From: Shinella fusca
GTDB taxonomy: Bacteria > Pseudomonadota > Alphaproteobacteria > Rhizobiales > Rhizobiaceae
Reading direction: 5' to 3'
Assembly (NCBI RefSeq): GCF_014203155.1
Contig: NZ_JACHIK010000011.1
Coordinates: 1 to 64,000, forward strand
Length of the DNA stretch: 64,000 nt
Every line of letters starts with the position of its first letter. Within the stretch, counting starts at the first letter, position 1. The position numbers and the translations under genes were made by a program. The notes beneath the pieces were generated by a model that made no database searches, was not told the DNA's origin, and was given only the letters and a program-made list of their open reading frames with translations. Shown here piece after piece: positions 1 through 64,000 of the stretch.

Positions 1-239
1 AGAAACCTTAGAGCGAGTGAACTGGCCGCCAGAAGCGCCCAACGCCCTCTCGATGAGCGGCGTTATAAGCCCACCCCCAGCGATACGTCAACAGGGGGAG
101 GAAAGAAAAATCAGAAAAAATTCCAGTTTCCGAATTGTTAAGCACAATCAACGGATTGGCGGTGCATAGACTGAATGTCGGGGATAAGGACCAGCCCGGC
201 GCTTGACTCTTGCCCAATTCGGGAAGCCGCCCGGCACGT
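1..239. other. Left-edge noncoding stretch
   Basis: No convincing gene is visible. Open frames here are short, lack a good ribosome-binding site and have no recognisable composition. The stretch is AT-richer than its surroundings around 100-150, which could be promoter sequence for a gene beyond the left edge, but nothing specific can be assigned. Confidence 0.4.
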
Positions 240-270
240 AAAAGGGGCGGCATCCGCGGATGTCGCCCCT
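240..270 (-). terminator. Intrinsic terminator of the DUF1328 gene
   Basis: A GC-rich hairpin with arms AGGGGCG and CGCCCCT lies directly after the stop codon of the minus-strand gene at 288-452. On that strand it is followed by TTTT, the form of a Rho-independent terminator. Confidence 0.75.
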
Positions 271-287
271 TCCGTCATATTCCGTCC

Positions 288-452
288 TCATGCCCTGCGG
301 AACAGGCCCGCGATCAGGGACAGGACCAGAAGGGCCAGGAAGACGAAGAACAGGATCTGCGCGATACCGGCCGAGGCGCCGGCAATGCCGCCGAAGCCGA
401 GCAGGCCGGCAACGAGGGCGATGACGAGAAACACGAGAGCGTAATACAGCAT
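288..452 (-). CDS. DUF1328 small membrane protein
   Basis: A 54-residue, almost wholly hydrophobic protein with two membrane segments (about residues 3-24 and 29-50) and a short basic C-terminal tail (FRRA). Length and sequence fit the DUF1328/YtjA family of inner-membrane proteins, whose molecular role is unknown and which are often stress-induced. The ATG at 452 was chosen because AAGGAG lies at the right distance upstream; longer upstream frames have no such site. An exact EcfG-type promoter stands about 30 bases upstream and a terminator follows, so this looks like a single-gene unit of the general stress regulon. Confidence 0.88.
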
Positions 453-482
453 TTTCGAACTCCTTCGTTGTATCGCAGGAGA

Positions 483-507
483 AACGGAGGCGGATTGAAA
501 AGGTTCC
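483..507 (-). promoter_or_regulatory. EcfG (general stress) promoter for the DUF1328 gene
   Basis: On the minus strand GGAAC (507-503) is followed after exactly 16 bases by CGTT (486-483). This is the consensus of promoters read by the alphaproteobacterial general stress sigma factor EcfG/RpoE2. The -10 element lies about 30 bases before the start codon at 452. Confidence 0.8.
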
Positions 508-546
508 GGAATTCCGCCTTCACCCCTCCCCTTCCCCCAAAAGAAA

Positions 547-573
547 CCGCCGCACCCTTGCGGGATGCGGCGG
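547..573 (-). terminator. Intrinsic terminator of the CsbD gene
   Basis: A hairpin with arms CCGCCGCA and TGCGGCGG lies downstream of the csbD-like gene and is followed on the minus strand by TTTCTTTT. Confidence 0.75.
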
Positions 574-600
574 CGCATGGGAAGCCGGCAGGCGGAGAGC

Positions 601-798
601 CTAGTGGCGGCGCGTCCAGTCGTCGATCTGCCGCTCGGCCTCATCCTTCGCAATGCCGTAACGCTGCTGGATCTTGCCCGAAAGCTCGACGCGACGGCCC
701 TGGATGACGTCGAGGTCGTCATCGGTGAGCTTGCCCCACTGGGCCTGGGCCTTGCCCTTGTATTCGTTCCACTTGCCTTCGATGATGTCCCAGTTCAT
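601..798 (-). CDS. CsbD family stress protein
   Basis: A 65-residue hydrophilic protein starting [15 protein letters not shown], the typical CsbD opening, followed by the GKLTDDDL and [10 protein letters not shown] segments of the family. CsbD-like proteins are small, soluble, abundant stress-response proteins of unknown mechanism. The start at 798 is supported by AAAGGA upstream; a start 17 codons earlier is possible but has no such site. It is flanked by other small stress-type genes and has an imperfect EcfG-like promoter upstream, so membership of the general stress regulon is likely but less secure than for its neighbours. Confidence 0.9.
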
Positions 799-847
799 GT
801 CGCTGTCCTTTCTGTTGCGTTGAGCGGATGGCGTTGACGCAAAAGAC

Positions 848-872
848 AATCTTCCGGGCCGCGAAAAGTTCC
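848..872 (-). promoter_or_regulatory. Imperfect EcfG-like promoter for the CsbD gene
   Basis: GGAAC (872-868, minus strand) followed by 16 bases and GATT (851-848). The -35 element is exact, but the -10 keeps only part of CGTT, so this is a weaker match than the neighbouring promoters. Confidence 0.4.
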
Positions 873-876
873 GGGC

Positions 877-1212
877 TTAGGGAAGCCGGGCCTCTCCTTT
901 CACGGGCTGCGCCGTCGCGACGATGACATCGCCGGATGGCGGCGCGACGAGGCGGACATCGACGACCAAACCGCTTTCCTTCGTCATGCGCCAACTGATC
1001 TCGACGTCCTCCTCGGTCCAGGCCGGATCGATGGCGGCGCAGCGGCCGTGCACGATCCTTGCGCCATCGCCGGCGCTGCCGATGGCGAGCGGCAGGACGC
1101 CGACGCAGTCTTCCATGGTCTCGTAGGCGACCTGCGGCGCGGCCAGCTCCCCGCAGGAAAGGCCGCCCTTGCTGCAGCCGACCAGAAGCATGATTGCGGC
1201 GATGTGCTCCAT
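877..1212 (-). CDS. Conserved small protein of unknown function
   Basis: A 111-residue protein that I do not recognise. It opens with a short hydrophobic stretch ending in a cysteine (about residues 5-13, IAAIMLLVGC), which could be a weak lipoprotein or export signal, and it has two further cysteines (C20 and C36) near the N-terminus. The rest is a mixed, probably globular domain. The start at 1212 is preceded by AGGAAGGA. An exact EcfG-type promoter stands 36 bases upstream and diverges from the one driving the DUF3309 gene, so it is probably made under general stress control. Confidence 0.65.
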   Translation of the reverse strand: MEHIAAIMLLVGCSKGGLSCGELAAPQVAYETMEDCVGVLPLAIGSAGDGARIVHGRCAAIDPAWTEEDVEISWRMTKESGLVVDVRLVAPPSGDVIVATAQPVKGEARLP

Positions 1213-1247
1213 CTCGCTCTTCCTTCCTGTGCGTTCCTGCGGCAGGC

Positions 1248-1272
1248 AACGGAGCGGAGGCCGGAAGGTTCC
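1248..1272 (-). promoter_or_regulatory. EcfG promoter for the small unknown gene at 877-1212
   Basis: Minus-strand GGAAC (1272-1268), a 16-base spacer and CGTT (1251-1248): an exact match to the EcfG/RpoE2 consensus. It is divergent from, and only 35 bases away from, the next EcfG promoter. Confidence 0.8.
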
Positions 1273-1307
1273 CGGGACGGCGCGGTCACGTCGATGTCAC
1301 TTTTACG

Positions 1308-1332
1308 GGAACAAAATCCGTTGTTGCCCGTT
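1308..1332 (+). promoter_or_regulatory. EcfG promoter for the DUF3309-lipoprotein unit
   Basis: GGAAC (1308-1312), a 16-base spacer and CGTT (1329-1332): an exact EcfG/RpoE2 consensus, 46 bases before the start codon at 1379. Confidence 0.8.
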
Positions 1333-1378
1333 TTCGGCCCAACGCTGGACAGCGAACAGGACGCGAAAGGAAGCGCAG

Positions 1379-1534
1379 ATGCTCGGTACCATTCTTCTCA
1401 TCATCCTCATCCTCCTCCTGATCGGCGCCCTGCCGAACTGGGGTTACAGCCGGAGCTGGGGTTACGGCCCGTCCGGCGGGCTCGGCCTCATCGTCGTCAT
1501 CCTTCTCATCCTCGTCCTCATGGGACGCATCTGA
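1379..1534 (+). CDS. DUF3309 family small membrane protein
   Basis: A 51-residue protein made of two strongly hydrophobic segments (residues 2-18 and 36-48) joined by a Gly/Tyr/Trp/Ser-rich turn (NWGYSRSWGYG). This is the hallmark of the DUF3309 family, which is common in alphaproteobacteria and of unknown function. The start is preceded by GAAAGGAAG. It sits behind an exact EcfG promoter and 29 bases before a glycine-zipper lipoprotein gene on the same strand, so the two are probably cotranscribed under general stress control. Confidence 0.88.
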   Translation: MLGTILLIILILLLIGALPNWGYSRSWGYGPSGGLGLIVVILLILVLMGRI

Positions 1535-1563
1535 CCCCGTCAACCCAACCTGGAGCAGGAACC

Positions 1564-1827
1564 ATGAAGAATACAATCATCGCGATTTGCCTTGCCGCGT
1601 CCTCCCTGACCCTGGCCGCCTGCAGCGAGACCGAACGCGGGACCGCGATCGGGGCGGCTTCGGGCGCCATCATCGGCGGTGCGGTGACCGGACGGGCGGG
1701 CGGCGCGCTGGTGGGGGCCGCCGTCGGCGGCACCGCAGGCTATCTCATCGCCCGCTCCGACCGGCGCGGCTATTGCCTCTATCGCGACCGCTACGGCCAT
1801 CGCTACGAAGCCCGTTGCCGCCGCTAA
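1564..1827 (+). CDS. Glycine-zipper outer-membrane lipoprotein
   Basis: An 87-residue protein with a lipoprotein signal peptide ending LTLAAC, so that Cys20 would become the lipidated first residue. A glycine-zipper segment follows (about residues 28-63, repeated GAxxGAxxGG pattern). The C-terminus carries a YCLYRDRYGHRYEARC stretch with two cysteines. Such proteins (OmpA/SlyB-like glycine zippers) insert in or associate with the outer membrane; no specific function is known for this one. It lies 29 bases after the DUF3309 gene and shares its EcfG promoter. A hairpin terminator follows. Confidence 0.82.
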   Translation: MKNTIIAICLAASSLTLAACSETERGTAIGAASGAIIGGAVTGRAGGALVGAAVGGTAGYLIARSDRRGYCLYRDRYGHRYEARCRR

Positions 1828-1842
1828 CCGGCACAGGCCAGC

Positions 1843-1874
1843 AAAAAAGGGAAACGGGCCTTGCGGCCCGTTTC
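1843..1874. terminator. Bidirectional hairpin terminator between the lipoprotein gene and nepR
   Basis: A 10-base-pair hairpin (GAAACGGGCC / GGCCCGTTTC, loop TTGC) lies between two convergent genes. The better T-tract (CCTTTTTTGC) is on the minus strand, after nepR; the plus-strand side has only a short T-run. Confidence 0.75.
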
Positions 1875-1905
1875 CTCATGTCCAGATGCGGGAAGTTGGA
1901 TGATC

Positions 1906-2100
1906 CTAAGGACAACTCTTCGCTCGACGTTCAGCTTCGTCGAGCTTTTCCAGAAGATCGAGCAGGCGGTCGGGCACGGGCTCGGTCTCGATCACGTCAT
2001 AAAAGGATTTCAGCTTGCGGCCGATCGCACCGTTCGGGTCGAAAGCCTTCGCGGGAGCGGCGGCACCGCCCCGTTTTTTGTCTTTGCCGGACTCGATCAT
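1906..2100 (-). CDS. nepR: NepR family anti-sigma factor
   Basis: A 64-residue protein with the NepR core: a basic, Ala/Gly-rich N-terminus, then IGRKLKSFYDVI and PVPDRLLDLLEKLDEAE, the two short helices that clamp the sigma factor EcfG. In unstressed cells NepR holds EcfG; phosphorylated PhyR pulls NepR away (partner switching). It is divergent from phyR, as is usual. However, no EcfG sigma gene follows it: the transcript runs into a terminator and a convergent gene. From memory, this resembles the second S. meliloti locus (rsiB2, with rsiA2 as the NepR paralog) rather than the primary nepR-ecfG operon. Confidence 0.88.
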   Translation of the reverse strand: MIESGKDKKRGGAAAPAKAFDPNGAIGRKLKSFYDVIETEPVPDRLLDLLEKLDEAERRAKSCP

Positions 2101-2208
2101 GGTCTTGTTTCCATCGCCTGCCGACCGCTATCTTCCTTTTGCCCAATATTCTCAATAGCAAGTCAGACTCAGCATGCTACCAATAGGTTTCCGCATCATG
2201 AACTCTAG

Positions 2209-2222
2209 CGGAAACGGTTCCG
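2209..2222. promoter_or_regulatory. Inverted repeat in the nepR-phyR intergenic region
   Basis: CGGAA-ACGG-TTCCG, perfect 5-base arms, in the 149-base gap between the divergent nepR and phyR genes. A further TTTCCGC/GCGGAAA pair lies around it (2188-2214). I looked for an EcfG promoter here: GGAAC occurs on both strands but not with CGTT at the right distance. Function unknown. Confidence 0.35.
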
Positions 2223-2249
2223 ATGCGGAACACATTCAGGGAGAACGAA

Positions 2250-3050
2250 ATGTCACTTTCCACCCGTATCGCACCGCATCTCGCCTATCTGAGGCGGTTT
2301 TCCCGTGCCGTCACGGGTTCGCAGACCTCCGGTGACGCCTATGTCGCGGCGATGCTGGAAGCGCTCGTGGCCGATATCGGCCTCTTTCCGGACGGCCGCA
2401 GCGACCGGATCGCCCTCTACCGGCTCTATTGCACGCTGTTCGACAACCTCGACGTGACGCTGCCGGACAATTCCTCGCCCTTCGGCTGGGAGCGGCAGGC
2501 CGCCGCCAACCTCGCCAACCTGCCGCCGGCCGAGCGAAAGGCCTTCCTGCTCGTCGCCGTCGAGGGCTTCGACATCGCCGAGGGGGCCGACATCATGGAC
2601 GTTTCGGAAGAGCGCTTCGGCGAACTGCTCGACGAGGCCTCGCGCGACATCTCCCGGCAGGTGGCGACCGAGATCATGATCATCGAGGACGAGCCGCTGA
2701 TCGCCATGGACATCGAGGACATGGTGCGGGGGCTCGGCCATACCGTGACCGGCATTGCCCGCACCCATTCCGAGGCGGTGGAGCTCTATCACCGCACCTC
2801 GCCGCGCATGGTGCTCGCCGACATCCAGCTCGCCGACGGCAGCTCGGGCATCGACGCGGTAAACGACATCCTGAAGAACAGCACGATCCCGGTGATCTTC
2901 ATCACCGCCTTCCCGGAGCGGCTTCTGACCGGCGAGAAGCCGGAACCGGCCTTCCTCGTCACCAAGCCGTTCAACCCGGACATGGTGAAGGCGCTGATCA
3001 GCCAGGCGCTGTTCTTCGACGAACAGGCGCGGCTCGCCAAATCCGCCTGA
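2250..3050 (+). CDS. phyR: PhyR, general stress response anti-anti-sigma response regulator
   Basis: A 266-residue protein with the two-part PhyR architecture: an N-terminal sigma-factor-like domain (about residues 1-130) that mimics EcfG, and a C-terminal receiver domain from about residue 142 (MIIEDEPLIAMDIED). The receiver has the acidic pair E/D near its start, the phospho-acceptor Asp191 in LADIQLADG and the conserved Lys239 in VTKPF. On phosphorylation the sigma-like domain binds NepR and frees EcfG. The ATG at 2250 is chosen for the GGGAGAAC site upstream; an earlier start at 2223 lacks one. A strong terminator follows the stop codon. Confidence 0.95.
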   Translation: MSLSTRIAPHLAYLRRFSRAVTGSQTSGDAYVAAMLEALVADIGLFPDGRSDRIALYRLYCTLFDNLDVTLPDNSSPFGWERQAAANLANLPPAERKAFLLVAVEGFDIAEGADIMDVSEERFGELLDEASRDISRQVATEIMIIEDEPLIAMDIEDMVRGLGHTVTGIARTHSEAVELYHRTSPRMVLADIQLADGSSGIDAVNDILKNSTIPVIFITAFPERLLTGEKPEPAFLVTKPFNPDMVKALISQALFFDEQARLAKSA

Positions 3051-3054
3051 ATGC

Positions 3055-3087
3055 AAAAGGCCCGGGAAACCGGGCCTTTTCTTTTTT
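3055..3087 (+). terminator. Intrinsic terminator after phyR
   Basis: A 10-base-pair stem (AAAGGCCCGG / CCGGGCCTTT, loop GAAA) followed by TCTTTTTT. It could also act for the dpp operon, which ends at 3092 on the other strand and reads through TTTTGC there. Confidence 0.9.
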
Positions 3088-3091
3088 ACCG

Positions 3092-3922
3092 TCAGGCGAC
3101 GCGCTTGCGCCGTTCGACGCGGGCGCGGATGGCGTCGATGTCGACGCGGGGCGTCGCGGCGAAGAGGGTCTTCGTGTAGCTGTGCTGCGGATCGTCGAAG
3201 ACCTGGTCGCGGCTGCCGTATTCCACCGCCTCGCCGAAATACATCACCATCACGTCGTCCGCGATGTGGCGCACGACCGAGAGGTCGTGGCTGATGAAGA
3301 CGTAGGTGAGGCGGAACTCGTCCTGCAGGTCGGCGAGGAGGTTCAGCACCTGCGCCTGCACCGAAAGGTCGAGCGCGGAGACCGGCTCGTCGAGCACCAG
3401 GAGGCGCGGATTGAGCATCAGCGCGCGGGCGATCGCCACGCGCTGGCGCTGGCCGCCGGAGAACATGTGCGGGTAGCGCCCGTAATGCTTCTCCTCGAGG
3501 CCCACCTTCTTCAGCATGGCCATGGCGCGATCGCGCCGCTCGCCCGCCGGCACCTTCGTGTTGATGACCAGCGGTTCCGTCAGGATGTCGCCGATCTTCT
3601 TGCGCGGGTTCAGCGAACCGTAGGGGTTCTGGAAGACGATCTGCACCTTGCTGCGCATCTCGGAGGTCAGCGGCTCGCTGGCGATATCGACCTTGCGGCC
3701 GTCGATCAGCATCTCGCCCTCGGTGATCGGGTCGATCATCGTGACCATGCGGGCAAGGGTGGACTTGCCGCAGCCGCTTTCGCCGACGATGGCGAGCGTC
3801 TTGCCCTCCTCGACCGTAAAGCTCACGCCCTTGACGGCGTGAACGGTCTTGGCCGGCTTCATCAGGCTGCCGGGGATGTGGTAGTCGCGCTTGAGGTTCT
3901 TGGCTTCGAGCACTGGGGTCAT
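3092..3922 (-). CDS. dppF: Dipeptide ABC transporter ATP-binding protein DppF
   Basis: A 276-residue ABC ATPase of the oligopeptide/dipeptide class. It has Walker A GESGCGKST (about residues 46-54), signature FSGGQRQRV, Walker B LLVLDEPVSALD and the H-loop in FISHDLSVV. The C-terminal HSYTKTLFAATP segment is typical of OppF/DppF subunits. It forms the cytoplasmic ATPase pair with DppD. Its ATG overlaps the dppD stop by four bases (ATGA), showing translational coupling. It is the last gene of dppABCDF. Confidence 0.93.
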   Translation of the reverse strand: MTPVLEAKNLKRDYHIPGSLMKPAKTVHAVKGVSFTVEEGKTLAIVGESGCGKSTLARMVTMIDPITEGEMLIDGRKVDIASEPLTSEMRSKVQIVFQNPYGSLNPRKKIGDILTEPLVINTKVPAGERRDRAMAMLKKVGLEEKHYGRYPHMFSGGQRQRVAIARALMLNPRLLVLDEPVSALDLSVQAQVLNLLADLQDEFRLTYVFISHDLSVVRHIADDVMVMYFGEAVEYGSRDQVFDDPQHSYTKTLFAATPRVDIDAIRARVERRKRVA

Positions 3923-4773
3923 CGCACGGCTCCCGCGAAAATCTCGGCGTCGGTCAGCTTTTCCGTGATCGTCGGCAGGCGGCCGCCCGTGGCGTTTTCC
4001 GGCAGGGCCGAAAGAAGGGCCTTGGTGTAGACGCTTTTCGGGGCCGAGAAGAGCGAGAGCACGTCGGCCTGCTCGATCTGCCGGCCCTTGTACTGCACGA
4101 TGACGCGGTCGGCGGTTTCGGCGACGACGCCCATGTCGTGTGTGATGATGATGAGGCCCATGCCGTGCTCGGCCTGCAGCTTCATCAGAAGGTCGAGGAT
4201 CTGCTTCTGGATCGTCACGTCGAGCGCGGTGGTCGGCTCGTCGGCGATCAGGAGCTTCGGATTGCAGGCAAGGGCCGTTGCGATCATCACGCGCTGGCAC
4301 TGGCCGCCCGACATCTGGTGCGGATAGTGGCCGAGGCGCTCTTCCGGGTTCGGGATGCCAACGGACTGGAAGAGCTCGATCGCCCGGTCGCGGCGCGCCT
4401 TGCGCGAAAGATCCGTGTGGATGCGCAGCACTTCCTCGATCTGGTAGCCCACCGTGAAGCACGGATTGAGGCTGGCGATCGGCTCCTGGAAGATCATGGC
4501 GATCTCCCGGCCGATGATCTTGCGGCGCTCGGCGTCCGACATCGACTGCATGTCGCGGCCGTTGAAGGTCAGCACGTCCGCCGTCACCTTCGCCGTCCAG
4601 GGCAGGAGGCCCATGGCGGCGAGCATGGAGACGGACTTGCCCGAGCCGGATTCGCCGACGATGGCGAGCACTTCGCCTTCGTCGACCTTGAGGGAGACAC
4701 CGTCCACCGCCCGGAAGGGGCCGGAGGCCGTCTGGAATTCGACGGTGAGGTTTTTGATTTCGAGAAGCGACAT
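3919..4773 (-). CDS. dppD: Dipeptide ABC transporter ATP-binding protein DppD
   Basis: A 284-residue ABC ATPase with Walker [10 protein letters not shown], a signature-like MSGGQCQRV (the usual second Q-R pair is partly changed), Walker [14 protein letters not shown] and H-loop ITHDMGVV. The C-terminal [11 protein letters not shown] segment belongs to the OppD/DppD type. It pairs with DppF below the DppBC permease. Its start codon shares one base with the dppC stop (TGATG) and its stop overlaps the dppF start. Confidence 0.93.
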
Positions 4774-5681
4774 CACGACCTCTTCAGCTTGGGATCGAGG
4801 GCGTCGCGCAGGCCGTCGCCCATGAGGTTGATGGCAAGCACGGTGATGAGGATGGCAAGGCCGGGGAAGGTGACGACCCACCAGGCGCGCTGGATGAATT
4901 CGCGCGCTTCGGCGAGCATCGTGCCCCATTCCGGCGTCGGCGGCTGGGCGCCCATGCCGAGGAAGCCGAGCGCCGCCGCGTCGAGGATCGCCGAGGAGAA
5001 GGCGAGCGTCGCCTGCACGATGAGCGGGGCGAGGCAGTTCGGCAGGATCGTCAGGAACATGAGGCGGAGCGTGCCGGCGCCGGCGACCTTGGAGCCGACG
5101 ACATAGTCCTTCGATTTCTCCGCCATCACCGCCGCGCGCGTCAGGCGCACGAAATGCGGCTGGTTGACGAGCGAGATGGCGATCATGGCATTCAGGAGGC
5201 CCGGCCCCAGAACCGCCACCAGCACGAGAGCGAGCAGCAGCGAGGGGAACGCCAGGATGATATCCATGATGCGCATGATGAAGGTATCGACCTTGCCGCG
5301 GAAATAGCCGGCGACGAGACCGATCAGCACGCCCGAGACCACCGACAGCGTCACGACGACGAGACCGATGAAGAGCGAGAAGCGCGCGCCGTAGATGAGG
5401 CGCGAGAGGATGTCGCGGCCGACCGCATCGGTGCCGAGGATGTGGCCCCAGGTGCCGCCCTCCTGGAAGAGCGGCGGCAGGAGCAGCAGTTCGCGGTTCT
5501 GGACGCTCGGATTGTGCGGCGCGACGAAGGGCGCGAAGACCGCGACGACCAGGATCACCAGGAAGATGAAGAGGCCGATGACGGCGCCCTTGTTGCGCGA
5601 GAAGTAGAACCAGAATTCCGAGAGGCCCGAGGGCGGCGTTCCGCCCGTCTTGGCCTCGGTGGTGTTGGAAACAGCACTCAT
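4773..5681 (-). CDS. dppC: Dipeptide ABC transporter permease DppC
   Basis: A 302-residue inner-membrane permease with a cytoplasmic N-terminus, a first membrane helix at about 35-56 and a BPD-type permease domain. The helix-loop motif that contacts the ATPases is visible (DYVVGSKVAGAGTLRLMFLTILP region). The FGTDAVGRDILSRLIYG-like segment (LGTDAVGRDILSR here) is a DppC/OppC hallmark. It lies 11 bases after dppB and is coupled to dppD. Confidence 0.94.
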   Translation of the reverse strand: MSAVSNTTEAKTGGTPPSGLSEFWFYFSRNKGAVIGLFIFLVILVVAVFAPFVAPHNPSVQNRELLLLPPLFQEGGTWGHILGTDAVGRDILSRLIYGARFSLFIGLVVVTLSVVSGVLIGLVAGYFRGKVDTFIMRIMDIILAFPSLLLALVLVAVLGPGLLNAMIAISLVNQPHFVRLTRAAVMAEKSKDYVVGSKVAGAGTLRLMFLTILPNCLAPLIVQATLAFSSAILDAAALGFLGMGAQPPTPEWGTMLAEAREFIQRAWWVVTFPGLAILITVLAINLMGDGLRDALDPKLKRS

Positions 5682-5692
5682 GGAATTGCCTC

Positions 5693-6697
5693 CTAGTGCC
5701 GGATACGCGGGTTGACCCAGCCGTAAAGCAGGTCGACCACGAGATTGACGATCATGATGACGGCGGCGATCAGCATCAGCCCGCCCTGCACCACGGCATA
5801 GTCGCGCTTGAAGACGCTGTCGACCATCCACTTGCCGATGCCCGGCCAGGAGAAGATCGTCTCCGTGAGGATCGCGCCCGCCAGGAGCACGCCGACCTGC
5901 AGGCCGATCGTGGTGATGACGGGGATCATCGCGTTGCGCAGCGCATGGATGCCGATGACGCGGAAGGGCGAGAGGCCCTTGGCGCGGGCGGTGCGCACGA
6001 AATCCTCGCCGAGCACTTCGAGCATGGCCGAGCGGGTCTGGCGGGCGATGACCGCGAGCGGGATCGTCGCGAGCACGACCGTCGGCAGGATCAGGTAGGT
6101 CAGCGCCGACTTGAACGCCCCCGCCTGCCCCGACAGAAGGCTGTCGATCAGCATGAAGCCGGTGACCTGCGGGAAGAAGTACATCAGCGAGATGCGTCCC
6201 GAGACCGGCGTCCAGCCGAGATAGCCGGAGAAGAAGATGATGAGCAGCAGTCCCCACCAGAAGATCGGCATCGAATAGCCGACGAGCGCGACGCCCATGA
6301 TCGACTGGTCGAGCCAGGTCCCCCGTTTCACCGCCGCGAGCACGCCCGCCGGGATGCCGAGGGCGACGGCGATGATGATGGCGCAGAGCGACAGTTCCAG
6401 CGTTGCCGGGAAGAGATTGATGAAATCGTCGAGAACCGGACGCTTGGTGACGATCGACGAGCCGAAGTCGCCCGAGAGCAGGCCCGTGAGATAGTCGAAA
6501 TACTGGGCGTACATGGGCCGGTCGAGGCCGAGCTGGTGCATGAGCTCGGTATGCCGTTCCGGCGACATGACGCGTTCGCCCGACATCAGCATGACAGGGT
6601 CGCCCGGCAGCAGTCGAATGAAGGAGAACGCGATGAGCGATACCCCGAGGAACGTGGGTATCAGGACGGCGAGCCGTCCGAAGATGAAGCGCAACAT
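5693..6697 (-). CDS. dppB: Dipeptide ABC transporter permease DppB
   Basis: A 334-residue integral membrane protein, the usual DppB length, starting MLRFIFGRLAVLIPTFLGVS. It carries the LLPGDP motif after the first helix and the EAA-like RTARAKGLSPFRVIGIHALRN-type loop that docks with the ATPases. The ATG at 6697 has GGGA nine bases upstream; a TTG three codons earlier has no proper spacing. It is separated from dppA by about 100 bases containing a strong hairpin. Confidence 0.94.
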   Translation of the reverse strand: MLRFIFGRLAVLIPTFLGVSLIAFSFIRLLPGDPVMLMSGERVMSPERHTELMHQLGLDRPMYAQYFDYLTGLLSGDFGSSIVTKRPVLDDFINLFPATLELSLCAIIIAVALGIPAGVLAAVKRGTWLDQSIMGVALVGYSMPIFWWGLLLIIFFSGYLGWTPVSGRISLMYFFPQVTGFMLIDSLLSGQAGAFKSALTYLILPTVVLATIPLAVIARQTRSAMLEVLGEDFVRTARAKGLSPFRVIGIHALRNAMIPVITTIGLQVGVLLAGAILTETIFSWPGIGKWMVDSVFKRDYAVVQGGLMLIAAVIMIVNLVVDLLYGWVNPRIRH

Positions 6698-6720
6698 GGG
6701 AGCCAATCCCTTCTTTTTTG

Positions 6721-6755
6721 AAAAACCGGCGGCCCGAATGTCTTCGGACCGCCGG
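6721..6755 (-). terminator. Hairpin with T-tract between dppA and dppB
   Basis: A 13-base-pair stem (arms CCGGCGGTCCGAA and TTCGGGCCGCCGG, read on the minus strand, one wobble pair) followed by GGTTTTTCAAAAAAG. Placed between the binding-protein gene and the permease genes, it probably acts as a partial terminator or 3' stabiliser that raises DppA level over the membrane subunits. Confidence 0.75.
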
Positions 6756-6796
6756 CCATTGCACGCTCTTTGCGGCGTGCCTTTCTTCTGCCGATC

Positions 6797-8392
6797 TTAC
6801 TCGGCGATGTCTACACCGTCAAAGCGGTGAATGCCCAGCGGGTCCATCTTGAAGCCCGAGACCTTCTTGCTCATCGGCACGACGACCAGCGAATGGTCGA
6901 GGGTGTTCCAGGGCGCTTCGCGCTTGAAGATGACCTGGGCTTCCTCGTAGAGCTTCGTGCGCTCTGCAACGTCGGCGGTTTCCTTCGCCTTCGTCATCAG
7001 GTCGTCGAACTCCTTGTTGCACCACTGGGCGCGGTTGTTGCCGCCGACGGCATCGCAGCCGAGCAGCGTGTCGAGGAAGTTGTCCGGGTCGCCGTTGTCG
7101 CCCGTCCAGCCGAGGATGGCCGCGCCGTCACGGTCCTTGGCGGAGGAGAGCTTCAGGTACTCGGCCCATTCGTAGGAGACGATCTCGGCGGTGACGCCGA
7201 TCTTGGCAAGGTCCGCCTGCATCAGTTCCGCCGCGCGGCGGGCGTTCAGCATGTACGGACGGGCGACGGGCATCGCCCAGATCTTCATCTTGAGATCCTT
7301 GACGCCAGCCTCTTCGAGCATCTTCTTGGCCGCTTCCGGATCGTACTTGTCGTCTTCGACGGCGTTGTTGTACGACCACATGGTCGGCGGGATCGGGTTC
7401 TTGGCGACGGTCGCCGCACCCTGGAAGACCGCATCGACGATGGCCTGCTTGTTGACGGCCATGTTGAGGGCCTTGCGGACCTCGACCTTGTCGAACGGCG
7501 GAACCAGCGTGTTGTAGGCGAGGTAGGCGACGTTCAGGCCTTCCTGCTCGAGAACCTGCAGGTTCGGGTCGGTCTTGAGCTCGGCGACGTCGGCGGCGTT
7601 CGGATAGGCCATGATGTGGCACTCGCCGGCCTTCAGCTTCTGCGCGCGCACGGCGGCATCCGTCGTGATGGCGAAGACGAGGTCGTCGATCGGCTGCTTG
7701 CCGTTCCAGTAGTCGGGGTTGGCCTTGTAGCGGATTGCCGCATCCGTCTGGTAGGCGACGAAGGTGAAGGGACCCGTGCCGAGCGGCTGCTGGTTCAGCA
7801 GTTCCATCTTGCCGTCAGCCTGCAGCTTGTCGGCATATTCCTTGGACATGATGGAGGCGAAGTCCATGCCGAGGTTGGCGAGGAACGGTGCTTCCGGGCG
7901 CTTCAGCACGAACTTGACCGTCAGGTCGTCGACCTTCTCGATATGGTCGATCAGGTCGGGGAAGCCCATGCCGGCAAAATATTCCCAGGAGGCGCCGGCC
8001 ACGTACTTGTTCCACGGATTGTCCGTCTTGTACTGGCGCTCGAAGGAGAAGATGACGTCGTCGGCGTTCAGCTCGCGGGTCGGGGTGAAGTAGTCCGTCG
8101 TCTGGAACTTTACGCCCTTGCGCAGCTTGAAGGTGTATTCCTTGCCGTCAGCCGATACTTCCCAGCTCTCGGCCAGGCCCGGTTCCAGTTCCGTGCTGCC
8201 GTGCTTGAACTCGACGAGGCGGTTGTAGGCGGTGCGCGAGGTGGCGTCGAAGGTCTGGCCGCCCGTGTAGAGGCCGGGGTCGAAGCCTTCCGGCGAGGCT
8301 TCCGAGCAATAGACCAGCGTCTTCGACCAGGCAGCAGTCGCCATCAGCGAGGCAAGCGCCGTCGCTGCGAGGAGAGTAGTCAGCTTTTTCAT
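6797..8392 (-). CDS. dppA: Dipeptide-binding periplasmic protein DppA
   Basis: A 531-residue solute-binding protein of family 5 (E. coli DppA is of very similar length). An N-terminal signal peptide (about residues 1-22, ending ATAAWS) is followed by the mature start KTLVYCSEASPEGFDP, and the family-5 motif LAESWEVSADGKEYTFKLRKG is present. It captures dipeptides in the periplasm and delivers them to DppBCDF; family members also bind haem or aminolevulinate, which cannot be excluded here. First gene of the operon, with a 476-base upstream region holding a perfect palindrome. Confidence 0.95.
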   Translation of the reverse strand: MKKLTTLLAATALASLMATAAWSKTLVYCSEASPEGFDPGLYTGGQTFDATSRTAYNRLVEFKHGSTELEPGLAESWEVSADGKEYTFKLRKGVKFQTTDYFTPTRELNADDVIFSFERQYKTDNPWNKYVAGASWEYFAGMGFPDLIDHIEKVDDLTVKFVLKRPEAPFLANLGMDFASIMSKEYADKLQADGKMELLNQQPLGTGPFTFVAYQTDAAIRYKANPDYWNGKQPIDDLVFAITTDAAVRAQKLKAGECHIMAYPNAADVAELKTDPNLQVLEQEGLNVAYLAYNTLVPPFDKVEVRKALNMAVNKQAIVDAVFQGAATVAKNPIPPTMWSYNNAVEDDKYDPEAAKKMLEEAGVKDLKMKIWAMPVARPYMLNARRAAELMQADLAKIGVTAEIVSYEWAEYLKLSSAKDRDGAAILGWTGDNGDPDNFLDTLLGCDAVGGNNRAQWCNKEFDDLMTKAKETADVAERTKLYEEAQVIFKREAPWNTLDHSLVVVPMSKKVSGFKMDPLGIHRFDGVDIAE

Positions 8393-8868
8393 ATTGAGCT
8401 TCCCAGGTTTGCTTTTTTGTTCTCTTGTGCGGGCTCGGGTGCGTTTCCAGCCCCGACCGTGCGCGGATGGAACGACATTTGCCGCAGGATTGCAATAAGT
8501 CCGCGGACAAATTTGTCCAAATGGAAAACCTCGCAGAATATTCTTCTCCACAGCATTGGAAGACGGCCGCGAATCAGGCCCGCCGCCCCCGTCAATCCCC
8601 ACCAGGACGGATGGCGGGGGCGCCGCAGCCGTGCCATATGGGCACAACGAGGCGAAAGGGGCTGCCCTTTGCCGTTTCATTCCGTGGCGGCGGAGCGAGA
8701 CGACAAGGCGAAGGGCGCCCCGGCTTCGTTTTTCCCCTTTCTTATCAGATAGTTGAATAGCGGACGGCAAGAAAATGCCGTGCGTGTGCGAAATTGTCCG
8801 GTAAAACCCTTTGCTGCCGGAGATTGCGGCGCTAGATTGATCGCGTGGAACCCGGGGGTGGAGGCCAC
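8393..8868. other. Intergenic region between dppA and the LuxR-type gene
   Basis: A 476-base gap between divergent genes with no convincing coding frame. It must hold the dpp promoter and that of the LuxR-type gene. Visible signals are the perfect 14-base palindrome at 8505-8518, a perfect 10-base palindrome AGAATATTCT at 8535-8544, and GTGCC/GGCAC arms around 8629-8645. Confidence 0.5.
8505..8518. promoter_or_regulatory. Perfect palindrome upstream of dppA
   Basis: GGACAAATTTGTCC reads identically on both strands and lies about 113 bases upstream of the dppA start codon. A dimeric regulator of the dpp operon is the natural reader, but I cannot name it. Confidence 0.5.
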
Positions 8869-9588
8869 GTGCCCGTACTGGACAGACACTTCAGGCGATA
8901 CGATTTCGAAGGCGATCTGGAGAAAGCTCTCAATCGCGTCGATTTCTTTCGCATCTTTCATACGATGGCCCTGCGCTACGGCTTCGAGCATTTCGGCGTG
9001 CTCCAGCTCGCCAACGAGCACGAGACCAGCCTTCTCGCCAGCCGCCTGCTGCTGCACGACCTGCCCGCGGGGCTGGCCGAGACCTACGACAAGCGCTACC
9101 GCTTCAACGATTCCGCCTTCTTCAAGAGCTTCTACAAATCGACGATCCCGACCGTCTGGCGCGCCTCGGACCGCCCGGAAAACGGGCTGCGCGAGGGTTC
9201 GGACTTCCTCGACCAGATCGGCTTCGACATGGCGCTGTCCATTCCGGTGCATTCGGTCGCCGGCACGCGCTATGTCGTGCTCTTCCTCGGCGATGGCGAG
9301 GATATCGAGCGCGACGCGCATTTCGAGATCTGCTACGAGGCCAATTGCGCCTTCGACTACTATTACCGCCAGGTGCTCGCCAACAAGGCCGGCATGGGCC
9401 TCACCCCGCGCGAGACGGAGATCCTGCGCTGGATCTCCTACGGCAAGACGGCGAGCGAGATCGCGCTGATCGTCTCGGTTTCCGAGCATACGGTGAACTC
9501 GCACACCGCGACGATCCTGAAGAAGCTCGACGTCGTGAACCGCACGCAGATGGTCGCCAAGGCGATCCGCGAGCAGATCATCCAGTAG
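8869..9588 (+). CDS. LuxR family transcriptional regulator
   Basis: A 239-residue regulator with an N-terminal ligand-binding-like domain (about residues 15-165) and a C-terminal LuxR/GerE helix-turn-helix. The helix-turn-helix is clear: LTPRETEILRWISYGKTASE, then SEHTVNSHTATILKKLDVVNR. The N-terminal part resembles autoinducer-binding domains of rhizobial orphan LuxR proteins, but no luxI-type synthase is in the window and the ligand is unknown. The GTG at 8869 is preceded by GGTGGAGG; an in-frame GTG at 8845 is an alternative start without such a site. It is divergent from dppA. Confidence 0.85.
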   Translation: MPVLDRHFRRYDFEGDLEKALNRVDFFRIFHTMALRYGFEHFGVLQLANEHETSLLASRLLLHDLPAGLAETYDKRYRFNDSAFFKSFYKSTIPTVWRASDRPENGLREGSDFLDQIGFDMALSIPVHSVAGTRYVVLFLGDGEDIERDAHFEICYEANCAFDYYYRQVLANKAGMGLTPRETEILRWISYGKTASEIALIVSVSEHTVNSHTATILKKLDVVNRTQMVAKAIREQIIQ

Positions 9589-9721
9589 CGTCCCGAAACA
9601 GGTCAGCAATGTTACGGATAACAGGAGTGAGGGACTTGTTAATATTCGCCGCCTGAACGACAGTAGCCGCGGTTTTCCGGGGCCTGCCGCCCTTTTGACG
9701 CAACCAGGTTCATCTACCGCC

Positions 9722-10129
9722 ATGACTGCACAAGTGCATATCCTGCTCGTCGACGACGACCCTGCGGAAAACGTCATCCTCAGCGCGCTGATGCGCAAGG
9801 TGGCGAGCTACGCGATCAGCCTGCACTATGTCGAGACGGTGGATGGCGCGCTCGACTTCATCCGCGCGGCGGGCGTTCCCCTCGACATGATCCTGATGGA
9901 CAACCGGCTCCAGCCGCAGGCGGATTTCCGCGAGACCGTGCCGGAGCTGCGCCGGGCCGGCTATATCGGCCCGGTCGGCGTCATCTCGTCGTCGATCAGC
10001 GATGCCTATTTCCAGAAGATCGACGACTACGGCGTCGACTTCCGCATCGACAAGGCCGAGCTGGACCCGACGGCCATCGAATTCATCCTGCAGGAATATG
10101 TGAAGCGCGACGCCGGCGCCGGGATCTGA
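9722..10129 (+). CDS. Single-domain response regulator
   Basis: A 135-residue stand-alone receiver domain: acidic cluster DDD at residues 11-13, phospho-acceptor Asp60 in MILMDNRLQ, a Ser-rich VISSS motif in place of the usual Thr/Ser, and Lys111. With no output domain it must act by protein contact, as in phosphorelays or chemotaxis. No kinase is adjacent. The ATG at 9722 is used; an in-frame TTG at 9695 is a weaker alternative. Confidence 0.85.
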   Translation: MTAQVHILLVDDDPAENVILSALMRKVASYAISLHYVETVDGALDFIRAAGVPLDMILMDNRLQPQADFRETVPELRRAGYIGPVGVISSSISDAYFQKIDDYGVDFRIDKAELDPTAIEFILQEYVKRDAGAGI

Positions 10130-10159
10130 TCGCCCGTCGTCCGCGATCGCCGGGCGGCG

Positions 10160-10624
10160 TCAGGCCGCCGGCTGGCGGGCGGCCTGCGCGTGGTCGAGGC
10201 CGAGCAGCATGCCGATCTGCGGGCGCGCCTTGACGAGGTCGTCGATCGTGTACTGCTGGAGCACTTCGAAGAAGGCGTTCAGCGCCTTGCGCAGCGCGGC
10301 GTTGAGGCCGCAGCTATCGACGAGCGGGCATTCGATCTCGCCGGCCTCGAAGCATTCGGCCATGGCGAAGGAATCCTCCGTCACGCGCACCACGTCGAAC
10401 AGCGTGATCTCGGTGGCGGACCTGGGCAGGCGCACCCCGCCGTTGCGGCCGCGCACGGTCTCGATGATGCCCGCGCGCGTGAGCGGCTGGAGGATCTTGA
10501 ACAGGAACAGCTCGGAAACGCCGTAGGCACGTGCGATTTCGGGAATGCGGCTGAGCTTGTCGCCGTTCGCTGCGCAGTACATCAACATGCGCACGGCATA
10601 GTTCGTTTGCTTCGTCAGACGCAT
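10160..10624 (-). CDS. rirA: Iron-responsive Rrf2 regulator RirA
   Basis: A 154-residue Rrf2-family repressor: N-terminal winged helix (MRLTKQTNYAVRMLMYCA) and a C-terminal cluster Cys91, Cys99, Cys105 (CFEAGEIECPLVDSC) that in RirA holds the Fe-S cluster sensing iron. In rhizobia RirA represses iron-uptake genes when iron is sufficient. The next genes are not iron genes, as in S. meliloti where, from memory, rirA also lies near dpp and mmsA. An ICE-like palindrome that would bind Irr lies about 52 bases upstream of the start codon. Confidence 0.95.
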   Translation of the reverse strand: MRLTKQTNYAVRMLMYCAANGDKLSRIPEIARAYGVSELFLFKILQPLTRAGIIETVRGRNGGVRLPRSATEITLFDVVRVTEDSFAMAECFEAGEIECPLVDSCGLNAALRKALNAFFEVLQQYTIDDLVKARPQIGMLLGLDHAQAARQPAA

Positions 10625-10675
10625 GGGAAACTCCGAATCCGGCCTTTGATGCACCACATATAGGACAGAAGCACG

Positions 10676-10692
10676 TTTAGAACAATTCCAAA
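10676..10692 (-). promoter_or_regulatory. ICE-like Irr box upstream of rirA
   Basis: TTTAGAA-CAA-TTCCAAA matches the iron control element TTTAGAA-N3-TTCTAAA bound by the haem-responsive regulator Irr, with one mismatch in the second arm. It lies in the rirA promoter region, which suggests that Irr controls rirA. Confidence 0.65.
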
Positions 10693-10797
10693 AAGCGGAA
10701 AAACACATTCATGTTTATATGGGCGCATCATTGCCCGCCTGAGCCCGGTTTGCCGGCGTCGTTCCGGCGATGGGGGATGCCCCAAATCCCGCAATGC

Positions 10798-10824
10798 AAA
10801 AGGGCTCCCGGTGGGGAGCCCTTT
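10798..10824 (-). terminator. Intrinsic terminator of mmsA
   Basis: An 11-base-pair stem (AAAGGGCTCCC / GGGAGCCCTTT) about 20 bases after the mmsA stop codon, ending in TTTT on the minus strand. Confidence 0.85.
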
Positions 10825-10844
10825 CGGCAGTCGGATCGCGATGA

Positions 10845-12341
10845 TCACTTCATCGTCGGCATGGAGAACTCGGCGCCGTCCTTGATGCCCGACGGCCAGC
10901 GGCTGGTGATCGTCTTGGTGTGGGTCCAGAACTTGATCGAGTCCGAGCCGTACTGGTTGAGGTCGCCGAAGGCGGAGGACTTCCAGCCGCCGAAGGAGTG
11001 GTAGGCGAGCGGAACCGGGATCGGAACGTTGACGCCGACCATGCCGATGTTGATGCGGCTGGCGAAGTCGCGGGCAGCATCCCCGTCGCGGGTGTAGATG
11101 GCGACGCCGTTGCCGTATTCGTGTTTCATCGGCAGGTCGAGGGCTTCCTCGTAGTTCTTGGCGCGCACGACCGACAGGACCGGGCCGAAGATCTCGGTCT
11201 TGTAGATTTCCATGTCCGGCGTGACGTTGTCGAACAGGCAGCCGCCGACGAAGTAGCCGTCCTCATAGCCCTGCAGCTTGAAGCCGCGGCCATCGACGAC
11301 GAGCTTGGCGCCTTCTTCCACGCCCTTGTCGATGAGGCCGAGGACGCGGGCCTTGGCTTCCTTGGTGACGAGCGGGCCCATGTCGGCCTTCTCGTCGGTA
11401 TAGGGGCCGATGCGCAGGCTCTCAATCATCGGCGTCAGCTTCTCGACGAGGCGGTTGGCGGTTTCCTCGCCGACCGGAACGGCAACCGAGATCGCCATGC
11501 AGCGCTCGCCGGCCGAGCCGTAGCCGGCGCCCATCAGGGCGTTCGCGGCCTGGTCGAGATCGGCATCGGGCATGATGACCATGTGGTTCTTCGCGCCGCC
11601 GAAGCACTGGGCACGCTTGCCGTTGGCAGCGGCCGCGCCATAGACGTAGCGGGCGATCGGCGTGGAGCCGACGAAGGAGACGGCGGCGATGTCCGGATGG
11701 GCGAGGATCGCATCGACCGCGCCCTTGTCGCCGTTGACGACATTGAGGATGCCGGCGGGCAGGCCCGCTTCCATCATCAGTTCGGCAAGGCGGATCGGCA
11801 GGGACGGATCGCGCTCGGAGGGCTTCAGGATGAAGGCGTTGCCGCAGGCGATGGCCGGGGCAAACATCCACATCGGGATCATGCCCGGGAAGTTGAACGG
11901 CGTGATACCGGCGCCGATGCCGAGCGGCTGGCGGATCGAATACATGTCGATGCCCGGGCCGGCGCCCTCGGTGAACTCGCCCTTGGAAAGGTGCGGGATG
12001 CCGATGACGAATTCGCACACTTCCAGGCCGCGGATGACGTCGCCCTTGGAATCTTCCACCGTCTTGCCGTGCTCGCGGGAGATCAGGACGGCCAGCTCTT
12101 CCATGTTCTGGTTGAGGAGCTCGACGAACTTCATGAAGACGCGGGCGCGGCGCTGCGGGTTGGTGGCGGCCCATTTCGGCTGCGCGGCCTTGGCGGCGTC
12201 GACGGCGGCCTGGAGCTCGGCGGGGCTCGCCAGCGCGACCTTCGCCTGAACCTCGCCCGTCGCGGGGTTGTAGACGTCCGCGGTGCGGCCGCTCGTGCCG
12301 GCAACCGGCTTGCCGTTGATGAAGTGTCCGATCTCACGCAT
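10845..12341 (-). CDS. mmsA: CoA-acylating methylmalonate-semialdehyde dehydrogenase
   Basis: A 498-residue aldehyde dehydrogenase. MmsA converts (methyl)malonate semialdehyde with NAD and CoA to propionyl- or acetyl-CoA, in valine, myo-inositol and beta-alanine breakdown. Visible features are ITPFNFPGMIPMWMFAPAI, the SFVGSTPIARYVY cofactor region and the catalytic cysteine at about position 281 in SAGERCMA. The start at 12341 has AGGAGG upstream. It is transcribed alone, divergent from a LysR-type regulator, with inverted repeats between them. The same enzyme is called IolA in inositol operons. Confidence 0.95.
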   Translation of the reverse strand: MREIGHFINGKPVAGTSGRTADVYNPATGEVQAKVALASPAELQAAVDAAKAAQPKWAATNPQRRARVFMKFVELLNQNMEELAVLISREHGKTVEDSKGDVIRGLEVCEFVIGIPHLSKGEFTEGAGPGIDMYSIRQPLGIGAGITPFNFPGMIPMWMFAPAIACGNAFILKPSERDPSLPIRLAELMMEAGLPAGILNVVNGDKGAVDAILAHPDIAAVSFVGSTPIARYVYGAAAANGKRAQCFGGAKNHMVIMPDADLDQAANALMGAGYGSAGERCMAISVAVPVGEETANRLVEKLTPMIESLRIGPYTDEKADMGPLVTKEAKARVLGLIDKGVEEGAKLVVDGRGFKLQGYEDGYFVGGCLFDNVTPDMEIYKTEIFGPVLSVVRAKNYEEALDLPMKHEYGNGVAIYTRDGDAARDFASRINIGMVGVNVPIPVPLAYHSFGGWKSSAFGDLNQYGSDSIKFWTHTKTITSRWPSGIKDGAEFSMPTMK

Positions 12342-12383
12342 GGGGAGTCCTCCTTTGTTGTGGGCGGATCATCGCACTACAAT

Positions 12384-12424
12384 TTGCACAACTCAATCGC
12401 CTCGTCTAAGGAACCGTTGTGCAG
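12384..12424. promoter_or_regulatory. Inverted repeat between mmsA and the LysR gene
   Basis: TTGCACAAC (12384-12392) and GTTGTGCAG (12416-12424) face each other across 23 bases, centres about three helical turns apart. Position and spacing fit a LysR-type recognition and activation site pair. Confidence 0.55.
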
Positions 12425-12445
12425 AAATTATAGCCGGAGGCGCCC

Positions 12446-13327
12446 ATGAACTGGGACGACGTGCGCATGTTCCTCGCCGTTGCCCGCACGGGGCAGCTGC
12501 TCGCCGCCTCCCGCCGGCTCGGCGTCAACCACGCGACCCTCAGCCGCCGCGTCAGCGCGCTGGAGGCGGCGCTGAAGACGCGCCTTCTCATCCGCCGCAC
12601 GAACGGCTGCGACCTCACCGCGGAAGGCGAGGCCTTCCTCGCCGCGGCCGAGCGCATGGAGACGGAGATGCTGGCGGCGCAGGCGCGCATCGGCCGCATC
12701 GACGCGGCGGTCGCCGGCACCGTGCGGGTCGGCGCGCCGGACGGTTTCGGCGTCTCCTTCCTCGCGCCCCGCCTCGGCCGGCTGACGGCGCGCCATCCCG
12801 AGCTGAAGATCCAGCTCGTGCCGGTGCCGCGTTCCTTCTCGCTGTCGCAGCGCGAGGCGGACATCGCCATCACGCTGGAGCGACCCGAGCAGGGCCGCCT
12901 CGTCTCCTCCAAGCTCACGGACTACACGCTCGGCCTCTATGCCTCGCGCGGCTACCTTGCGGAGAACGGCACGCCGGAGACCGTGGAGGACCTCAAGGCG
13001 CACCGGCGGATCGGCTATGTGGAGGACCTGATCTTCACCGCCTCGCTCAACTTCACCGGAGAGATCATGCGAAGCTGGGATGCCGGCTTCGAGATTTCCA
13101 GCGCGACGGGCCAGACGGAGGCCGTGCGCTCCGGCGCGGGCATCGGCATCCTGCACGACTATATCGCGCGGCAATATGGCGAGCTCGTCCGCCTGCTGCC
13201 GGCCACCTCCATCCGCCGCGCCTACTGGACGACCTGGCACGAGAGCGCGCGCGACCTCGTTCGCGTGCGCACCGTCGCCGAATTCGTGCAGGAACTCGTG
13301 CAGCAGGAGCACGGCATCTTTCTCTAG
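12446..13327 (+). CDS. LysR family transcriptional regulator, likely of mmsA
   Basis: A 293-residue LysR-type protein: N-terminal winged helix (MFLAVARTGQLLAASRRLGV, ATLSRRVSALEAAL) and a C-terminal effector-binding domain from about residue 90. The start follows GCCGGAGG. Being divergent from mmsA with a shared inverted repeat in the gap, it probably regulates that gene. Its stop codon overlaps that of the convergent EamA gene by three bases (CTAG shared between the two strands). Confidence 0.9.
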   Translation: MNWDDVRMFLAVARTGQLLAASRRLGVNHATLSRRVSALEAALKTRLLIRRTNGCDLTAEGEAFLAAAERMETEMLAAQARIGRIDAAVAGTVRVGAPDGFGVSFLAPRLGRLTARHPELKIQLVPVPRSFSLSQREADIAITLERPEQGRLVSSKLTDYTLGLYASRGYLAENGTPETVEDLKAHRRIGYVEDLIFTASLNFTGEIMRSWDAGFEISSATGQTEAVRSGAGIGILHDYIARQYGELVRLLPATSIRRAYWTTWHESARDLVRVRTVAEFVQELVQQEHGIFL

Positions 13328-14256
13328 GCGGCATGCACCGGCATGCGCGCCCTTGCCACGATGACGATGCCGGCAAGCGAGACGAGAAGGCCCGCCGCCA
13401 TCGCCCAGGACAGCGGCTCACCGAACATCAGCCAGGCCCAGATCATCGTCACCGGCGGGCTGAGATAAAGCACCGCCGTCACCCGCGCCGGCGAGGATTT
13501 GCGCAGCGCGAGGTAATAGAGGCTCCAGGCGCCGAAGGTAGCGACGAAGACCAGCCAGAGGATGCCGCCGGCAAAGCGCGCCTCCATGACCGGCAGCACG
13601 CCGCCCTCATGCCAGGCAAGGCCCGCGAAGATTGCGGACGCCGAAAGGCATTGGATGCAGAGGCTCTGGTAGACCGGCATGGCGTTCACGGCGCTGCGCT
13701 TCTGCAGGAGGGTCGCAAGCGCCAGCGAGAGCGTGCCGAGGACGGGAAGCCCGTAGGCCCAGAGCGGCACGTCCGCCACCTTCAGCGACCAGCCGGAGGC
13801 GATGAACACGCCGGCAAGCCCGATGAAGGAGCCGATCCACTGGCGCCCCGTCAGCGCCTGCCCGAGGATCGGCCAGGAAAGGAGCGCGACGGCGAGCGGC
13901 AGCATGTCGGTGATGAGCGCGGTAAGGCCGGTCGGCACGCCCATGCCGATGGCGAGCGCGAAGCCGGAAAGATAGCCGGCCATGGCAAGCGCCCCGAGCA
14001 GCATCTGGAAGGCGACGTCCACTATACGCAGGCGCGGCCCCATCGCCAGCGCGAAGGGCAGCAGGACGAGCCCCGAAACGAGGCTGCGCCAGAGAAGGAT
14101 CAGGAAGATCGGCGCATGGTCGCTGGCAAAGCGCACGCCGATGAAGCCGGCGCTCCAGCACACCACCAGCGCGGCCTCGACGAGGACGATAAGAACAAGG
14201 CCCCGCAAACGGCCGGATAGACGGGGCGGCGGCGAAGCAAGACCGGCGGCGCTCAC
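13324..14256 (-). CDS. EamA/DMT family transporter
   Basis: A 310-residue membrane protein with about ten hydrophobic helices in two similar halves, the layout of drug/metabolite transporters (EamA family). Substrate unknown. It starts with a GTG that overlaps the tetR stop by three bases within the shared run GTGA, so translation is coupled to the regulator gene upstream. The pair looks like a small self-regulated efflux unit. Confidence 0.88.
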   Translation of the reverse strand: MSAAGLASPPPRLSGRLRGLVLIVLVEAALVVCWSAGFIGVRFASDHAPIFLILLWRSLVSGLVLLPFALAMGPRLRIVDVAFQMLLGALAMAGYLSGFALAIGMGVPTGLTALITDMLPLAVALLSWPILGQALTGRQWIGSFIGLAGVFIASGWSLKVADVPLWAYGLPVLGTLSLALATLLQKRSAVNAMPVYQSLCIQCLSASAIFAGLAWHEGGVLPVMEARFAGGILWLVFVATFGAWSLYYLALRKSSPARVTAVLYLSPPVTMIWAWLMFGEPLSWAMAAGLLVSLAGIVIVARARMPVHAA

Positions 14257-14828
14257 AGGCTGTCCACGATGGAAGCGGCGATCCTGCGCGCCGCCTTCAG
14301 CCGCCCGTCGTGTCCGTCGAGGCCGGCCCGGGCCATCGCGCCTTCCAGCACGAAGGAAAGATGCTCGGCCGTCTCCTCGATCCTTGCTCCGGCCTCCGGC
14401 TTCATATCGCCCAGGTAGCCCCGGAAAAGCTCTTCCACCTCTTCCTTCTGGAAGGCCACGGTCGCCCTGCCGGCATCGCCGACGGGCAGTTCCGCCGCGG
14501 CATTGAGAAGGCCGCAGCCGCGAAAGCCCCAGCCGTAGGCGAGTTCCGCATGGTCGACATAGGAATCGAAGACGGCGAGCAGCTTGTCGCGCGGCGTTTC
14601 GGCCTTCGCCAGCCGCATCTCGAAAAGCCCGTGCCATTCCTCCAGCCGCGCATCGAGGTAGGCTTTCACGAGGTCCGCCTTGGAAGCGAAATTGTTGTAG
14701 AGGCTCATCTTGGCGACGCCCGCATGGGCGGTGATCGTATCGATCCCCGTCGCCCCCACCCCGTCACGGTAGAACAGCTCCGCCGCCGCCTTCAGCAGCC
14801 GCTCGCGCACCGGCACCCGCTCGCCCAT
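14253..14828 (-). CDS. TetR family transcriptional regulator
   Basis: A 191-residue regulator with a TetR helix-turn-helix (LFYRDGVGATGIDTITAHAG, then VAKMSLYNNFASKADLVKAYL) and a C-terminal ligand domain. It is in one operon with the EamA transporter, which it most likely represses. A GTAGA/TCTAC palindrome sits just upstream of its start and is probably its own operator. Confidence 0.9.
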   Translation of the reverse strand: MGERVPVRERLLKAAAELFYRDGVGATGIDTITAHAGVAKMSLYNNFASKADLVKAYLDARLEEWHGLFEMRLAKAETPRDKLLAVFDSYVDHAELAYGWGFRGCGLLNAAAELPVGDAGRATVAFQKEEVEELFRGYLGDMKPEAGARIEETAEHLSFVLEGAMARAGLDGHDGRLKAARRIAASIVDSL

Positions 14829-14847
14829 TCCGCCCTCCAGACATTAT

Positions 14848-14861
14848 GTAGACCGATCTAC
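14848..14861. promoter_or_regulatory. Likely TetR operator
   Basis: GTAGA-CCGA-TCTAC, perfect 5-base arms, 19 bases upstream of the tetR start codon where it would overlap the promoter. This fits autorepression of the tetR-EamA operon. Confidence 0.65.
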
Positions 14862-14946
14862 CTAATTTCCCGGTGCTGTCAAGGCGCACAGGCGCAACGG
14901 GTCCAGGCGCTGAATGGTATAGAGAGAATGGATGGGAGAAGAATGG

Positions 14947-15023
14947 TACGGTTGGTGGGAATCGAACCTACGACCTCAGGTGCCACAAACCTGCGCTCTA
15001 ACCAACTGAGCTACAACCGCACA
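14947..15023 (-). tRNA. tRNA-His (GTG)
   Basis: A full cloverleaf on the minus strand: acceptor arms GTGCGGTT and AACCGTAC with the extra 5' G typical of tRNA-His, D-stem GCTC/GAGC, anticodon stem CAGGT/ACCTG with loop TTGTGGC (anticodon GTG), and T-loop TTCGAAT. The T-stem has one A-C mismatch. The CCA end is not fully encoded. Confidence 0.93.
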
Positions 15024-15102
15024 AGGCGCGCATCCGGCGCGCTTGGTGCGTCACATACGGGCAGCCGCACCTTTTATCAAGCCTTTTTTGCGAGGCTCCA
15101 AA

Positions 15103-15133
15103 CGAAAATGGCCGGGCGATCGGCCCGGCCATT
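15103..15133 (-). terminator. Intrinsic terminator after the phasin gene
   Basis: An 11-base-pair stem (AATGGCCGGGC / GCCCGGCCATT, loop CGAT or GATC) followed on the minus strand by TTCGTTTGG. Confidence 0.8.
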
Positions 15134-15167
15134 GTCTCATGCGGCCCTTGCCGGCGCGATGCGCGGC

Positions 15168-15617
15168 TCAGACGGTCTTGAAGGACTTCATGGCCTTTTC
15201 GGCAGCGGACTTGCCGGGGGCGGAGACCTTCTCGGCGACCTTCTTGGAGGTTTCCTGGAGGCCCTTGGCCTGCTCGACGACGACTTCGGCCTGCTTGCGC
15301 AGGAAGGCGGTCTGCAGCTCGAAGAGTTCGGCAACGGACTTCACGCCGAGCAGGGCTTCCATGTGCGAAAGCGAGTTCTCGGCATTGGTGCGAAGGGCTT
15401 CGATGGCCTTGAGGCCGAGTTCGACGGAGCCGGCCTGCGCGCTTTCGAGCGTCGCTTCAACGGTCTTCGTGGCGTCTTCGGCGGCTTCCTTCATCTTGGC
15501 ATAGGCTTCCTTGGTCTGCGCTGCGCCCTTTTCGGCGAAGTCGCGGAAGCTCTCGGAGAACTTGGCCGGGTCGATGGATGCGATGGAAAATACGTCGTCG
15601 GTCTTCTTGGTAGCCAT
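15168..15617 (-). CDS. Phasin family protein
   Basis: A 149-residue, Ala/Lys/Glu-rich helical protein without a signal peptide. The FAEKGAAQTKEAYAKMKEAAED and HMEALLGVKSVAELFELQTAFLRKQ segments match the phasin_2 family. Phasins coat polyhydroxybutyrate granules. Transcribed alone, between a terminator and a palindromic promoter region; AAAGGAG precedes the start. Together with acsA2 (19.5 kb) it points to PHB use by this organism. Confidence 0.92.
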   Translation of the reverse strand: MATKKTDDVFSIASIDPAKFSESFRDFAEKGAAQTKEAYAKMKEAAEDATKTVEATLESAQAGSVELGLKAIEALRTNAENSLSHMEALLGVKSVAELFELQTAFLRKQAEVVVEQAKGLQETSKKVAEKVSAPGKSAAEKAMKSFKTV

Positions 15618-15706
15618 GTCATGCGCTCCTTTGTTTGGCCCTCTCAGAGGCGCCGGGTTCGGGGATGCCGTCTATATAGGCTCTTTTCTTTCGCATTGCA
15701 ACAATT

Positions 15707-15721
15707 TTGTGCGCTGCACAA
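15707..15721. promoter_or_regulatory. Palindrome upstream of the phasin gene
   Basis: TTGTGC-GCT-GCACAA, perfect 6-base arms, about 90 bases upstream of the phasin start. TGC-rich palindromes like this are the type of site read by the PHB-sensing repressor PhaR, so it is a candidate PhaR operator; this assignment is inference. Confidence 0.5.
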
Positions 15722-15817
15722 TAATCCTCTCGGGAACCGATGATGCCGTTAACCCTTTCGCCTGAAAGCCCGGGGCTTTGCGGCCCCGCCGCTGGACCCC
15801 TCCCCCGGGGGCCGCTA

Positions 15818-15832
15818 TTAATAAAGCGTTAA
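15818..15832 (+). promoter_or_regulatory. CtrA box upstream of cbrA
   Basis: TTAA-N7-TTAA, an exact match to the binding motif of the cell-cycle master regulator CtrA, 41 bases before the cbrA start codon. Confidence 0.65.
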
Positions 15833-15872
15833 TCGAAGACCGGGACGCCGGAAGCCAGATACAGGCCTGAAC

Positions 15873-18800
15873 ATGTCCGCAAAGCAGTATCCCTTTATCG
15901 ACGTCGCCGTCCACGAGCGGGTGCGCCTGCCCTTCGCAAGGGGCGAGGCCGTCGTGCTGTTTTCAAGGGACATGGCGCGCGTGCTCTGGTCGAACGGGCG
16001 CGGCGCGGCACTCTTCGGCGAAGAGAACATCTACGACTTCCTCGATGCCGGCCCGGACCGCACCGACGTCGCCTTCCGCCAGCTTGCCGCCACCGCCGGG
16101 CAGGTACGGACGCCCGGCGAGCGGCGGGCCTTCGTCATGCGCATCGGCAACGGCTTCCGCAGCGTGCCGGTGAACGCTGCCGTCGAGGCGGTGACCCTTC
16201 GTCCCGGCGAGGATGCGATCCTCTTCAGCGCGCCCGTCGCAGATGGCGGGGCGGAGGAAGCGGCCGCGGCCATGCTCGCCGGCTTCGACGATCCCGACAC
16301 GCACATGGCCGTGCTCGACGGCGAAGGCGCCGTCGTGGCCGCCTCGGAGGGTTTCGCGGCGCTTGCCATCAGCCCGGAGACGCGCCGCGCCCTGGTGGAG
16401 GCGGCCGGCCGCAGCGCCGAGCGCCTCGTCAAGCGCCCCATCGCCACCGGCCTCGGCCACCTGCCCGCCGCCATCGGCCGCATTTCCGACGATCCGGCGC
16501 TGCACCTTCTCTTCGCCGTCGAAACCATTCTCGGCCATCTCGATCCCGACGAGGACGAGGCCGCACCCGAGGTGCACGCCGAGCCCGAGCCCGTCGTCCC
16601 GGCGGAGGCATCGCCGGAGGAAGCGGCCGAGCCGGCTTCCGTCTCCGAGGTCGCCGCCCACGGCGACGAGACGGCGCGCGCCTACGCGCTTGCCGAGGAG
16701 GACGAACTGGAGGCCGCAGAGTTCTCCGCCGCCGAAACGGAAGATGTGCCGGACGCGGTCGACGCGGCTCCTGTCTCCGTCGATGAGATCGTCCCCGAAG
16801 ACCACAGCCCTGCCGACGAGGCGGACGAAACGGCAGGCGGCTTCATCTTCAATCCGCAGGGCAGGCCGATCCGCTTCGTCTGGAAGATCGACGCCGAAGG
16901 CCGGTTCAGCGAGGTTTCCGACGAATTCTCCGCTGCCGTCGGCCCGCATGCCGCGGCCATTGCCGGCGAGCGCTTCACCGACGTCGCCGCCCGGTTCGAC
17001 CTCGATCCCGAAGGCAAGATCGGCGACCTGCTGCGCCGGCGCGACACCTGGTCGGGCAAGACGATCCTCTGGCCGGTGGAAGGCACGCGCCTCGTCGTGC
17101 CGGTCGACCTCGCCGCCCTGCCGACCTATTCGCGCAACCGCGAATTCGACGGTTTCCGCGGCTTCGGCATCGTGCGCATCGCCGATGCGACCGAGGACGC
17201 CCATGCCCGCGGCCTGACGCTCGGTGCGGCCGAGGCCGAGGACGCAGCCCCGGCGGAAGAAGCAGCCGCCGAAGAGGAAACGCCGGTCTTGGACGATGCG
17301 GCCGGCGACGCCCCGGCAATGGAAGCGCAAGAGCAGCCCTCAACGCCGCCCGCCGACGAAGAGGATGCCTTCCGCGGCGAGCGCCCTGCCCTTCGCCTCG
17401 TCGAGAACCCGAGCCGCCGGCAGTCGGACAAGGTGGTGCAGCTCGAAACGCGGCGCAACCGCGGCGGCCTCTTCGACGGCCTTTCCACCGGCGAGCAGGC
17501 AGCCTTCCGCGAGATCGCCCGCCAGCTCGGCGAGACCTTCGGCAAGCGCAAGCCGGATGACCGTCCGCCGGGCGACCCGATGGGCGCTGCCGGAGAGACG
17601 GAAGAGAAGGCCCCTGAAGAACACGGCGCCGCCGAGGAGCCGGCGGAGGAAATGCCCGGCCTCGAAGTCGGCCCCCATGCCGACGACATGCTGGCCGAAG
17701 ATCACGGCGGCGACCGCGCGGCCATCGCGCCGCCGCGCCGGCAGATGGACTACGGCCTCACGGCCGCCGTCGTCGACGCGCTGCCCGTCGCGCTGCTCGT
17801 CCATGTCGGCGACCGGCTGATCCACGCCAATCCGGAATTCTTTCGCCTGACCGGCTACGGCAGCATCGGGGACCTCGAAGCCTCCGGCGGGCTCGACATC
17901 CTGCTGGCCGGCCCCGACGAGGACACGGAAGACGGCAGCGGCACGATGAACCTGCGCCATGCGGACGGGGAGACGACGAGCGCGGTGCGCGCCCGCCTCC
18001 AGTCGATCCGCTGGGAAGACGGCACGGCCCTCCTCCTGGCGCTGACGCCGGCGCATGAAAAGCCGGTGCTCTCGCTGGTCGAGACCGCGCCCGCCCCGGC
18101 GGATGCAGACGAGCGCACGGGCGAGCAGGCGGCCATCTCGGCGCTGCGCATCGAGGTCAGCGAGTTGCGCTCGATCCTGGAGACGGCGACGGACGGCGTC
18201 GTGGTGGTGGGCCAGGACGGCGACATCCGCTCGATGAACCGCTCGGCGAGCGCCCTCTTCAACTATGACGAGGACGAGACGCGCGGCCGGCCCTTCGCCA
18301 TGCTCTTCGCCCATGAGAGCCAGAAGGCGGTGCTCGACTATCTCGCGGGCCTCTCCGGCCACGGCGTCGCGAGCGTTCTCAACGACGGGCGCGAGGTGAT
18401 CGGCCGCGAGGCTGCCGGCGGCTTCATTCCCCTCTTCATGACGATGGGGCGCCTCTCTTCGTCTTCCGGCTATTGCGCCGTCATCCGCGACATCACGCAG
18501 TGGAAACGCACCGAGGAGGAGCTGCGCAACGCCAAGCGCGCCGCCGAGACGGCGAACGCCCACAAGAGCGATTTCCTCGCCCGCGTCAGCCACGAGATCC
18601 GCACGCCCCTCAACGCCATCATCGGCTTTTCCGACATGATGGCGACGGAGCGCTTCGGGCCGATCGGCCATCCGCGCTATATCGAATATGCCAACGATAT
18701 CGGCCGATCCGGCCGGCACGTGCTCGACATCGTCAACGACCTCCTCGACATTTCCAAGATCGAGGCGGGCGAGATGGAGCTGGAATTCACGGCGGTCGGG

Positions 18801-19262
18801 CTCAACGAGACGATCTCGGAGGCCGTGTCGCTGGTGCAGCCGCAGGCGAACGCCCAGCGGGTCATCATCCGCACCTCGCTGTCTGCCAATGTGCCGCAGA
18901 TCGTCGCCGACCTGCGCTCGATCAAGCAGATCGCGCTCAACATCCTGTCGAACGCCATCCGCTTCACGCCGGCCGGCGGGCAGATCGTCGTGTCCACCGC
19001 CTACGAGGCGAACGGCAGCGTGGTGCTGCGCATCCGCGACACCGGCGTCGGCATGACGCGCAGCGAGCTTGAACAGGCGATGAAGCCCTTCCGGCAGGTG
19101 ACGACGGGCGCGCGCAAGCGCGGCGACGGCACCGGCCTCGGCCTGCCGCTGACCAAGGCGATGGTGGATGCCAACCGGGCGAGCTTCGCCATCAGCTCCA
19201 CGCCCAACGAGGGCACGCTGGTGGAGGTGGTCTTCCCTTCCCCGCGGGTGCTGGCGGACTGA
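15873..19262 (+). CDS. cbrA: PdhS/CbrA-type PAS sensor histidine kinase (cell cycle)
   Basis: A 1129-residue kinase without obvious membrane helices. The N-terminal part contains PAS-like folds near residues 10-120 and 320-400, separated by long acidic Ala/Glu/Pro-rich linkers (about 225-320 and 450-620). Two clear PAS domains follow (about 630-740 and 765-885), then the phosphoacceptor His907 in VSHEIRTPLNAIIGFSD and an ATPase domain with the N-box (NILSNAIRF, about 1025), DTGVGM and GTGLGLPLTKAM. The HEIRTPLNAIIGFSD box followed by FGPIGHPRYIEYANDI is the signature of the PleC/DivJ/PdhS group that acts on DivK and thereby CtrA. Gene order (phasin, kinase, acetoacetyl-CoA synthetase) matches S. 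meliloti cbrA from memory. Confidence 0.88.
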   Translation: MSAKQYPFIDVAVHERVRLPFARGEAVVLFSRDMARVLWSNGRGAALFGEENIYDFLDAGPDRTDVAFRQLAATAGQVRTPGERRAFVMRIGNGFRSVPVNAAVEAVTLRPGEDAILFSAPVADGGAEEAAAAMLAGFDDPDTHMAVLDGEGAVVAASEGFAALAISPETRRALVEAAGRSAERLVKRPIATGLGHLPAAIGRISDDPALHLLFAVETILGHLDPDEDEAAPEVHAEPEPVVPAEASPEEAAEPASVSEVAAHGDETARAYALAEEDELEAAEFSAAETEDVPDAVDAAPVSVDEIVPEDHSPADEADETAGGFIFNPQGRPIRFVWKIDAEGRFSEVSDEFSAAVGPHAAAIAGERFTDVAARFDLDPEGKIGDLLRRRDTWSGKTILWPVEGTRLVVPVDLAALPTYSRNREFDGFRGFGIVRIADATEDAHARGLTLGAAEAEDAAPAEEAAAEEETPVLDDAAGDAPAMEAQEQPSTPPADEEDAFRGERPALRLVENPSRRQSDKVVQLETRRNRGGLFDGLSTGEQAAFREIARQLGETFGKRKPDDRPPGDPMGAAGETEEKAPEEHGAAEEPAEEMPGLEVGPHADDMLAEDHGGDRAAIAPPRRQMDYGLTAAVVDALPVALLVHVGDRLIHANPEFFRLTGYGSIGDLEASGGLDILLAGPDEDTEDGSGTMNLRHADGETTSAVRARLQSIRWEDGTALLLALTPAHEKPVLSLVETAPAPADADERTGEQAAISALRIEVSELRSILETATDGVVVVGQDGDIRSMNRSASALFNYDEDETRGRPFAMLFAHESQKAVLDYLAGLSGHGVASVLNDGREVIGREAAGGFIPLFMTMGRLSSSSGYCAVIRDITQWKRTEEELRNAKRAAETANAHKSDFLARVSHEIRTPLNAIIGFSDMMATERFGPIGHPRYIEYANDIGRSGRHVLDIVNDLLDISKIEAGEMELEFTAVGLNETISEAVSLVQPQANAQRVIIRTSLSANVPQIVADLRSIKQIALNILSNAIRFTPAGGQIVVSTAYEANGSVVLRIRDTGVGMTRSELEQAMKPFRQVTTGARKRGDGTGLGLPLTKAMVDANRASFAISSTPNEGTLVEVVFPSPRVLAD

Positions 19263-19279
19263 GGCGGCAGGATCGCGGA

Positions 19280-19424
19280 TAAAAAAGAGGGCGGCATGCG
19301 CCGCCCCGATAGTTTGAATGCTGTCCAACAAAAGCGTGGGTGAACGGCTTCATGCCATCGGGGCCGGGAGGACCGGAACGCCCATCATCGGGCGCGCTCA
19401 AGTTGGCACGACCTTGCGCCGTCC
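19280..19424 (-). ncRNA. Candidate general-stress small RNA
   Basis: Between cbrA and acsA2 the minus strand carries an exact EcfG promoter (19455-19431) and, about 145 bases downstream, an intrinsic terminator (stem 19306-19289, then TCTTTTTTAT). Three hairpins fit the predicted RNA. The first is CGCCC/GGGCG at 19394-19379. The second is CCGG/CCGG at 19376-19364, with loop UCCUC that exposes an anti-Shine-Dalgarno sequence. The third is the terminator stem. No convincing protein is encoded; a frame starting at 19353 lacks a ribosome-binding site. The start is inferred from the promoter, so the 5' end is uncertain by several bases. The RNA could instead be a leader or read-through tail, but the independent promoter argues for a stand-alone sRNA. 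Confidence 0.55.
19281..19306 (-). terminator. Intrinsic terminator of the candidate sRNA (and possibly acsA2)
   Basis: GGGCGGC-GCAT-GCCGCCC stem (minus strand) followed by TCTTTTTTAT. It lies 214 bases beyond the acsA2 stop codon. Confidence 0.85.
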
Positions 19425-19430
19425 CGGCTT

Positions 19431-19455
19431 AACGAATCCTTACCTGGCCCGTTCC
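19431..19455 (-). promoter_or_regulatory. Orphan EcfG promoter in the cbrA-acsA2 gap
   Basis: Minus-strand GGAAC (19455-19451), a 16-base spacer and CGTT (19434-19431): an exact EcfG consensus that points into a gene-free region ending in a terminator. Confidence 0.7.
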
Positions 19456-19519
19456 GGCACAGCGCCTGCGTTCACAACTTCGCAAACTTGGTTAACGCGG
19501 CGTGGCCATCCGTTAACGT

Positions 19520-21472
<1,953 letters not shown>

Positions 21473-21651
21473 GCTGTCCTCCACTCCATGGCCTGATATA
21501 GCATGTTGCGCCGCGGTATAAAGCGCCGAACGCCGGATCGCGCCGTCGCCGCGCGCAATTCCGCCACGGCGGCATTTGATTTCTTTCGCCCGAGCGCCTA
21601 TCCCCGTTCGACCTGAGACATGAATGCGCCCGGCAGAGGAACTGCGCCTGA

Positions 21652-23490
21652 ATGAGCCTTTCCCGTTTCCTACGATCGAAGCGCCTGTGGCGGACGGCCC
21701 TTGCCGTGCTTCTCGTTGTCGCCGGCCTGCGCATCGCCTTTCCCTTCCTCGTGCAGACGGAGGCGGTGCAGCGCGGCATCGAGCAGGCGCTGGAGGACTG
21801 GACGGGCGCGAACGTACATGTCGGCGAGCCGGCGGAATTCTCCTTCTGGCCCTATCCGCGCGTGACGCTCGGCCGCGTCAGCTTCGTGACCGAAGAGGGC
21901 GAGGAGCTGGCGAAGGTCGAGGCCGTTTCGGCGAACTTCGATCTCCTCGGCGCCATGCGCGGCCAGCCGGCCTTCAGCGATTTCGAGCTCGCGCGGCCGG
22001 TGGTGCATATCGGCTGGAAGGCGGACGGCACCCTCAACTGGCGCCACAGCGGCTGGCTGATCGAGGCGATCGACGCCACCGCCAAGGCGGCCGAGGGTCA
22101 GCCCGCCGCCGCCCTGCCCGACCAGCGCATCGGCACGATCGACCTGCGCGACGGGATCGTCGACATCACGCGCGCAGACGGCAGCCGGCATCGCGTCACC
22201 GACATCGACGGCAGCATCACATGGCCGACCCTCGGCCGGCGGCTCGCACTTTCGCTTTCCGGCGTCGTCAACGGCGAGTTGACGCGCGTGACCTTCGCCT
22301 GCGACAAACCCCTCCTCCTGCTTGCCGGGCGGAACGCGGACGTGCATGCCGGCCTCACCGCCGATCCCGCGACGATGAATTTCGAGGGGGTCGCCAACCT
22401 TTCCGACAATGCCTTCGTTTCCGGCGCGCTGCAGCTTGCGACGCCCTCGCTCGCCCGTCTCCTCGTCTGGCAGGGCAAGGATATTCCGGCGGTCGGCACT
22501 GTGGGGCAGGTCGCGCTGGAAGCGAAGGTCGCGACGTCGGGCTATTCCGCCAAGCTGGAGGACGTCCAGCTTACGCTCGACAATGCGCAGGCGACCGGCG
22601 TCCTCGACATCGCCATGCCGCCGGAGGGCGTGCCGCAGCTCGGCGGAACGCTCGCCTTCGACCGGATCGACCTGCGCGCCTTCCTGACGGCCTTCTCGCC
22701 GCTTCCCGGCACCGATCCGAATGCACCGACGATCGATACGGCCTTCATCCACCAGTTCGGCATGGATCTCCGGCTTTCCGCCAAGACGGCCGACTTTTCG
22801 CCCTTCTCCCTTCAGGACCTTGCCGCCGGCATGCGCATCGAGAACGGCCGCGCCTCCTTCGACATCGGCGACAGCACCTTCCTTGAGGGGCGCATGACGG
22901 GGCGCATCACGCTGGCCGAGCAGGGTTTCCGCGGCGGCGGCCAGTTGCAGATGTCGCTCGGCAATGTGGATATCGGCGCTATCGTCAGCACACTCGGCCT
23001 GCCCGGGCCGCTTCCCACCGGCATCGGCTCGGCGGATTTCGAGCTTTCCACCGACCGGCCGCTCTGGGCGACGACGGCCTCCGACATGTCGGGCCGCTTC
23101 CAGCTCCGTATGGGCCAGGGCACGCTCACCCATTTCAACCGCAAGGCCTTCGAGGAGCGGGCGGCGAAGAACACCTTCTTCAATATCTCCGAGGCCGCCG
23201 ACGGCTCCTTCGACTTCACGCGGGCGGAGGTCGACGCGCGGCTGAACCGCGGGCTTGCCGAACTGGTCAAGGCGGAAATCGAAGGAAGCGGCAGGCTGCT
23301 CGCCCTTTCGGGCATGATCCCCTATCGCACGGGCAGCGTGGCGCTGGCCGGCCGCCTTGCCGAACGGACGGCGGACGGGACGGCGCCCGCCAATCCCCCC
23401 ATCAGCTTCTTCGCCGGCGGCTCCTGGCCGGACCCGGTGATCTCGCCGATCTCCATCCTCACCGGCGAGGACCCCCGCCGGCAGGATTGA
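21652..23490 (+). CDS. AsmA family protein
   Basis: A 612-residue protein with one N-terminal membrane helix (about residues 14-34) and a long periplasmic beta-rich part. The AsmA-type opening is visible ([20 protein letters not shown], then LGRVSFV), as is the C-terminal AsmA region [21 protein letters not shown]. AsmA-like proteins are thought to help move or organise phospholipids between the two membranes. Transcribed alone; its stop codon abuts that of the convergent potI gene with no spacer. Confidence 0.85.
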
Positions 23491-24309
23491 TCATCGTCCG
23501 GCGAACGCGGCCTGTTCGTCGCGCTGGCGCTGGATCTCGCGCCGCTTCGTCATGACCGAGGCGATGACCACGCCGATGGCGACGAGGCCGATGAGGATGG
23601 TGCAGGCCGCGTTGATCTCCGGCGTCACGCCGAGGCGCACCTGGCTGTAGATCTTCATCGGCAGCGTGGTGGCGCCGGGGCCAGAGGTGAAGCTGGCGAT
23701 CACGAGGTCGTCGAGCGAGAGCGTCAGCGCCAGCATCCAGCCGGAAAGGACGGCCGGCGCGATGACCGGCAGCGTCACCTCGAAGAAGGTCCTCACCGGC
23801 GTCGCCCCGAGATCCAGCGCCGCTTCCTCGATCGAGCGGTCGAAGGAGAGCAGGCGCGACTGCACCACCACCGTCACGAAGCACATCGAGAAGGTGATAT
23901 GCGCCAGCGTCACCGTCCAGAAGCCGCGGTCGAAGCCGATGGCGACGAAGAGCAGGAGCAGAGAGAGGCCGGTGATGACCTCCGGCATGACGAGCGGCGC
24001 ATAGACCATGCCGGAAAAGAGCAGCCGGCCGCGGAAACGCGTGTAGCGCGTCAGCGCGAGCGCCGCCATCGTGCCGAGGACGGTGGCGATGCTCGCGGCG
24101 AGCAACCCCACGCGGACCGTCACCCAGGCGGCATCCATCAGGCCCTGGTTATGGAAGAGCGAGACGTACCATTTGAACGAGAAGCCCGCCCAGACCGTGA
24201 CGAGCTTGGACTCGTTGAAGGAGAAGATCACCAGAAGGACGATCGGCAGGTAGAGGAAGGTGAAGCCGAGGACGACCGAGACGATGTTGAAACGCGACCA
24301 GCTGTTCAT
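23491..24309 (-). CDS. potI: Putrescine ABC transporter permease PotI
   Basis: A 272-residue permease with six membrane helices and the EAA loop SIEEAALDLGATPVRTFFEV that contacts the ATPase. It is the second permease of a PotFGHI-type system. The start at 24309 was chosen over one 13 codons upstream, which lies in a basic, non-family stretch; it begins four bases after the potH stop codon. Confidence 0.92.
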   Translation of the reverse strand: MNSWSRFNIVSVVLGFTFLYLPIVLLVIFSFNESKLVTVWAGFSFKWYVSLFHNQGLMDAAWVTVRVGLLAASIATVLGTMAALALTRYTRFRGRLLFSGMVYAPLVMPEVITGLSLLLLFVAIGFDRGFWTVTLAHITFSMCFVTVVVQSRLLSFDRSIEEAALDLGATPVRTFFEVTLPVIAPAVLSGWMLALTLSLDDLVIASFTSGPGATTLPMKIYSQVRLGVTPEINAACTILIGLVAIGVVIASVMTKRREIQRQRDEQAAFAGR

Positions 24310-24313
24310 CGGC

Positions 24314-25225
24314 TTACCTCCCCTGCTCTTCGGCCTTGGCCTGCGCATTCTGGAAGAACACGATGGGCACGACCAGGATAAGGAGCAGGATGGTGGCGAC
24401 AGCGGCGGAGACCGGCCAATCGCGGTTGGCGTTGAATTCCGTCCACAGCGTCTTGCCGATCATCAGCGTCTGCGACCCGCCGAGAAGGTCGGGGATGACG
24501 AACTCGCCGACGGCCGGGATGAAGACGAGCATGCAGCCCGCGACGATGCCGGGAATGGAAAGCGGGAACGTCACCTTCCAGAAGGCGGTGATCTGCGGGC
24601 AGCCGAGGTCCTGCGCCGCCTCGATCAGCGTGTTGTCCATCTTCTCCAGCGCCGAGTAGAGCGGCAGCACCATGAAGGGCAGGTACGAATAGACGATGCC
24701 GATATAGATCGCCCAGTTGGTGTTCATGATGATCAGCGGATCGTGGATGACGCCGATGCCGATGAGGAACTGGTTGAGCAGCCCCTCGGGTTTCAGGATG
24801 GCGATCCAGGCATAGACGCGGATGAGGAAGCTCGTCCAGAACGGCAGGATGACGAGCATCAGCAGCGTCGGTCGCAGCGAGCGCGGCGCCTGCGCCATGC
24901 CGTAGGCGATCGGATAGCCGATCAGGAGCGTGATGAACGTCGAGAGCGCGGCGATCCACACGCTCGATATATAGGCGTTGAAATAGAGCGCATCCTCGGT
25001 CAGCCAGACGAAATTGTCGAAATGGAACTGCCCGATCTTCGCCCACAGGCCGGAAAGGCCGTCCGACAGCGCGAAGACCGGCGTATAGGGCGGCTGGGCG
25101 ATGGCGGTCGTCGAGAGCGAGATGCGGAAGACGATGAAGAAGGGGATGAGGAAGAAGAAAAGCAGCCAGGCATAGGGAATGATGATGACAAGGCGGCTGA
25201 AGACGGCGGAGCCGAGCTTGTTCAT
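24314..25225 (-). CDS. potH: Putrescine ABC transporter permease PotH
   Basis: A 303-residue inner-membrane permease with the first helix at about 11-34 and the EAA motif TLIEAAQDLGCPQITAFWKV. It is typical of the first permease of spermidine/putrescine transporters and pairs with PotI. It starts four bases after potG ends. Confidence 0.93.
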   Translation of the reverse strand: MNKLGSAVFSRLVIIIPYAWLLFFFLIPFFIVFRISLSTTAIAQPPYTPVFALSDGLSGLWAKIGQFHFDNFVWLTEDALYFNAYISSVWIAALSTFITLLIGYPIAYGMAQAPRSLRPTLLMLVILPFWTSFLIRVYAWIAILKPEGLLNQFLIGIGVIHDPLIIMNTNWAIYIGIVYSYLPFMVLPLYSALEKMDNTLIEAAQDLGCPQITAFWKVTFPLSIPGIVAGCMLVFIPAVGEFVIPDLLGGSQTLMIGKTLWTEFNANRDWPVSAAVATILLLILVVPIVFFQNAQAKAEEQGR

Positions 25226-25229
25226 GTGC

Positions 25230-26372
25230 TCAATCCTTCAACACGACGCCGGCGGTCTCGCCGAAGGAGACCCAGACCCTTTCGTCATAGGCCACCGGAT
25301 CCTCCACCTCGCGCTGGGCGTTGAGCATGGAAGCCTTGACCACCTTGCCGCTGTCGAGCTTGACGTGGAAGACGGTCATGTCGCCGAGATAGCCGATGTC
25401 CCAGATCTCGCCCTGTGCCGCGTTGACGGAGGCGTCCGCCGGGGCGGCGCGCGTCACCTTCAGCTTTTCGGGGCGGATGGCGAAGCCCGCGGCGCTGCCC
25501 GTCGCGGGCGCGTTGGCAGCGGCGGTGCGGACGGTGAAGCCCTCGTTCGTGGCAAGCTCGATGCGGCCGTTGCCGCTTGCCGAGACCTTGCCGTCGAGGA
25601 TGTTGACGTCGCCGATGAAGTCCGCGACGAAGCGGGAATTCGGCGCCTCGTAGATTTCCGCAGGGGTCGCCACCTGGATGACCTTGCCGTGGCTCATGAC
25701 GGCGATGCGGTCGGCCATAGTCATCGCCTCCTCCTGGTCGTGGGTGACGACGACGAAGGTGAGGCCGAGTTCCTGCTGCAGGTCCATCAGCTCGAACTGG
25801 GTCTCCTCGCGCAGCTTCTTGTCGAGCGCGCCGAGGGGTTCGTCGAGCAGCAGCACCTTGGGGCGCTTGGCGAGCGAGCGGGCGAGCGCCACGCGCTGGC
25901 GCTGGCCGCCGGAAAGCTGGTGCGGCTTGCGCTTGGCGAACTGCTCCAGCTTGACGAGCTTGAGCATCTGGGCGACGCGCGCGGCGATCTCGGCTTTCGG
26001 CATGCCGTCCTGGCGAAGGCCGAAGCCGATATTGCTCTCCACGCTCATGTGCGGGAAGAGCGCATAGGACTGGAACATCATGTTGACCGGCCGCTTGTAG
26101 GGCGGGATGCCGGCGATGTCCTGGCCGTCGAGGATGATCTCGCCGGCGGTCGGCCGCTCGAAGCCGGCCAGCATGCGCAGCAGCGTGGACTTGCCGCAGC
26201 CCGACGCGCCGAGCAGGGCGAAGAATTCGCGGTGGTAGATGTCGAGGGTGAGGTCGTCGACGGCAGTGAAATCGCCGAACTTCTTGGTGACGTTGCGGAA
26301 GCTGATGAACGGTTTTGCATCCGGATCCGTCCACGGCGCAAAGGAACGACGGATATTGCCGAGAGATTTCAT
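25230..26372 (-). CDS. potG: Putrescine ABC transporter ATP-binding protein PotG
   Basis: A 380-residue ABC ATPase with Walker A GASGCGKST, signature LSGGQRQRVALARS, Walker B LLLDEPLGALD, and a C-terminal TOBE domain (from about residue 290) typical of PotA/PotG. GGGGACAGG precedes the start. It is the motor for PotHI; the gap to potF holds a long perfect hairpin. Confidence 0.94.
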   Translation of the reverse strand: MKSLGNIRRSFAPWTDPDAKPFISFRNVTKKFGDFTAVDDLTLDIYHREFFALLGASGCGKSTLLRMLAGFERPTAGEIILDGQDIAGIPPYKRPVNMMFQSYALFPHMSVESNIGFGLRQDGMPKAEIAARVAQMLKLVKLEQFAKRKPHQLSGGQRQRVALARSLAKRPKVLLLDEPLGALDKKLREETQFELMDLQQELGLTFVVVTHDQEEAMTMADRIAVMSHGKVIQVATPAEIYEAPNSRFVADFIGDVNILDGKVSASGNGRIELATNEGFTVRTAAANAPATGSAAGFAIRPEKLKVTRAAPADASVNAAQGEIWDIGYLGDMTVFHVKLDSGKVVKASMLNAQREVEDPVAYDERVWVSFGETAGVVLKD

Positions 26373-26416
26373 GGCCTGTCCCCAAACTTTATGATCTTGG
26401 CAGTCGGTCGAAACGA

Positions 26417-26446
26417 AATTGCCCGGAAATATCTTTCCGGGCAATT
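26417..26446 (-). terminator. Long perfect hairpin between potF and potG
   Basis: Thirteen perfectly paired bases (AATTGCCCGGAAA / TTTCCGGGCAATT) closed by a 4-base loop, 13 bases after the potF stop. The tail on the minus strand (TCGTTTCG) is only weakly T-rich, so mRNA end-protection of potF or partial termination is more likely than full termination. Confidence 0.7.
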
Positions 26447-26458
26447 CCTCCTGACCGA

Positions 26459-27553
26459 TTACTGGCCGGTCACGACCCTGGTCCAGGTCCGGGTGAACAG
26501 ACGCTGCGTCTTGGCATCCAGCGTCGTGTTGGTGAAGAGCTTCTTCAGCGTCGCCTCGTCCGGATAGATCGTCGGATCGTTGATGATATCCGGCGGCAGG
26601 AGGGCCTGCGAAGCCTTGTTGCCGTTGGCGTAGTGGACGTATTCCGTCGACTTGGCGATGACTTCCGGGCGCATGATGTAGTTGAGGAAGGCATGGGCCT
26701 CCTCCACATGCGGCGCGTCGGCCGGGATCGCCATCTGGTCGAACCACATCTGCGTGCCTTCCTTGGGGATGGAATAGCCGAGCTCGACGCCGTTATTGGC
26801 TTCCTCGGCACGGTCGCGCGCCTGGAAGATATCGCCAGACCAGCCGATGGCGATGCAGATATCGCCGTTGGCAAGGCCGTTGATGAATTCGGACGAGTGG
26901 AACTTGCGCACGAAGGGCCGCACCTTCAGGAGCGCCTCCTCGGCCTTGGCGATGTCGTCCGGCTCATGGCTGTCGGGGTTGAGGCCGAGATAGGCGAGCA
27001 CGACCGGAATGATGTCGGTCGGCGAATCCAGCATGTTGATGCCGCAATCCTTCAGCTTTTCGGCATTGGCCGGGTCGAGCAGCACGCTCCAGCTATCGAT
27101 CTGGTCCGTGCCGAGGGCTTCCTTGACCTTGGCCTTGTTGAAGCCGATTCCGATCGTGCCCCACATGTAGTTGATCGAATATTCGTTGCCCGGGTCGAAC
27201 GGCTGCATGCGCTCGGCCACCATGTCCCACATGTTCTTGATGTTCGGCAGCTTGGACTTGTCGAGCTTCTGGTAGACGCCCGCGGCGATCTGGCGCTGGA
27301 GGAAGGTGTTTGTCGGCACGACGACGTCGTAGCCCGTGCCGCCGGCGAGCAGCTTCGTTTCCAGGATCTCGTTGGAATCGTAGACGTCGTAGACGACCTT
27401 GATCCCGGTCTCCTTGGTGAAATCGTCGATGATCGAGCTATCGATATAGTCCGACCAGTTGTAGACGTTCACGACCTTGTCTTCGGCAAAGGCCGCGCCG
27501 GCACCCAGAAATGCACAAAAGGCGGCAGTCGCCAAAAGAGTACGTCTTATCAT
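26459..27553 (-). CDS. potF: Putrescine-binding periplasmic protein PotF
   Basis: A 364-residue solute-binding protein with a signal peptide (about residues 1-23, ending GAAFA). The family motif VNVYNWSDYIDSSIIDDF near the mature N-terminus is typical of PotD/PotF, and the later WSGDIFQA region also fits. It binds putrescine (perhaps spermidine) for PotGHI. GGGAG precedes the start; an in-frame start 25 codons upstream would spoil the signal peptide. A glutamine synthetase-like/FAD oxidoreductase pair at 36.6-39.4 kb would break down the imported putrescine. Confidence 0.94.
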   Translation of the reverse strand: MIRRTLLATAAFCAFLGAGAAFAEDKVVNVYNWSDYIDSSIIDDFTKETGIKVVYDVYDSNEILETKLLAGGTGYDVVVPTNTFLQRQIAAGVYQKLDKSKLPNIKNMWDMVAERMQPFDPGNEYSINYMWGTIGIGFNKAKVKEALGTDQIDSWSVLLDPANAEKLKDCGINMLDSPTDIIPVVLAYLGLNPDSHEPDDIAKAEEALLKVRPFVRKFHSSEFINGLANGDICIAIGWSGDIFQARDRAEEANNGVELGYSIPKEGTQMWFDQMAIPADAPHVEEAHAFLNYIMRPEVIAKSTEYVHYANGNKASQALLPPDIINDPTIYPDEATLKKLFTNTTLDAKTQRLFTRTWTRVVTGQ

Positions 27554-27735
27554 TGATTTATCTCCCAGTTTTTTTGCGGGCCTATACGTTGGCTTGAAGA
27601 ACAGTCGCCGATTATGGAGTTTTTTCAAGAGGCGACAAGCGGCATTCGACGCAACGTAAGGTGAATTTTGATATCACATTGTTCCCATTCCTATCATATT
27701 TGAAACCCTATCCTCGGCGGAAAGCAAGCGGAAAT

Positions 27736-29151
27736 TCACTGGAAGTCGAAAAGGCTGAGGCCGGCGACCATTTCGTCGAGCCCGAGGGGCCGCGTGACGG
27801 GCGGCTCGGCCCTTGCAAGACAGCCCTGCCGCTCGCAGAGCCGGCAGGCCGCCCCCACCGCCACCGCCCCTTCGCGGCGCACCGCCTCGCCATAGACCGT
27901 CTCCTCGGCATGGGTCGCATCGCAGCCGACGAGCAGGGCCGTGCGGCGCACCCGCTCGGCAAAGGTGCCCTGCGGGCCTTCCAGCGTGCGCGAGACCGTG
28001 AGGAAAGCGGCCCCGTCCGGCATCTCCACGCGGTCGACGAGAATCTGGCCGGGCTGGGAGAAGGCGGCATGGACGCCGAGCTTCGGACAGCCGCCGCCGA
28101 AGCGCGCCTGCGGAAACCCTTGTGCGCCCGCCCGGCGGAAGCGGTTGCCGGCATTGTCCGTCTCCAGCATGAAGAAAGGCACGCCCGCCCTGCCCGGCCG
28201 CTGGAGCATGGTGAGCCGGTTCGCCGCCTGCTCGTAGGAGACGCCGAAACGTGCGCGCAGCACGTCGATATCGTAGCGCGCCCGCTGCGCCGCCGCATGG
28301 AACGCCTCGTAGGGCATCATCAGCGCATGGGCGGCATAGCGCGCCAGCTCGAAGCGGGCGATGCGCTTCGCCTCCGCCGTCGAGAAGGCGAGGCGGTCGA
28401 GCTCGGCGAAAATCTCCTCCTGGAGGGCAAGCTGCACTGTCTCCATGGCGACCTCGCGCAGCTGATCGAAGGGCGACAGCCGCTCCGACAGGAAGAGGCG
28501 CATGGAGTGCCGGTCGAAGCGGCGGCGCAGGGTCGGCATCGTGTGGACCGGCAGCAGGCGCACGACGACGCCGTGCTCCTTGCGCAGCCACCCCTTCAGG
28601 GCGCCGGCAAGCTCGTCGCCGGGCGAGAGCGCGGCGTAAAAACGCTCCGCCGCCTCGTCGATGGCCGCGAAATAGTTAGGGCGGCTTTCCAGCTTGTCGC
28701 GCACCTCGTCCATCGGCAGCAGCGTACCCGATAGCGTCGTCGCATGGCCCTCGCGAGCGAGGAGATCGGCAAGGTCGGTGAGGCGCGCGGCCTGTTCGCG
28801 ATAGGCGCGGTAGAGCTTGACGATGCCGCTCGCCACGTTCGGCGCGGCATCGGCAATCTCCACCAGTTCGTGATCGCCCGGCAGCTCGCCGGCAAGCAGC
28901 GGATCGGCGAAGACCTCGCGGAGCTGGCGCGCATGGCCGGCGCTCTCGCCCTGCAGGTCGTCGAGATCGACCTTGTAGACGGAGGCAAGGCGCAGCAGGA
29001 GCTGCACGGTCAGCGGGCGCTGGTTGCGCTCGATGAGGTTGAGATAGGACGGCGAGATCGACAGGCCCTCGGCCATCGCCGTCTGGGTGAGGCCGAGCGC
29101 ATTGCGGATGCGCCGGACCTTCGGGCCGGCAAAGATCTTGTTCTCCGCCAT
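27736..29151 (-). CDS. XRE-family short-chain acyl regulator (ScfR/RamB-type)
   Basis: A 471-residue regulator: N-terminal XRE helix-turn-helix ([34 protein letters not shown]), a central ImmA/IrrE-like (DUF955) domain with [20 protein letters not shown], and a C-terminal short-chain acyl (DUF2083) domain with several cysteines ([17 protein letters not shown]). Proteins of this group (RamB, PrpR/ScfR) sense short-chain acyl-CoA and control glyoxylate or propionate genes. It is divergent from aceA, which it probably regulates. Confidence 0.9.
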
Positions 29152-29191
29152 CTGTCAAATCCTTTACGGCACCGGCAGGACTGTCAATTTT

Positions 29192-29307
29192 ACAATATTT
29201 ACTTTTTTACAGAGCCGACTTGTCAAAGGCAAGACATCGTTACTCGATTATCCCGCTGGTTTTCCGGTTTCCCGTCGCATTATTGTGCGCTGCGATGTAA
29301 ATACTGT
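29192..29307. promoter_or_regulatory. Inverted 11-base motif pair upstream of aceA
   Basis: ACAATATTTAC at 29192-29202 and its near inverse GTAAATACTGT at 29297-29307 (one mismatch) flank the divergent promoter region, 105 bases (about ten helical turns) apart. They are candidate binding sites for the divergent ScfR/RamB-type regulator. Confidence 0.45.
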
Positions 29308-29370
29308 CACATGAAATCGGGCAGCCAAACGAGCCTGTTCCGATCCCGAGACATCGCAGCGGAGGATATC

Positions 29371-30660
29371 ATGACCGATTTTTACAACCTCGTTCCCGGC
29401 GCACCGAAGGGCCGTTTCGACGGCATCGAGCGCCCCTATACGGCCGAGACCGTCGAGAAGCTGCGCGGCTCGGTCCAGATCCGCCACACGCTGGCGGAGA
29501 ACGGCGCGAACCGGCTGTGGAAGCTGATCCATGAGGAGGATTTCGTCAACGCGCTCGGCGCGCTCTCGGGCAACCAGGCCATGCAGATGGTCCGCGCCGG
29601 CCTGAAGGCGATCTATCTCTCGGGCTGGCAGGTCGCCGCCGACGCCAACACGGCCTCGGCCATGTATCCCGACCAGTCGCTCTATCCGGCGAACGCCGCG
29701 CCGGAGCTTGCCAAGCGCATCAACCGCACGCTCCAGCGCGCCGACCAGATCGAGACGGCGGAAGGCAACGGCCTTTCGGTCGACACCTGGTTCGCACCGA
29801 TCGTCGCCGACGCGGAAGCCGGCTTCGGCGGCCCGCTCAACGCCTTCGAGATCATGAAGGCCTTCATCGAGGCGGGCGCCGCCGGCGTCCATTTCGAGGA
29901 CCAGCTCGCGTCGGAGAAGAAGTGCGGCCATCTCGGCGGCAAGGTCCTGATCCCGACCGCCGCCCATATCCGCAACCTCGACGCCGCGCGCCTTGCCGCC
30001 GACGTCATGGGCGTTCCGACGCTGATCGTCGCCCGCACGGATGCCGAGGCTGCAAAGCTTCTCACCTCCGACATCGACGAGCGCGACCAGCCTTTCGTCG
30101 ACAAGGAGAGGGGCCGCACGGTCGAGGGCTTCTATCAGGTCCGGAACGGCATCGAGCCCTGCATTGCCCGCGCCATCTCCTATGCGCCGCACTGCGACCT
30201 CATCTGGATGGAGACCGGCAAGCCGGACCTCGAACAGGCGCGCAAATTCGCCGAGGCCGTGCACAAGGCCCATCCCGGCAAGCTGCTCGCCTACAATTGC
30301 TCGCCCTCGTTCAACTGGAAGAAGAACCTCGACGACGCGACGATCGCAAAGTTCCAGCGGGAGCTGGGTGCGATGGGCTATAAGTTCCAGTTCATCACGC
30401 TCGCCGGCTTCCACCAGTTGAACTATGGCATGTTCGAGCTCGCCCGCGGCTACAAGGACCGCCAGATGGCCGCCTATTCCGAGTTGCAGGAGGCCGAGTT
30501 CGCCGCCGAGATCAACGGCTACACCGCGACGAAGCACCAGCGCGAGGTCGGCACCGGCTATTTCGACGCCGTCTCCATGGCCATCACCGGCGGCCAGTCC
30601 TCGACCACCGCCATGCACGAATCGACCGAGCACGAGCAGTTCCGCCCGGCCGCAGAATAA
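29371..30660 (+). CDS. aceA: Isocitrate lyase
   Basis: A 429-residue enzyme that splits isocitrate to glyoxylate and succinate, the first step of the glyoxylate shunt needed for growth on acetate, fatty acids or PHB-derived C2 units. The catalytic loop KKCGHLGGK (nucleophile Cys185), [10 protein letters not shown]-like metal site ([13 protein letters not shown]) and NCSPSFNW are present. GGAGG precedes the start. The regulator gene is divergent and a small unknown gene follows 46 bases downstream. Confidence 0.96.
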
Positions 30661-30706
30661 TCCGCCCAGGACCTTCAAGAACCCCGCTCAAAAGAGGAGA
30701 AATGCC

Positions 30707-30946
30707 ATGACAGTCCAGACCCGCGTCAAGGAACGGGCGGAGGAACAGGCCTCCGCCATGACCCCCGACCAGCAGGCCATGATCCGCATGGTCGCCAACG
30801 ACCTGCACCGCCTCAACCAGTCCGTCATGAAGGCGGTGGAGGCCGGCGTCTCGGTCGAGCTCGTCCGCTCCGCCCGCCACCACGGCGGAGAGGGCAACTG
30901 GGGCGACCTGCTGATCCCCGTGATCGTGACGCAGGGCCGCGGCTGA
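30707..30946 (+). CDS. Small conserved protein downstream of aceA
   Basis: A 79-residue soluble protein that I recognise only as a small gene often found after aceA in rhizobia. It has a central helical segment (QQAMIRMVANDLHRLNQSVMKAVEAG) and an acidic/glycine-rich end. AGAGGAGAAA precedes the start. The short gap after aceA and the terminator behind it suggest cotranscription with aceA. Function unknown. Confidence 0.75.
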   Translation: MTVQTRVKERAEEQASAMTPDQQAMIRMVANDLHRLNQSVMKAVEAGVSVELVRSARHHGGEGNWGDLLIPVIVTQGRG

Positions 30947-30970
30947 CGGCGCAATCTCCAGTCAAGTCGG

Positions 30971-30998
30971 AATCCCCGGCGTTCCCTGCGCCGGGGAT
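30971..30998. terminator. Bidirectional terminator after the aceA unit
   Basis: An 11-base-pair stem (AATCCCCGGCG / CGCCGGGGATT) with TTTTC on the plus strand, between convergent genes. Confidence 0.8.
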
Positions 30999-31000
30999 TT

Positions 31001-31873
31001 TCACGTCCGGCTCGGCCGCCTGCCGGCAAAGAGATCGGCATGGCTTTTCAGCAGCCGGAACAGCCTGTCGGAAACCGTGCGGATGTCGCGCCGGTGCCGG
31101 TCCTCGCCGTTGGCGACGATCCATTGATGGTGGCGCAGGCCGCGGATCTCCTCGCCCGCCCGCTCCAGTCCCGGATCGAGATCGCCGACGAAGCAGGGCA
31201 GCACGGCCTGCCCCGCCCCGGCACGCGCAAGATCGAGCAGCGAGCGCGGGCGGGTGACCGTGACGGCGATCGCACCCGCCGCCTGCTCCTGCGGCCAGCG
31301 CAGATAGGCCGAGACCGCATCTTCCGACGATACCGCGAGCCAGCGGCCGGCAAGCGCCTCACCGGTATTGCGGCGCCGATAGGCCGCATAGGCCACCTCA
31401 CCGGCATGGCGGCTGATGAGGCCCGGTTCCGTCGGCTCGACGGCGCGCACGCCGATATCCACTTCGCGATGGGCAAGCGTCGCCCGGCGCTCGGAGACGG
31501 AGAGATCGAGCCGGAACGGATCGCGCTCCGTGCAGACGGCCGCGATGTTCTCGCAGACGAGCCAGGTGACCCAGGTGCCGGCCATCAGCCGCACGGTGGT
31601 CGTCCCCTGCCCCTCCTGCCGCCAGCTTTCGACGCCGCGCGCGACGGCCTCCATGCCGAGCAGCCGGTCGAACAGGGCCTGCCCTTCCGCCGTCAGCCGG
31701 TAGCCCGTCTGGCTGCGCAGGAAGAGCGGCCGGCCAATCGCCTCCTCCAGATGCAGCACGCGCCGCCCGACGGTCGCCGGGCTGAGGCCCGAGGCCTCGG
31801 CGGCGCCGGTGAGCCCGCCATGGCGGGCGACTTCCAGGAAGATGCGGTAGCTTTCCCAAGACATGTCTTTCAT
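31001..31873 (-). CDS. LysR family transcriptional regulator
   Basis: A 290-residue LysR-type regulator with helix-turn-helix (YRIFLEVARHGGLTGAAEASGL, ATVGRRVLHLEEAI) and a C-terminal effector domain. Two close in-frame ATG codons (31873 and 31864) are possible starts; neither has a strong ribosome-binding site. It is divergent from a 49-codon gene with an excellent ribosome-binding site, which is its likeliest target. Effector unknown. Confidence 0.87.
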   Translation of the reverse strand: MKDMSWESYRIFLEVARHGGLTGAAEASGLSPATVGRRVLHLEEAIGRPLFLRSQTGYRLTAEGQALFDRLLGMEAVARGVESWRQEGQGTTTVRLMAGTWVTWLVCENIAAVCTERDPFRLDLSVSERRATLAHREVDIGVRAVEPTEPGLISRHAGEVAYAAYRRRNTGEALAGRWLAVSSEDAVSAYLRWPQEQAAGAIAVTVTRPRSLLDLARAGAGQAVLPCFVGDLDPGLERAGEEIRGLRHHQWIVANGEDRHRRDIRTVSDRLFRLLKSHADLFAGRRPSRT

Positions 31874-31890
31874 CAATGAAAAACATAGTC

Positions 31891-31919
31891 CGGATTTCGC
31901 CGTTCGTGAACCCGGATTT
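31891..31919. promoter_or_regulatory. Direct repeats between the LysR gene and the 49-residue gene
   Basis: CGGATTT occurs at 31891-31897 and 31913-31919, 22 bases (two helical turns) apart, with GTTCGTGAAC between them. This is a plausible LysR binding region; weak evidence. Confidence 0.3.
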
Positions 31920-32018
31920 GAACGATAGTCTTTTCCCGCAAACCCAAACGACCGATGCCGGCTCCAGCCTTCGCGCCACACCGCGCCCCGGCTTGCCGCG
32001 TCCTTGAAGGAGACAGAC

Positions 32019-32168
32019 ATGCAGGACATGTTCGCCCTTGCCATGCTCTTCGAGCTTTCGCAGAAGAACCGCCAACGCCGCCCGCGGGAATTCGACCATC
32101 TCTCCCGCAAGCCGTCGCTCGCCGCCCGGCTCCGCCGCCTGTTCGGCGCCTTGCGCGCGCAGAAATGA
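32019..32168 (+). CDS. 49-residue protein of unknown function
   Basis: A short gene with the sequence GAAGGAGACAGAC directly before its ATG. It encodes a hydrophobic N-terminal helix (MFALAMLFELS) followed by a very basic region (QKNRQRRPRE, then RKPSLAARLRRLFGALRAQK). It could be a membrane-surface peptide or a small nucleic-acid-binding protein. It is divergent from a LysR gene and followed immediately by a terminator, so it looks like a complete, regulated transcription unit. I do not recognise a family. Confidence 0.6.
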   Translation: MQDMFALAMLFELSQKNRQRRPREFDHLSRKPSLAARLRRLFGALRAQK

Positions 32169-32170
32169 AA

Positions 32171-32194
32171 AGGCCCGGCATCGCTGCCGGGCCT
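32171..32194. terminator. Bidirectional terminator between the 49-residue gene and the chemoreceptor gene
   Basis: A 10-base-pair stem (AGGCCCGGCA / TGCCGGGCCT) a few bases after the stop codon at 32168. The minus-strand side ends in TTTTC. Confidence 0.8.
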
Positions 32195-32216
32195 CTCTTC
32201 GGTTCGAAAGCGTCTG

Positions 32217-34739
32217 TCAGGCCGCGCGGTGCATCGACTGTTCGTCGGCGTCCAGGCGGAACTGCTCGACCAGCATCATCAGCGTGTCGGCGTCACCGGC
32301 GAGCTTGCGGCTCGCGGCCGTCGTCAGGTCGACCATCGAGGCGTTCTGCTGGGTCATCTGGTCCATCTGGTTGACGGAGCCGTTGACTTCCTGGAGCGCT
32401 GCCGCCTGGTCGCGGCTTGCCGTCGCCATCATGTCCACATGCTGGCTGACGGTGACGATCTGCTGGCTGATGGAGGCAAGCACCGCGCCCGTCTCCTGCA
32501 CCAGATGCGCGCCGGCGCTGACCTCGCTCGTCGACTTCTCGATGAGGCCCTTGATCTCGCGGGCGGCGCTTGCCGAACGCTGGGCAAGCTCGCGCACTTC
32601 CTGCGCGACGACGGCAAAGCCCTTGCCCGCCTCGCCGGCGCGGGCGGCCTCGATGCCGGCGTTGAGCGCGAGCAGGTTGGTCTGGAAGGCGATATCGTCG
32701 ATCACCTCGATGATCTGCTCGATCTGGCGCGAGGCACCCTCGATGCGGCCCATGGCGGCGATCGCGTTGTTGACGACGTCGGCGGAGCTGTCGGCGCTGC
32801 GCTTGGTCGTGCCGACGACGAGGTTCGCCTCATGCGCCCGCTCGGCGGAGGAGCGGACGGTCGCGGTGATCTCCTCGACCGCGGCGGCCGTCTCCTCGAG
32901 CGAGGAGGCCTGCGATTCGGTGCGCTTGGAAAGCGCATCGGCCGATTGCAGCATATCCGCGCCGCTGCGCTGGATCGACAGCGCGTTGGTGCGGATCTGG
33001 CCCATCGTGTCCTGAAGGCGCACGAGCGAGACGTTGAAGTCCTGGCGGAGTTGTTCGAGGCGGCCGGTGAAGGGCGTCTCGATCTGGCGCGACAGGTCGC
33101 CCTGCGCAAGGCGGCCGAGGCCGGCGGCAAGCGCATTGACGGCGAAGTCGATCTGCTGGTCGAGGCTCTGCTTCTCCGCGTCGTTGCGGGCGCGTTCGGC
33201 TTCGGCGGCGGCGCGCTGCTGCTCGCTTTCGGCCTCGATGCGGATCTTCGACAGGGCGTTCTCCTTGAAGACGCCGAGCGCCCTTGCCATGTCGCCGATC
33301 TCGTCGGCGCGGCCTTCGCCGGAAATGCCGGTGTCGAGGAAGCCGTCGGCCAGGCGGCGCATGGCGCCGGTGATCTGGCCGATCGGGCCCTTCAGCGTCA
33401 GCACCAGCGCGATGCCGGCGAGGACGGCGATGGCGGCACCGGCGACGGTGGCGAAGACGGAGACCTGGTTGGCCTTTTCGCGCTCGGTGCCGGCGCTCGT
33501 CTTCTGCTCTTCGGCGAACTGGCTGAGAAGGTTCCAGATCGTGTCGATGGACTGGCCGGCGGCCTCGAAATCGGCGGCGCGCTGCGTGCTGATCTCGACC
33601 AGCGAGGCGCTGTCGGCGTCGATCCGCTCGAGCATCGGCTTCAGCGTCTCGTCCAGCTTGTCGAAGAACGGCAGGCCGCTGGCGCTGCCGCGCAGGCCGT
33701 TCATGTCGATGCCGAGCATCGAGACGTAGCCGAGCAGCTTGGTGCGGTTCTCCGCCGATGTCTGGCCGAGGAAGCGCGCGGCGGCGACCTTGATCTCGTC
33801 GATGGAGGACACCAGCTTGCGCGTGGAGCCGAGGATCGCCTCGGACTTGATGATCGGCGCGTCGAGCTCGCTGAAGATGCGGGTGGCATCGCGCATCTTC
33901 TGGGCGGCCGCGCTCTGGAGCTGGATGGCGACCTGGCGGAAGCGGTTCACCCGCCGGGCGATTTCCGGCACGGTGACGGAAGCCGGATCGGTGGAGGACA
34001 GGAAGCCGCCCATCTCGTCGATCGTGTTGCGGATGGTAATCGAGATGACCTTCTGGCTCTTCGGCAGGATCGACGAGATGGAGCGCTCGGTCTTCGAGAT
34101 GAGCGGATAGCGTTCCTTGGCGACCTTGAGCTGGTCGTCCGGCGTCGCGCCGCGGCTGAAGTCGGTCAGCAGCTCGGAGAAGAACTTGCTGGCATTGGTC
34201 AGGCGTTCGGCCTCGCGCAGCATGCTCTTTGCGGAATTCTCGTTCTGCCGCACCTCGCGCTGGAGCTTGGTCGCCTCATCGAGGACCTTGACCTGCTCGG
34301 CGCCGAGGGCCGTCAGGGTCTTGCCCATCGCCGCGTGCAGGCTGGCCTCGTTGACGTAGAGCGACCAGAGCCCGTCCATGCGCGCCTCGATGCCCTTGGT
34401 CTGGGTCTGGGCGTCCATCAGCTTGGACTTGTCTGCGTCGGGGGCAAGGCCGTCCATGGTGGACTGGAGGACGGCGACCTGCGCCTTCAACTGGCCGTGC
34501 ACGGCGTCGCGGCTTTCCTCGCTGGTGTTCTGCAGGAAGCGGTTCATGCCCGCATAGACGTCCTTGAAGCCGTTGAGCGACTGGAGGACGCTGTTGGAAA
34601 TCTCCATTCGGCCCTGCAGGAGGCCGGAGGCGTAAAGCCCGGTGAAGCCCACGGCGCAGATGCTGAGCACGAAGGGCAGGATGAACACCAGAACCTTGGT
34701 CTGGATCTTGAAGCGCGCGAGAATCCTGTCGATGAACAT
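32217..34739 (-). CDS. mcpZ: Methyl-accepting chemotaxis protein with large sensor region
   Basis: An 840-residue chemoreceptor. A first membrane helix (about 13-36) is followed by a periplasmic region of nearly 390 residues, rich in helices, that is much longer than the usual 150-residue four-helix bundle. A second helix (about 427-448) leads to HAMP-like segments and the cytoplasmic signalling domain with the conserved hairpin tip ([27 protein letters not shown] region). It signals to CheA through CheW. No che gene is adjacent. The name rests on gene order as I remember it from S. meliloti (aceA, LysR, mcpZ). Ligand unknown. Confidence 0.85.
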
Positions 34740-34977
34740 GATGGACTATCCGTTGTCGGCGCTCTCCACCCCTGCCCGTTGCGGGCCTCCCCAGGATGCG
34801 GACGCCGGATTACCGACATCATGCGGCCGCAATGCCGCGTATCCGGGGGAGCAATCATTGCCTGCCGCGTCGTCAACCCTCATGGGGACGCGGCATCCGG
34901 AACCCTATCGGCGGATCATCGGCGGCAATCTTTAAAATTCCCTCACCGTTTAAACCGATTTATGACAATGGAACGCC

Positions 34978-35115
34978 TCAGAGCGCCAGAACGGCGAGCA
35001 GCGCAAGGAGGCTCGCGGCAAGCGTGCAGTTGGCGGCAAGGGCGATAAGGCGGCGGCGGTTTTCCGCGGCGGCGGCAACGGCGATGGCGCGGGCGGGACG
35101 ACGGCTTGCAGGCAT
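34978..35115 (-). CDS. 45-residue single-helix membrane protein
   Basis: A short gene with AAGGAG well placed before its ATG. The protein has an Arg-rich cytoplasmic start (PASRRPARAIAV), a basic middle (AENRRRL) and a C-terminal hydrophobic helix (LAASLLALLAVLAL) reaching the last residue. That layout suggests a tail-anchored inner-membrane micropeptide. Flanked by about 150-240 bases of noncoding sequence on each side. No family recognised; the coding call depends on the ribosome-binding site and clean composition. Confidence 0.5.
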   Translation of the reverse strand: MPASRRPARAIAVAAAAENRRRLIALAANCTLAASLLALLAVLAL

Positions 35116-35264
35116 GCGGCGATACTCCTTACACGATCGGGGCAACCCGGTGATCCGGTCAGCCGGCCTACATCATGTTGTCTCCGCCCCGCGGCGGAAA
35201 TGCCGACATGAGGGGAGCATCCGCCCCGAGGTCTTAAAGGACGGTAAAGAGGGACCCCGCGCTT

Positions 35265-36446
35265 TCAGGCGTCCTCGCCGGCCGCATGGCCGGAGGCCCA
35301 GGCCCATTGGAAATTGTAGCCGCCGAGCCAGCCCGTCACATCCACCGCCTCGCCGATGAAATAAAGGCCCGACACCGCCTTTGCCGCCATGCTGCGGGAA
35401 TCGAGCGCGGCCGTATCGACGCCGCCGAGCGTGACTTCCGCCGTGCGATAGCCTTCCGAACCCGGCGGGCGGAAGCGCCAGTCGCGCAGCTTCTGCACCA
35501 GCGCCTCGATGCGCCGGCCCGGCTGTTCGGCAAGCGGCCCGTCGATGCCGAGCTCGGTGACGAGAAGCTGCGCCAGCTTCTTCGGCATGTGGTCGGCCAG
35601 TACCGTCTGCACGGCCTGCCGGCCGTTTTCCTTGCGGGCCGCGGCGATGACGGCGGCGAAGTCGACGTCCGGGCGGATATGCAGCGCGATCTCCTCGCCC
35701 TCGCGCCAATAGGAGGAGATCTGCAGGATGGCGGGGCCGCTGAGGCCGCGATGGGTGAAGAGCGCCGCCTCGCGGAATTCCGTCCTGCCGTGCCGGGCGA
35801 CGACGTCCACCGAAACGCCCGGCAGGCCCTCATGGGCGGCGAGCGTCGCCGGGTCGAGCGTCAGCGGCACGAGGCCGGCACGGGTTTCCGTCACCGGCAG
35901 GGCGAACTGCTCGGCGATGCGATAGGCAAAGCCGGTCGCGCCCATCTTCGGGATCGACTTGCCGCCGGTGGCGATGACCAGCGACGCGGCCTCCACCGCA
36001 CCATGCTCCGTGACGACGCGGAAGGCGTGGCCGTCGTGCTCGACGGAGGCGACGGGCGTCGAAAGGCGCAATTCCGCGCCTGCCGCCTTCATCTCGGCGA
36101 GCAGCATGGCGATGATGTCCTTCGCCGAATTGTCGCAGAAGAGCTGGCCCAGCGTCTTCTCGTGCCAGGGAATGCGGTGGCGCTCGACGAGGTCGAGGAA
36201 ATCGCGCGGGGTATAGCGGGCGAGCGCGGACTTGGCGAAATGCGGATTGGCCGAGAGGAAGTTCTTCGGCCCGGCATGGATATTGGTGAAGTTGCAGCGC
36301 CCGCCGCCGGAAATGCGGATCTTCTCGCCGGGCGCGCGGGCGTGGTCGAGGACGAGCACGCGGCGGCCGCGCCTGCCTGCCGCGATGGCGCACATCATGC
36401 CCGCCGCGCCTGCCCCGATGATGACGACGTCCCGCCGTTCCGCCAC
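35265..36446 (-). CDS. HI0933/BaiN family FAD-dependent flavoprotein
   Basis: A 393-residue flavoprotein with an N-terminal FAD-binding fold (VVIIGAGAAGMMCAIAAGRRG), the family motif GEKIRISGGGRCNFTN, LVIATGGKSIPKMGATG, and the C-terminal GLYFIGEAVDVTGWLGGYNFQWAWASG. Length equals that of HI0933/YhiN proteins, putative NAD(P)/FAD oxidoreductases of unclear substrate. It starts at a GTG (36446) preceded by GGGGATCGG. Confidence 0.9.
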   Translation of the reverse strand: MAERRDVVIIGAGAAGMMCAIAAGRRGRRVLVLDHARAPGEKIRISGGGRCNFTNIHAGPKNFLSANPHFAKSALARYTPRDFLDLVERHRIPWHEKTLGQLFCDNSAKDIIAMLLAEMKAAGAELRLSTPVASVEHDGHAFRVVTEHGAVEAASLVIATGGKSIPKMGATGFAYRIAEQFALPVTETRAGLVPLTLDPATLAAHEGLPGVSVDVVARHGRTEFREAALFTHRGLSGPAILQISSYWREGEEIALHIRPDVDFAAVIAAARKENGRQAVQTVLADHMPKKLAQLLVTELGIDGPLAEQPGRRIEALVQKLRDWRFRPPGSEGYRTAEVTLGGVDTAALDSRSMAAKAVSGLYFIGEAVDVTGWLGGYNFQWAWASGHAAGEDA

Positions 36447-36613
36447 GTATCCGATCCCCGTTTGCCGCCTTCCTTTCGGCCATCGGAAAAGAAAGTCAAC
36501 CGGCGCCTGGCGCACAAATTCCTGAAAAATCGCGTTTTCTACCCCCGGGGGGGAGCTAGCCAAGGGCTCAACTCCGTCTATGATGGTTCATCTTCAACCA
36601 AACCCGGTGTGTC

Positions 36614-38053
36614 ATGCCGTCCAAAAAGAAAGTCGTTGCCCCCACCATAGAGAAAGCCGCACGCTCCGCCAAAATCCCTCCCGCCATCAGCGTGCCGCGC
36701 GGGGTAAAGACCTGGAAGGACGCCGCAGACTGGCTTCGCGCCCGCGGCATCGAGGATATCGAATGCATCACGCCCGACCTTGCCGGCGTGCCGCGCGGCA
36801 AGATGATGCCGTCGTCGAAGTTCACCTCGAACACCTCGCTCGCCCTGCCGTCCGCGCTCTACCGCCACACGATTTCCGGCGACTATCCGGAGGAGACCGG
36901 CAATTTCCGCTATGAGCCGCGCGACAGCGACCTGAAGCTCCTGCCGGACCTTTCCACGCTCTCCGTCGTGCCGTGGGAGACCGACCCGACCGCACAGGTC
37001 ATCTGCGACATCGTCGGCTCGACCGGCGAGAGCGTGCCCTATACGCCGCGCAACGTGCTCAAGAACGTGGTGCAGCTCTACCGCGACCGCGGCTGGAAGC
37101 CGGCCGTGGCGCCCGAGATCGAATTCTACCTCGTCGCCGTGAACGACGACCCGGACTATCCCCTGCATCCGCCGAAGGGCCGCTCCGGCCGCGCCATCCA
37201 GGGCGGACAGGGCTATTCCATCGCCGGCATCAACGAGTTCGACGAGCTGATCGACGACATCTACCACTTCTCCGAAAAGCAGGGGCTCGAGATCGACACC
37301 CTGATCCACGAGGAGGGACCGGCGCAGCTCGAGATCAACCTTCGCCACGGCGACCCGATCGAGCTGGCCGACCAGGTGTTCCTGTTCAAGCGCACGATCC
37401 GCGAGGCAGCGCTGAAGCACGGCATCTATGCCACCTTCATGGCCAAGCCCATGCAGGGACAGGCCGGCTCGGCCATGCACATCCACCAGTCGGTGGTGGA
37501 GATCGAGACGGGCAAGAACGTCTTCTCCAATCCGGACGGCTCGGCCTCGAAGGAATTCTTCCATTTCATCGGCGGCATGCAGGCCTATGTGCCGAAGACG
37601 CTGGTGATGATGGCGCCCTACGTGAATTCCTATCGGCGCCTGACGCCGGACATGTCGGCGCCCGTGAACAATGCCTGGGGCTACGACAACCGCACGACGG
37701 CCTTCCGCGTGCCGGTGTCGGACGCCGCCGCGCGCCGCATCGAGAACCGCCTGCCGGGCTCGGATGCCAATCCGTATCTCGCGCTCGCCGCCTCGCTCGG
37801 CTGCGGCCTCCTCGGCATCATGAACGGGATCGAGCCGACCGCGCCGACGGAGGACACCGCCAACGAGGGATCGATCGAGCTGCCGCGCGGCCTCCTGGAA
37901 GCCGTGTCGCTGCTCGAATCCGATCCCGCGCTGGCCGAGGTGCTGAGCGCGGAGTTCATCGGCCTTTATGCCGGCGTCAAGCGCGGCGAGTTCGAGACCT
38001 TCATGCAGGTGATCAGCCCCTGGGAACGCGAGTTCCTGCTGCTCAACGTTTGA
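36614..38053 (+). CDS. Glutamine synthetase family protein (probable gamma-glutamylputrescine synthetase)
   Basis: A 479-residue enzyme with the GS N-terminal beta-grasp domain and the catalytic domain. Visible motifs are EIEFYLV, HEEGPAQLEINL, the ATP-binding TFMAKPMQGQAGSAMHIHQS, and NRTTAFRVP with NRLPGSDANPYLALAA. It lacks the adenylylation-loop sequence of GlnA (NLYDLP-type tyrosine). Length and the partner FAD oxidoreductase next door fit PuuA, which joins glutamate to putrescine. Polyamine transport genes lie 10 kb away. Other gamma-glutamyl amine ligases remain possible. Confidence 0.85.
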   Translation: MPSKKKVVAPTIEKAARSAKIPPAISVPRGVKTWKDAADWLRARGIEDIECITPDLAGVPRGKMMPSSKFTSNTSLALPSALYRHTISGDYPEETGNFRYEPRDSDLKLLPDLSTLSVVPWETDPTAQVICDIVGSTGESVPYTPRNVLKNVVQLYRDRGWKPAVAPEIEFYLVAVNDDPDYPLHPPKGRSGRAIQGGQGYSIAGINEFDELIDDIYHFSEKQGLEIDTLIHEEGPAQLEINLRHGDPIELADQVFLFKRTIREAALKHGIYATFMAKPMQGQAGSAMHIHQSVVEIETGKNVFSNPDGSASKEFFHFIGGMQAYVPKTLVMMAPYVNSYRRLTPDMSAPVNNAWGYDNRTTAFRVPVSDAAARRIENRLPGSDANPYLALAASLGCGLLGIMNGIEPTAPTEDTANEGSIELPRGLLEAVSLLESDPALAEVLSAEFIGLYAGVKRGEFETFMQVISPWEREFLLLNV

Positions 38054-38150
38054 GCGGGCCGGCGGTCCGGGCCGCCCGTCGGGATCGGACCTGAAAGCGG
38101 CCGGCGCCCCGGCGCGCCGCCGCATCCTCTCTTGAAGAAGAGTATGTTGA

Positions 38151-39434
38151 ATGGCCTGGCAAAGCCCGATTTCCCCCGGCATCTCCTGGTATGAGGCAAG
38201 CGTCGGGGAACGCCCCGAATATGCCCCGCTCGACGGATCCGTCGATGCCGACGTCGCCGTCGTCGGCGGCGGCTTCACCGGCCTGCAGGCCGCCTACAAC
38301 CTTGCGAAGAAGGGCGTCAACGTCGTCCTCATCGACGCGCATCGCTTCGGCGACGGCGCTTCGGGGCGCAACGGCGGCCAGCTCGGCACCGGCCAGCGCG
38401 CCGAGGCGGAAAGCCTCGAGGCCGAGCTCGGCTTCGAGCGCGCCAGGGCGCTGTTCGACCTTGCCGAAAATGCCAAGCGCCATATCCACGACTTCGCGGC
38501 GGCGCAGGACCTCGACATCGAATACATGCCGGGCCAGCTCAATGTCAGCCACAAGGCGAGCTACGAGAAGGAATTCCGCGACCACGTCGAGATCGCCGCC
38601 ACTCGCTTCGGCTATCCGCACATGCACTACATGGACCGGGCGGAGACGGAGGAGCGCGTCGGCTCGAAGCGCTTCTTCTTCGGCATCCGCGACACCGGCA
38701 CCGGCCATATCCACCCGATGAAGCTCATCGTCGGCATCGCCCGGGCCGCGCAGGCGGCGGGCGCGCACCTGCACGAGAAGACCCCGGCGCTCAGGATCGA
38801 GCGGGCGGGCGGCAAGGCGGTGATCACCACGGCAAGGGGCACGATCCGCGCCGACAGGGCGCTGATCGCCTGCAACGCCTATATCGGCGACCTGGAGCCG
38901 AAGACGGCCGCCCATGTCATGCCGATCCGCTCCTTCATCGGCGCCACGGTGCCGCTCGACAAATTCCCGTCGATCATTCCCGGCAGCGAATCCATCGCCG
39001 ATACGCGCTTCGTCGTGCGCTATTTCCGCAAGACGCGCGACGGGCGCCTGCTCTTCGGCGGTCGCGAGGCCTATTCGGAAAATCTCGACGACATGACGCC
39101 GCCCATCCGCCGGCAGATCGAGGAGGTCTATCCGGAACTCAAGGGCATCGAGCTCACCCATGCCTGGGGCGGCTCGGTCGGCATCACCATGCCGCGCAAG
39201 CCCTATGTGCGCGAGGTCATGCCCGGCATCACCTCGATCGGCGGCTATTCCGGCCACGGCGTCATGCTGTCGAACTATTGCGGCAAGCTCTATGCCGAGG
39301 ACGTGACGGGCGGCAGCGCAGAACTCGACCTGATGAAGGCCCTGAAAATCCCGGCCTTCCCCGGTGGTTCAAGGTTCCGCTCGCCGCTTCTGTTCCTCGC
39401 CATGACGTGGTACGCGCTACGCGACAAGCTCTGA
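38151..39434 (+). CDS. FAD-dependent oxidoreductase, probable gamma-glutamylputrescine oxidase
   Basis: A 427-residue DAO-family flavoenzyme with the N-terminal FAD-binding fold VAVVGGGFTGLQAAYNLAKKG followed by DGASGRNGGQLGTGQR, the hallmark of PuuB/OrdL proteins. The C-terminal SIGGYSGHGVMLSNYCGKLYAE is also typical. It would oxidise gamma-glutamylputrescine made by the preceding gene to the aldehyde, with release of ammonia and hydrogen peroxide. It follows that gene by 97 bases on the same strand. Confidence 0.87.
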   Translation: MAWQSPISPGISWYEASVGERPEYAPLDGSVDADVAVVGGGFTGLQAAYNLAKKGVNVVLIDAHRFGDGASGRNGGQLGTGQRAEAESLEAELGFERARALFDLAENAKRHIHDFAAAQDLDIEYMPGQLNVSHKASYEKEFRDHVEIAATRFGYPHMHYMDRAETEERVGSKRFFFGIRDTGTGHIHPMKLIVGIARAAQAAGAHLHEKTPALRIERAGGKAVITTARGTIRADRALIACNAYIGDLEPKTAAHVMPIRSFIGATVPLDKFPSIIPGSESIADTRFVVRYFRKTRDGRLLFGGREAYSENLDDMTPPIRRQIEEVYPELKGIELTHAWGGSVGITMPRKPYVREVMPGITSIGGYSGHGVMLSNYCGKLYAEDVTGGSAELDLMKALKIPAFPGGSRFRSPLLFLAMTWYALRDKL

Positions 39435-39530
39435 TCGAGTCGGAAACACCGATTTTGTTGCGTTGCACTCTGGCGTTTTTAAATCGATTAGATTATAACA
39501 CCCGGCAACAGAACGAGATCGAGATATCCG

Positions 39531-41003
39531 ATGAGCAGCCAGATCATTCCCGTTGAACCCTTCGACTATGTCGTCTTCGGCGGAACCGGCGACCTTGCGG
39601 AACGCAAGCTCCTTCCGGCCCTCTACCACCGCCAGCTCGCCGGCCAGTTGACGGACCCGACGCGCATCATCGGCGCCTCGCGCACCGCCTATACGGACGC
39701 GGAATACCGCAAGTTCGCCGTCGACGCGCTGAAGGAGCACCTCAAGCCCGGCGAATTCGACGAGGCCGAGGTCAAGACATTCTGCGACCGGCTGTTCTAT
39801 GTGGCGGTCGACGCCAAGTCCGAGCAGGGCTGGGACAAGCTGAAGGCCCTGCTCGACGAGGGCAAGGACCGCGTGCGCGCCTTCTACCTCGCCGTCGCGC
39901 CCGCCATCTTCGGCGACATCTCGGAAAAGATCCGCGACCACAAGCTGATCACCAAGCAGACCCGCATCGTCGTGGAAAAGCCGATCGGCCGGGACCTTGC
40001 CTCAGCCAACGAGTTGAACAACACGATCGGCAAGGTCTTCCACGAAGACCAGATCTTCCGCATCGACCACTATCTCGGCAAGGAGACGGTGCAGAACCTG
40101 ATGGCGCTGCGCTTTGCCAACGCGCTCTACGAGCCGCTGTGGAACTCCGCCCATATCGACCATGTGCAGATCACGGTCGCCGAATCCGTCGGCCTCGAAA
40201 GCCGCGCCGGCTACTATGACAAGGCCGGCGCGCTGCGCGACATGGTGCAGAACCACATCCTGCAGCTTCTCTGCCTCGTCGCCATGGAAGTGCCCTCCTC
40301 GATGGACGCCGAAGCCGTGCGCGACGAAAAGCTCAAGGTGCTGCGCGCGCTGAAGCCGGTCGACCAGTACAATGTCGAGCGCCTGACGGTGCGCGGCCAG
40401 TACCGCGCCGGCGCCTCGTCGGGCGGCCCGGTCAAGGGCTACCTCGAAGAGCTGGAAGGCGGCGTTTCCAACACCGAGACCTTCGTCGCCATCAAGGCCG
40501 AGATCGGCAACTGGCGCTGGGCGGGCGTTCCCTTCTACATCCGCACCGGCAAGCGCCTTGCCGCGCGCATGTCGGAGATCGTCATCACCTTCAAGCCGAT
40601 CCCGCATTCGATCTTCGATCCCTCCGCCGGCCGCATCGAGCAGAACCAGCTCATCATCCGCCTCCAGCCGGACGAAGGCGTCAAGCAGTCGCTGATGATC
40701 AAGGATCCGGGCCCCGGCGGCATGCGCCTTCGCAACGTCTCGCTCGACATGAGCTTCGCCGAAGCCTTCGAGGCGCGCAATGCCGATGCCTACGAGCGCC
40801 TGCTGCTCGACGTCATCCGCAACAACCAGACGCTCTTCATGCGCCGCGACGAGGTCGAGGCCGCCTGGCGCTGGATCGACCCGATCCTCAAGGCCTGGGA
40901 GACCACCGGCCAGCAGGCGCAGGGCTACACCGCCGGCACCTGGGGCCCGAGCCAGGCCATCGCCCTCATCGAGCGCGACGGCCGCACCTGGCACGAAACG
41001 TAA
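39531..41003 (+). CDS. zwf: Glucose-6-phosphate 1-dehydrogenase
   Basis: A 490-residue enzyme with the NADP-binding VVFGGTGDLAERKLLPALY, the substrate-site motif RIDHYLGKE (about residues 177-185) and the FAGVPF-like WAGVPFYIRTGKRL. It makes 6-phosphogluconolactone, feeding pgl and edd directly downstream. Gene spacing of 9 bases to pgl and the common strand show an operon for the Entner-Doudoroff and oxidative pentose phosphate routes. Confidence 0.96.
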   Translation: MSSQIIPVEPFDYVVFGGTGDLAERKLLPALYHRQLAGQLTDPTRIIGASRTAYTDAEYRKFAVDALKEHLKPGEFDEAEVKTFCDRLFYVAVDAKSEQGWDKLKALLDEGKDRVRAFYLAVAPAIFGDISEKIRDHKLITKQTRIVVEKPIGRDLASANELNNTIGKVFHEDQIFRIDHYLGKETVQNLMALRFANALYEPLWNSAHIDHVQITVAESVGLESRAGYYDKAGALRDMVQNHILQLLCLVAMEVPSSMDAEAVRDEKLKVLRALKPVDQYNVERLTVRGQYRAGASSGGPVKGYLEELEGGVSNTETFVAIKAEIGNWRWAGVPFYIRTGKRLAARMSEIVITFKPIPHSIFDPSAGRIEQNQLIIRLQPDEGVKQSLMIKDPGPGGMRLRNVSLDMSFAEAFEARNADAYERLLLDVIRNNQTLFMRRDEVEAAWRWIDPILKAWETTGQQAQGYTAGTWGPSQAIALIERDGRTWHET

Positions 41004-41012
41004 GGAGCGGCG

Positions 41013-41711
41013 ATGAGCGCGAGACTGCACGAATTTGCGGATGGGGCGGCGCTTGCCGAAGGGCTGGCGGACGCCGTTTCCGCAGCGCTTGCCGAGGGCG
41101 TCGCCGCGCGTGGGCACGCCACCATCGCCGTTTCCGGCGGCTCGACGCCGAAGGCCTTCTTCAAGGCGCTGTCCACCCGCGACATCGACTGGAGCAACGT
41201 GACGATCACGCTCGTCGACGAGCGCTTCGTGCCGGCCGACAATCCGCGCTCGAACCACCTGCTTGTTGCCGAGAACCTGCTTCGGGACAAGGCGAAGGCC
41301 GCGTCCTTCCTGCCGCTCTACCGCGCGGCGGAAAGCGCCGAGGAGGCTGCAAGGATCGCGACGGCGGATGCCGCCGCGCTCGGGGCTCCCTTCGACGTCG
41401 CCATCCTCGGCATGGGGACCGACGGCCATACAGCCTCGTTCTTCCCCGGCGGCAGCCGCCTTGCCGAGGCGATCTCGCCCGAAACGCCGCGCGGCGTCAT
41501 CACCATGGAGGCGGAGGGCGCGGGCGAAACCCGCCTCACCTTCACCTTCACCAGCCTCCAGGATGCACGCCTTCTGGTCCTGCATATCGAGGGACAGGGC
41601 AAGAAGGACGTCCTTGCCGCGGCAGAGAAGGACGGGCCGGAGACCGACATGCCGATCCGCGCCATGCTGCGGCGGGCGGCAACGCCGGTCGACATCTACT
41701 GGGCGCCCTGA
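41013..41711 (+). CDS. pgl: 6-phosphogluconolactonase
   Basis: A 232-residue protein of the DevB/Pgl family. It hydrolyses 6-phosphogluconolactone to 6-phosphogluconate. The motifs TIAVSGGSTPKAFFKAL, VTITLVDERFVP, FDVAILGMGTDGHTASFFPG are plain. AAGGAG precedes the ATG. Second gene of zwf-pgl-edd. Confidence 0.94.
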   Translation: MSARLHEFADGAALAEGLADAVSAALAEGVAARGHATIAVSGGSTPKAFFKALSTRDIDWSNVTITLVDERFVPADNPRSNHLLVAENLLRDKAKAASFLPLYRAAESAEEAARIATADAAALGAPFDVAILGMGTDGHTASFFPGGSRLAEAISPETPRGVITMEAEGAGETRLTFTFTSLQDARLLVLHIEGQGKKDVLAAAEKDGPETDMPIRAMLRRAATPVDIYWAP

Positions 41712-41830
41712 GACGCCCGGCCGGCATCGCCCGGCCCCATCCGGCGTATCACGCCACCACCAGCGGACGGCGCAGCTTTCCCGCGCGCTAGCCCGTGCGA
41801 AAATGCAATCGAGAAGTCAGGATCGCTCCC

Positions 41831-43651
41831 ATGTCCGCCGACAAACGCATCGAAGCCATTACCGCCCGCATCGCCGAACGCTCCAGGCCGCTTCGCGAAC
41901 CCTATCTCGACCGGGTGCGCGCCGCCGCCACCAAGGGCGTGCACCGCTCGGTGCTCTCCTGCGGCAACCTCGCGCACGGCTTCGCCGTCTGTTCCCCCGC
42001 CGAGAAGGACGCGCTCGCCGGCGACCGCGTCCCCAACCTCGGCATCATCACCGCCTATAACGACATGCTCTCGGCCCACCAGCCCTTCGAGACCTATCCG
42101 GCGCTGATCCGCGAGGCCGCGCGGGAGGCGGGCGGCGTGGCGCAGGTCGCCGGCGGCGTGCCGGCCATGTGCGATGGTGTCACCCAGGGCCAGCCGGGCA
42201 TGGAGCTGTCGCTCTTCTCGCGCGACCTCATCGCCATGGCGGCGGGCGTCGGCCTCTCGCACAACATGTTCGATTCGGTCGTCTATCTCGGCGTCTGCGA
42301 CAAGATCGTTCCGGGCCTCGTCATCGCCGCGCTGACCTTCGGGCACCTGCCGGCCGTCTTCGTTCCCGCCGGGCCCATGACCTCGGGCCTGCCGAACGAC
42401 GAGAAGGCCCGCGTGCGCCAGCTCTATGCCGAGGGCAAGGTCGGCCGCGCCGAGCTGCTGGAAGCCGAATCGAAGTCCTATCACGGCCCCGGCACCTGCA
42501 CCTTCTACGGCACCGCCAATTCCAACCAGATGCTGATGGAGATCATGGGCTTCCACATGCCCGGCGCCTCCTTCATCAATCCCGGCACGCCGCTGCGCGA
42601 CGCGCTGACGAAGGAAGCGGCAAGGCGCGCGCTCGCCATCACCGCCGAGGGCAACGAGTTCACGCCCGCCGGCGAGATGATCGACGAGCGCTCCATCGTC
42701 AACGGCGTCGTCGGCCTGCATGCCACGGGCGGCTCGACCAACCACACGCTGCACCTCGTCGCGATGGCGCGCGCCGCCGGCATCATGCTGACCTGGAAGG
42801 ACATTTCCGACCTTTCGGACATCGTGCCGCTGCTGGCCCGCGTCTATCCGAACGGTCTTGCCGACGTGAACCATTTCCACGCGGCCGGCGGCATGGGCTT
42901 CCTCATCAAGGAACTCCTGCAGGGCGGCCTGCTGCACGACGACGTGCGCACGGTCTACGGCCAGGGCCTGCAAGCCTATACGATCGAGCCGAAGCTCGGG
43001 GCCCAGGGCGGCGTCGAACGCGAGCCGGCGCCGAAATACAGCCACGACCCGAAGATCCTCGCCAATATCGAGGCCCCGTTCCAGGCGAGCGGGGGCCTCA
43101 AGATGCTGACGGGCAATATCGGCAAGGCCGTGATCAAGATCTCCGCCGTCAAGCCGGAGCGCCATGTCATCGAAGCCCCGGCCAAGGTCTTCCACGACCA
43201 GCTCGACCTCAACGCGGCCTTCAAGGCCGGCGAGCTGACGGGCGATTTCATCGCCGTCGTGCGCTTCCAGGGCCCGAAGGCCAACGGCATGCCGGAGCTG
43301 CACAAGCTGACTACCGTGCTCGGCATCCTTCAGGACCGCGGCCAGAAGGTGGCGCTGCTGACCGACGGGCGCATGTCCGGCGCTTCCGGCAAGGTCCCGG
43401 CCGCCATCCACGTCACGCCCGAGGCGGTCGACAACGGCCCCATCGGCCGCATCCGCGAGGGCGACATGATCCGCCTCGATGCCGTTGCCGGCACCATCGA
43501 GGTGCTGGTGGACGAAGCGGAATTCTCCGCCCGCCCGCAGGCCCCCGCCGATCTTTCCGGCAACGAATTCGGCATGGGCCGCGAACTCTTCGCCCCCTTC
43601 CGCGCCATCGCGGGCCCGGCGGATCACGGGGCGAGCGTGCTGTTTGCATAG
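41831..43651 (+). CDS. edd: Phosphogluconate dehydratase
   Basis: A 606-residue Fe-S dehydratase of the IlvD/Edd family. It converts 6-phosphogluconate to KDPG, the first committed Entner-Doudoroff step. Cluster and family motifs include [31 protein letters not shown] and [13 protein letters not shown]. The ATG at 41831 matches the family start; an in-frame GTG 12 codons upstream is less likely. The gap after pgl is 119 bases; no aldolase (eda) follows here. Confidence 0.95.
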
Positions 43652-43698
43652 CGGAAGAAGAGGCGGTCGGTTTCTGCACCGCTCACCACACCCGCAAC

Positions 43699-43786
43699 GT
43701 CATCCTCGGGCTTGACCCGAGGATCCACGTCCCACGGAAGGGCATCGCTTGTGGCATGGATGCTCGGGTCAGGCCCGAGCATGACG
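43699..43786. repeat. Intergenic palindromic repeat, copy 1
   Basis: Two opposed hairpins: ATCCTCGGG..CCCGAGGAT and ATGCTCGGG..CCCGAGCAT, each with a short loop. The first half and general plan recur at 52245-52320. It looks like a short rhizobial REP/RIME-type element downstream of edd. Confidence 0.75.
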
Positions 43787-43857
43787 AAGGAGAGGAACGG
43801 TCGTGACCGAAGCCGCAGAGTGCGAGGCACCGCTGACTAGGGGCCGGTCCCTTCGCC

Positions 43858-44271
43858 TCAGCTATAGATATCCAGCGTCCGGCCCTGATGGTTGCGGTGC
43901 GTCGAGTAGACGAAGATGCGCTGCAGGTCCTTGTCGGAGAGCAGGCGCAGGAAGCGGGCTTCGACGACGTCGTTCGGATAGACGCGCTGCGTCAGGCAGC
44001 CGATCATCGGAATGCGGGCGCTGACGATGTCGAGGTAGAAATTGCGCGGAAGCTGGAATTTCGTCGTCATGGTGATGACGGCGCCGCTGCGCGAGAGCTT
44101 GGTGATGATGCCGCGCCGGGAGACGAGGTTGACGAGGCCGCCGCTCTCGGTGAACTCGATGCGGGCCTCGTTGCAGGTATCCTCCATCGGGAAGCTCTTC
44201 TCCCGATCGTACATGAAGGATTCTTCCTTGTTCAGGTAATTGCGGTTCGGCGCTTGATCCTGAAAACGCAT
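43858..44271 (-). CDS. PilZ-like domain protein
   Basis: A 137-residue soluble protein. A central segment (RRGIITKLSRSGAVITM followed by LPRNFYLDI) resembles the RxxxR ... xxSxxG core of PilZ domains that bind cyclic di-GMP, but the arginine and aspartate residues of a canonical site are only partly kept. It could be a degenerate PilZ domain or a related small beta-barrel. Alone between edd and aglK; a CtrA-like half-conserved motif lies upstream at 44325-44339. Start at 44271 is the first in frame; an internal ATG (residue 20) is also possible. Confidence 0.6.
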   Translation of the reverse strand: MRFQDQAPNRNYLNKEESFMYDREKSFPMEDTCNEARIEFTESGGLVNLVSRRGIITKLSRSGAVITMTTKFQLPRNFYLDIVSARIPMIGCLTQRVYPNDVVEARFLRLLSDKDLQRIFVYSTHRNHQGRTLDIYS

Positions 44272-44340
44272 CTGACTGGTGCCCCGGCATGTTCACTTCG
44301 GGAAAAATCCTAGGGGAACAACGCTTAACATCGGGTTGAG

Positions 44341-44363
44341 CGGCAGGACGAAATCCTGCCGCC
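44341..44363 (-). terminator. Hairpin after aglK
   Basis: A perfect 9-base-pair stem (GCGGCAGGA / TCCTGCCGC, 5-base loop) starting seven bases after the aglK stop codon. There is no T-run, so it may stabilise the mRNA end or aid Rho-dependent termination. Confidence 0.55.
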
Positions 44364-44369
44364 CGGGCC

Positions 44370-45461
<1,092 letters not shown>

Positions 45462-45489
45462 GTCTGTCTCCCCCTGTCGTTTTGGCCGG

Positions 45490-47142
45490 TTACACGAAGC
45501 GGGCGAAGAACCCGCTCCAGGCCGGAAGTTCTATGGTCTCTTCATGCATCACGCTGTCGAAGCCGTGGCCTTCCAGCGCTTCCAGCGTGCCGGCCGGCAG
45601 GTCGGCAAGGCGCGCGACCGGGCTCATGTTGAAGGCGCAGAAGACTTTCTCGTTGCCGTGCGTGCGCACGAAGGAAAGGATCGCCCCTTCGGCCGAATGG
45701 AACTCGATCTCGCCCTTGGCGAGCGCCGCATGCTCCTTGCGGAAGGAGAGGAAGCGGCGGTAGTGGGCGAGCACCGAGGCCTCGTCCTTGTCCTGCACGC
45801 TGACGGCGCGCTTCAGATGGACCTCGGGAACGGGAAGCCAGGGCCTGCCGGCGCTGAAACCGCCGGATTGCTCGCCGGCATCCCAGACCATCGGCGTGCG
45901 GCAGCCGTCGCGGCCCTTGAAGTCCGGCCAGAACTGGATGCCGTAGGGATCCTGCAGGTCCTCGTAGGCAAGCTCGGCCTCCGGCAGGGCCAGCTCCTCG
46001 CCCTGGTAGATGCAGACGGAGCCGCGCAGCGACATCAGGAGACTTGCGAGCAGCTTGGCATGGGCGTCGTGGTCGGTGACGCCGAAGCCCCAGCGGCTGA
46101 CATGGCGCATCACATCGTGGTTCGAGAAGGCCCAGCACACCCAGCCCTCGGGCGCTGCCTTTTCCAGCGCGCGCTGCGTCTCGGCGACGAAGGCCGGCGT
46201 CAGCGCATCGGGCGCCAGAAACTCGAAGGCATAGCACATGTGCATCTTGTCGCCGCCGGAGGTGTATTGACCGGCGATCTCCAGACCGCGCTGGCTGTCG
46301 CCCACCTCGCCGACGGCGGCGATCGCCGGAAACTCCTCCATCAGCGCGCGGAAGCGTTTCAGGAAGTCGAGGTTCTCCGGCTGGTTCTTGTCGTAGAGAT
46401 GTTCCTGGTAATTGTAGGGGTTCACGGCGGGCGCCGTCTGCGCGTTGCGGCGCTCGGGCGGCAGCGACGGGTTGTCGCGCAGTTCCTTGTCGTGGAAATA
46501 GAAGTTGATCGTATCGAGGCGGAAGCCGTCGACGCCGCGCTCCAGCCAGAAACGGGCGACCGAAAGCAGCGCGTCCTGGACCTCGGGATTGTGGAGGTTC
46601 AGGTCCGGCTGCGAGGTCAGGAAGTTGTGCATGTAATATTGCAGGCGCGTCGGGTCCCACTGCCAGGCCGAGCCGCCGAAGATCGACAGCCAGTTGTTCG
46701 GCGGCGTCCCGTCCGGCTTGGAATCGGCCCAGACGTACCAGTCGGCCTTGGGATTCGTGCGGCGCGAGCGGCTTTCGACGAACCAGGGATGCTTGTCGGA
46801 GGTGTGCGAGAGCACGAGGTCGATCATCACGCGGATATCGAGACGGTGCGCCTCTGCGATCAGCGCATCGAAATCGGCAAGCTCGCCGAAGATCGGGTCG
46901 ACGTCGAGATAATCCGCGACGTCGTAGCCGAAGTCCTTCATCGGCGAGGTGAAGAAGGGCGAGACCCAGATCGCATCCGCCCCGAGGGAGGCGACGTGAT
47001 GGAGGCGCTCGGTGATGCCGCGCAAATCGCCGATCCCGTCGCCGTTGGTGTCCTGGTAGGAGCGCGGATAAATCTGGTAGATCACCGCGCCGCGCCACCA
47101 GTCCTTGTCCGGCGTAAGAAGCGTTGAATCCGACGTCGTCAT
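45490..47142 (-). CDS. aglA: Alpha-glucosidase AglA (GH13)
   Basis: A 550-residue cytoplasmic glycoside hydrolase of family 13 without a signal peptide. The TIM-barrel motifs are present: DLVLSHTSDKHPWF, GFRLDTINF with nucleophile Asp210, the acid/base Glu279 in AAVGEVGD, and FSNHD with Asp343. It cleaves imported alpha-glucosides (sucrose, maltose, trehalose-type) to free glucose, which zwf-pgl-edd can then process. Located between aglG and aglK. Confidence 0.94.
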   Translation of the reverse strand: MTTSDSTLLTPDKDWWRGAVIYQIYPRSYQDTNGDGIGDLRGITERLHHVASLGADAIWVSPFFTSPMKDFGYDVADYLDVDPIFGELADFDALIAEAHRLDIRVMIDLVLSHTSDKHPWFVESRSRRTNPKADWYVWADSKPDGTPPNNWLSIFGGSAWQWDPTRLQYYMHNFLTSQPDLNLHNPEVQDALLSVARFWLERGVDGFRLDTINFYFHDKELRDNPSLPPERRNAQTAPAVNPYNYQEHLYDKNQPENLDFLKRFRALMEEFPAIAAVGEVGDSQRGLEIAGQYTSGGDKMHMCYAFEFLAPDALTPAFVAETQRALEKAAPEGWVCWAFSNHDVMRHVSRWGFGVTDHDAHAKLLASLLMSLRGSVCIYQGEELALPEAELAYEDLQDPYGIQFWPDFKGRDGCRTPMVWDAGEQSGGFSAGRPWLPVPEVHLKRAVSVQDKDEASVLAHYRRFLSFRKEHAALAKGEIEFHSAEGAILSFVRTHGNEKVFCAFNMSPVARLADLPAGTLEALEGHGFDSVMHEETIELPAWSGFFARFV

Positions 47143-47171
47143 TCTCGTTTTTTCCTGTCTGCTTGAAGTCT

Positions 47172-48317
47172 TCAGCCGCCCTTGACCGAGCCCGCCAGCA
47201 GGCCGCGCACGAGATAGCGCTGCAGGCTGAAGAAGACGATGAGGGGGACGACGATGGTGATGAAGGCGGAGGCCGTGAGGATTTCCCAGTTGCCGCCGCG
47301 CGAGCCGAGCAGGTTCACGAGGCGCCCCGTCAGCACCAGCTCGTCATTGCCGGTGCCGAGGAAGACCATGGCGACGAGCAGGTCGTTCCACGTCCACAGG
47401 AACTGGAAGATGGCGAAGGAGGCGAGCGCCGGGAAGGAGAGCGGCAGGATGATCTTCACGAAGATATCGAAATCGGAGGCACCGTCGACGCGGGCCGATT
47501 CCATGATCTCGCGCGGCAGGCCGGCCATGTAGTTGCGCAAAAGATAGATGGCGAGCGGCAGGCCGAAGCCCATATGGGCGAGCCAGATGCCGACATAGGT
47601 CTTGGCCGGCACGCCGAGGAAGGCGCCGACGCCGTTGTAGAGCCTGAGAAGCGGGATCAGCGACATCTGCAAAGGCACGACGAGCAGGCCGACGACGACG
47701 GCGATCAGGATCGCCCGGCCGGGAAACGGCATCCAGGCGAGCGCATAGGCGCAGAAGGCGGCGACGAGGATCGGGATGATCGTCGCGGGAACCGCCACGG
47801 TCAGCGAGTTGATGAAGGACGAGCCGATGCCGGCGGCGCTCAGCACTTCACGATAATTGTCAAGCGTGAAGCGCGGCGGCACGGTGGCGGTGTAGAATAT
47901 GCGCTGGCCGCGCGTGCCTTCCATCTTCGTCGGCGAGACGATCTCGTAATTGCCGTCCTCCGCGACGGTCAGCGTCTGGCCGTCGCCGATATCGGCGGCG
48001 GTGCCGGCCTTGAAGGCGGCCGGCTGCATGGGGCGGACGCCGAAGGCCGAGACCCTGGCATTGTCCCTTTCGAGGAGATTGCCGGAAATGACGAACTTGC
48101 CGTCGCGCTCGACCTGCGTTTCCGGCGAGGCGGCGCGGCCGGTCATGTTCTGCGCGGAGGTGGATAGCGCCGTCCACCAGCCGGAAACGGCAAGCTGATC
48201 CTTGTCGCGCAGCGAGGAGATGAGAAGGCCCGCGGTCGGCAGCGTCCAGAGCGCGACGATGAGCAGGACCGAGAGATGGACGACGATGATGAGCGGCGAA
48301 CGGGAGGTGGCGGTCAT
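47172..48317 (-). CDS. aglG: Alpha-glucoside ABC transporter permease AglG
   Basis: A 381-residue permease of the MalG class. It is longer than most because about 120 residues of soluble, beta-rich sequence (about residues 40-160) are inserted between the first and second membrane helices, on the periplasmic side. The C-terminal half has the EAA loop LPREIMESARVDGASDFDIF. The inserted domain is a known AglG-type feature, but its role is unclear. Confidence 0.92.
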   Translation of the reverse strand: MTATSRSPLIIVVHLSVLLIVALWTLPTAGLLISSLRDKDQLAVSGWWTALSTSAQNMTGRAASPETQVERDGKFVISGNLLERDNARVSAFGVRPMQPAAFKAGTAADIGDGQTLTVAEDGNYEIVSPTKMEGTRGQRIFYTATVPPRFTLDNYREVLSAAGIGSSFINSLTVAVPATIIPILVAAFCAYALAWMPFPGRAILIAVVVGLLVVPLQMSLIPLLRLYNGVGAFLGVPAKTYVGIWLAHMGFGLPLAIYLLRNYMAGLPREIMESARVDGASDFDIFVKIILPLSFPALASFAIFQFLWTWNDLLVAMVFLGTGNDELVLTGRLVNLLGSRGGNWEILTASAFITIVVPLIVFFSLQRYLVRGLLAGSVKGG

Positions 48318-48318
48318 C

Positions 48319-49326
48319 TCAGCGCTCCATTTCCTTGGTGGCGTTGCGGATGTTCCAGATCATGATCGGCACGACGAGGATCATGATGACGACGGCGATG
48401 GACGCGCCGCGCCCGAAATCGCCGCCACCGCGGAACATCCAGTCGAACATCAGGTTCGCCAGAACCTGCGTCTGCCACTGGCCGTTCGTCATAGCGAGCA
48501 CGATGTCGAAGACCTTGAGGACCAGGATGGTGATCGTCGTCCAGACGACGGCGATCGTGCCCCAGATCTGCGGCACCATGATCTTGAAGAAGATCTGCAC
48601 GCCGTTCGCCCCGTCGATGACGGCCGCCTCGATGGTCTCCTCCGGGATGCCGCGCAGCGCCGCCGAGAGGATCACCATGGCAAAGCCCGTCTGGATCCAG
48701 ATCAGGATGACCATGAGGAAGAAGTTGTTCCAGAAGGGAATGGTCATCCAGGCTTCCGGCGCACCGCCGAAGGCGACGACGACGGCATTGAGGATGCCGA
48801 TCTGCTCGGAGCCTTCCGAGCGGTAGTCGTAGACGAACTTCCAGATGACGGCGGCGCCGACGAAGGAGATCGCCATCGGCATGAAGATCAGCGTCTTGGC
48901 GATATTGCCCCACCAGATGCGGTCGGTGAGCGCGGCGATGACGAGGCCGAAGAAGGTGGAGAGCGCCGGCACCACGAGGAGCCAGAGGAAATTGTTGAAG
49001 ATCGACTGGCGGAACTCGCCGTCGCCCAGCATCCAGACATAGTTGCTGAAGCCGACGAACTGGCGGCCGGAACGGTCGAGGAAGGAAAGGCGGACGGATT
49101 CGAAGACGGGGTAGACGAGGTAGATGGCGAGCGCGCAGAGCGCGGGCGCCATGAAGAGCCAGGGGCGGATGGCATTGGTAAGCCTGAGGTTACGCGATGC
49201 CTCTGCCCCGACCAGCCCCTTGGAGGGGAACAGCTTGTCGAGCAGCCAGTTCGTTCCGAAGAAATAGACGACGCAGGCAAGAACGCCCCCGATCATCGTG
49301 AAGATGGCGAATAACAATTGCTGCAC
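48319..49326 (-). CDS. aglF: Alpha-glucoside ABC transporter permease AglF
   Basis: A 335-residue MalF-class permease with an N-terminal helix (about 5-25) and the EAA motif IPEETIEAAVIDGANGVQIF. It starts at a GTG (49326) preceded by GGGAGGGA, and ends one base before aglG begins. Confidence 0.92.
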   Translation of the reverse strand: MQQLLFAIFTMIGGVLACVVYFFGTNWLLDKLFPSKGLVGAEASRNLRLTNAIRPWLFMAPALCALAIYLVYPVFESVRLSFLDRSGRQFVGFSNYVWMLGDGEFRQSIFNNFLWLLVVPALSTFFGLVIAALTDRIWWGNIAKTLIFMPMAISFVGAAVIWKFVYDYRSEGSEQIGILNAVVVAFGGAPEAWMTIPFWNNFFLMVILIWIQTGFAMVILSAALRGIPEETIEAAVIDGANGVQIFFKIMVPQIWGTIAVVWTTITILVLKVFDIVLAMTNGQWQTQVLANLMFDWMFRGGGDFGRGASIAVVIMILVVPIMIWNIRNATKEMER

Positions 49327-49433
49327 GGCAGTCCCTCCCCCAGGAATGCGCCCCAGACGTTCTTGTCACGGCCACGATTCGCGCTCACGCGGAGCGCCCG
49401 CATGGTCCGGCTGCACTTGGCATGTTTTGGGAA

Positions 49434-49459
49434 AACCGGCCGGCGGGTGCCGGCCGGTT
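49434..49459 (-). terminator. Strong hairpin between aglE and aglF
   Basis: Eleven perfect G-C-rich pairs (AACCGGCCGGC / GCCGGCCGGTT, 4-base loop) starting 11 bases after the aglE stop, followed on the minus strand by TTTTCCC. A partial terminator or mRNA stabiliser behind the binding-protein gene. Confidence 0.75.
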
Positions 49460-49469
49460 CGCCGCAATG

Positions 49470-50828
49470 TTACTTGATGGCGTCCCAGGCCTTCTGGACG
49501 TCGGCCGCGACATCGGCCGAGGACTTGCCGCCGACGAAGTCGACCATGCCGGTCCAGAACGCGCCCGCGCCGATCTTGCCCGGCATCAGGTCCGAGCCGT
49601 CGAAGCGGAAGGTCGTGGAGTTGAGCAGGATTTCGCCCTGCTTCTTCATCGGCCCGTTGGCATAGGCTTCCTTGTTGGCGCTCTTGAAGGGCGTCAGGAA
49701 GCTCGACTGGGCCATCCAGACCTCATGGGCGATCGGCGTCTTGAGGAACTCGATGAAGGCGCGCGCGGCCGGCGTGTCCTTGGTGATCATGGCGAGCGTG
49801 CCGGCACCGAGGACCGGATTGCCGAGCTCAGGCTTGCTGGCATAGGGCGGCATGTAGAAGAAGTCAGCATCCTCGCCGACCACCGTGCCTTCCGGGAAGA
49901 AGGACGGGATGAACGAAGCCTGGTGGTGCAGGTAGCACTTCGGCGGCGAGGTGAAGAGGCCCTTCGGGCTGTCGCGGAAGTCGGTGGAGGCCACCGCCGC
50001 CGCGCCGCCGTCGACGAACTTGTCGTTCTTGGCGAACCAGCCGAACTCGTCGATCGCGCCGATCACGGCCGGATCGGTGAAGGGGATCTCGTTCTTGACC
50101 CACTTGTCGTAGGTCTCGGGCGAGGCCGTGCGCAGCATCAGGTCCTCGACCCAGTCGGTCGCCGGCCAGCCGGTGGCGCCACCCGAACCAAGACCGATGC
50201 ACCAGGGCGTGCCGCCGTCGGCGACGATCTTCTCGGTCAGCGCCTTGAGGTCCTCCATGGTCTTCGGCACTTCGTAGCCGGCGTCCTCGAAGTTCTCCGG
50301 CACGTACCAGACGAGCGACTTCACGTCGATCTTGTAGGGGAAGGCGTAGAGCTCGTCCTTGCCGTCCTTGCCCTTGTAGGTGGAAAGGTCCACCCAGGAC
50401 TGGCCGGCGGCATAGTTGTCGAGCAGCCACTGCTTGGTCTCGTCGCCGAGCGGCGTCAGGTAGCCCTTGGAGGCGAGGTCGGCGATGAGGCCCGGCTGCG
50501 GCAGGATGGCGACGTCCGGCGGGCTGCCGGCCTGCGTGTCGATGACGATCTGCTGCTCGTAGTTCTCGGAAGAGGAGTATTTCAGGTCGACGCCCGTCGC
50601 CTCGACGAAATAGGCGTAGACGTTCTTGAAGAGCGCCTCGTCCTCGCCGCGCCAGGGGCCGAAGATGGTGAGCGACTGGCCCTTGAGGTCATGGCCCTTC
50701 TTGAAATCCTCGAAACTCTGCCAGTTGAATTTGGCGTCCTCGCCCGGCTTGAACTTCAGATCGGCGGCGGCAGCGCCGCCCACCATCAAAAGCGCGAGCG
50801 CGGCCGTCATCAGCAATGTCTTTTTCAC
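49470..50828 (-). CDS. aglE: Alpha-glucoside-binding periplasmic protein AglE
   Basis: A 452-residue solute-binding protein of family 1 with a signal peptide (about residues 1-22, ending VGGAAAA). Typical segments include GQSLTIFGPWRGEDEALFKNV and ENYEQQIVIDTQAGSPPDVAI. The GTG at 50828 has GGGAGG upstream; an ATG five codons earlier overlaps that site. First gene of the agl operon, divergent from aglR with operators in between. Confidence 0.93.
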   Translation of the reverse strand: MKKTLLMTAALALLMVGGAAAADLKFKPGEDAKFNWQSFEDFKKGHDLKGQSLTIFGPWRGEDEALFKNVYAYFVEATGVDLKYSSSENYEQQIVIDTQAGSPPDVAILPQPGLIADLASKGYLTPLGDETKQWLLDNYAAGQSWVDLSTYKGKDGKDELYAFPYKIDVKSLVWYVPENFEDAGYEVPKTMEDLKALTEKIVADGGTPWCIGLGSGGATGWPATDWVEDLMLRTASPETYDKWVKNEIPFTDPAVIGAIDEFGWFAKNDKFVDGGAAAVASTDFRDSPKGLFTSPPKCYLHHQASFIPSFFPEGTVVGEDADFFYMPPYASKPELGNPVLGAGTLAMITKDTPAARAFIEFLKTPIAHEVWMAQSSFLTPFKSANKEAYANGPMKKQGEILLNSTTFRFDGSDLMPGKIGAGAFWTGMVDFVGGKSSADVAADVQKAWDAIK

Positions 50829-50892
50829 CGGATTGCCTCCCATAGCAAACCCGCCTCTTCCGGGCGGGCATCCTCTAAAATAGCCAAAAATT

Positions 50893-50904
50893 CAAAGCGC
50901 TTTG
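50893..50904. promoter_or_regulatory. AglR operator 1 (agl side)
   Basis: CAAAGCGCTTTG, a perfect 12-base palindrome with the central CG typical of LacI-family operators, 65 bases upstream of the aglE start codon. Confidence 0.75.
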
Positions 50905-50948
50905 GTTCTCCTTTCATCACACCTCACGCTCGGACTCGTCAAGTACCC

Positions 50949-50961
50949 CCAAATCATTTGG
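50949..50961. promoter_or_regulatory. Second palindrome type in the agl promoter region
   Basis: CCAAAT-C-ATTTGG, perfect 6-base arms around one base. Unrelated to the AglR operators; the flanking ATTTGGCCG recurs inverted as CGGCCAAAT at 51013-51021. Possibly a site for a second regulator. Confidence 0.4.
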
Positions 50962-51057
50962 CCGCAAAAATGCCGCCTTTGACGCAATGCAGCGTAGTTT
51001 TGCGGCGCAAAACGGCCAAATCCGCTTTTCCTGCGGAATTCGCTGATGTTAGATGCC

Positions 51058-51069
51058 CGAAGCGCTTTG
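51058..51069. promoter_or_regulatory. AglR operator 2
   Basis: CGAAGCGCTTTG, the same LacI-type core as operator 1 with one mismatch between arms, 67 bases before the aglR start. Confidence 0.7.
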
Positions 51070-51100
51070 AAGGAAATGACGGGACAGGGAACGGAAGATT

Positions 51101-51112
51101 CAAAGCGCTTCG
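51101..51112. promoter_or_regulatory. AglR operator 3
   Basis: CAAAGCGCTTCG, the same core in the inverse orientation to operator 2, centres 43 bases (about four helical turns) apart and 24 bases before the aglR start, fitting autorepression. Confidence 0.7.
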
Positions 51113-51135
51113 ACTGTTCCTAGAAAGCTAAGCAT

Positions 51136-52164
51136 GTGAATCTCAAGCAGTTATCGCAATTGCTGGGCCTCTCGCAGACGACCGTCAGCAGGGCGCTGAA
51201 CGGCTACCCGGAGGTCAATGCCGAAACGCGCCAGCGCGTGCTCGAGGCGGTGCGCGAGACGGGATATCGCCCGAACCGCGCAGCGCAGCGCCTTGCGACC
51301 GGCCGGGCGGGCTCCATCGGCCTCGTCATGCCGACGGCCGACGGCATCGAATCCGACGTGCATTTCGGCGAGTTCCTTGCCGGGCTCGGCGACGAGGCGG
51401 TCAAGCACGACTTTCATTTCGTGATCAATCCGAGCCATCCGGACGAGGAGGTGGCGACCTGCCGGCGGCTGGTGGCGAGCGGCAATGTCGACGCGCTTTT
51501 CCTTGCCTACATGCGCGTGAAGGACCCGCGCATCGCCATGCTGAAATCGCTGAAGACGCCCTTCGTGGTGCACGGGCGCTCGATGGGCATGCCGACGGAC
51601 TATCCCTATCTCGACATCGACAATACGGGCGCGTTCTACGATGCCGCGCGCCTGCTCGCGCAACTCGGCCACCGGCATTTCGCACTCATCAACGGGCCGG
51701 ACCACCTCACCTTCGCCATCCGCCGCCGCAAGGGCACGGAGCGGGCGCTCGCCGAGCACGGCCTGACGCTGCGCGAGGAGTGCGTGGAGCATTCGCAGAT
51801 GACGGACGAGCACGGCTACCGGGCGATGGAGCGCTTCCTGCAGCTCGAAACGCCGCCGACGGCCGTCCTCTGTTCCAGCACGGTGCTGGCGCTCGGCGCG
51901 GTGCGGGCGATCAGCCAGGCGGGCCTGACGCTCGGCACGGACATCTCCCTCATCGCCCATGACGACGTGCTGCCCATGCTGAAGCCGGAGAATTTCCGCG
52001 TGCCGCTGACGACGACCCGCTCGTCGCTGCGCGCCGCCGGCCAGCGCATCGCCCGCCGCCTCATCGCCGATATCCTGCGGCTCGAAGCGCTGCCGCAGCA
52101 GGAATTGTGGAAAGCCGACCTCATCGTACGCGCCTCGACCGGACCGGCGCCGGCGGGGAAGTGA
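51136..52164 (+). CDS. aglR: LacI family repressor AglR
   Basis: A 342-residue LacI-type regulator with an N-terminal helix-turn-helix (LKQLSQLLGLSQTTVSRALNG, then YPEVNAETRQRVLEAV) and hinge (GYRPNRAAQRLATG), followed by a periplasmic-binding-like sugar domain. It starts at a GTG; an overlapping ATG is out of frame and stops at once. Divergent from aglEFGAK with three matching operators, it most likely represses that operon and itself until an alpha-glucoside or its product binds. Confidence 0.92.
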   Translation: MNLKQLSQLLGLSQTTVSRALNGYPEVNAETRQRVLEAVRETGYRPNRAAQRLATGRAGSIGLVMPTADGIESDVHFGEFLAGLGDEAVKHDFHFVINPSHPDEEVATCRRLVASGNVDALFLAYMRVKDPRIAMLKSLKTPFVVHGRSMGMPTDYPYLDIDNTGAFYDAARLLAQLGHRHFALINGPDHLTFAIRRRKGTERALAEHGLTLREECVEHSQMTDEHGYRAMERFLQLETPPTAVLCSSTVLALGAVRAISQAGLTLGTDISLIAHDDVLPMLKPENFRVPLTTTRSSLRAAGQRIARRLIADILRLEALPQQELWKADLIVRASTGPAPAGK

Positions 52165-52244
52165 GGGCACGTTCCGGAGTGTCTGTTCCGCCAAGCGTTG
52201 AGCGTTGAGCATCGTTTGGCGGAAACCCCATTTCCTCTCCCTCC

Positions 52245-52320
52245 GTCATCCTCGGGCTTGACCCGAGGATCCACCGCGGCACCCGCGGCGTGGATGGTCG
52301 GGTCAAGCCCGACCATCCAC
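52245..52320. repeat. Intergenic palindromic repeat, copy 2
   Basis: The same first half as the element at 43699-43786 (ATCCTCGGG, loop, CCCGAGGATCCAC), then GTGGATGGTCGGG, loop, CCCGACCATCCAC. The two hairpins are arranged as in copy 1 but the second has a different sequence. It lies downstream of aglR in a 309-base gene-free gap that ends at folD. Confidence 0.75.
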
Positions 52321-52473
52321 GCCGGAGAGGTGGAGGTGGGTGGAAAGGTTGCAAGAGGACGGCGGCAGAGAGGCGGCAGAGGCGCATCGCCGGGGAGGTG
52401 ACAATGGGGGTCGGCGGCGGTGACAGCAGGAGGGCAGCACCGCGATGCCCTGCTGCCCCGCCCCCACAACCGA

Positions 52474-53373
52474 TCAGAACTTCGGCGGCGTCCTGCCGGC
52501 CTTGCGGTAGGCGGCGATCACCGTGTTGGCCATCAGCATGGCGATGGTCATGGGGCCGACGCCGCCGGGGACCGGGGTGATGACGCCGGCGACCCTGGCG
52601 CATTCGTCGAAGGCGACGTCGCCGACGAGACGAGACTTGCCCTCGCCCTTTTCCGGCGCGGGAACGCGGTTGATGCCGACGTCGATGACGGTCGCGCCGG
52701 GCTTGACCCAGTCCGCCTTGACCATTTCCGGCCGGCCGACCGCGGCGACGAGGATATCGGCGTTGCGGCAGACGGCGGCGAGGTCCTTCGTGCGCGAATG
52801 GGCCGTCGTCACCGTCGCGTTGGCGGCGAGCAGCAGGGCCGACATCGGCTTGCCGAAGAGGTTGGAGCGGCCGATCACCACGGCGTTGAGGCCGGAAAGG
52901 TCCTCGCCGTGCGTGCGCCGCACGAAGACCATGGCGCCGGCCGGCGTGCAGGAGACGAGACCGCCGTCGAGATCGCCCGTCGCCACCTTGCCGGCATTGA
53001 CGACATGCAGGCCGTCGACGTCCTTCTCGGGCCGGATCGACTGGATGATCGGCTCGGAATTCAGGTGCCTGGGCAGCGGGAGCTGGACAAGGATGCCGTG
53101 GATGGTCTCGTCGGCGTTCAGCGTCTCGACCAGACGGGCAAGCTCTTCCTGCGTCGTTTCCTCCGGCAGCGTGTGCTGGACGGAGTTGAAGCCGCATTCC
53201 TTGGCCATGCGGCTCTTGGAGGAGACATAGGCATGGCTTGCCGGATCGTTGCCGACGATGACGACGGCAAGGCCGGGCTTCACGCCCGCGTCCTTCTCCA
53301 GCGCGGCGGTGGCGGACTTCACGGCGTCAATCACGGAAGCGGCAACCTGCTTCCCATCGATAATGGTGGTCAC
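52474..53373 (-). CDS. folD: Bifunctional methylenetetrahydrofolate dehydrogenase/cyclohydrolase FolD
   Basis: A 299-residue enzyme of one-carbon metabolism. It interconverts 5,10-methylene-, methenyl- and 10-formyl-tetrahydrofolate. The motifs [13 protein letters not shown] (with the catalytic Lys), [20 protein letters not shown] and the C-terminal [15 protein letters not shown] are plain. It starts at a GTG preceded by GGGGAG. Transcribed alone. Confidence 0.96.
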
Positions 53374-53715
53374 GTTTGTCTCCCCGAATGAATTGCGGCC
53401 ACTCTAGCGGCGGGCGGAATGGCGCAATGGCCTCCCAACGCCCTATGCTGTCCAAAACGGATAAATTCAAGCCTTGCGCGGCGGAAAGAACGCCGCATGC
53501 CTTTCCGGCCGGCCGGCGTCCCTTTCTGGAGCAGCCTGCAAATTCCTGCCGGCGCGAAAGCCCGGCCAATTGGAAATATACAAGCTGAATCAATCCATTG
53601 GCGCAAAGGTTAGCAAGCGATGAATTCCGGCGCCGGCATTTTCAGGGTTTCCTTAAACGGCCTTTCAAGCCGAGTTGCTACACCGCAGGCAACGCACCAG
53701 CTTCCTGGGAAAAGC
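53374..53715. other. Intergenic region between folD and the glycosyltransferase gene
   Basis: A 342-base gap between divergent genes. It must hold both promoters. I see no clear operator, terminator or RNA structure; an in-frame ATG at 53620 could extend the following gene by 32 codons. Confidence 0.4.
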
Positions 53716-54582
53716 ATGAAGCCCGACCTGTTGTATCCTGCCGGCGTTCCGCGCCGCACCGTGAAGGCCCGCACCGTTCGGCGTGCGCGCAGCGCCCTGC
53801 CGAATCTCGTTTCGGGCAGCACGCTCGGCTCGCACCGCGATATCCTCGGGCTTGCGGTCTGCGATCTCGGCTGGGCGGACCTCTTCGCCTTCGCCGCGGA
53901 GGCGGCCGAACGGCCGTTCGGCCAGAGCGTCATCGCCTTTCTCGATGCGGACAAGGCGAACCGGATGCGGCGCGACGCCGACTACAGGGCCGTGCTCGAA
54001 CGCCAGATCGTGCTGCCGGACGGCAAGGGCGTCGATGCCGCCTCGCTGCTGCTTCACGGCCGGGGCTTTCCGGCAAAGCTCACCGCCGCGGATTTCGTCC
54101 CGGCGCTCCTCACCTATATCGAAAGGCCGATGCGCGTCGCGCTCATCGGCGGGCAGCAGGCCGCGCTGATGCGGGCGACGGAGCGGCTGCGCCGGCATGC
54201 GCCCTGGCACACCTTCCTGCCGGTCGCCGACAGCGCCTTCGATCCCGCACAATCCGACCTGGTCATGGACCGGGTGCGCGCGGCGGAGGCGGATATCCTG
54301 CTGGTGGCGATGGACGAGCCGGCGCAGGAGAAATGGATCGACCGGCATGTCGGCCCTGGCCATGCGCGGCTCGTGCTCAGCGCCGGCGGCCTGTTCGAGA
54401 CCCTGCTGGAGGAAGCCGCCGATGCGCCGCACGGCCTCGAAAAGCCGCGTCACGGCCGGCTGCACCGCTTCATGAGCGATCCCGCGCGCCGGCTTCGCCG
54501 ATACGGCGCCTACACGGTTCTCCTCTATCACGCCTTCTGCCGGAAGTTCTCCTCCAGAACGGCAAAGGCCGGCCTGCACTAG
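53716..54582 (+). CDS. WecG/TagA/CpsF family glycosyltransferase
   Basis: A 288-residue protein with the WecG/TagA pattern: LGLAVCDLGWADLF, VIAFLDADKANRMRRDADYRAVL, LPDGKGVDAASLLLHG, RVALIGGQQAALMRATE, and DILLVAMDEPAQEKWID with the VLSAGGLFE segment. Such enzymes add ManNAc-type sugars to lipid-linked carriers in surface polysaccharide synthesis, but usual family glycine and cysteine positions vary here. The ATG at 53716 is preferred; 53620 is an alternative start. Convergent with the flagellar block. Confidence 0.8.
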   Translation: MKPDLLYPAGVPRRTVKARTVRRARSALPNLVSGSTLGSHRDILGLAVCDLGWADLFAFAAEAAERPFGQSVIAFLDADKANRMRRDADYRAVLERQIVLPDGKGVDAASLLLHGRGFPAKLTAADFVPALLTYIERPMRVALIGGQQAALMRATERLRRHAPWHTFLPVADSAFDPAQSDLVMDRVRAAEADILLVAMDEPAQEKWIDRHVGPGHARLVLSAGGLFETLLEEAADAPHGLEKPRHGRLHRFMSDPARRLRRYGAYTVLLYHAFCRKFSSRTAKAGLH

Positions 54583-54620
54583 GCAGCCGGCCCATCCCTG
54601 TCATCGATGCCTGGCCGGCC

Positions 54621-55151
54621 TCAATGCCCGCCGCTCTTGCCCTCGGTCTTCTGTGCGGGAACCTCGCCCTTCAGCAGCGTGACGCCGCGCTTGGGGGCCG
54701 GGTCCTCCACGGAGGCGGTGGTCAGATAGTCGATCTGCTCGACATAGACCTCGTCGATGACATTCGCGCCGAAGCGGCGGTTCAGCCCCTCCTTGACGAC
54801 GCCCCGGAAGGCTTCGAGGTCGAAGCTGCCGACATCGGCGATATCGATCATCTTCTTGCCGACGAGAAGCGTGTAGAGCTCGTCGGTGATCAGCTCCGGC
54901 AGCGGCACGACCTGCTTGGCCGCCAGTTCCTTGTTGGCCTTGTAGGCGAGCTTGGTGAGGAGGTAGCCGTTGACGCCCCCCTCCCCGATCACCGGCACGG
55001 TCGTCGTATAGCCGCTGACGAATTCCATCGCCGCCTCGCGCTCGGCCGCGGCGGTATCGACCTTGGGGGCCGAGGCCATCTTCAGCGAGAAATAGACGGA
55101 GGCGAGCGTGATCAGGAGAATCCAGACGCCGGTGCCGACGAGCTTGATCAT
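54621..55151 (-). CDS. Membrane-anchored protein of the flagellar block
   Basis: A 176-residue protein with one N-terminal membrane helix (about 5-24) and a periplasmic part of about 150 residues. The overall plan (short anchor, then a compact periplasmic domain) recalls FliL, but I do not see its sequence motifs. Its ATG overlaps the stop of the preceding FlgN-like gene (ATGA), so it belongs to the flagellar operon. Function not established. Confidence 0.75.
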   Translation of the reverse strand: MIKLVGTGVWILLITLASVYFSLKMASAPKVDTAAAEREAAMEFVSGYTTTVPVIGEGGVNGYLLTKLAYKANKELAAKQVVPLPELITDELYTLLVGKKMIDIADVGSFDLEAFRGVVKEGLNRRFGANVIDEVYVEQIDYLTTASVEDPAPKRGVTLLKGEVPAQKTEGKSGGH

Positions 55152-55516
55152 GTGCCGTAACCCATGCGGAACTGCTCCTGCGAATAGGTGCCGTCCGCCT
55201 CAAGGTCCTGCACGGCGTTCTTGAGGATGGTGACGACCTCGCGCACGGCCTCCAGATGCGCCGAGACGCGCTGGGCGTTGGTGGCGAGCTTCTCGCGCAC
55301 CCGGCCGAGCTGGACGGAGAAGGTCGGCGGCACCTCGTCGGGGCGCACGTCGCGCGTCAGCATGGCAAGCTCGTAGAGGCAGCGGCTCTTGTGGGCATTC
55401 GAGGTCGGCAGGTCGAACTGGGGGTCGCGACCGATATTGTCGTTCTCGTTGTCGATGATCGTTTCCAGCCGGCCGAGCACGGTGCGGATCCGCAGTTCGT
55501 TGTTCGCCTGTTCCAT
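55148..55516 (-). CDS. flgN: FlgN-like flagellar chaperone
   Basis: A 122-residue, mostly alpha-helical protein with long amphipathic segments (RIRTVLGRLETIIDNENDNI, and KLATNAQRVSAHLEAVREVVTILKNAV). Size and helical pattern fit FlgN, the chaperone for the hook-filament junction proteins FlgK and FlgL, both encoded in this block. Sequence evidence alone is weak; the operon position is the stronger argument. GGAGAACGAC precedes the start. Confidence 0.65.
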   Translation of the reverse strand: MEQANNELRIRTVLGRLETIIDNENDNIGRDPQFDLPTSNAHKSRCLYELAMLTRDVRPDEVPPTFSVQLGRVREKLATNAQRVSAHLEAVREVVTILKNAVQDLEADGTYSQEQFRMGYGT

Positions 55517-55531
55517 CTTGTCGTTCTCCGC

Positions 55532-56092
55532 TTATGCTTTTTTCTTGTCGTCTTCCTTGACGGACGGGATGAGGTCCGCGAAGGCCTGCCGCTGCAGCGT
55601 CTCGACCATGCCGGCGGCGACGCGGTCGGTATCCCGGTCCCTCGGATTGGTGGTGATGCCGCTCTTGCCGGCGAGGCTTTCGGCGATGCCGATGCCGCCG
55701 CCCTTGGCAAGCGCCTCGCCGAGCTGGTCGGCCATCATGCCGCGCCACATCTCGCCGGCCGTGCCCTTGCCGTAGAGCTCCTCGCTCTCGGTCGGCATCA
55801 TCGACTTCACGAAATTCTGCAGCACCATGGATTCGAATTTGCGCAGGTGCTCCGGAACGGCCTTCGCACCGACGGCGGTGACGCTGCCGGAACTCGCTGC
55901 GGCATGGCTTGCCGCCGTATCGCGGTTGAGAATGCCGACGGCGGCCTGGAAGCCGGCGCCGGCCTCGGCGAGACTGTTGGCCTCGAAGGCGGCGCGGTTC
56001 GATTTCAGCTTGGCTTGCGCTTCCTGAACCTGCGCCGGGTCGGCGGCGCGCACGACATCGAGCACCAGGTCGCTGGGGGGAGAAATTGCCAC
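55532..56092 (-). CDS. flgJ: FlgJ-type rod-binding protein
   Basis: A 186-residue protein with the rod-binding domain of FlgJ (KFESMVLQNFVKSMMP, then YGKGTAGEMWRGMMADQLGEALAKGGGIGIAESL). The muramidase domain of enteric FlgJ is absent, as usual in alphaproteobacteria, so a separate enzyme must open the peptidoglycan. It caps the growing rod in the periplasm. GTG start at 56092. A 213-base gap without visible features separates it from the FliJ-like gene. Confidence 0.88.
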   Translation of the reverse strand: MAISPPSDLVLDVVRAADPAQVQEAQAKLKSNRAAFEANSLAEAGAGFQAAVGILNRDTAASHAAASSGSVTAVGAKAVPEHLRKFESMVLQNFVKSMMPTESEELYGKGTAGEMWRGMMADQLGEALAKGGGIGIAESLAGKSGITTNPRDRDTDRVAAGMVETLQRQAFADLIPSVKEDDKKKA

Positions 56093-56305
56093 GTCTCAGA
56101 GCCTTTCGGGTGGTTCCGCAAATGCCGCGCCCGTCTTCATGACGGTCTGCCGGCCTCATGACCATTCCGGACCTCGGCTGCTTTCGGCAAACCTCGTCAT
56201 CGTCCTGATGCGACTATCGCTGCTCAACCTTACGGGAGGCTGGTGGCGGATGACGAAGCCGTGATGGCGGGCCTTCGGCTTTCCATTCCGGCGCAAGCCT
56301 CGCGG

Positions 56306-56704
56306 TCAGTCGTCGTCCTGCTTGTAGGCGATGTGCTGGTCGATGAGATCGTAGATGGAATTGTCCGCGGCCTCGCGGTCCTCGGCGCTGCGGGCTTCCT
56401 TCCGGTGCTCTTCCATGCGGTCGCCCTTGGTGCGCTCGCGCACCACGCGCATCTCGTGCATCTGCTGCACGTTGGCCAGCATCTGGTCCTGCTGCTGCAG
56501 GCGGCTGTACTGGCCGGAATAGTGGCGCGAGAAGCTGCGGTGCACGGGCTCCAGCGAGGCGATGGCCTCGGCCACCACGTCCATCGTCTCGGCCACCTCC
56601 TGGCGCTGGCGCGTCGTGTTGGCAAGGTCGATCTCGGCCATCTTCTCCAGGTGCCGCTGCACGCTCACGAGGCGCTTCAGCTTCTCCGACCGGCTCTGCG
56701 CCAT
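56306..56704 (-). CDS. FliJ-like coiled-coil protein
   Basis: A 132-residue, highly charged coiled coil (LKRLVSVQRHLEKMAEIDLANT, RQRQEVAETMDVV, and a Gln-rich QYSRLQQQDQMLANVQQMHEMR). Size and character fit FliJ, the stalk of the flagellar export ATPase. It lies one base after fliR. Any small coiled-coil export chaperone is also possible. Confidence 0.7.
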   Translation of the reverse strand: MAQSRSEKLKRLVSVQRHLEKMAEIDLANTTRQRQEVAETMDVVAEAIASLEPVHRSFSRHYSGQYSRLQQQDQMLANVQQMHEMRVVRERTKGDRMEEHRKEARSAEDREAADNSIYDLIDQHIAYKQDDD

Positions 56705-56705
56705 G

Positions 56706-57458
56706 CTACTCCCCCCGGAAGACCGGCAGGAAGCCGGCGGTGAATATTTCCAGCAGCGAGGAAACGCCGAAATAGAGCAGGATCATGCCGCCGATGATGA
56801 GGAAGGGCAGCGAGATGAAGTAGATCGGGATCTGCGGCGCCAGCTTGTTGATGAGGCCGATCGTGACGTTGAAGACGAGGCCGTAGAGGATGAAGGGGCT
56901 CGCCAGCCGCAGCATGATCATGAAGGTCTGGCTCAGCGTGTCGGTGAGCGTGATCAGCGCGCTTTGCGGGTTGAAGCCGGCGCCGAGCGGCATGACGGAA
57001 TAGGAATCGACCAGCGCCCGCATGACGACATGATGGAAATCGAGCAGGAACAGCACCATGAGGGCGCAGAAGGACAGGAGGTTCGTCAGCTGGTTCTCCG
57101 CCGTCTCCTCCAGCACGTCCGGCGTCGGCGGCGCGTTGAAGCCCATCATCATGGTCAGCACTGTGCCGGCGAACTGCAGGCCGAGCACGTAGTAGCGGGC
57201 GATGAGGCCGATCACCGCGCCGGTCAGCGTCTCGAAGGCGATCATGGAAAGGTAGCCGTCGAGCGAGCCGCTGGCGCGCGGATAGATCGTGTCCCACATG
57301 ATCGGCAGGATCGCCATGGAAACCGCCACCGACACGAAGAGGCGGATCTGCATGGGAATGCGCGCGGAGGAGAACCCCGGCATCAGCATGAAGCATCCGC
57401 CGACACGGCAGAAGGCGGCAAACAGCGCCAGCACCGTGCCTTCGGGATCCGTGATCAT
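56706..57458 (-). CDS. fliR: Flagellar biosynthesis protein FliR
   Basis: A 250-residue inner-membrane protein with about six helices. It is part of the export gate with FliP, FliQ and FlhA. The segments [23 protein letters not shown] and [23 protein letters not shown] are typical. Its ATG overlaps the flhA stop (ATGA). Confidence 0.93.
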
Positions 57459-59542
57459 GAGATGGAGCCGAGAATCTTGATCTCGATGCCCTTGGCAAGC
57501 TCGACATGCGAGAGAACCGGCAATGTGGCGAAGAGGCGCTCGATGATCATGCGCACATAAGAGCGGGATTCGGGCGAGGTGACCAGCACAAACGGCGTGC
57601 CGCGGTCGAGAAACTCACGGATAACCCGGGTCGCCTGCTCGGAGAACTCCTCGAGCTGGCGCGGGTCGATGTCGAACTCGACGATCTCGCCCTTGGAGTC
57701 GCGCTTGAGCGCCTGGTGGAAGACCATGTCCCACTTGTTGCCGAGGCGCAGAACCGGCAGCACGCCGTTCTCGGCAAGGTCGCCGCAGATCTGCTGCGAC
57801 ATGCGGATGCGCACATGCTCGACGATCTGCTCGGTCTTGCGCACATGCGGGGCGAGCTCGGCGACCGCTTCGAGGATGAGGTGCAGGTTGCGGATGGAGA
57901 CACGCTCGGCAAGCAGCAGCTTGAGCACGGCCTGCAGGCCCGAATAGGACATGTGCGAGGAGCAGATCTCGTCGGCGAGCTTGCGGTATTCCGGGTCGAG
58001 CCGCTCGATCAGCACCTTCACGTCCTTGTAGGAGAGAAGCTGCGGCAGGTTGTTGCGGATGACTTCCGAAAGGTGCGTCAGCACGACCGAGACGTTGTCG
58101 ATCGGGTGGAAGCCCTCGCGGCGCAGGTCGTCTGCGAAGGTTTCCAGGATCGAGACGGCCGGCATGCCGAAGGCGGGCTCGCGGATATCGTCGCCCGGCA
58201 CGCTCGGCTTTCGACCGCCGCCGGTGACGACCAGCACTTCGCCGACGCGCACGATGTTGGACGCGACTGTCGTGCCGTGGATGCGGATCTGGTAGGATTT
58301 GTCTGGAATGGAGATGTCGTCGGAGACCTTGATCTCCGGCACGACGAAACCGTATTGCCCGGCGAATTTCTTGCGCATCTTGCCGACGCGGAACGCCAGT
58401 TCCTGGTGCGCACCGAGAAGGCGCGTGGAGACCTGCTTGCCGAGGAGGAGCTCGATCTCCGCGGTCTTCAGCACGGACTTGACCGAATCCTTCTCCTGGT
58501 CGCGCGAGGCCTGGACCTCGCGGGCCTCCTGCTCGCGCTTGACGCGGCTTTCCTCGGCGATGCGGCGCGGAATGACCCAGCTGCCGAAGGCCATGACGCC
58601 GCCGAGCATGGCGAAGGGAATGAGCGGCAGGCCCGGCATGATGGCGAGCAGGAACATGAGGCCGGCGGCCACGAGAAGCGCGCGCGGATAGCCGGAAAGC
58701 TGGTTGACGACCGCCTGGTCGGTGGAGCCGGCCGTGCCGCCGCGCGAAACGATGAGGCCGGCGGCGAGCGAAACGATGAGCGCGGGGATCTGCGAGACAA
58801 GACCGTCGCCGACCGAGAGCTTCACGAAGACGTCGGCGGCTTCCGAAAGCTCCATGCCGTGGCGGAAATAGCCGATGACGATGCCGCCGAAGACGTTGAT
58901 GGCGGTGATGATGAGGCCGGCGATGGCATCGCCCCGCACGAATTTCGAGGCGCCGTCCATCGAGCCGAAGAACGAGCTTTCCTCTTCCAGCTCGCGGCGG
59001 CGCACCTGCGCCTGCTTCTCGTCGATGAGGCCGGCGGAAAGGTCGGCGTCGATCGACATCTGCTTGCCGGGGATGGCGTCGAGGGTGAAGCGGGCGCCCA
59101 CTTCCGCGATACGCGTCGCGCCCTTGGTGATGACGATGAAGTTCACCACGATCAGGATCATGAAGACGATGAGGCCGATGACGAAATCGCCGGACATGAC
59201 GAGGCTGGCAAAGCCGGCGATGACGCCGCCGGCCGCGTTGTGGCCCTCGTTGCCGTGCGACAGGATCACGCGCGTCGTCGCGATGTTGAGCGACAGGCGC
59301 ACCATGGTCGCAATCAGCAGGACCGTCGGGAAGGACGAGAAGTCGAGCGGCCGCTGGATCCACAGCGCGACCATGAGGATGAGCACGGAGAAGGCGATCG
59401 AGAAGGCAAGGCCGATGTCGATCATGAAGGCCGGGATCGGCAGGAACAGGATCGACAGGATCGTCAGGATGCCTACGGCGAACGCGATATCGCGGAACTT
59501 GAGGCCGACCTTCGGAAGGTTGATTGCCGGTACTTGTGCCAT
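57455..59542 (-). CDS. flhA: Flagellar biosynthesis protein FlhA
   Basis: A 695-residue component of the flagellar type III export gate. Eight membrane helices (about residues 18-325) include the conserved cytoplasmic FHIPEP loop region ([21 protein letters not shown]), followed by a large cytoplasmic domain that docks substrates. AGAPA-like linkers and the C-terminal helix set are complete, so the gene is full length. Confidence 0.96.
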
Positions 59543-59640
59543 CTGAATGCTTCCCGTCTCGTCATGAGAGGCGGCGGCGCGCCACGCACGCCGCCCATTT
59601 CACCCGATGACCTACAGGGCGAAGCTTGCGCGAGGGTGGG

Positions 59641-59907
59641 CTAGAAGCCGCTTTGTATTCGCGAGAAGACGAGGTCGGTGAAGATGGAGATCTGGGCGCC
59701 GATGAAGGGGGCGGAGATCGCGATGGTGACGAAGATCGCGAGGATCTTCGGGACGAAGGTGAGGGTCATTTCCTGCACCTGCGTCAGCGCCTGGATGAAG
59801 GCGATGGTGACGCCCACGAGCATGGCGGCGAGCACGGCCGGGCCGGAGGCCACGATGACCGTCCAGATGGCTGCCTGCGCTATATCGAGGGCGTCTGCCT
59901 CATTCAC
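59641..59907 (-). CDS. fliQ: Flagellar biosynthesis protein FliQ
   Basis: An 88-residue protein with two membrane helices (about 15-38 and 51-73) and the family motif FIQALTQVQEMTLTFVPKI between them. Export-gate component. It starts at a GTG nine bases after flgD; the ribosome-binding site is weak, so translation may depend on flgD. Confidence 0.94.
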   Translation of the reverse strand: MNEADALDIAQAAIWTVIVASGPAVLAAMLVGVTIAFIQALTQVQEMTLTFVPKILAIFVTIAISAPFIGAQISIFTDLVFSRIQSGF

Positions 59908-59916
59908 GGAATAGGA

Positions 59917-60333
59917 TCACTTCACGGTTACGCCGGGTCCGACGACGATCTTCTCGCCCGAATCAAGCGTCGCAACGATACCGTCATTGTATAGCGCGAC
60001 TTCCTTGACGACGCCAGAAACCTTGCCGTCATCGCTGGTGACCGTGCGGCCGATGACGGAATTGGCTTCCTGCAGCGAGGTGCGCTGGAGAAGGCTTTCC
60101 AGGTTCTTGTTCGTCTTGATGGTCTGCTCGACCTGCGAGAAGGTCGCAAGCTGCGCCATCTGCTGGCTGGCGTCCATCGGCTCGGTGGGATCCTGGTTCT
60201 TCATCTGCGCCACGAGCAGCTTCAGGAAGCTCTCGTAGTTCAGCGTCGCCTTGCTGGAATCGGTGCCGGCGTCGGCGCCCGTCACGCTCGGGATATAGCC
60301 TGAAGAGGTGGTGGAACCGACAGCGTCTACCAT
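59917..60333 (-). CDS. flgD: Flagellar hook capping protein FlgD
   Basis: A 138-residue protein with the FlgD N-terminal motif ([20 protein letters not shown], then [13 protein letters not shown]). It is short: the usual C-terminal hook-cap domains are reduced to a small region ([22 protein letters not shown]). It caps the growing hook. Its start overlaps the flbT end by seven bases. Confidence 0.93.
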
Positions 60334-60773
60334 GGTGCGATCTCCCTGCGGATCTGTTCGACCGTTGCCGGCGTCAATTCCTGGTTGTTGAGGATGCGAT
60401 CTTCGATCGGGTAAAGGGCGCGGATGGCCTTCAGGGCCTCGAAGGCGCGGCCCTGCGTGACGAGCGCGTCGACGCGCTTCAGCTCGGCCAGCACCTCCTC
60501 GTTCTTGAAGCAGGTGAGCAGCATGATGACCGACTTGCGGAACATGGCGATCGACTGCTCGGCGCCTTCCGGGTTGATCAGCGACATCTGCGCGATGAAA
60601 TAGAGCTGGCGGAGCGGCGTGGTGGCCTGTTCCGGCTGCAGGACGTGGTTTTCCAGAAGGAAGGTCACATCGTTCAGGAATTCGATCGCGACCTTGCGAT
60701 CGACCCGAAGGACCGCGCCGTTGACGAAAATGCGCTCACCGGACTTCAGCGATATACGCAGCGTACTTTTCAT
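60327..60773 (-). CDS. flbT: Flagellar biosynthesis repressor FlbT
   Basis: A 148-residue protein of the FlbT family ([37 protein letters not shown] opening). In Caulobacter FlbT binds flagellin mRNA and limits its translation until the hook is built. It is encoded next to its partner flaF, with overlapping ends on both sides (flaF before, flgD after). Confidence 0.94.
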
Positions 60774-61114
60774 TTGATGCCATCCTTGATGATGGTGGTG
60801 ATGTCGATGATGCCCTGGAAATTCGTGGATTCGCGTTTGCGGATCTTTTCGATCTCCTTGAGAATCCAGATGGCAATCGAGATGAGATTGGCCCGAAGCT
60901 CGTCTTCGAGTTCGTTTTCGGGATCGCCGAGATCCTCGATGAACCGGATCCAGACCCGGCGGGTGAAATAGACGGCTTCCACCGTGGCCTTGCCGCCGTC
61001 GGACTCCATTGCCGCCTTCAGGAGCGCTATCGACCGCTCGAGGACCTGCCGTTCCCGATCCTTCGAGACGGCGACCCCTTCCTCCATGATCTCGGCATAT
61101 GAAAACTGGTACAT
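60770..61114 (-). CDS. flaF: Flagellar biosynthesis regulator FlaF
   Basis: A 114-residue protein with the FlaF pattern ([50 protein letters not shown]). With FlbT it controls flagellin synthesis and secretion. Its stop overlaps the flbT start (ATGA). Confidence 0.94.
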
Positions 61115-61152
61115 TCAGACATCCTTCATGTGTGTCCGTACCCTCTGGTTCA

Positions 61153-62208
61153 TCAGAGGTAGTTCAGCAGGCTCAGGTTCTGGATCCTCGACGTCAGCGT
61201 GTAGGCGAGCGACAGCTGCGATTCGAGCGTGGTCACACGCGTGGCCGCCTCGTAGGTGTCGATGCCTTCCATGTCCGTGATGCTCGTGTTCAGGATGGTG
61301 ACCTGGGCATCGAGCGAGGTATTGGCCTGGGTGACGCGCGATTCGGAGATGCCGAGCTTGGAACGCTCGCTGTCGACGCCGGCAATGGCCCGGCCCACAT
61401 AGTCGATCGCCGCATCGCTGACCGTCTTGCGCGTCTGCTCGGAAATATCGAGCGCCAGCATCTCGTGGCCGATCACCAGGCCGAGCGCCGTATAGCGGAT
61501 GCCGTCGGCATTGGTGTTGGTCGAGCTCTGCACGGTCTCGGCCGCGCTGATCCGGCTTTCCATGTTCTCGTTGGAGGCGTTCGACCAGTTCGTCTCCCAG
61601 TCGGGGCCCATGAAGCTCGTTTCGAGATCGCCGATGAAGGCCTGCATGTCGGCCGGCGTGATGTTGGCGACGTTCGGGTTCGACTGGTCGAAGCCGAAAT
61701 GGGCGAGGAAGGCGGCATCGAAGGCGGTCTTGGCGTCCGAAGGCGGCGTTTCCTGCAGGTAGTCGTCGAGCGGCATCACGTCGGAATTGATGCCGGCAAA
61801 GAGATATTCGCCGCTGAAGGAGGTGTTCGCGGCGGCCGTGAAGGTCGAAAGCGCATTGCCGAGATTCGTCTTGGCAAGGTCGAGCTGGTCGGCCGAGGTC
61901 ATGCCGGAAAGCGCGATCAGCACTTCCATCGCGTCGTTCGCCGCCGTCGACATCTGGCCGAGCGCTTCCTGCGAGGCGGCAAGGCGCTGCGTCGTCAGCG
62001 CGTTGGTGCTCTTCAGCGATTCCATGCGCTGGAGGTCGCGGTGGAGGTTCAGCGTGCGCGCGGTCTTGGCGCCGAGCACGGCCCCGACATCCGCGTGACG
62101 GCCGGTGACCGTCTCCTCCTGAAGCTGCGTCATCTCCTTCTGCGCCTTGGCCACGGTCAGGCGCATCGTGTTCTGGAGAGACAGGTTGGAAACGAAAGAA
62201 GCCTTCAT
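61153..62208 (-). CDS. flgL: Flagellar hook-associated protein FlgL
   Basis: A 351-residue flagellin-like protein. The N-terminal coiled coil ([34 protein letters not shown]) and C-terminal coiled coil ([20 protein letters not shown]) are typical of the junction protein FlgL (HAP3). It starts three bases after flgK ends. Confidence 0.92.
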
Positions 62209-62211
62209 GAC

Positions 62212-63645
62212 TTACCCCGCCGCCTGTAGAAGTGATGTGATCATCTCATCGACCGCCGAGACCAGCTTCGCGGAGGCCTTGTAGGACTGCTCCAGGTCGA
62301 GCAGCAGCGACAGTTCCTCGTCGAGGCTGACGGAGGTCACGTTCTGGAGCGCTTCCTGCGTGCGGCCGAGCAGCGCGTTCTTGTCGTCGCTCGCCGTCGT
62401 CGCCGCGCTGCGGTTCTGTTCCAGCCAGCCGACCGAGCCGGTCGAGAAGGCGAGGATCGTGCCCGTCGTGTCGATCGCCGCTTCCGGCGCGAAGGTCGTC
62501 GGGGTCTCGAACGCCGTCGTGTAGTTGTTCAGCAGGTCGGAGAAGCTGGCGTCGCCGTTGACGTTGTAGGTGGTGTTGATGCCGTCGCGCAGCAGCATGG
62601 CGTTGCCGCCCTGGCTGGTGATGACATCCGGGTTCACCTTGATGACCGTCGAAAGGCCGGGGACGACCGCGGTGACGGTGAGGTCGTCGCCGACGGCAAC
62701 GCCGTTGCGCACGAAGAGCCCGTCGTCACCGTTCTCGGAGAACATGTTGATGAGGCCGCGCGAGATCTCGTCGAGCTGGGCCTGGAAGGTGGGCGCGGTA
62801 TGGTCGCGAAGCTGGAGCAGCGCGGGAAGGGAGCCGCGCGCGCTGGTATTGCCGCCCGTGCCCGCCTGTACCGGCACGCCGTCGATGAGGATCTGGTTGC
62901 CCTCGACCGTCGCCGTATAGGTGGTCGTCGGCTGGAAGCTGACCGCGCGCGGCACCGTCTCGAACAGCACCGTGCCGTCGCTGGTGTAGAGCGCCAGGTC
63001 GTTGTTCGTGCGGGTAACCGTCGTCACGCCGATGATCGAGGAGATGTCGGTCAGCAGCTTGTCGCGCTGGTCGAGCGCGTCGTTGACGTCGGTGCCGGCG
63101 GCCGTGCCCTGCCGGACCTTGTCGTTGTAGGTCTGGAATTCGGAGAGGAGACGGTTGAGCTCCGTCACCGAGGTATCGATGTCCGCATCCGCTTCCGCGC
63201 GCGCCTTCTGGAGGGCGAGCGAGGTGCTGTTCAGCGAGTTCGCGACGTCGACGGCATCCGACACGACGGTCTCGGCCAGCGAGACCTCGTTCGGCTTGTC
63301 GGCGAAGGTCTGGAGGTTGTCGCGCAGCTTGGCGAGATAGGTCGACGGCGAGAGCTCGTAGTCCTCCCCGCCGAGCATCATCTTCATCTGCGTGAGGCCG
63401 GAGAGCAGCGTGTCCTGGCCGGAGGACTTGGAGATCGAGAGCAGGTTCTGCTTCAGCAGCGCCTCGTTCTGCGCGCGCTGCGTTTCCACCACCGTGGCGC
63501 CGGAAGACGCGGTGGCGAGGACCGCCGCGCGGCGGGCGTAGTTCGGGTTGCTCGCATTGGCAATGTTCTTCGACGCGACGGCCGATTGCAGGCCCACGTT
63601 GGAGAAGCTGGACTGAGCAGTCTTCATTGCTGCTGTAAGCGACAT
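62212..63645 (-). CDS. flgK: Flagellar hook-associated protein FlgK
   Basis: A 477-residue HAP1 protein that joins hook and filament. It has the family opening (SLTAAMKTAQSSFSNVGLQSAVASKNIANASNPNYARRAAV), a central region with QRDKLLTDISSIIGV, and the C-terminal LSLLLDLEQSYKASAKLVSAVDEMITSLL coiled coil. Followed immediately by flgL; 44 bases separate it from flgE. Confidence 0.93.
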   Translation of the reverse strand: MSLTAAMKTAQSSFSNVGLQSAVASKNIANASNPNYARRAAVLATASSGATVVETQRAQNEALLKQNLLSISKSSGQDTLLSGLTQMKMMLGGEDYELSPSTYLAKLRDNLQTFADKPNEVSLAETVVSDAVDVANSLNSTSLALQKARAEADADIDTSVTELNRLLSEFQTYNDKVRQGTAAGTDVNDALDQRDKLLTDISSIIGVTTVTRTNNDLALYTSDGTVLFETVPRAVSFQPTTTYTATVEGNQILIDGVPVQAGTGGNTSARGSLPALLQLRDHTAPTFQAQLDEISRGLINMFSENGDDGLFVRNGVAVGDDLTVTAVVPGLSTVIKVNPDVITSQGGNAMLLRDGINTTYNVNGDASFSDLLNNYTTAFETPTTFAPEAAIDTTGTILAFSTGSVGWLEQNRSAATTASDDKNALLGRTQEALQNVTSVSLDEELSLLLDLEQSYKASAKLVSAVDEMITSLLQAAG

Positions 63646-63689
63646 CGGATCTACCTAACTCTCGAATGCACGCGGTGGCTTCAGGCCGC

Positions 63690-64000
63690 CTATCTCTTGA
63701 GGTTGACGAGGACTTCCATGAGTTCGGAGCCGGTCTGGAAGACCTTGGAATTCGCAGTGTAGTTTCGCTGCGACTCGATCATGCTCGTCAGTTCCTCGGC
63801 GATATCCACGTTGGAATCCTCCAGCGCGCCGGACAGGATCGTGCCGTAGCCGCCGTTGCCGGCGTACCCCATGACGACCACGCCCGAATCCGGGCTCTGC
63901 GTATAGACGTTGCCGGGCAGCGGCTTGAGGTTGTCCGGGCTCTGCACGTTGGCCATGGCGATACGGTATTTCGGCGCCATGTCGCCGTTCTCGTACTTGA
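63690..64000 (-). CDS. flgE: Flagellar hook protein FlgE (C-terminal part)
   Basis: Only the last 102 codons are in the window; the frame stays open to the right edge. The end matches FlgE and other axial proteins: YAGNGGYGTILSGALEDSNVDIAEELTSMIESQRNYTANSKVFQTGSELMEVLVNLKR covers the conserved C-terminal helix. Hook protein forms the flexible joint outside the cell. It leads the run flgE-flgK-flgL-flaF-flbT-flgD-fliQ. Confidence 0.9.
   Translation of the reverse strand, partial: KYENGDMAPKYRIAMANVQSPDNLKPLPGNVYTQSPDSGVVVMGYAGNGGYGTILSGALEDSNVDIAEELTSMIESQRNYTANSKVFQTGSELMEVLVNLKR

Follow-up and report, generated by a model that had tools for sequence, protein, structure and literature searches.

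The gap between acsA2 and cbrA in Shinella fusca appears, with strong support from sequence comparison, to hold a small-RNA gene that is common to many rhizobia and their relatives. It lies in the window, the 64,000-nucleotide stretch of DNA analysed here, and spans from the acsA2 stop (19520) to the convergent cbrA stop (19262). As the first-pass annotation had stated, no annotated-type gene is present between these two stops. We propose that the gap is an independent, family-wide sRNA gene with a CtrA-driven box promoter, starting at about 19405 and ending at about 19281, and we assign this reading a probability of roughly 0.68. The presence of the RNA gene and of a TTAA-N7-TTAA box before it seems well supported. 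New here are the CtrA-type box, the reach across the family and the correction of an earlier general-stress reading, for an RNA that has no Rfam match. The features concerned are as follows.

15818-15832, plus strand: TTAA-N7-TTAA, some 40 bases upstream of the cbrA start; no other full match occurs in the window (0.03 expected)
15873-19262, plus strand: cbrA, PdhS/DivJ-type histidine kinase, convergent neighbour of the RNA in some genomes (best NCBIfam models below their cut-offs)
19281-19307, minus strand: Rho-independent terminator, stem plus T tract (terminator scan; the stem, helix 4, covaries in relatives)
19281-19405, minus strand: predicted sRNA of about 125 nt with a closing helix, internal hairpins, unpaired ACAGCA and the terminator (covariance models R1-R3, covariation)
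19411-19416, minus strand: possible -10 element CAAGGT, strongly conserved in 20 Shinella, with a putative role
19429-19443, minus strand: CtrA-type box GTAA-N7-TTAA, about -38 to -24 of the predicted start, conserved in relatives
19431-19455, minus strand: EcfG-like GGAAC-N16-CGTT, an exact motif match that shares GTT with the CtrA-type box and is not conserved
19517-19512 and 19496-19491, minus strand: two GTTAAC sites, 21 bases apart, upstream of the RNA
19520-21484, minus strand: acsA2, acetoacetate-CoA ligase, usual upstream neighbour of the RNA (TIGR01217 above cut-off)

The kinase keeps the name cbrA from the first-pass annotation, with the synteny of S. meliloti as background.

Reach and structure of the RNA family

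A blastn search with the gap detected the RNA in 20 of 21 Shinella genomes, its own included, with one match each and identities of 73-91% in the other Shinella genomes. In one Shinella genome (G002), it was found neither by blastn nor in a further search. Among the matches listed, the RNA is present in at least four contigs of named Shinella, and the Shinella curvata contig is identical to a same-genus locus (L013) over 1365 bases. In a sample of 297 genomes of the GTDB family, blastn gave matches in 15, two of which were short and spurious (L028 and L031, of 28 and 27 bases and without the RNA) and were left out of later counts.

Two covariance models were searched against the same family sample. 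R1, which describes the box plus the RNA and was built from 28 rows, found the RNA in 91 of 297 genomes at E <= 0.01, spread over 44 of the 109 genera. R2, which describes the RNA alone with the box excluded, matched 91 of 297 genomes in 38 genera. The two models together matched 117 of 297 genomes, 65 of them matched by both, a union in which the weakest matches are included unverified. From the family genomes matched by R1, 66 loci were examined (L036-L101); G278, G285, G058 and nearly all R1 matches weaker than about E 1.6e-5 fall outside this set. L032-L035 repeat Shinella rows, and a second copy in G248 was not used (contamination 9%). Of the 26 genomes matched by R2 only, 20 were examined, leaving out G096, G116, G120, G222, G299 and G300. 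The models also gave weak second matches in some genomes.

Carriers of the box plus the RNA among the matches listed include Shinella, Sinorhizobium sp. A49 and Rhizobium alarense, and further carriers among them are many Mesorhizobium, Nitratireductor and Aquamicrobium. When R2 was run with strict filters over 397 genomes of the order, all 16 matches (E <= 0.001) belonged to the same family; these filters missed some genomes of a genus that carries the RNA elsewhere, and absence outside the family is unproven.

For structural analysis, 61 of 85 rows were placed in two alignments: A3, of the Shinella/Sinorhizobium type (36 rows), and A4, of the Mesorhizobium type (25 rows). The rows outside both are 12 Shinella rows and L062, L063, L070, L072, L075, L076, L079, L088, L091, L093, L096 and L100. 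A3 has CCAAC paired with GUUGG as its closing helix, then the first hairpin, a small one whose loop contains CAUGA, and the terminator. With a consensus structure read off the alignment, a choice biased in its favour, 91.8% of A3 cells were paired (83.4% when shuffled) and 84 cells showed double changes (31.5 when shuffled), values that none of 500 shuffles reached. Pairs with a double change numbered 11 versus 8.3 in shuffles, 19 of 500 of which reached the real count. Sliding the partners by 1-3 columns lowered pairing to 27-56%. In A4, the helices are CAAC with GUUG and an invariant UUGA with UCAA. Pairing there was 89.3% versus 87.4% in shuffles, the 4 pairs with double changes versus 2.6 were not significant (92 of 500 shuffles), and one slid control equalled the real count of 11 double-change cells. 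The support for the A4 structure thus appears to be mostly sequence conservation. Covariation of the hairpins, suggested earlier as a check, is present in A3 for the closing helix, the first and CAUGA hairpins and the terminator; it is weak in A4, and the second hairpin was too variable to be aligned.

The terminator described by the first-pass annotation is present as an 8-pair stem (19307-19288) followed by CTTTTTT and is kept in relatives; the scan that detected it gave 9 sites overall versus 9.6 expected. That annotation had also folded a 144-nt RNA into three hairpins. The hairpins are there, but at 144 nt the RNA folds only slightly better than its shuffled versions, 11 of 200 of which did as well (z -1.59). 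Folded from 19405, a 5' end placed from the box and the helix start, the window RNA reached z -2.52 (3 of 200 shuffles as good). Among five RNAs folded singly, Shinella L003 alone gave the full consensus (z -4.0, 0 of 200 shuffles as good), and z was -2.36 for L054, -2.25 for L045 and -1.52 for L067. The minimum-energy fold of the window RNA differs from the consensus because AUCGGGG at the terminator offers CCCCGAU another partner, and this alternative fold (19281-19360) would compete with termination in the window RNA.

Two Shinella loci (L020, L042) lack the first and second hairpins and retain the closing helix, the CAUGA hairpin and the terminator, so the two missing hairpins look dispensable. 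The RNA of L088 has an insertion in the second hairpin region, giving 170 bases where the same stretch of its relatives has about 130. A small protein was considered and rejected, as the frame opening in the first loop varies in length and register across the 20 Shinella rows, two of which have no ATG. The sRNA gene that had been proposed from the window is supported by the comparison through sequence conservation, covarying helices in one large group, a kept terminator, and survival of the RNA without acsA2.

The CtrA-type box

The best conserved element on the promoter side looks like a CtrA full site, not an EcfG promoter. CtrA full sites of Caulobacter are described as TTAA-N7-TTAA with the 5' base near -35, or at -39 in ctrA P2 (PMC4287350), and the verified S. 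meliloti CtrA sites are given as TAA-N7-TTAAC (PMC3616915). Of 105 loci, 91 carry TTAA-N7-TTAA with 7 or all 8 of its letters, and they represent 35 of 37 genera; they comprise all 20 Shinella loci, 52 of the 65 other R1 rows and 19 of the 20 R2-only loci. The strict form TAA-N7-TTAA occurred in 20 Shinella, 48 other R1 rows and 13 R2-only loci. Control windows taken elsewhere in these loci, subjected to the same best-of-offsets scan, reached at least 7 of 8 letters in 19 of 840 cases and the strict form in 1 of 840. Because R1 includes the box, the R1 rows are biased, and the 20 R2-only loci alone give clean figures.

The distance between box and RNA is nearly fixed. In the 13 strict R2-only loci, the box starts 35 (12 loci) or 36 bases (1 locus) before the model match, which corresponds to 38-39 bases before the first helix base. 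The 5' base of the box thus stands at about -38 from the first helix base, the transcription start itself being a prediction. L100, where the helix start was unmatched by the pattern, is absent from the spacing counts and included in the box counts.

The window box has 7 of 8 letters, with G replacing the last C of TAA-N7-TTAAC, and all seven letters are found in 20 of 20 Shinella. The N7 spacer varies (GGATTTG, CCTTTCG, CAATTTG, CTGTTTT, GAGGTTG), and lineages alternate between GTAA/TTAA, TTAA/TTAA and TTAA/GTAA halves, as expected of a site that is read as two spaced halves. Fewer than 7 of 8 letters are kept in 14 of the 105 rows, among them g89 (6/8, one row), L062 (5/8) and L100 (4/8). 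Genus g103 (L048, L049, L050, L059) has kept the RNA with a degenerate box, GAAA-N7-TTTA, at 5 of 8 letters in all four rows, and may be a lineage in which control of the RNA has changed. Between box and helix, the segment that could serve as the -10 element reads CAAGGT or CATGGT, and GATAGT or GATATT in Mesorhizobium-type loci. A sigma-70 scan found no sigma-70-like site in the gap.

We propose that CtrA binds the box at 19443-19429, about -38 to -24, and would recruit RNA polymerase to a promoter that has a weak -10 and lacks a clear -35, so that the RNA would be made when CtrA is active, from near 19405 to near 19281. The transcript would fold around the closing helix, and the terminator would end it. 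More tentatively, the RNA may act in trans by pairing with mRNAs through unpaired conserved segments, for which ACAGCA before the terminator and the CAUGA loop of the Shinella/Sinorhizobium-type group are candidates. If this is true, the CtrA regulon would have a post-transcriptional output through a conserved RNA.

Gene neighbours and alternative readings

A wider reading would make the RNA the post-transcriptional arm of a CtrA-CbrA-DivK loop, in which CtrA drives both cbrA and the convergent RNA. TAA-N7-TTAA occurs at two places in the window, before the RNA and before cbrA (shuffle mean 0.13 matches), and the S. meliloti cbrA promoter is reported as bound by CtrA in ChIP-seq, with no significant change in microarrays (PMC4433202). 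Since no terminator-like site was found on the plus strand within the gap, the cbrA transcript could extend antisense through the RNA gene and meet the RNA where the genes adjoin. Furthermore, 12 of 20 Shinella have the CtrA-type box overlapping the EcfG-like promoter, which could set cell-cycle control against stress control at a single start. The downstream neighbour is cbrA in 14 of 68 loci and in 7 of 20 R2-only loci, and in several other loci it is an iron-type ABC permease, judged by eye. We regard the loop as an unlikely extension of the proposal.

It is also improbable that the RNA is the 3' untranslated end of the acsA2 mRNA, perhaps a 3'-UTR-derived sRNA without its own promoter. The RNA shares its strand with acsA2, whose C-terminus lies upstream on the same strand in 59 of the 68 loci checked (66 from the family sample, including one Shinella locus, and two more from Shinella). 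The distance from the last aligned acsA2 codon to the model start is 53-326 bases in these 59 loci and at most 130 in 57, and the gap without a sigma-70-like site would fit such an origin. However, although acsA2 is also upstream in 18 of 20 loci detected by R2 alone, bringing the total to 77 of 88 checked loci, the other 11 of 88 retain the RNA without acsA2, which argues for an independent gene, and a conserved box lies upstream of the RNA at a nearly fixed distance. Among these 11, the five loci of genus g18 have the RNA behind a permease that resembles, by eye, the transporter permease beyond acsA2 in the window, and L054 and L058 have cbrA downstream. As neighbours change on both sides, the RNA is tied to neither. 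The predicted gene is thus intergenic, has its own terminator and seems untied to any one coding gene, as for a trans-sRNA. The acsA2 sequence is part of no covariance model, making its adjacency an independent criterion for weak matches, and its presence upstream of them indicates that these matches are real.

The first-pass annotation had read the gap as a general-stress sRNA, in which EcfG reads GGAAC-N16-CGTT and a 144-nt RNA from about 19424 blocks translation through a UCCUC loop. The exact motif is indeed there (19455-19431), and the window contains 4 such matches in all versus a shuffle mean of 0.41. The other three precede a DUF1328 gene, an unknown gene with CsbD behind it, and a DUF3309 gene; together with phyR nearby, they make the annotation's claim of real EcfG use in this genome credible. 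The region 1-3050, in which phyR (2223-3050) is close to three EcfG-type promoters, is in itself a credible general-stress cluster. At the gap itself, the EcfG form does no better than chance. GGAAC is correctly spaced from GTT in 12 of the 20 Shinella, but in 0 of 65 other R1 rows and 0 of 20 R2-only rows. CGTT occurs in 1 of 20 Shinella, its first letter being T in 19 of 20. The five -35 letters are kept in 20, 14, 18, 18 and 20 of 20 Shinella, no better than their neighbours, whereas the seven box letters are kept in all 20. Conservation in relatives, by which the earlier reading was to be judged, was found for the terminator and not for the EcfG promoter, and an EcfG-driven sRNA was rejected as a conserved mechanism (0 of 85 non-Shinella loci).

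An anti-Shine-Dalgarno hairpin sRNA keeps a CU-rich anti-Shine-Dalgarno motif in its loop. The UCCUC loop claimed for the window was found in 1 of 20 Shinella rows, GCAC stood there in 12, and the hairpin was absent in two. This function was rejected, since the motif is not conserved even across the genus. The stress reading as a whole is therefore quite improbable, and its correction keeps experiments from the wrong sigma factor.

A regulator other than CtrA, such as a MucR-type silencer, is just as improbable a reader of the box: many MucR-bound cell-cycle promoters of Caulobacter are reported to bear CtrA motifs (PMC4287350) and more TTAAC sites lie upstream of the box, but the half-sites, N7 spacing and position are those described for CtrA full sites, and the Mesorhizobium-type rows inspected do not share the upstream TTAAC pair. 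The GTTAAC pair had been noted correctly in the window, 21 bases apart, and aligns in Shinella and near groups as TTAACGATT and ATTAACCAA.

Comparison with known RNAs

None of 4227 Rfam families matched anywhere in the window at the gathering threshold, and E-value scans, run on the window region and on 13 relatives, gave sub-threshold matches only. The best weak match was MmgR/suhB (RF00519), which covered the 3' third of the window RNA with 16.6 bits against a gathering score of 41 (E 0.2-0.37) and matched none of the 13 relatives scanned. We rejected this kinship as a chance-level score. No sRNA beside acsA2 was named in the literature searched, a search that did not extend to supplementary tables.

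It is plausible, on map position, that the S. meliloti counterpart of the gap RNA is SmelC151 (SMc06261). SmelC151 is listed as an uncharacterised trans-sRNA of 74 nt in strain 1021, at 843451-843524 on the plus strand (PMC7143759, Table 1 for map position), and is described as Rhizobiaceae-wide, with a typical terminator and fragmented microsynteny (PMC3927594). The two RNAs are likened by map position and family reach, not by sequence. By the same table, SmelC151 lies 583.5 kb after the SRP RNA (259927). The distance from the gap RNA to the SRP RNA is 578.1 kb in G091 and 572.3 kb in G234 (across a contig end), with the relative strand of SmelC151, both being chromosomes of the genus that contains Sinorhizobium sp. 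A49. The next S. meliloti candidate by map, SmelC165, would sit at 650.3 kb. However, the map order differs elsewhere: G157 and G303, which belong to other genera, have 454.8 kb and 491 kb, the latter on opposite strands, and the distance from 6S to SRP is 818 kb in G234 but 942 kb by the S. meliloti map. Because of these differing distances, the match to SmelC151 is suggestive only. RF02346 was also tried as a map marker; it proved to be ar35, which matches 5-11 times in each genome, and could not serve as an anchor. If S. meliloti retains the RNA, the proposal could be tested in laboratory strains, with the box and the models naming what to mutate.

Other RNAs with cell-cycle links offer partial likenesses. 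Six non-coding RNAs are reported among the transcription start sites with CtrA motifs in Caulobacter (PMC4287350), which the gap RNA may resemble in its control. GspR (SmelC775) of S. meliloti is described as about 144 nt long with three predicted stem-loops and a CtrA link (PMC5928217), but it sits between SMc03844 and SMc03845 and represses ctrA, whereas the gap RNA would be under CtrA. EcpR1 (SmelC291) is likewise described as a conserved Rhizobiales sRNA with a cell-cycle link (PMC4414408), but it lies at another locus, downstream of divK-pleD, with a sigma-70 promoter. Both were rejected as the identity of the gap RNA, as their reported loci differ. EcpR1 and GspR, the two S. meliloti sRNAs linked to the cell cycle in a review, are described as acting on dnaA, gcrA or ctrA (PMC7143759), and a widely conserved sRNA under CtrA, if true, would run the opposite way.
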